Part shown: positions 1 through 15,418 of the stretch, in pieces
Layout of the letters: each line of letters opens with the position of its first letter
Position numbering within the stretch: the first letter of the stretch is position 1
Assembly (NCBI GenBank): GCA_014730235.1
Contig: WJIO01000413.1
Coordinates: forward strand, 1-15,418
Source of the DNA: Candidatus Poribacteria bacterium
GTDB taxonomy: Bacteria > Poribacteria > DTPJ01 > WJIO01
Direction: 5' to 3'
Length of the DNA stretch: 15,418 nt
The notes under the pieces: model-generated
Told to the model about the DNA's origin: nothing
The model's input: the letters and a program-made list of their open reading frames with translations, nothing else
The model's database searches: none
Program-made: the position numbers and the translations under genes

Positions 1-342
1 CCATCCTGTAGCTTTATGGATAAAACGGAATGTCGGGTGGGTAACATATAAATGTTGGAATTGACGTAAAACTGGTAATAACGACTTTTTACAGGATTTT
101 GTATGCGCTCGGATACGTTGTTATCATATCCTAAACCCATTTTGAATTTTGTGCTGACCTGGGAAATTAGTCCTGAATTCTTCTCCGATTCGCCGCAAAC
201 CGGACTGACACCAGACAGGATAAGGTATATTGAAAGGCATAAAATCAGTATTGACCGGTAACAGGATAAAATATCCCTCTTAACTTCATGGTAATTCCAT
301 GCCAGATGTTCTTGACAAAAAGATTCCAGAAATTTAAAGGAT
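1..342. other. Region without a convincing gene
   Basis: This stretch lies downstream of the long minus-strand operon. All six frames are broken often, and the only open stretch with a plausible ribosome site is the 52-codon ORF at 103-261 (listed separately). Frame 2 of the plus strand is open from base 2 to a TGA at 62-64, so the first 60 bases could be the tail of a plus-strand gene entering from the left, but that is too short to judge. A short inverted repeat (CATGG, 5-base loop, CCATG; 287-301) and a weak 5-bp stem near 330-350 followed by a T-run on the minus strand are the only terminator-like traces for the operon ending at 343. I see no tRNA, rRNA or repeat-element copy here. Confidence 0.5.
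103..261 (+). CDS. Possible small ORF, 52 codons, uncertain
   Basis: An ATG at 103 is preceded by AGGA (93-96) at a 6-base spacing and opens 52 codons ending in TAA at 259-261. The product has no signal peptide, membrane segment or motif I recognise. Its composition is protein-like (SPEFFSDSP, DRIRYIERHK) but it has no neighbour on the same strand to support it, and a stop at 79-81 closes the frame upstream. It could equally be a remnant of a decayed gene, because frames 1 and 2 of this stretch each carry short open segments that break. The ribosome-binding-like sequence is the only positive evidence. Confidence 0.22.
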   Translation: MRSDTLLSYPKPILNFVLTWEISPEFFSDSPQTGLTPDRIRYIERHKISIDR

Positions 343-1545
343 TTATTTCGCGGTTTTATTTTCCAGGTGATCCTGCCGCGTTTCTTCACCCTTTCCTGTC
401 TCCGATTTTTCTATTTCATCCGCCTTTTTATAAAAGGTGTCTGCTTTTTCTTTTATTGTCTCTAACTGCTCTTTTAGTTTCTGTTTTTGTCTTTCAAGGA
501 GAACTATGGCCTCTTCCAATTGATTAACCGGGCTTCCGTTGAAATCAGCAGATACTCCATTACGCTCAACCACCGTTCTGCTAATAGAAACAGGAGGTGT
601 CTGCGCGTCTGATTCTGATAATCTTTTATCTGAGGTATCCACAGTATCCACGCCGTCAGGTAAAGGCGCATCAATATTATTACTATCTTCACTGAATCTG
701 CCGGATTCCGTCGAATCATTGGTTTTGGTTATAGGTTCAGTGTTTACGGTTGAGGTCTCTTCACTATTTTTCGGATTGCTTAACTGAGCCCTTTCGTTTT
801 CTGAATTGGCAACCAGTTCCTCTTTTAATATACGCTCATTGAAGAAGTTTATTTCCTCCGCAAATTCACCCAGTTTTGATCTGGTATCCAATTCCTCTTT
901 CAGTTTTTCTATTCTGGCGTTAATTCTATCAATCCCACTGGAATATTTAGCCGCAAAATCGTTTATCAGGTCGGCTTTTTCCCTGATTTCCTGGGGGCCG
1001 TCGTATTCTTTTATTTCGATTTTTGATATGTCCAGAATTTCAATATCCTGCTCTTGATTTTTCGTTAATTTCTCTTTTGCTGTTCTAATCTCATTAAGTT
1101 CCTCCAGAATTTCTTTCTGTTCCGCAGGTTCCTGAGACTTATCCAGCTTATCTATTAGAATTTCTATATATTTATCATACTCCTTTCCCAATTCATCTTT
1201 CTTTACCGAAATACTTTTTTCTATATCATAAATCTGTTTTTCCAGAGCCTGTATATTCTCAGACAGATTCTGAGCATGGCGCAGCTTTCGGGACAGCTTA
1301 AACCTTCCGATTATACCCAATCCTCCTTGAGATTGAATTTTTAGCTCATCTATTTCGTAAGAAAGTTTATCGCTTTCCTTTAATAATATCTGCATCTCTG
1401 AATCTAGCTTTGCTTTTTGATTTTGCAGGCTTTGTAACTGCTCTTCTAATCTGGAAATACTGACTTCCGCTGATTGTGCAAAAACACACACAACCATAAG
1501 AAGAAGCGATACAAAGCTGATAAAAAGTGTCTTGTTTTTTCCCAT
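343..1545 (-). CDS. Exported coiled-coil protein of unknown function
   Basis: The 400-residue product starts with a basic MGKNK, a hydrophobic stretch (about 7-23) and an Ala-rich end (FAQSAE), a typical Sec signal peptide, so it is probably periplasmic or outer-surface. After cleavage comes a long, highly charged heptad-rich region (about 28-245) with a short Gly-rich break (SQGGLGIIGR, about 72-81). A Ser/Thr/Asn/Asp-rich linker follows (about 250-335), then a second coiled coil (about 340-385) and a charged tail. No enzymatic domain is visible. It is last in the operon, 27 bases after the response regulator, with AGGTGA nine bases before its ATG. A role as an envelope scaffold or a signalling partner of the adjacent histidine kinase is only inference. 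Low-complexity coiled coils match many proteins superficially, so a named family would be unsafe. Confidence 0.8.
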   Translation of the reverse strand: MGKNKTLFISFVSLLLMVVCVFAQSAEVSISRLEEQLQSLQNQKAKLDSEMQILLKESDKLSYEIDELKIQSQGGLGIIGRFKLSRKLRHAQNLSENIQALEKQIYDIEKSISVKKDELGKEYDKYIEILIDKLDKSQEPAEQKEILEELNEIRTAKEKLTKNQEQDIEILDISKIEIKEYDGPQEIREKADLINDFAAKYSSGIDRINARIEKLKEELDTRSKLGEFAEEINFFNERILKEELVANSENERAQLSNPKNSEETSTVNTEPITKTNDSTESGRFSEDSNNIDAPLPDGVDTVDTSDKRLSESDAQTPPVSISRTVVERNGVSADFNGSPVNQLEEAIVLLERQKQKLKEQLETIKEKADTFYKKADEIEKSETGKGEETRQDHLENKTAK

Positions 1546-1572
1546 TGTTATTAATCACCTGATTTTTATTTA

Positions 1573-2952
1573 TTAAATCATCTCGTATTTTTCAAGTTTA
1601 TAATAAAGCGCGCTGGTTTTCAAACCCAGAATCCGGGCAGCTTCGGTTTTTACTCCTTTGGATTTTTCCATAGCTCTTGCTATAAGCTGACGTTCTAAAT
1701 CTTCCAGGGCCTCTACCAGAGGCATATCCTCATGCAGTAGGTTCAGGGTTGTCCTGCTGGGATCGTTAAGCAGTATAGGAAGATCGTTTAGACCTATCTC
1801 ATCATTTTCTGATAATACCACAGTGCGTTCAATGACGTTTTCCAGTTCCCTTACATTGCCAGGCCAGACATATTTACTTAACTCCTGCATGGCTTCGGGG
1901 GTTATATGGCTTTGCTTTTTGTTTAGCTGGGAGGATTTTTTCCTGAGAAAATGCTCAACAAGATAGGGTATATCCTCTTTACGCTCCCGTAATGGTGGCA
2001 GTTCCAGAGGAATAATGTTTAACCTGTAAAACAGATCTTCCCTGAATTCCTCATCTGTCACCATTTCTATAAGATTCTTATTTGTGGCTGAAATAATCCT
2101 TACATCAATGCTTATGGTATCCTCGCCGCCTACCCTTTCCAGTTCCCTTTCTTGTAAAACCCTTAGGAGTTTTACCTGGGTTGCCAGTGGAACATCGCCA
2201 ATTTCATCCAGAAATATGGTTCCCCTATGGGCCAACTCAAAACGCCCTTTTCTCCGCCTGGTGGCCCCGGTGAAAGAGCCTTTTTCGTGTCCGAATAATT
2301 CACTTTCCAATACACCTTCGGCAAGAGCGCCGCAATTTACCTTTACAAAAGGTGCATCTTTTCTGTTGCTGTGGAAGTGTATGGCCCTTGCTACCAGTTC
2401 CTTACCTGTGCCGCTTTCACCGTATATCAGCACGGAGGAGTCGCTTTTTGCCACCTTTTTTATCTGATCAAAGACCTTTAACATGCTTTCAGATTTACCC
2501 ACGATCTCACCAAAGTTATATTGTATATCTATCTCTTCCCGAAGATACTGGTTTTCTTCACCAAGACGCTTTTCAGCCTGCCGGGCTTGTCTGAATTTAA
2601 GGACTTTATCAACTTTTAACCCGAATTCGCTGAGGGATGAAAAAGGCTTGGTAATGAAATCCGCCGCTCCCTTTTTCATGGCCTTAACGGCCACGTCAAT
2701 TGTGCCATAAGCTGTAATAAGGATTGAATCCAGTTCTTCGTCAATTTCCCGGACAGCATCCAACACTTCCAGACCATTCATCCCCTCCATCTTGTAATCA
2801 GTAATTACAAGATCAAAGCTTTCTTTGCGGCACAACTCCACACCTTCAGGGCCATTGGATACAGCTATAACCTCATGATCCGATTTCCTGAGAAATTGGG
2901 ACATACCATCCCGCATGGTCTCGTTGTCTTCTATCAAAAGGATCTTACTCAT
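1573..2952 (-). CDS. Sigma54-dependent response regulator (NtrC/AtoC-type)
   Basis: This 459-residue cytoplasmic transcription activator has three parts. The receiver domain (1-120) carries acidic E8/D9, phospho-acceptor D52, T80 and K102. The AAA+ sigma54-interaction domain (about 147-380) carries Walker A GESGTGKE (178-185), the sigma54-contact loop GSFTGA (225-230), Walker B TIFLDE (245-250) and arginine-finger region FREDLFYRLN (303-312). A Fis-type helix-turn-helix follows (about 415-459, KTEAARILGLKTSALYYKL). In the family, phosphorylation drives hexamer assembly and ATP-driven opening of sigma54-RNA polymerase. Its ATG overlaps the kinase stop codon by four bases (ATGA), so the adjacent kinase is almost certainly its partner. 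The contact loop has Ser where Ala is usual, a naturally occurring conservative variant. I found no -24/-12 (GG-N10-GC) promoter in the intergenic regions, so its targets are probably elsewhere. Confidence 0.95.
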   Translation of the reverse strand: MSKILLIEDNETMRDGMSQFLRKSDHEVIAVSNGPEGVELCRKESFDLVITDYKMEGMNGLEVLDAVREIDEELDSILITAYGTIDVAVKAMKKGAADFITKPFSSLSEFGLKVDKVLKFRQARQAEKRLGEENQYLREEIDIQYNFGEIVGKSESMLKVFDQIKKVAKSDSSVLIYGESGTGKELVARAIHFHSNRKDAPFVKVNCGALAEGVLESELFGHEKGSFTGATRRRKGRFELAHRGTIFLDEIGDVPLATQVKLLRVLQERELERVGGEDTISIDVRIISATNKNLIEMVTDEEFREDLFYRLNIIPLELPPLRERKEDIPYLVEHFLRKKSSQLNKKQSHITPEAMQELSKYVWPGNVRELENVIERTVVLSENDEIGLNDLPILLNDPSRTTLNLLHEDMPLVEALEDLERQLIARAMEKSKGVKTEAARILGLKTSALYYKLEKYEMI

Positions 2953-4388
2953 TTTGTTTCACCTGATTGGGAACTCAAGGGAAGCGAAACGGTGAAAGTC
3001 GTATATTTACCCACTTCGCTTTCCACTGAAATCCTGCCACCATTGGCTTCTACTGTTCTTTTTACTATAGAAAGTCCCAAACCCACACCCTTTTCTTTTG
3101 TTGTGAAGAATGGATCGAAAATGTTTTCCAGATTTCCCGGGGGTATACCAGGGCCTGTATCTGTTATTTCTATATCCACGTAATTTTCCCGAATCTGGCC
3201 TTTTAAAGTTATTTGTCCCTCTCCATTTAAAACCTGAAAGGCATTTTTGAGTATATTGATAAAAACCCTTTTCATCTGCTCTGGATCAACATACACAAGA
3301 GCATTTTCACATTCCATGTCGTTTCTAAAGACCACATCACTTTTGTCATACTCTATAGATAGCAAGAAATATGCCTCATCCATCACAGAGCCAATGGTTA
3401 CTACTTCTGGATTCTGATCCTTTGGTCTGGCATATTCCAAGAATTGGGATATAATGCCGTTAAGATTTCTGACTTCTTTTATTATTTTCTGTGTATGCTC
3501 CCTGGACTCGCCTTCTAATTCGTCGGAAAGAAGTTCCGCGAATATCCCTATTCCACCCAATGGATTTCTTATTTCATGAGCAACGCCGGCCAGCATCATT
3601 CTCAACTGTTTATCCCTTTCAATTATTCCCTTCCTCATGTTTTCCATAGCATGGCCAAGATACCCAAGTTCATCATTTGACTCAATATGGATCTCGCTGT
3701 CCAGATCACCTTTACCTATACCATCAGCAAATCTAACCAGTTTATGTATGGGACTTGTTATTGTTCTGGCAAACAAAAAACCTATGGCTATTGTCATTAA
3801 TACACTTACAAAAGCAAATATTATTACACTGCGTCGAAAACTCCTGATGGTCTGGATAAAGTTCGCGCTGGTGTCCACACCTACTGCTGCTGTAATCTGA
3901 CCGTTGGCCGTGATAGGCGCGTAACCGGACTTGTAATAAATGCCATCATCTCCGGTAAAAAGGACGGTGTATACTGATTCCCCGCTCCACAGGGCTTTAA
4001 GTTCTGTCCTGTCGAACCGAAGTTTTATATACTCAGTTCCTATAGGTACATCAGGTTCGGTGTCAACAAGGCTTTGGTTTTCTCTATCGAATATATAGAC
4101 ACGTTTTACACCGGTGGCTTCTTTTACCTTTTTTATTTTATTGAGAAGGTTTGCGTAGTTTCGTCCCGATTCATCACCAGGAGAAAGCTGAAGGAGGAAT
4201 ATTCCGTCAATCTGAGTTGTGACGGATTGGGCAATTGCAACGAGTTTTTCGCCAAGTTCTCGATCCAGGCTGTTTTTTGTAGTTTGATAAAGAAACCAGC
4301 CGGTAATACCCACAAATATAGTTACAAACAAAACAAAGGTTATAACCAGCTTATTTCCGATCTTTCCTTTGTATGGTCTATAGTTCAT
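2949..4388 (-). CDS. Membrane-bound sensor histidine kinase
   Basis: The 479-residue inner-membrane kinase has transmembrane segment 1 at about 13-34 and an extracytoplasmic sensor region (about 35-183) resembling a single-Cache fold, ending in a 'GYAPI...AAVGVD' pattern. Transmembrane segment 2 is at about 187-208, followed by a HAMP linker (209-262). The HisKA domain has the phosphorylated H271 (AGVAHEIRNPLGG), and the ATPase domain has N-box NILKNAFQ (378-385), G1 DTGPGIP (410-416), F-box DPFF and G2 GVGLGLS (434-440). All catalytic motifs are intact. Cache sensors in this family often bind small carboxylates or amino acids, so a metabolite ligand is plausible but unproven. The start codon overlaps the sugar-kinase stop (ATGA) and the stop overlaps the response-regulator start, so translation of all three is coupled. 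No strong ribosome site precedes it. Confidence 0.95.
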   Translation of the reverse strand: MNYRPYKGKIGNKLVITFVLFVTIFVGITGWFLYQTTKNSLDRELGEKLVAIAQSVTTQIDGIFLLQLSPGDESGRNYANLLNKIKKVKEATGVKRVYIFDRENQSLVDTEPDVPIGTEYIKLRFDRTELKALWSGESVYTVLFTGDDGIYYKSGYAPITANGQITAAVGVDTSANFIQTIRSFRRSVIIFAFVSVLMTIAIGFLFARTITSPIHKLVRFADGIGKGDLDSEIHIESNDELGYLGHAMENMRKGIIERDKQLRMMLAGVAHEIRNPLGGIGIFAELLSDELEGESREHTQKIIKEVRNLNGIISQFLEYARPKDQNPEVVTIGSVMDEAYFLLSIEYDKSDVVFRNDMECENALVYVDPEQMKRVFINILKNAFQVLNGEGQITLKGQIRENYVDIEITDTGPGIPPGNLENIFDPFFTTKEKGVGLGLSIVKRTVEANGGRISVESEVGKYTTFTVSLPLSSQSGETK

Positions 4389-5878
4389 ATTGGGTCTGTA
4401 AAACCAGAGATATACTGATTCCTGTAAATTTGCCTATATATATCCACATTCTGCTCTATTGGTTCAGTTACTTCTTCGCTGTATTTAACCTTACCACAGG
4501 CTTCATTAACATCTGAATATACGCCTATTTCCACACCTGCCATAAGCGCCGCACCTGAAGCCGCCTGTTCCTTATACAAGGCAGACTTAAGCTCTTTCCC
4601 GAATATGTCGGCTGTTATCTGCTTCCATAAAGATGAAGAAAGCCCACCGCCAGCACCCATGAGTCTGGTATTACTGGAATAATCCCCGATTTTCAGGCTG
4701 AGGTGATATAATTCAAATACCACACCTTCCATAACTGCTTTAATCATATTACCATAAGTGTGATTTCGTCTGATCCCTGTGAAGCTGGCTGTAAGGTCAG
4801 GATTTACCCGTGTACCGTTGAGGAAAGGTATAAACGTCAGTCCATCTGATCCAGGACAAACAGAACCGGCAATTTTATCCATCATGGAGTAGATATTTCC
4901 CCCAAAGTTTTTAACGCCAAACATGCTGGCGCATTCTTCTGAGATATTTCTCCACCATTGCAGAGCTGCGCCTCCGGAAAGGGCTGCACCCAAAAGGGAA
5001 AATCCAGACTGGGGAAAACAAAAGACGATGGTTTCCTTCTCTTTATGATAATCACCAACAACAGAAACCTGGCTTCCTGTTCCGATATTAACCAGCATGG
5101 TTTCAGATTTCTGGGAAATTCCGCTGCCTATCATACTCATTGGCTGATCACCGCCACCGATAATTACCGGTATACCTTCTTCAAGACTCGTACAACTGGA
5201 TACTTCCCGGCATATACTGCCATCAACCAATTCCGCAGGAGCAACTTCGGGAAATATTCCGGCAGGCAAACCAAGTTTTTCTATAAGGTTAAAATTCCAG
5301 TTCCGGTTTTGTGTGTGAAAGAAACCCGAGCTTGAGCCGTTTGATGGATCAGTCCGAAAAGTTTGTTGTCCTGTTAACCGCTGTCTCAACCAATCGGTGG
5401 GTAAAAGGACGTGGGCTATGTCATCTTTTTGATATCTGGCATCCCTGGTAAAGCTGTGGTAAACTGTGGGCCCCAGGTAACCTGTGGCTATGCCGCATCC
5501 GCTTTTGTCTACATCATCTCCACCGATTTCCCTTATTTCGTCCAGGAGAATCTGGTCACATCGTTCATCTTCCCAGGTAATAATGTTGCTTATTTCATGA
5601 CCAGCAGAATTATACATAATAGAGCCGTGCATCTGACCTGATAATCCAACAGCCCTGATCTGACTTACTGAAATATCCTCTTCTTTGACTTTTGTCAGGG
5701 ATTTTTTGATGCAATTAACAACTTCATTCCATACATCTTCTGGTCTTTGTTCCAGATAACCATCAACAAGTGTATATCCATATTCATTCTGACTCAGGCC
5801 TGTAGGTTCTCCCGATTCCAGATTTAACACAAGACATTTAACGCTGTTGGTTCCCAGGTCAACACCCAGAGTATACAT
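4385..5878 (-). CDS. FGGY-family sugar kinase, sedoheptulokinase/xylulokinase-like
   Basis: This 497-residue cytoplasmic kinase of the FGGY fold (ribonuclease-H/actin-like, two lobes) phosphorylates a sugar with ATP. Visible motifs are the N-terminal phosphate loop VDLGTNSVK (6-14), substrate-site GLSGQMHG (78-85), GGGDQP with the expected catalytic base D244, IGTGSQ (265-270) and C-terminal adenine-site GAGGGLSSSLWKQ (about 404-416). GQMHG is shared by xylulokinases and sedoheptulokinases. The ITWEDERC (about 100-107), SGCGIATG and TDPSNGSSSGFFHTQ (176-190) segments recall the sedoheptulokinase branch (SDQNAASWGYFNTQ in the human enzyme, from memory) more than E. coli XylB. Substrate is therefore best left open among ketoses. 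A strong GGAGGG lies five bases before the ATG, 12 bases after the PLP-enzyme stop. A sugar kinase translationally coupled to a sensor kinase is uncommon. Confidence 0.88.
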   Translation of the reverse strand: MYTLGVDLGTNSVKCLVLNLESGEPTGLSQNEYGYTLVDGYLEQRPEDVWNEVVNCIKKSLTKVKEEDISVSQIRAVGLSGQMHGSIMYNSAGHEISNIITWEDERCDQILLDEIREIGGDDVDKSGCGIATGYLGPTVYHSFTRDARYQKDDIAHVLLPTDWLRQRLTGQQTFRTDPSNGSSSGFFHTQNRNWNFNLIEKLGLPAGIFPEVAPAELVDGSICREVSSCTSLEEGIPVIIGGGDQPMSMIGSGISQKSETMLVNIGTGSQVSVVGDYHKEKETIVFCFPQSGFSLLGAALSGGAALQWWRNISEECASMFGVKNFGGNIYSMMDKIAGSVCPGSDGLTFIPFLNGTRVNPDLTASFTGIRRNHTYGNMIKAVMEGVVFELYHLSLKIGDYSSNTRLMGAGGGLSSSLWKQITADIFGKELKSALYKEQAASGAALMAGVEIGVYSDVNEACGKVKYSEEVTEPIEQNVDIYRQIYRNQYISGFTDPI

Positions 5879-5890
5879 GAATACCCTCCG

Positions 5891-6988
5891 TTATGTAAGT
5901 TTACCCCTGGCAGCCACTTCCCAACGGGTTTCTACTATATCATTTCTTACTCCGGTTACATAATCAAAAAGATTCACAACCGGGCATACGTGGTTTGGTA
6001 TAATCTCTACTTTATCTCCCACTTCCGGTTTCCTGCCATCGGGTTTTACTGAAAATACCCCATGCTCTTCATAAGCTCTTATTAAATGCAAATGGGGTTT
6101 TCCCTTCACCAATCCGTAAACTCCAAAATCCGATGATTTATCCGAAAAGAAAGACTTGGTTCCCGCGTCTATTATGGCCCTGTCCGGTGCAGGAACACTG
6201 ATAACAGTTGCCAGGACGCTCATAGCACACTGGGATTCTTTAGCTACACCCAGCTTTATCTGGTAATTATCATTGAATACATAAGTTCCGGGTCTGGTTT
6301 CAGTTATGCCGGGAACTGTGCATGTAACCTTAGCGGAAGGTGTAGCACCTACACTGACGACCTCAGTTTCTATATTGTTATCTCTAAGCAGTTGAGCCGT
6401 TTCTACCATCACCTTCCCTGCTTTTAAACCTATCTGCCGCACCTCTTCAAAGTTTTCCGCGCCGTATACGTGACCTTCATGGGTATATATACCCCGGAAT
6501 ATAAGACCTTTCATATTACTGAGCTTTCTGACTATATCCAGGGCAAATTCTCCCGGCAGTACCCCAAGCCTGTTTAATCCCACGTCAATTTTTAATATAA
6601 CAGGAATCCTGGTTCCATGCTGGACAGCCTTTTGGGATATAGGTTCAGCCACTTCAAAGCTGTCAACGCCCACGCTAATATCCGATTTTTGTGATAATTC
6701 CAGCAGTTTATCCAATTTTTCCTGACCAAAGATTACATTTGCGACGAATATATCGTGAATATCCGCTTTTTCTATCATAACCTGTGCTTCACTGAGCTTC
6801 GCACAGGTTATGCCCTTTGCCCCGGCCTGTATTTGTTTTTGGGCTATTTCAGGTATTTTATGGGTTTTTACATGGGGCCTTAAAGTAACTCCATAAGACT
6901 TTGCAAATTCACCCATGGAATTAATATTTTGCTCCATTATATCCAGGTCAATAACAGCAGCAGAAGTATCCAGATCAAGTTTATTCAT
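5891..6988 (-). CDS. PLP enzyme, D-threonine aldolase / D-serine dehydratase-like
   Basis: The 365-residue protein has an alanine-racemase-type N-terminal TIM barrel (about 8-245) with the PLP lysine K41 in RPHVKTHK, and a C-terminal beta domain (about 250-362) with the metal site NHVCP (H333, C335). In the family, members with His-x-Cys resemble the zinc-dependent eukaryotic-type D-serine dehydratase, whereas characterised D-threonine aldolases carry His-x-Asp. The HxC pair therefore leans toward a D-hydroxy-amino-acid dehydratase, but substrate cannot be read from sequence. Length fits the family. The ATG overlaps the end of the VOC gene by eight bases (GATGAATAA), implying translational coupling. 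It probably removes a D-amino acid to a keto acid or aldehyde, which would connect it to the neighbouring small-molecule enzymes. Confidence 0.88.
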   Translation of the reverse strand: MNKLDLDTSAAVIDLDIMEQNINSMGEFAKSYGVTLRPHVKTHKIPEIAQKQIQAGAKGITCAKLSEAQVMIEKADIHDIFVANVIFGQEKLDKLLELSQKSDISVGVDSFEVAEPISQKAVQHGTRIPVILKIDVGLNRLGVLPGEFALDIVRKLSNMKGLIFRGIYTHEGHVYGAENFEEVRQIGLKAGKVMVETAQLLRDNNIETEVVSVGATPSAKVTCTVPGITETRPGTYVFNDNYQIKLGVAKESQCAMSVLATVISVPAPDRAIIDAGTKSFFSDKSSDFGVYGLVKGKPHLHLIRAYEEHGVFSVKPDGRKPEVGDKVEIIPNHVCPVVNLFDYVTGVRNDIVETRWEVAARGKLT

Positions 6989-7364
6989 CTTCTTTTTCCC
7001 AGTTTAAAAGCTGAAGGTTGACTCCATTTAAACCATCAAAGAAAGCCAAAGTCATCCCGGGCATAGCTTCAAAAGGTTCTTTTATAAATTTAACACCTTT
7101 GGCTTTGAGTTCCCTAGCAGCTTCTTCCACGTCATCAACCTGAAATGATATATGATGAAACCCCGGAACGCCCAGTTTTTCATCACCTTCAAAAGCAGCT
7201 TTTGGTATAAGCTCCAGACGAACTCCTCCTGCGTCAACAAAAACACATTCACCTGCTTCTCCCAGAGGAAGACGTTCCACAATTTCCATACCTAAAACTT
7301 CATTATAAAGTTTTACAGCCGCTTCCATATCATCAACCAGAATAGCAATTTTCCATATCTTCAT
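6981..7364 (-). CDS. VOC (glyoxalase/methylmalonyl-CoA epimerase fold) protein
   Basis: The 127-residue single-polypeptide VOC protein has two beta-alpha-beta-beta-beta modules (about 1-60 and 67-120). I place the start at the ATG at 7364. The GTG at 7373 that also opens the frame is part of the ribosome site GAGGTG (7371-7376), which sits six bases before this ATG. Similarity in layout is to methylmalonyl-CoA epimerase and glyoxalase I. Counting the four usual metal positions, E51 (RLEL) and H71 (FHHISF) are present, but the first ligand is K5 (IWKIA) and the last is Q118 (NLQLL), so the metal centre seems altered and the named reactions should not be assumed. It is first in the operon, read from the promoter at 7422-7450, and overlaps the PLP enzyme by eight bases. 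Confidence 0.85.
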   Translation of the reverse strand: MKIWKIAILVDDMEAAVKLYNEVLGMEIVERLPLGEAGECVFVDAGGVRLELIPKAAFEGDEKLGVPGFHHISFQVDDVEEAARELKAKGVKFIKEPFEAMPGMTLAFFDGLNGVNLQLLNWEKEDE

Positions 7365-7370
7365 AATTTT

Positions 7371-7376
7371 CACCTC
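7371..7376 (-). promoter_or_regulatory. Ribosome-binding site deciding the VOC start
   Basis: GAGGTG read on the minus strand, six bases before the ATG at 7364. It contains the GTG that would otherwise be taken as an upstream start, so the shorter 127-codon reading is preferred. Confidence 0.75.
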
Positions 7377-7421
7377 ATCCGGTTTATTAGTTTAATTATA
7401 TGAATGTCACTGAACGACGGT

Positions 7422-7450
7422 ATTCTAACAAATGCAGTATATCAAATCAA
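7422..7450 (-). promoter_or_regulatory. Sigma70-type promoter of the six-gene operon
   Basis: On the minus strand TTGATT (7445-7450) and TAGAAT (7422-7427) are separated by exactly 17 bases, each one or two changes from consensus. Transcription would start near 7415, giving a leader of about 50 bases before the VOC ATG. No other pair as good is visible between the operon and the element at 7522. The 15-bp palindrome at 7458-7472 lies just upstream. Confidence 0.6.
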
Positions 7451-7457
7451 CAGAAAT

Positions 7458-7472
7458 CTGAAATGATTTCAG
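7458..7472. promoter_or_regulatory. 15-bp palindrome upstream of the operon promoter
   Basis: CTGAAAT-G-ATTTCAG is a perfect 7-bp inverted repeat with one central base, eight bases upstream of the -35 box of the operon promoter. Size and position suit an operator or activator site. It could be chance in AT-rich DNA, and no known regulator motif is recognised. Confidence 0.35.
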
Positions 7473-7521
7473 TATCTGAGTCAAGCTACTAAATTTTAGT
7501 TAGTGGTCGTTTAATTAATTT

Positions 7522-7640
7522 GGTTCTTCCGGGTTCAGTTTGGTAAATATAAGAAACTTCTTTATGCTGTCATTACGCCTTCGCAGGAATGACAAGCTGA
7601 GGGAATTTTCAATTATAACCACACTGAGCCCGGAAAAGCC
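7522..7640. mobile_element. MITE-like element copy A (119 bp)
   Basis: A short non-coding element with 23-bp imperfect terminal inverted repeats (7522-7544 and 7618-7640, 19 of 23 matching; outer end GGTTCTTCCGGG). The 73-bp interior holds a hairpin core (TGTCATT 7568-7574 / AATGACA 7588-7594). The interior is identical to copy B apart from one extra T in B. No clear target-site duplication flanks it. Its right end stops one base before the stop codon of the methyltransferase gene (7642-7644), so the methyltransferase transcript runs straight into it and could use its hairpin as a 3' end. The GGYTYTTCCG terminus recalls ISL3-family insertion-sequence ends (from memory), suggesting trans-mobilisation. 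Confidence 0.8.
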
Positions 7641-7641
7641 A

Positions 7642-8418
7642 TTATGTTTTCTGGCTTATAATTACAAACGAGCCACCCACATATGAATTTTCATGATTCC
7701 AGCTACCCGGAGGAAATTCTTTATCGGGCTTTCTGTTTCGGGATAAATCCTCAACTTCTATTATAGTTAATCCTACCTCAATAAGCCTATTGAAAATATC
7801 ATCCATATAATGACGAAATTCAATTGCACCATCTTCCCGAAGATCTAAACTTTCGCAATATGGTTTATATATCTGGTAACCTTCACCATCCCATTTTATA
7901 AAATGAATAGCAGGTTGACCAAAATCTACTCGGAATAATCCGTCTCTCCTTAATACTCTGGACACCTCAGAATACACCTTTTGAATATCTGAAACATAGC
8001 ATATAGCTGTTCCATATACCAGGTCAAAAGAATCATCATCCAGACATGAAAGATCTTGCATATCTCCCTGTATTGTCTTTATTTTGTATCCATAATGTTT
8101 TGCCGCTTTTTGATCTGCATCCAGTTGCCCTTGAGCTATATCAACTACTGTAACATTGGCACCAAGTGAACCAAAAACAGCCGATTGCTGACCACCTCCG
8201 GCGGCGAGGCATAGAACATCTTTACCTTCCATATCCGTAAGAATGCTTTTTGGAGTTATTACAGATATTTTATCGGGCGCATTATCCAATTCTCCCCGGG
8301 AATATTTTCGGATTATATTAACATCCAGGTCTAACCAGGGTATTGTATAGCCACATCTTTCTTTTACCATTCTTTCCCAGTGTTTTTTATTTGCTACCAC
8401 TTCTTCGGGCTTATCCAT
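7642..8418 (-). CDS. Class I SAM-dependent methyltransferase, unknown substrate
   Basis: The 258-residue cytoplasmic protein has a Rossmann methyltransferase core. Motif I is VLCLAAGGG (68-76), the ribose-binding acidic residue is D93 (TVVDI), the adenine-contact region is IQGDMQDLS (116-124), and motif IV-like FDLVYGTAICYVSDI (131-145) precedes an EVSRVLRRDG helix (151-160). The N-terminus (HWERMVKERCGYTIPWLDLD) and a C-terminal about 90-residue part probably form the substrate cap. GGAG lies eight bases before the ATG. The gene sits alone between two near-identical mobile elements. It starts 18 bases from copy B and stops one base from copy A, and a terminator-like repeat separates it from recA and Dabb, so its promoter must lie in or beside copy B. 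Whether it methylates a small molecule or a protein is not visible. Confidence 0.88.
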   Translation of the reverse strand: MDKPEEVVANKKHWERMVKERCGYTIPWLDLDVNIIRKYSRGELDNAPDKISVITPKSILTDMEGKDVLCLAAGGGQQSAVFGSLGANVTVVDIAQGQLDADQKAAKHYGYKIKTIQGDMQDLSCLDDDSFDLVYGTAICYVSDIQKVYSEVSRVLRRDGLFRVDFGQPAIHFIKWDGEGYQIYKPYCESLDLREDGAIEFRHYMDDIFNRLIEVGLTIIEVEDLSRNRKPDKEFPPGSWNHENSYVGGSFVIISQKT

Positions 8419-8436
8419 TATTCTTTCTCCATTTTT

Positions 8437-8557
8437 GGCTTTTTTGGGTTCAGTTTGGTAAATATAAGAAACTTCTTTATGCTGTCATTACTGCCTTCGC
8501 AGGAATGACAAGCTGAGGGAATTTTCAATTATAACCAAACTGAACCCGGAAAAGTCC
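8437..8557. mobile_element. MITE-like element copy B (about 120 bp)
   Basis: Second copy in the same orientation as copy A. Terminal inverted repeats at 8437-8459 and 8534-8556 match at 20 of 23 positions, and the hairpin core is TGTCATT (8483-8489) / AATGACA (8504-8510) with a CTGC/GCAG inner stem. Flanks CCATTTTT (8429-8436) and CTATTTTT (8557-8564) agree at 7 of 8 positions, a probable AT-rich target duplication. The right end is ambiguous by one base (8556 or 8557). It occupies nearly all of the space upstream of the methyltransferase, and on the minus strand it holds ATGACA (8483-8488), 16 bases, TATATT (8461-8466), a weak candidate promoter aimed at that gene. Confidence 0.82.
8461..8488 (-). 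promoter_or_regulatory. Candidate methyltransferase promoter inside copy B
   Basis: Minus-strand ATGACA (8483-8488) and TATATT (8461-8466) with a 16-base spacer would start transcription near 8454, about 36 bases before the methyltransferase ATG. The -35 box is weak. The call rests mainly on the lack of other space between the terminator-like repeat and the gene. A second -10-like TATAAT lies at 8528-8533 without a good -35 box. Confidence 0.3.
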
Positions 8558-8570
8558 TATTTTTTTAGAA

Positions 8571-8633
8571 ATTTATCAACAAAACAGGCTTTACCCTGTG
8601 AATCACAGGGTAAAGCCTGTTTTGTTGATAAAT
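8571..8633. terminator. 63-nt perfect inverted repeat, probable bidirectional terminator
   Basis: Arms of 31 bases (8571-8601 and 8603-8633) are perfectly complementary around a single A at 8602. The inner stem is GC-richer (CAGGCTTTACCCTGTGA), flanked by an A-rich side ACAAAA and a mirrored TTTTGT side, so either strand would give a stable hairpin followed by a T-rich tract. It lies 15 bases beyond the Dabb stop codon (8649), which suits the 3' end of the recA-Dabb transcript, and it would insulate the methyltransferase. The stem is unusually long for a simple intrinsic terminator. Confidence 0.7.
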
Positions 8634-8648
8634 CTATATTATAACCTA

Positions 8649-8948
8649 TTAATTTTCATAGTCAAAAACTAATACGTCTTCAACAATTGGTCGGACAAGG
8701 TTTTGGGCAAGCTTCTGGTGTCCCGGATGCGGAACATAGATATCACGACTGGCGGTATCCTTGAATCTTACAATAAATGCAAAGTCAAATCCAGAATTTT
8801 TATTTTCCGGGCTGTTATTGTATCCCCCTGAAACTTGTAATATTCCTGGTATTATAGACTTGAGTTTTTCCAGTCCATCCATCATATCATTAATTTGATC
8901 TTTGGTTGTATCTTTCTTCAATTTAAGAAGCACAATATGTTCTATCAT
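8649..8948 (-). CDS. Dabb-domain (stress-responsive A/B barrel) protein
   Basis: A 99-residue small protein with the dimeric alpha-beta-barrel (Dabb) pattern: N-terminal MIEHIVLLKLK, a helical segment with a Pro-Gly turn (SIIPGI, about 31-36), and FAFIVRFKDTASRDIYVPHPGHQKL (57-81) with the conserved Y..HP.H motif. The motif is characteristic, but the family has no single reaction and includes plant stress proteins and small-molecule cyclases or decarboxylases. It follows recA by 32 bases with AGGAG ten bases before the ATG, so it is probably cotranscribed with recA, in the place where recX often lies. A link to DNA repair is not implied by the domain. Confidence 0.88.
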   Translation of the reverse strand: MIEHIVLLKLKKDTTKDQINDMMDGLEKLKSIIPGILQVSGGYNNSPENKNSGFDFAFIVRFKDTASRDIYVPHPGHQKLAQNLVRPIVEDVLVFDYEN

Positions 8949-8980
8949 TATTAATTTTCTCCTGATTATCCTTCTGTTTC

Positions 8981-10090
8981 TTACTCAGTATCTTCCTCAT
9001 CATCCAATACCAGATCCGGTTGTTCATCTTCCGGAGTTTCATCCTGATTCTCGGAGTTATCTTCATCCGGCTCTTCATCACGGATAAGACCGATGGCCAT
9101 TCTTACCTCTTTGTCTATTTGTTCAAAAATCTCAGGATTTTCTTTTAGGTGCGTTTTTGCATTTTCTCTCCCCTGTCCAAGCCTTTCATCACCGTATGAG
9201 AGCCATGCGCCGCTTTTCTGTATTATCTTCTGTTCGACTCCTACGTCAATAAGATTACCTTCCTTTGATATTCCCTCATTATACATTATATCAAATTCTG
9301 CTGTCATAAATGGTGGGGCAACTTTATTCTTTCTGATATTGCATGTAACCCGGTTACCTACGGTATCCTGACCGTCTTTTATATTAGAACCATGACGCAT
9401 TTCTATTCTGACGCTTGAGTAAAATTTCAAAGCTCTGCCGCCCGGGGTAGTTTCAGGATTGCCAAACATAACGCCAACTTTTTCGCGAATCTGGTTGGTA
9501 AATATAAGGCAGGTCTTAGTCTTGTTTATAATTCCGCTGAGTTTACGCATGGCCTGGGACATAAGACGAGCCTGAAGTCCTACATGTGCATCCCCCATAT
9601 CGCCTTCCAGTTCAGCCCTGGGAGCCAGAGCAGCCACAGAATCAACAACTATAATATCCATTGCCCCGCTTCTTACCAGCACATCAACAATTTCCAGAGC
9701 CTGTTCGCCTGTGTCCGGTTGTGAAATATAAAGCTCATCCACATTAACGCCAATTTTCCTTGCCCAACTTGGATCTACCGCATGTTCGGCATCCACGAAA
9801 GCCGCAATACCACCAATTTTTTGAGCTTGAGCAAGTATACTAAGACAGAGGGTGGTTTTTCCCGAACCCTCATTTCCATATATCTCAATAACCCTACCCC
9901 TGGGTACTCCACCAACACCTAAAGCAAGATCAAGGGCAAGAGAACCCGTAGGTATTACTGTAACATCCTCCACAGTGCCATCTCCAAGTCGCATTATAGA
10001 ACCTTTACCAAATTGTCTGTCAATTTGAGTTATAGCCAGATCGAGAGCCCGTTTTTTTTCTTCAGTGTTATCATCATTTTTCTTAGCCAT
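8981..10090 (-). CDS. recA: Recombinase A
   Basis: The 369-residue recombinase forms filaments on single-stranded DNA, drives strand exchange and stimulates LexA-type self-cleavage. Visible are the polymerisation N-terminus (about 11-40), Walker A GNEGSGKT (72-79), catalytic glutamate E102 in AEHA, Walker [11 protein letters not shown] (146-155), DNA-binding loop L1 (about 160-172), loop L2 region [20 protein letters not shown] (197-216), and a strongly acidic tail (338-369). Walker A reads GNEGSGKT where GPESSGKT is usual; the essential Gly, Lys and Thr are retained. GGGGAG (10098-10103) sits seven bases before the ATG. It is transcribed from the promoter at 10190-10218 and is probably cotranscribed with the Dabb gene. 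No recX is present in the window. Confidence 0.98.
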
Positions 10091-10178
10091 AATACTTCTC
10101 CCCTTTCAAAGAGAATTGTCTGGTTACGTCTTTATGTATATTTATATATGAGTTACACTTCCAAGTCAAGTCTAACTT

Positions 10179-10190
10179 TTGTGATCACAA
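10179..10190. promoter_or_regulatory. 12-bp palindrome at the recA start site, candidate operator
   Basis: TTGTGATCACAA is a perfect palindrome whose right end touches the recA -10 box and which would cover the transcription start. A repressor bound there would block recA. It does not match the LexA boxes I know (CTGT-N8-ACAG or GAAC-N4-GTTC type). CRP/FNR-like half sites are similar in letters but differ in spacing. Confidence 0.45.
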
Positions 10191-10218
10191 TTATATCACT
10201 ATACTTAACGTTTGTAAA
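10190..10218 (-). promoter_or_regulatory. Strong sigma70-type promoter of recA
   Basis: Minus-strand TTTACA (10213-10218), a 17-base spacer and consensus TATAAT (10190-10195) predict a start near 10183 and a leader of about 93 bases. This is the best promoter match in the window. Its -35 box lies in the left arm of the inverted repeat 10211-10247. Confidence 0.75.
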
Positions 10219-10247
10219 GTGCTTTTTCACAAATAAAGCTTTACAAA
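10211..10247. repeat. Inverted repeat containing both divergent -35 boxes
   Basis: TTTGTAAAG (10211-10219) and CTTTACAAA (10239-10247) are perfect 9-bp arms separated by 19 bases. Each contains TTTACA on the outward strand, serving recA to the left and the UroD-family gene to the right. An inner GTG-CTTTTT-CAC hairpin lies between them. This may be simple back-to-back promoters or a binding site for a regulator of both. Confidence 0.6.
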
Positions 10248-10268
10248 ATGGATAAATAGTGTTATATC
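10240..10268 (+). promoter_or_regulatory. Divergent promoter for the UroD-family gene
   Basis: Plus-strand TTTACA (10240-10245), 17 bases, TATATC (10263-10268) would start near 10275 and leave a short leader of about 25-37 bases. The -10 box is weaker than that of recA. Confidence 0.5.
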
Positions 10269-10299
10269 AATATCAAAAGTATATTCTTTAGTTTAACAC

Positions 10300-11274
10300 A
10301 TGGAAAAAATAATGAAAATACAATTTTCTCCCTCTGTATATGAACATGCAGCTTTTCTTATAGAAAGATCTCCCTGGAACGTTTCTCACGATCTGGAATT
10401 ACTTTGGAAGTCACACAGCAAAGCATACAGGATGTATGAACATACACCAATCGTTGTGGGTATTGATATATATAATATAGAAGCTGAGGCCTATGGCTGT
10501 GTGGTAGATCATCCCAGTGGGAATGGCATACCAGCTATTACCAGAGGTATTATATCATCAATTGAGGATTTTAAGAAGCTCAGAGCTTTTGATCCTGAAA
10601 ATGATGGACGTATCCCCATGATCATTGAAGCAGGTAAAAAACTGTCCGGGGAATTTCCCGATGCAGATATCAGAATACCAGTCAGTGGACCATTTTCCAT
10701 AGCTGTAAGTTTGAGAAGTCTCAGCGGTCTACTGGAAGATGTGGCGTATAGACCGGAATTAGTAAGGAAATTTCTAATTCAACTGGCGGACAATCAGGTG
10801 AATTTATGCAAAGCTGTTATGGAAGCCGGTCTTGACGTTGCTTTCTTTGAGTCCGCAGCCGCCCCACCCTTATTGTCCCCAAAGCAGTTCCACGATCTGG
10901 AACTCCCGGCCTTAAAAAATGCCATGGAAAAGGTAAGTAAGGTTGTCGGTCATCCAGTACCATGTATCATCGGCGGAGATACTGAACCAATCCTGGAAGA
11001 TATATTAAGCACAGGAACAAGTTACATAATATGTCCTGCTGAAACCAATCAAAAGACTTTTATGGAAAAGCTAAAAAATCAAAATAAGGTCAAAATCAGG
11101 ATAAATATTGATCCTTTGACTGTGGCTCATGGTTCAAAAAGTCAGATTTTAAAGGACGTGGATAGAATATTGAAAATGGCCGATGGTAGAGAAAATATAT
11201 TGCTCGGTACAGGGGCAGTTCCTTATGAAACGCCGCCGGAAAATATTATTTTGATAAAAGAATATGTAAGTTGA
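10300..11274 (+). CDS. Uroporphyrinogen decarboxylase-superfamily protein, not HemE
   Basis: The 324-residue product has the UroD/MtaA-CmuA TIM-barrel layout. Signs are IPVSGPFSIAVSLR (126-139), CKAVMEAGLDVAFFESAAAPPLLSP (170-194), GGDTEPILEDILSTG (225-239), NIDP (269-272) and a C-terminal LGTGAVPYETPPENI (302-316). True HemE arginine/aspartate signatures are absent. In cobalamin/CoM methyltransferase relatives zinc is held by His-x-Cys before GDT and a later Cys. Aligning on GDT, these places are I223, G225 and A306, so zinc chemistry is unlikely, although C222 and H218 lie nearby. Start is ambiguous: ATG at 10300 or at 10312. Neither has a strong ribosome site, but GGAAA lies before the second. 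It is a single gene, divergent from recA. Function is unknown. Confidence 0.8.
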   Translation: MEKIMKIQFSPSVYEHAAFLIERSPWNVSHDLELLWKSHSKAYRMYEHTPIVVGIDIYNIEAEAYGCVVDHPSGNGIPAITRGIISSIEDFKKLRAFDPENDGRIPMIIEAGKKLSGEFPDADIRIPVSGPFSIAVSLRSLSGLLEDVAYRPELVRKFLIQLADNQVNLCKAVMEAGLDVAFFESAAAPPLLSPKQFHDLELPALKNAMEKVSKVVGHPVPCIIGGDTEPILEDILSTGTSYIICPAETNQKTFMEKLKNQNKVKIRINIDPLTVAHGSKSQILKDVDRILKMADGRENILLGTGAVPYETPPENIILIKEYVS

Positions 11275-11320
11275 TGTAACTATATGTAATTAAGATACAG
11301 TCAAGTTGTAAAAATGCTAC

Positions 11321-11327
11321 ATATTTT
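11321..11327. repeat. Left target-site duplication of copy C
   Basis: ATATTTT immediately precedes the left end of copy C and recurs at 11567-11573 immediately after its right end. The duplication is 8 bp (CATATTTT at 11320-11327 and 11566-11573) if the terminal C is counted with it. Confidence 0.7.
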
Positions 11328-11566
11328 GGCTTTTCCGATCTGGGTGTGGAAATATAAAAGATACAGAGAATTCTAAAAAATCTCTAAAACCAATGTTTAT
11401 AAGAATTAAGCATGAAGAAACAGATGAAAATGCTCAAAAAATATAGTTCTATGTCATTCCTGCTTCAAGCTTTTTGAAAAAGCTTGAGCGAAAAGGAATA
11501 AGAGTTTCGCAGGAATGACAAGCTGAGAGGATTTTCAATTATAAACCCACTAAACCCGGAAGAACC
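11328..11566. mobile_element. MITE-like element copy C (239 bp, diverged, longer)
   Basis: The ends match copies A and B: left GGCTTTTCCG (11328-11350 region), right end reading GGTTCTTCCGGG on the minus strand (11544-11566), the same as the left end of copy A. The right third (AATGACAAGCTGAG through AATTATAA) is nearly identical to A and B. The terminal repeats pair at only about 13 of 23 positions, so this copy is older. The interior is about 120 bp longer and includes a perfect 12-bp inverted repeat TGTCATTCCTGC / GCAGGAATGACA (11452-11463, 11509-11520) enclosing a second hairpin. The flanking ATATTTT duplication marks it as a transposed unit. No coding capacity is visible. Confidence 0.8.
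11465..11487. repeat. Nested hairpin inside copy C
   Basis: TCAAGCTTTTT (11465-11475), one G, AAAAAGCTTGA (11477-11487): a perfect 11-bp inverted repeat set inside the 12-bp outer repeat of copy C. It is absent from copies A and B. Confidence 0.7.
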
Positions 11567-11584
11567 ATATTTTTATCTTTGGAA

Positions 11585-11613
11585 TTACAACTAAAAGTAT
11601 GATGTTATATATT
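11585..11613 (+). promoter_or_regulatory. Candidate promoter of the LysE-DUF302 pair
   Basis: TTACAA (11585-11590), 17 bases, TATATT (11608-11613) would start near 11620, leaving a leader of about 54 bases. The -10 box falls in the left arm of the inverted repeat 11605-11641. Confidence 0.45.
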
Positions 11614-11641
11614 ATAATTAATGGCAAATCATAATATATAA
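11605..11641. repeat. 11-bp inverted repeat over the LysE promoter
   Basis: TTATATATTAT (11605-11615) and ATAATATATAA (11631-11641) are perfect arms around a 15-base spacer, covering the -10 box and start region. It could be an operator or a leader structure, but AT-only arms make chance symmetry more likely than usual. Confidence 0.4.
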
Positions 11642-11673
11642 TCAAATTAACCAAGGAGAATAATCCCAAATAT

Positions 11674-12366
11674 ATGAAACCATTGAAAATATTATCAATA
11701 TCTTTCCTGACCGGATTCTCCGGTGCTATTATGCCGGGATCTCTTTTAGCTATCACTATAACCTCGGTTATTCAGTTAGGTTTTATGGCTGCTATATTCC
11801 TTATGATCGGTCATAGTCTACTTGAGTTGATACTAGTAATAGCATTGACTTTAGGACTTAAGAACGTTCTTCAAAATAAATATGTGACAGGAACAGTGGG
11901 AGTTGTAGGAGGTATGGTGTTGCTATGGTTCGCTTATGGAATGCTTACCAGTGCATATTCCGGTATAAGCGCGCCCCAAGCTACAGCCGCAAATGTTCAG
12001 CAGGCTGGCTTAACCGGACCTGGACTTGTTGTTAAAGGGGCTATAACTAGCCTGTCCAATCCCTATTGGTTGATATGGTGGGCGACTATAGGTGTTACCT
12101 ATATGATGGTTTCTCTGGAAAAGAAAGCTGTGGGTATTACCACTTTTTATATTGGTCATATTTCTTCAGATTTCGTATGGTATTCCGCCGTTGCTCTTGC
12201 CCTTGTTCTGGGAAAGCAGTTACTGTCCGATAAGATATACATGGGACTTATAATTGTATGTGGTTTATTCCTTGTTTATCTGGGTATATATTTCTTTTAT
12301 ACCGGAATTAGAAAATTTATGCAGAATTCACAAAAACCTGCAGCCGTTCAGGAATCTGCTGAATAA
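11674..12366 (+). CDS. LysE/RhtB-family exporter-like membrane protein
   Basis: The 230-residue inner-membrane protein has about six hydrophobic segments (about 5-30, 38-62, 72-93, 115-146, 153-181, 188-210) and a short polar tail. GAIMPGSLLAIT (18-29) matches the conserved PGP-type region of LysE proteins, with Ser in place of the last Pro, and SLSNPYWLIWW (126-136) matches the second conserved NP-W motif. The family exports amino acids such as lysine, arginine, threonine or homoserine. Substrate cannot be assigned here, and members with this divergent motif are often uncharacterised. AAGGAG (11653-11658) is 15 bases before the ATG, longer than ideal, so the start is fairly but not fully certain. 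A DUF302 gene follows 24 bases downstream, so the two are probably cotranscribed. Confidence 0.85.
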   Translation: MKPLKILSISFLTGFSGAIMPGSLLAITITSVIQLGFMAAIFLMIGHSLLELILVIALTLGLKNVLQNKYVTGTVGVVGGMVLLWFAYGMLTSAYSGISAPQATAANVQQAGLTGPGLVVKGAITSLSNPYWLIWWATIGVTYMMVSLEKKAVGITTFYIGHISSDFVWYSAVALALVLGKQLLSDKIYMGLIIVCGLFLVYLGIYFFYTGIRKFMQNSQKPAAVQESAE

Positions 12367-12390
12367 TACCGTAATCAAAAGGAGATAAGA

Positions 12391-12888
12391 ATGCACAAGA
12401 TTACTATTGTTGTTTTATCTATATTTTTAATTATTGCTATAACTTCTCTATCTTTTGCGCCCGTAGACACAGATAAAAGTAAAGAGAATAAACACAAAAA
12501 CGGTCTGGTAAAGATAAAAAGTAATCATAATGTAAAACAAACAGCCGATAATGCAGAATCAATATTAAATAATATGGGATTAACCGTATTTAACCGGATA
12601 AACCATGCTGAAAATGCGGCAAAAGTAGATGAGGAATTGAGACCTACTGAACTGCTAATATTTGGTAATCCCAAAATAGGCACAAAACTGATGAATTGTA
12701 GTCAGAGTATTGCTATAGATTTGCCTCAAAAAATTTTAATATGGGAAGATGAAAAAGAAAATGTATGGCTAGCTTATAATAATCCCCGTTATCTGGCAAG
12801 ACGACATAACATTAAAGGATGTAACGAAATCATAAAAAAGGTAAATAAAGTTCTCAAAAAAATTGCTATGGATGCAACTGCTAAATAA
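12391..12888 (+). CDS. Secreted DUF302-domain protein
   Basis: The 165-residue product has an N-terminal signal sequence or anchor (about 4-23, ending SLSFAPV), a short Lys/Asn-rich linker, and a DUF302 domain (about 38-150). The domain shows the characteristic RPTELLIFGNPKIGTKLM (84-101), IAIDLPQKILIWED (107-120) and VWLAYNNPRYLARRH (125-139). DUF302 has a small alpha/beta fold and no established activity. A periplasmic location is inferred from the leader, and no lipobox cysteine is present. AAAAGGAG (12377-12384) lies six bases before the ATG. Its stop codon overlaps the tail of the oppositely oriented DUF58 gene by eight bases, so no terminator fits between them. Pairing with an exporter suggests an envelope role, unproven. 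Confidence 0.9.
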   Translation: MHKITIVVLSIFLIIAITSLSFAPVDTDKSKENKHKNGLVKIKSNHNVKQTADNAESILNNMGLTVFNRINHAENAAKVDEELRPTELLIFGNPKIGTKLMNCSQSIAIDLPQKILIWEDEKENVWLAYNNPRYLARRHNIKGCNEIIKKVNKVLKKIAMDATAK

Positions 12889-13765
12889 TCACATTCTCTC
12901 TGCGTAGAGATTTAAGCAGTATCTCTTCCAGGGGTATATCAACACTTATATTTACATAACTAATATTATTACTGCTGCAAAATTCTTCCAGTTCAAGGCA
13001 GAAATTTTTCACCCTCTCTTTATATCTTTCAATTATTTTTTCTGTTATGGTTATTTCCTTAATCTCGCCTGTTTCAGAATCCTCAAGCTGTAATTCTCCA
13101 AAAATTGTAGGATTTATTTCCTCCTGACTTAAAATCTGGATAATGCCAATATCAAAATTCTTATTTAGCATGGATTTAAGACCTGCCTGATAATCTATGG
13201 GATTAACAAGAAAATCGGATATAATTATAGCCACCCCGGGTTTAAAAGCTGAAAGGGCATAATTCCTCAGGCTTTTTTTCATGATAGTTCTTTGAGCAGA
13301 TTCAATTCCGCCAATAAAATTAGCTATGTTAAATATCTGATCTTTGCCTCTCACCGGCAAAAAACGTTGCTTTATATCTTCGGCAAAAGTAGATATAGTT
13401 ATTGAGTCCAGATTTACAAGACCTACATAGCCAAGGGCAGCCGCTAATCTTTTAGCATAACCCAGCTTGGGTGGTGAACCGAATGTCATGGATTTGCTGA
13501 CGTCTATCAGAATATGAATAACAATATCTTCCTCTTCTATAAAAGTCTTAAGAAATAGCTTATCCAACCGCGCATATATGTTCCAGTCCACAAACCTGAG
13601 ATCATCTCCTACCTGATAATCTCTGTAGTCGGCAAATTCCACGCTGCTTCCTCGTTTTACGCTTCTTCTTCTGCCTTTTATTGTTCCAGAAAAAAGCCTT
13701 TTGGATGATATAGTAAGTCTTTCCAGACGCTTCAGAAGTTCCGGATCAATGAGTTCATTAAGCAT
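12881..13765 (-). CDS. DUF58-domain protein (MoxR-associated, VWA-like)
   Basis: A 294-residue cytoplasmic protein if started at the ATG at 13765. A further-upstream ATG (13798) would add 11 poorly fitting residues inside the MoxR gene, while GAGGTG precedes the chosen ATG by ten bases. The N-terminal part carries the DUF58 signature: FSGTIKGRRRSVKRGSSVEFADYRDYQVGDDLRFVDWNIYAR is spread over about 25-66. A von Willebrand A-like fold follows with the metal-site start DVSKS (88-92; DxSxS) and a later IISDF. In this family DUF58 proteins act with MoxR AAA+ ATPases in assembling or activating metal-dependent or envelope complexes, with details unknown for most. The gene overlaps the MoxR stop by eight bases, and its tail converges with DUF302. 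Confidence 0.9.
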   Translation of the reverse strand: MLNELIDPELLKRLERLTISSKRLFSGTIKGRRRSVKRGSSVEFADYRDYQVGDDLRFVDWNIYARLDKLFLKTFIEEEDIVIHILIDVSKSMTFGSPPKLGYAKRLAAALGYVGLVNLDSITISTFAEDIKQRFLPVRGKDQIFNIANFIGGIESAQRTIMKKSLRNYALSAFKPGVAIIISDFLVNPIDYQAGLKSMLNKNFDIGIIQILSQEEINPTIFGELQLEDSETGEIKEITITEKIIERYKERVKNFCLELEEFCSSNNISYVNISVDIPLEEILLKSLRRENVII

Positions 13766-14750
13766 CCTGATGGGGCACCTCTTGCAATATAGAATCAATT
13801 ATGTGATCGGGATCAATACCATCGGCTTCACCCTCAAAATTCAGGATCATCCTATGCCTTAGGGAATGGTATACAACAGCATGTATATCTTCAAAAGCCA
13901 CGTTATACCTGTTATCCATCAACGCCCTGACCTTGGCTGTCAGTATTAAAGCCTGAGCACCTCTGGGACTGGAACCGTATCTTACATATTTTTTTACCAT
14001 ATCCGTTGATATATCAGTTTCCGGTCTTGTAGCAAAAACAAGTCTAACGGCATAAGCTTTGACATGAGAAGCTACAGTTACCTCCCGGATCAGCCACTTC
14101 ATATTCATTACCCTCTGGGCATCAAGTATCTTTTCTGCTTTTGGTATTTCGTTTGTTGTGGTTCTGTCCAGAATATTTAAAAGCTCTTCCTGGGACGGGT
14201 ATTGAACTCTAAGCTTAAAAAGAAACCTGTCTAATTGCGCTTCCGGTAATGGAAAAGTACCTTCCATCTCAATGGGATTCTGAGTAGCCAGCACGAAAAA
14301 GGGTTCATCCAGAATATGCGTATTTCCTGCCACTGTAACAGTATGCTCCTGCATGGCTTCCAGCAGTGCGGATTGAGTTTTAGGAGTGGCTCTGTTGACT
14401 TCATCAGCCAGGATCACATTGGCAAATATTGGACCACGCTGAAACTGAAAACACTTTAATCCGGCTTCATCTTCAGCGACAATATTGGTTCCTATAATAT
14501 CCGCCGGCATAAGATCTGGTGTAAATTGTATCCTGGCGAATTTCAGATCCAGGGCATCACTCATGGTATTTACCATCAAAGTCTTGCCAAGTCCTGGCAG
14601 ACCTTCCAGCAAAACATGACCACCAGCAAATAAACACAGGAGTATACCCTGTATAATCTCCTTCTGACCCACTATAACCTTACCGATTTCCCGCTCTACC
14701 AGTCGGAAGTCATCTTTAAAGCTTTTAACCCGTTCTTCAATTTCCATCAC
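13758..14750 (-). CDS. MoxR-family AAA+ ATPase
   Basis: The 330-residue AAA+ ATPase has Walker A GLPGLGKT (50-57), Walker B VILADEVNR (112-120) with D116/E117, sensor 1 ATQNP (155-159), EAQLDRF (170-176), and a C-terminal lid with the sensor-2 region YGSSPRGAQAL (about 273-283). MoxR proteins act as chaperone-like ATPases with VWA/DUF58 partners, which matches the next gene. The frame opens with GTG at 14750 directly followed by ATG at 14747. AAGGA upstream suits either, so the true start may be one codon in. It overlaps the upstream gene by 14 bases and the DUF58 gene by eight. All catalytic residues appear intact. Confidence 0.94.
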   Translation of the reverse strand: MMEIEERVKSFKDDFRLVEREIGKVIVGQKEIIQGILLCLFAGGHVLLEGLPGLGKTLMVNTMSDALDLKFARIQFTPDLMPADIIGTNIVAEDEAGLKCFQFQRGPIFANVILADEVNRATPKTQSALLEAMQEHTVTVAGNTHILDEPFFVLATQNPIEMEGTFPLPEAQLDRFLFKLRVQYPSQEELLNILDRTTTNEIPKAEKILDAQRVMNMKWLIREVTVASHVKAYAVRLVFATRPETDISTDMVKKYVRYGSSPRGAQALILTAKVRALMDNRYNVAFEDIHAVVYHSLRHRMILNFEGEADGIDPDHIIDSILQEVPHQDA

Positions 14751-15418
14751 TTCTTTCCTTGGGTTTTATGGCATCAAAATAATCTTTTACATGTTTTCTA
14801 TATGTCCAGGGAATACTGTTTCTGGATATATTTTCATCGGCTGCATCCCTGTATTCCATATAGATCTCACTATAAGGAACTGTTGCTTTTTTACGCCCCT
14901 GCTTTTCTATCATGTCCACTGATACACTTTTACCTGATTCATCAACCTGACCTTCCAGTTCAGTATCATAACCCTCACCAGACATGTATTCATCAATCCC
15001 ACTTTCATCCATACCTGATATTGTATTATCCCCCGGTGCGCCTTCAGCTGCTGTATTCAATCCTGTTTCTATCTGGCCTTCTTTCTGTGTCTGATTATTA
15101 CCAGATTTTATACCAATTCTGGCAACCTGTTTTCTTGCTTCTTCCAGTTGTTCTGAGACTTTTCCCACACTGTTGTTATCAGCAGATCGAGGACTGACCC
15201 GATCCAGTGCTGAAATCAATTCCCGCATAGCTTCTGTGGATAGATCAGTCTTTTGAGCTTTTTGGACAACCTGAGTAAGTTTTTCCAGGCCATCTATATC
15301 TTTTAATTTTTCATACAGCTTATTCAGCATTTCCTTTAATAATCTCTTTTGTTCAGAAGACAATTCCTCTTTTTCCAATTCCTGTGATATTTCCGCCATT
15401 ATCTCCAAAGCTTCCGTC
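14737..15418 (-). CDS. C-terminal part of a larger MoxR-cluster protein (truncated by window end)
   Basis: About 226 residues are visible and the frame stays open to the right edge, so the 5' end lies outside. A TTG at 15408 could be read as a start, but the open frame (codons for T-E-A-L) continues upstream. The visible part begins with a Glu/Lys-rich helical region (about 1-75), then a Gly/Ser/Asn/Asp low-complexity linker (about 95-160). It ends in an IYMEYRD...IPWTYRKHVKDYF segment typical of the extreme C-terminus of large membrane or scaffold proteins found beside MoxR and DUF58 genes. DUF4175-like is a possibility from memory of the context. It overlaps the MoxR start by 14 bases, marking it as the first visible gene of the same operon. 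Confidence 0.75.
   Translation of the reverse strand, partial: TEALEIMAEISQELEKEELSSEQKRLLKEMLNKLYEKLKDIDGLEKLTQVVQKAQKTDLSTEAMRELISALDRVSPRSADNNSVGKVSEQLEEARKQVARIGIKSGNNQTQKEGQIETGLNTAAEGAPGDNTISGMDESGIDEYMSGEGYDTELEGQVDESGKSVSVDMIEKQGRKKATVPYSEIYMEYRDAADENISRNSIPWTYRKHVKDYFDAIKPKERSDGN

Follow-up and report, generated by a model that had tools for sequence, protein, structure and literature searches.

Nature of three short repeats in a poribacterial genome

A 15,418-nucleotide stretch of DNA from a Candidatus Poribacteria bacterium (this whole stretch is called the window here) carries three short elements, copies A, B and C, bounded by inverted repeats (Table 1), which raises the question of what these elements are and how they arose. 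The initial annotation took them for a three-copy, non-coding, MITE-like family; the positions, the ends and the hairpin core of all three were borne out, and no open reading frame (ORF) of note was found in any copy. The genome analysed is a metagenome-assembled genome (MAG) of 5.5 Mb, which is incomplete and consists of 451 contigs with a contamination estimate of 4.77%. All data on the two families described below and on their chimeras come from this single MAG and its short contigs, which is the main caveat of the study.

Table 1 Elements of the window and their palindromic cores.
Feature	Positions	Strand	Remarks
Copy A, ISL3-type (alpha) MITE, 119 bp	7522..7640	+	flanks ATTAATTT (7514-7521) / ATTATGTT (7641-7648), 6/8 match
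Palindromic core of copy A, degenerate: TGTCATTACGCCTTCGCAGGAATGACA	7568..7594	.	CGTC-1-type REP core
Copy B, ISL3-type (alpha) MITE, 121 bp	8437..8557	+	flanks CCATTTTT (8429-8436) / CTATTTTT (8557-8564), 7/8 match
Palindromic core of copy B	8483..8510	.	
Copy C, mosaic alpha MITE, 239 bp	11328..11566	+	left arm foreign (type a9), right arm standard (a0)
Palindromic core of copy C, AAGCTT-extended form	11452..11520	.	form also present in unrelated beta family

The alpha family consists of ISL3-type MITEs

The three copies belong to a family of several hundred members, termed alpha, rather than of three, and its copy number is far above chance: the 22-base end GGYTCTTCCGGGTTYAGTGTGG was matched 632 times in the genome and a 31-base internal stretch 224 times (with up to 3 mismatches), whereas the reversed patterns gave no match. 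The alpha copies are short and dispersed, lack coding capacity and have flanks that differ from copy to copy. Exact 8-bp target duplications surround 59 of the 130 two-ended copies, against 0.8 by shuffling (27 of 57 in an earlier, smaller set), and 82 of the 130 match in at least 7 of 8 positions; exact 9-bp duplications were not found. The target sites are AT-rich, with a bias to AAAWWTNT, and of the 42 copies in long contigs 40 lie between genes, in DNA of which 86% is ORF. The MITE reading thus held in the genome search that the initial annotation had proposed for it, given the hundreds of further copies, their varied flanks and their duplications.

The affiliation with ISL3, guessed at first from the ends, gained support as well. 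The alpha consensus GGTTCTTCCGGGTTCAGTGTGG conforms to the terminal motif GGYTC[AT]TCCGG, and four annotated ISL3 elements, which end in GGTTCATCCGG / GGTTCTTCGC with the motif GGTTC[AT]TC, are flanked by exact 8-bp duplications (8/8; e.g. TAAAAAAA). Because end motif and duplication length both match these annotated elements, alpha elements are regarded as ISL3-type MITEs, and the assignment of A, B and C as non-autonomous ISL3-type elements is supported. ISL3-type MITEs as such are already known. The 187-nt MITE of Microcystis aeruginosa PCC 7806, in the part of its published description available to us (PMC11448079), has ISL3-type ends (GGCTCTTCG) and 8-nt direct repeats; like alpha, it forms a stem-loop, occurs in tens of mostly intergenic copies and is ascribed to an ISL3 transposase. 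It differs in its shorter ends (9 nt versus 22 bp) and lower copy number (about 31-33 versus hundreds), and neither a REP core nor a second family nor any chimeras are mentioned in that part of the description.

An ISL3-family element sharing the alpha ends, for which the initial annotation had proposed a search, was found only in related form. Searches of the MAG with PF01610, with end patterns and, in the retrieved DNA, for long alpha-ended intervals revealed no autonomous ISL3 element with exact alpha ends; the PF01610 matches were three ISL3 fragments at contig ends, whose own ends (GGTTCATCCGG, GGATTCATCCGGG) are related but not identical to the 22-bp end. A 1772-bp alpha-ended interval (locus L257) was rejected as a candidate, its 511-codon open frame being unlike a transposase. 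Contigs of a relative (G004) are broken by a multi-copy element whose ends are related; as the MAG is also incomplete, the missing autonomous element may have been lost in assembly. No alpha elements were detected in the phages, plasmids and viral contigs searched, and an Rfam search gave no match.

Within the window, copy C is flanked on both sides by the exact 8-bp repeat CATATTTT (11320-11327 and 11566-11573), provided that the final C of its end is included; the repeat of copy B shows the same offset. The initial annotation described C as longer and older, but its age is unsupported: C is a mosaic within the ISL3 type, combining the left arm of another subfamily with the standard right arm around an extended core. 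This mosaic structure had been missed before, and so had the status of the hairpin core as a module in its own right that is shared.

The core resembles a REP palindrome and is shared with a second family

The centre of alpha is the hairpin TGTCATTCCTGC-N4-GCAGGAATGACA. Judged by its sequence, it matches the REP palindromes of the CGTC-1/dRS3 type, which are defined by a stem of 8, a loop of 4, a CGTC or TGTC head and a CCA tail (PMC3733652). As in CGTC-1 REPs and Neisseria dRS3, the alpha core has an 8-bp stem starting from AT (ATTCCTGC/GCAGGAAT), a 4-base loop (GAAA/TTTC in 121 of the short cores) and a [CT]GTC head. The CCA tail is present in dimers and in a relative of the same order (G001), which carries such CGTC units without MITE arms, whereas the commonest MITE-internal form, the short one, ends in GAC.

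This core recurs, with all three of its variants, in a second MITE family, beta, which is unrelated to alpha: its ends are GTAATCGTTAAAAAATG and its target duplications are about 5 bp long (exact 5-bp in 20 and exact 6-bp in 6 of 32 copies). Each of the three core forms (short, dimer and AAGCTT-extended) is found in alpha, beta and chimeric elements; the beta copies that lack a core look like deletions. An element at C228:12327-13637 carries the 17-bp GTAATCGTTAAAAAATG at both ends, identical to those of beta MITEs, and, unlike these, is autonomous, with a DDE transposase (402-aa ORF; PF01609, 31.4 bits against a cut-off of 23). Its score with the NCBIfam IS1182 model NF033551 (46.4 bits) lies below the cut-off of 270, so we term it IS1182/IS5-like only; this copy itself has no visible 5-bp duplication.

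The occurrence of one palindrome in both families suggests that the REP palindrome rides on two conventional transposons. For CGTC REPs no dedicated transposase is known, and mobilization by another transposase was left open (PMC3733652). For a REP transposase as the mover of the palindrome, the Y1_Tnp genes, only one each in the MAG and in G001, point neither way. Other Poribacteria (G029) have related ends around a different palindrome, indicating that mobility does not depend on this particular core.

Alpha/beta chimeras lack target duplications

At 18 sites an alpha half and a beta half are joined at the palindrome (21 before L073, L257 and L325, which are nested or composite elements, were removed from the final test). 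None of the 21 has a target duplication of any length from 4 to 9, as expected for recombination products; the difference from alpha and beta is significant (Fisher 1e-5 and 1e-9, or 1.4e-5 and 7e-9 without the three nested cases). Alpha/alpha hybrids with non-cognate arms, in contrast, show a duplication of at least 7/8 in 12 of 26 cases, against 0 of 18 chimeras (p 5e-4), so the presence of a duplication tracks matching ends. Two loci form a before/after pair for deletion between palindromes: at L073 an alpha element (flanks TCATTTTT) is nested inside a beta element with the duplication TATAA, and at L325 the same kind of nest has lost the DNA between the palindromes and retains the beta duplication TGAAT. 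No excess of partners for reciprocal exchange was seen, with 8 matches between flanks where about 22 were expected, which leaves genome-wide reciprocal crossing-over unsupported; local deletion or slippage fits the chimeras better. Nothing relevant on chimeric or hybrid MITEs was found in the open-access papers searched.

Misjoins at repeats could mimic such chimeras, and alpha would then be a plain ISL3-type MITE family in a fragmented metagenome. The number of contigs and the contamination estimate favour this explanation, and 37% of alpha copies lack a 7/8 duplication too. We nevertheless consider it unlikely: usual reads are longer than the core common to the halves (24-73 bp), the 21 loci vary in cores, arms and flanks, L325 has its recombinant interior inside an intact beta duplication, and alpha and beta copies share longer sequence among themselves, yet most keep their duplications.

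Somewhat less likely still, and already disfavoured, is that palindrome-seeking insertion brought REPs into each MITE family independently and that halves were never exchanged. Lone CGTC units in G001 agree with this, as do the REP dimers centred in larger inverted repeats, as in alpha, in H. neapolitanus (CGTC-1) and A. variabilis (GTAG-15) (PMC3733652), but neither the duplication-free alpha/beta chimeras nor the AAGCTT-extended core in both families would be explained. Those dimers have one host palindrome each and no unoccupied form, unlike the palindrome of this MAG, with two unrelated families, chimeras and duplications of known length.

It is improbable that the whole element is retained and copied for the function of its hairpin in RNA or DNA, such as that of a bidirectional terminator or mRNA stabilizer. 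The consensus does form a single hairpin (-77 kcal/mol, z -16.7), 40 of the 42 copies noted above are intergenic, and rare changes are matched in both ends in 23 cases versus 6.75 expected; however, any long inverted repeat folds by construction, subfamily ancestry can yield matched changes, convergent gene gaps are not preferred (1 of 39 copies) and the 8-bp duplications show transposition.

Copies A and B, whose near-identity was confirmed (97% over 108 bp), lie on either side of a methyltransferase-like ORF (7642-8418, minus strand), the stop codon of which adjoins the right end of A, while B sits just upstream of its start at 8418. They share derived bases missing from the genome consensus (GTTTGGTAAATATAAG, and ATTAC for ATTCC in the core). 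That they form a composite transposon with this gene as cargo is very improbable despite their direct orientation, their spacing of 915 bp and these common bases, as the outer flanks ATTAATTT and CTATTTTT mismatch, A and B show separate partial duplications, and their identity peaks inside and drops at the ends, which gene conversion between two old insertions fits better.

Proposed mechanism and implications

We therefore favour, as the probable account, ISL3-type alpha MITEs whose REP core is also present in beta and whose halves have been joined at the palindrome. An ISL3-family DDE transposase would recognize the 22-bp alpha ends, which are seen directly along with the duplications, and insertion into AT-rich intergenic sites would generate the 8-bp duplication. 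At the alpha centre would lie either a REP palindrome of the CGTC-1 type or two REPs joined tail to tail, a dimer that slippage between its GCAGGAAT direct repeats could shorten to the 26-bp form. Beta MITEs, sharing their ends with the C228 element, may be mobilized by its IS1182/IS5-like DDE transposase. Since hundreds of copies share the palindrome, a break or replication slippage there could fuse a left and a right half that come from different elements. The resulting alpha/beta chimeras would be movable by no transposase and hence lack target duplications, whereas alpha/alpha combinations made likewise, such as copy C, would still be mobile.

Short repeats also serve as recombination sites in Neisseria, where Correia repeats and dRS3, a palindrome of the same type, are involved (PMC3454330); there, rearrangements were deduced by comparing strains for breaks in synteny, whereas the present case relies on duplication-free chimeras in one genome. 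Compared with CGTC-1 and dRS3 (PMC3733652), the poribacterial palindromes are set apart by their location inside two DDE-transposon MITE families and by their tail-to-tail dimers.

These results suggest two roles for the palindrome, that of a passenger on mobile elements and that of a recombination joint. The unusual part is that one REP palindrome is common to two unrelated MITE families and links their halves. Carried by MITEs of DDE transposons, CGTC REPs would have a concrete and testable route of spread, and other genomes rich in REPs and MITEs can be screened for absent target duplications as a simple signature. More tentatively, the CGTC/dRS3-type REP might act as an exchange cassette that swaps the halves of mobile elements, giving rise to new MITE subfamilies, with duplication-free chimeras left behind as traces of genome rearrangement; if true, one way in which CGTC REPs spread without a transposase of their own would be explained.

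Size of the alpha family

The initial annotation had described a family of three short elements in the window, and copies A, B and C were located as claimed, with the same ends, hairpin core and right shoulder. The repeat family is real, but its membership is far larger. In the whole MAG (G000; 5.53 Mb, 451 contigs, 91.6% complete), of which the window is contig C360, AATGACAAGCTGAGGGAATTTTCAATTATAA matched at 224 sites when 3 mismatches were allowed and GGYTCTTCCGGGTTYAGTGTGG at 632 when 2 were allowed, whereas the same queries read backwards gave none, indicating that this family (termed alpha, consensus ~120 bp) has several hundred members. Related ends also occur in the MAGs of other Ca. 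Poribacteria; in G001, of the same order and the nearest genome compared, the central hairpin is present and the alpha element is absent.

Copies A and B, whose likeness had been attributed to recent spread or conversion, are 97% identical and have in common derived bases that the consensus lacks, yet the two copies differ in their outermost bases, and the duplication flanking each has decayed, to 6/8 in A and 7/8 in B. This pattern appears to fit recent transposition less well than gene conversion between a pair of older insertions. A composite transposon made of A, the intervening methyltransferase-like ORF and B is unsupported, as the outer flanks of A and B mismatch. Directly adjoining copy B, an inverted repeat of 36 bp, almost perfect (94%) and with a 1-base spacer, lies at the 3' end of another ORF and is probably the terminator of that gene.

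Coordinates of repeats, genes and related elements
Feature	Genome or contig	Position
Copy A	window	7522-7640
Methyltransferase-like ORF	window	7642-8418(-)
Copy B	window	8437-8557
36-bp inverted repeat	window	8566-8638
ORF with this repeat at its 3' end	window	8649-8948(-)
Copy C	window	11328-11566
Beta-ended interval with transposase	G000:C228	12327-13637
Longer beta subfamily pair	G000:C65	13411-13593
Longer beta subfamily pair	G000:C161	3165-3337
Longer beta subfamily pair	G000:C226	10283-10455
Longer beta subfamily pair	G000:C234	4749-4921
Multi-copy element	G004: C8, C10, C17, C21, C23, C25, C29	

ISL3-type ends and target duplications

An exact 8-bp direct repeat borders the inverted repeat in 27 of 57 two-ended alpha copies (0.6 expected); repeats of 4-7 and 9-12 bp stay at or close to background, apart from a small surplus at 7. 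In a larger set of 130, the duplication is exact in 59 and at least 7/8 in 82, and its sequence is rich in A and T (AAAWWTNT). Exact 8-bp duplications also flank four annotated ISL3-family elements, whose ends are GGTTCATCCGGCTAAAGC, GGTTCATCCGGTAAATCG, GGTTCTTCGCGGAG and GGTTCTTCGCCGAT, and alpha likewise accords with a Microcystis MITE with GGCTCTTCG ends and 8-nt repeats (PMC11448079) and with the AT-rich 8-bp target of ISCg1 (PMC8715038). These matching features uphold the earlier ISL3 suggestion for ends and target; the partner transposase, sought between alpha ends, was not found. Searching G000 with PF01610 retrieved only three ISL3 fragments, all at contig ends and with related but different ends. 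Two contigs, C236 and C342 (loci L031 and L032), combine ISL3 fragments with HTH regulators and a primase-like ORF, which gives them the look of contamination or of a mobile element of foreign origin.

The relative G004 (RHO2_bin_7) has a multi-copy element with related ends (GGTTCTTCAGGGTTAAGTGTGG / GGCTCTTCAGAGTTAAGTGTGG) that is itself absent from the bin: contigs break ~52 bp inside each end, and the 8-bp duplications AAAAAATT, TATTTTTT and GACGGTAA pair across contig ends, so elements of this kind readily drop out of MAGs. Another relative, the poribacterium G029, contains non-coding elements of 270-571 bp with related ends and duplications of 7/8 to 8/8; at several loci (L085, L111, L130 and others) these ISL3-type MITEs hold another palindrome, GTAGGGAATAACGATCGTTATTCCCTAC, which is also perfect but distinct from the alpha core; cargo of a palindromic kind may thus be a recurrent feature of such elements.

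The hairpin fold predicted for the whole alpha element follows from its inverted repeat and says nothing for a function. Rare changes that are matched between both ends (23 versus 6.75 expected) may stem from shifts in the alignment or from the ancestry of subfamilies.

The palindromic core and the beta family

The core is a module separate from the alpha element. Palindromes of the form GTCATTCCTGC-N-GCAGGAATGAC gave 693 strand matches (~345 loci) in the MAG. We sorted 245 unique palindromes in the fetched DNA by the sequence bordering each side: 130 have an alpha end on both sides, 32 a beta end on both, 21 one of each (termed chimeras), and the remainder have one side unrecognized; long contigs were sampled because they had matches, so the genome-wide class numbers are estimates. 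The core fits the CGTC-1 REP class, which includes Neisseria dRS3 and has an 8-bp stem starting with AT, a 4-base loop, a [CT]GTC head and a CCA tail (PMC3733652). In G001, units of this type stand alone, with a TGTC head and CCA tail; in the MAG of the window, most units with a CCA tail form tail-to-tail dimers, which MITE arms adjoin directly. The commonest 26-bp core would be such a dimer shortened by a deletion between its two GCAGGAAT repeats.

The beta end, GTAATCGTTAAAAAATG, is unrelated to that of alpha and occurs 235 times in the genome. Beta copies show exact duplications of 5 bp (20/32) or 6 bp (6/32), and one beta-ended interval encodes a 402-aa DDE transposase that scores above the PF01609 cut-off; its nearest NCBIfam model, IS1182, is below cut-off. 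Several beta-ended pairs ~173-183 bp apart constitute a recurring longer subfamily.

Proposed exchange between elements at the palindrome

Across lengths of 4 to 9, none of the 21 chimeras shows a target duplication, compared with 59/130 pure alpha and 26/32 pure beta elements. Without three nested or composite cases the value is 0/18 (p 1.4e-5 and 7e-9). In contrast, alpha/alpha elements with non-cognate arms have a duplication of at least 7/8 in 12 of 26 cases, so that what brings a duplication is a pair of ends of the same type. Copy C is such a hybrid: its left arm (type a9) is found joined to other arms at L177 and L179, while its right arm is the standard a0. The CATATTTT repeat on its flanks points to movement of the whole copy once it had been assembled. 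Some alpha ends (L199, L062, L168, L181) have a common longer flank, AAAACTTCTGATACAGACTAAAAACTTTATTTGTTACTCCGT, which is a further repeat with alpha elements nested in it.

All data come from one MAG, and the chimeras may be misassemblies; against this, ordinary reads are longer than the shared core, and the duplication is retained in one recombinant. A before/after pair is visible: at L073, alpha is nested inside a beta arm, with TCATTTTT on either side and the beta duplication TATAA, and L325 has the same nest without everything between the two palindromes, keeping its own beta duplication TGAAT. Reciprocal exchange products were looked for and showed no enrichment, which makes crossing-over across the genome a less likely origin than a local event between neighbouring palindromes, either deletion or template switching.

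Each of the three core forms, even the idiosyncratic one extended by AAGCTT, occurs in alpha elements, in beta elements and in chimeras, an argument for the passage of cores from one family to another. Recombination would make hybrids, of which only those with two matching ends could move again by transposition; the distribution of duplications is as expected if this is so.

Follow-up and report, generated by a model that had tools for sequence, protein, structure and literature searches.

A methyltransferase gene between two insertions of an abundant MITE in a Candidatus Poribacteria genome

A gene standing alone between two direct copies of a mobile element raises the question whether the pair acts on it as a cassette, or whether the arrangement is what an abundant element produces anyway. 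Such a gene, encoding a methyltransferase (MTase), is found in the window analyzed here, a stretch of 15,418 nucleotides that makes up contig C360 in full, within a 5.53-Mb Candidatus Poribacteria assembly of 451 contigs. Our analysis makes it very probable that the MTase lies between two ordinary insertions of an abundant MITE, the bracket being a by-product of element density and not the mark of a cassette that is moved or deleted.

The locus and its two MITE copies

Read along the minus strand, the locus comprises recA, a Dabb-domain protein, MITE copy B, the MTase, MITE copy A and a VOC/glyoxalase-domain protein, followed by a D-serine dehydratase/3-hydroxyaspartate-aldolase-like enzyme and an FGGY carbohydrate kinase (Table 1). 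The original prediction, which had been made from the sequence alone, placed copy A one base beyond the MTase stop codon and copy B 18 bases before its start codon, and both the ORF call and the profile HMM reproduced these coordinates: only base 7641 separates copy A from the stop codon (7642-7644), and bases 8419-8436 lie between copy B and the start codon. The two copies were also correctly recognized as direct-repeat mobile elements (HMM E about 1e-37) sharing one orientation, both being on the plus strand by HMM. To call them near-identical was too strong, since their alignment of 119-120 nt contains 7 mismatches and one gap (94% identity).

Table 1. Coordinates of the features at the MTase locus; positions refer to the window.
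Feature	Position	Strand	Evidence
MTase (SAM-dependent class I, Methyltransf_11, 258 aa)	7642-8418	-	Pfam PF08241, E 2.9e-16; alignment with orthologs
MITE copy A, full length, ends GGTTCTTCCGGG...CCCGGAAAAGCC	7522-7640	+	Profile HMM, model 1-120, E 4.9e-37
MITE copy B, full length, ends GGCTTTTTTGGG...CCCGGAAAAGTC	8437-8555/8556	+	Profile HMM, E 9.1e-37
Third MITE copy, right half alone recognizable	~11505-11566 (element region 11450-11568)	+	Profile HMM
Probable 8-bp target duplication of A, left half, ATTAATTT	7514-7521	.	6/8 vs 7641-7648
Probable target duplication of A, right half, ATTATGTT, includes MTase stop codon	7641-7648	.	6/8 vs 7514-7521
Probable target duplication of B, left half, CCATTTTT	8429-8436	.	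7/8 vs 8557-8564
Probable target duplication of B, right half, CTATTTTT	8557-8564	.	7/8 vs 8429-8436
Promoter-like pair ATGACA-16-TATATT inside B, toward MTase	8461-8488	-	10/12 to sigma-70 consensus
Promoter-like pair ATGACA-16-TATATT inside A, toward VOC gene	7546-7573	-	Consensus match only

Over 108 nt, A and B are 97% identical by BLAST, and the full-length alignment shows an almost identical core with diverged ends. Searches with both copies scored the best 40 candidates, among which any closer copy should be found; A and B were reciprocal best matches in this set, followed by copies of 94% identity for B and 92% for A. Being reciprocal best matches, they cannot count as two entirely independent insertions, and their closeness suggests either that an element hopped locally or that neighbors underwent gene conversion, the identical core with its diverged ends being compatible with conversion without proving it. 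Counted post hoc in a set of about 1.0 Mb with 99 full copies, three of the eight full-copy pairs less than 1.5 kb apart included a nearest-relative match, compared with about 2.5% of random pairs, while the overall mean-rank test was not significant (p 0.11). Elsewhere (G000:C305:4495-5740, L223), three full MITEs are gathered within 1.25 kb, the outer two being reciprocal best matches even though they face opposite ways, which again hints at local hopping or conversion. The family could serve for the study of local transposition and gene conversion between adjoining copies.

The right end of copy B is abutted by a near-perfect palindrome with 36-bp arms and a 1-nt spacer (8566-8638; RNA fold z about -14 to -15). 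It is possibly a terminator after the Dabb gene, with no clear T-run following the palindrome on the strand of that gene. A repeat family was considered and rejected as the palindrome is unique in the genome, and an Rfam search of the window returned no match.

An abundant MITE family and the frequency of bracketed genes

From the alignment of 30 copies with their flanks, the element is about 120 bp long, its GGYTCTTCCGGG... ends forming the terminal inverted repeats GGYTCTTCCGGGTTCAGTGTGG and CCACACTGAACCCGGAAGAACC. It folds as one long imperfect hairpin (single-strand fold z of A and B between -6 and -11), and ORF calls gave no ORF of useful length within it. Exact 8-bp AT-rich duplications flank 20 of 49 full copies, compared with 0.2% of mismatched flank pairs in the sample. 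By its length, ends and duplications, the element is a MITE, and it constitutes a high-copy, non-autonomous family with AT-rich 8-bp target duplications. A 16-base half-element pattern, with two mismatches allowed, found 324 matches in the 5.53-Mb genome versus 13 for the reversed control, while the 83 other genomes of the phylum gave no DNA match to the element; MTase homologues, in contrast, are present in many of those genomes and in other phyla. In the literature searched, no paper named both Poribacteria and 'miniature inverted-repeat'.

The profile HMM detected 122 elements in 689 kb of sampled contigs, one per 5.6 kb, a density that is somewhat inflated since part of the contigs had been chosen for holding copies. 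The family is mostly intergenic, with the element midpoint inside an ORF in only 5 of the 122 cases, and full copies commonly lie 0-20 bp from the end of a gene. Hotspot clustering was rejected, since neighboring elements within 1 kb of each other formed 14 pairs, no more than the 15.9 expected. The third copy in the window has a different, longer central hairpin with a AAGCTTTTTGAAAAAGCTT-like inner repeat; as it matches the family by its right half only, replacement of the hairpin core may occur within the family.

At this density, a gene between two elements is to be expected. Within the 689-kb sample, elements occupy 104 of 470 intergenic gaps (22%) and flank 27 of 442 genes on both sides, compared with 21.6 genes if gaps fill independently, an expectation computed inside the same sample as the counts. 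In 15 of the 27 cases the bracketing pair shares one orientation. A bracket as tight as the one around the MTase recurs at the gene C246:30731-32368, which has same-orientation copies at 15 and 3 bp, and the gene C271:15080-16003 is bracketed at 30 and 28 bp. Since about one gene in 16 is bracketed likewise, as the abundance of the MITE leads one to expect, the arrangement around the MTase is ordinary for this genome; the observation itself was correct, but its reading as a special, recombination-prone island is unsupported, considering these counts, the presence of another equally tight bracket and the single MTase copy. More generally, where a mobile repeat occurs every few kilobases, neat two-copy bracketing is expected many times and gives no evidence for a cassette.

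The second MTase of this family in the genome, about 40-44% identical, is also situated between two same-orientation MITEs (L083:1117-4014; G000:C68), there with another gene between the MTase and each MITE. The genes adjoining this second MTase have repeated GYWPMDEGSG/VLYLPFDEGSG-like starts in common.

The flanks of A and B point to separate insertions. The original prediction credited copy B with a probable target duplication of its own, which stands at 7/8 (CCATTTTT/CTATTTTT), while it missed a weaker one at copy A (6/8; ATTAATTT/ATTATGTT). In the control of mismatched flank pairs, about 10% reach at least 6/8 and 2.3% reach 7 or 8, so that the duplication at A is only suggestive. That neither the outer flanks (ATTAATTT/CTATTTTT) nor the inner ones (ATTATGTT/CCATTTTT) pair as a shared duplication had been seen correctly.

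A course of events can be proposed from these data. A transposase working in trans, most probably one of the ISL3 type, would have placed each MITE at an AT-rich intergenic site, with an 8-bp duplication on insertion. Copy A would have landed at the 3' end of the MTase gene in a target that probably took in the stop codon and preserved it in the duplication, and copy B just upstream of the MTase ribosome-binding site; we infer the order of the insertion events at the locus. Since the duplication half would hold the stop codon, the insertion of A at the gene end would have left the MTase intact, and in the alignment the protein ends where its homologues end. The insertions of A and B were probably related to each other by a local hop or gene conversion.

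Promoter-like sequences, recombination and the origin of the methyltransferase

Compatible with two ordinary insertions, though itself unlikely, is a regulatory co-option of copy B, in which B would act as the MTase promoter and its insertion would be maintained for expression. The promoter-like pair within B points at the MTase, its -10 box lying about 43 bp ahead of the start codon, and both A and B carry a T variant that improves the -10 box over the commoner TATCTT and is uncommon in the family. A precedent exists in MITEAba12 from Acinetobacter, an element of similar size with outward promoters, from one of which transcripts were detected (PMC6382973). Against co-option, promoter-like sites are frequent in the region (10 found versus 5.5 expected), and a stronger match, TTGACT-16-TATAAT, is situated upstream, where the Dabb gene ends (8638-8665). 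Furthermore, an orientation bias of the MITEs relative to co-directional genes was not convincing (18 versus 12).

Homologous recombination between A and B, deleting or duplicating the MTase at an appreciable rate, would make the gene the cassette that the original prediction envisaged; we regard this as very unlikely. The direct repeats lie 915 bp apart and are identical without interruption over about 45 nt on either side of one gap, and the combination of an almost identical core with diverged ends could reflect mutual exchange. In addition, the MTase is patchy across phyla, and the closest relative compared (G001), the only one with an order in common with the window genome, has no clear ortholog, the best match being a remote one of 31%. 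Against this stand the many genes of the genome that are bracketed likewise and the assembly, which shows neither a second MTase copy nor a single-element variant; the genome holds one MTase copy at 100% and a 44% paralogue on another contig, but no duplicate. The repeats are also short and only 94% identical. Direct repeats can in principle always recombine, but nothing singles out the MTase.

The context of the gene was further searched in relatives by tblastn on their loci around the MTase, recA, the VOC gene and the aldolase-like gene. Within the loci examined from 39 relatives, no MTase ortholog adjoins recA or the VOC gene, and a conserved recA-VOC context for the MTase was thus not found. 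In the closest relative, recA and the VOC gene are located on separate contigs with other neighbors.

The MTase is full length compared with its homologues. Its Pfam matches are limited to small-molecule-type Methyltransf families and Ubie_methyltran, and with Methyltransf_11 and Methyltransf_25 domains it resembles UbiE/Methyltransf_11-type SAM methyltransferases. The closest PDB sequence is 8k76, an S-adenosylmethionine-dependent methyltransferase, and the protein does not reach the curated cut-off of any functionally named NCBIfam family. An orphan DNA methyltransferase, or part of a restriction-modification system, was rejected because Pfam shows no DNA methyltransferase domain. Homologues (38-66%) were found in Chloroflexota, WOR-3, Hydrogenedentota, Spirochaetota, archaea and other Poribacteria. 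Since the MTase groups in the tree with the Chloroflexota and WOR-3 homologues (97/88), apart from the main poribacterial clade, its phylogeny suggests lateral acquisition.

This placement would also fit a joint arrival of the MTase and the elements aboard a mobile island, a scenario that we consider highly improbable. The element sits throughout this genome and was found in none of the 83 others. Moreover, by its codon usage the MTase does not stand out from the genome (63rd percentile of distance), although its GC3 is somewhat low (0.27 versus 0.37, sd 0.06), and its neighbors are recA and household enzymes. Equally improbable is the combined case in which A and B co-evolve by gene conversion, B serves as the promoter of a laterally acquired MTase and the pair works as an occasional deletion switch.

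Least credible of all is a composite MITE transposon of the TIME-COMP kind, in which a transposase would use the outer left end of A and the outer right end of B: both are recognizable termini of the same family, and Tn3-derived MITE pairs can move genes in this way in Pseudomonas (PMC4133298), but the outer flanks agree at only 4/8, which is chance level, agreement is better between the two flanks of each copy, and no other copy of the A-MTase-B unit exists in the genome. With each copy having its own imperfect target duplication and none in common, no composite insertion took place, as the original prediction had already judged true composite transposition to be unsupported.

A probable ISL3 link and known systems

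The MITE most resembles ISL3-type elements, which makes mobilization by ISL3 likely. Three ISL3 transposase fragments are present in the genome, all at contig ends (L112, L113 and L114 on C342, C236 and C391), as is expected if a multicopy element broke the assembly. Two of these genes lead at their 3' side into CCGGATGAACC and CCCGGATGAATCC, respectively, sequences that resemble the MITE terminus CCCGGAAGAACC; the left ends are unassembled. Only transposase fragments were found, and no intact autonomous ISL3 partner with matching ends on both sides. Among other candidate partners, IS1595 was rejected as no transposase match occurs in the genome, and an IS256-type element as its one match contains an internal stop and no matching end lies beside the gene.

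The likeness to the ISL3 family is seen in Tn7546 (PMC9782665), which also generates an 8-bp AT-rich target duplication (AAAATAAG) and whose end GGGTCTTCGGA shares the GG.TCTTC type with the MITE end GGYTCTTCCGG. With TIME-COMP (PMC4133298), the locus has in common that two MITEs flank a gene segment; unlike that system, the A-MTase-B arrangement lacks a target duplication common to its outer ends, occurs at no other location and shows no sign of moving. Resemblance is also evident to MITEAba12 of the Moraxellaceae (PMC6382973), a non-autonomous element of about 113 bp with terminal inverted repeats, whose 9-bp (sometimes 8-bp) AT-rich target duplications accompany about 40% of copies, similar to the MITE described here. 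Both elements have outward sigma-70-like promoter sequences in common, in our case by consensus match only. MITEAba12 differs in being related to ISAba12, in its sequence and in its far lower copy number per genome, whereas the present element occurs in hundreds of copies and forms one long imperfect hairpin.
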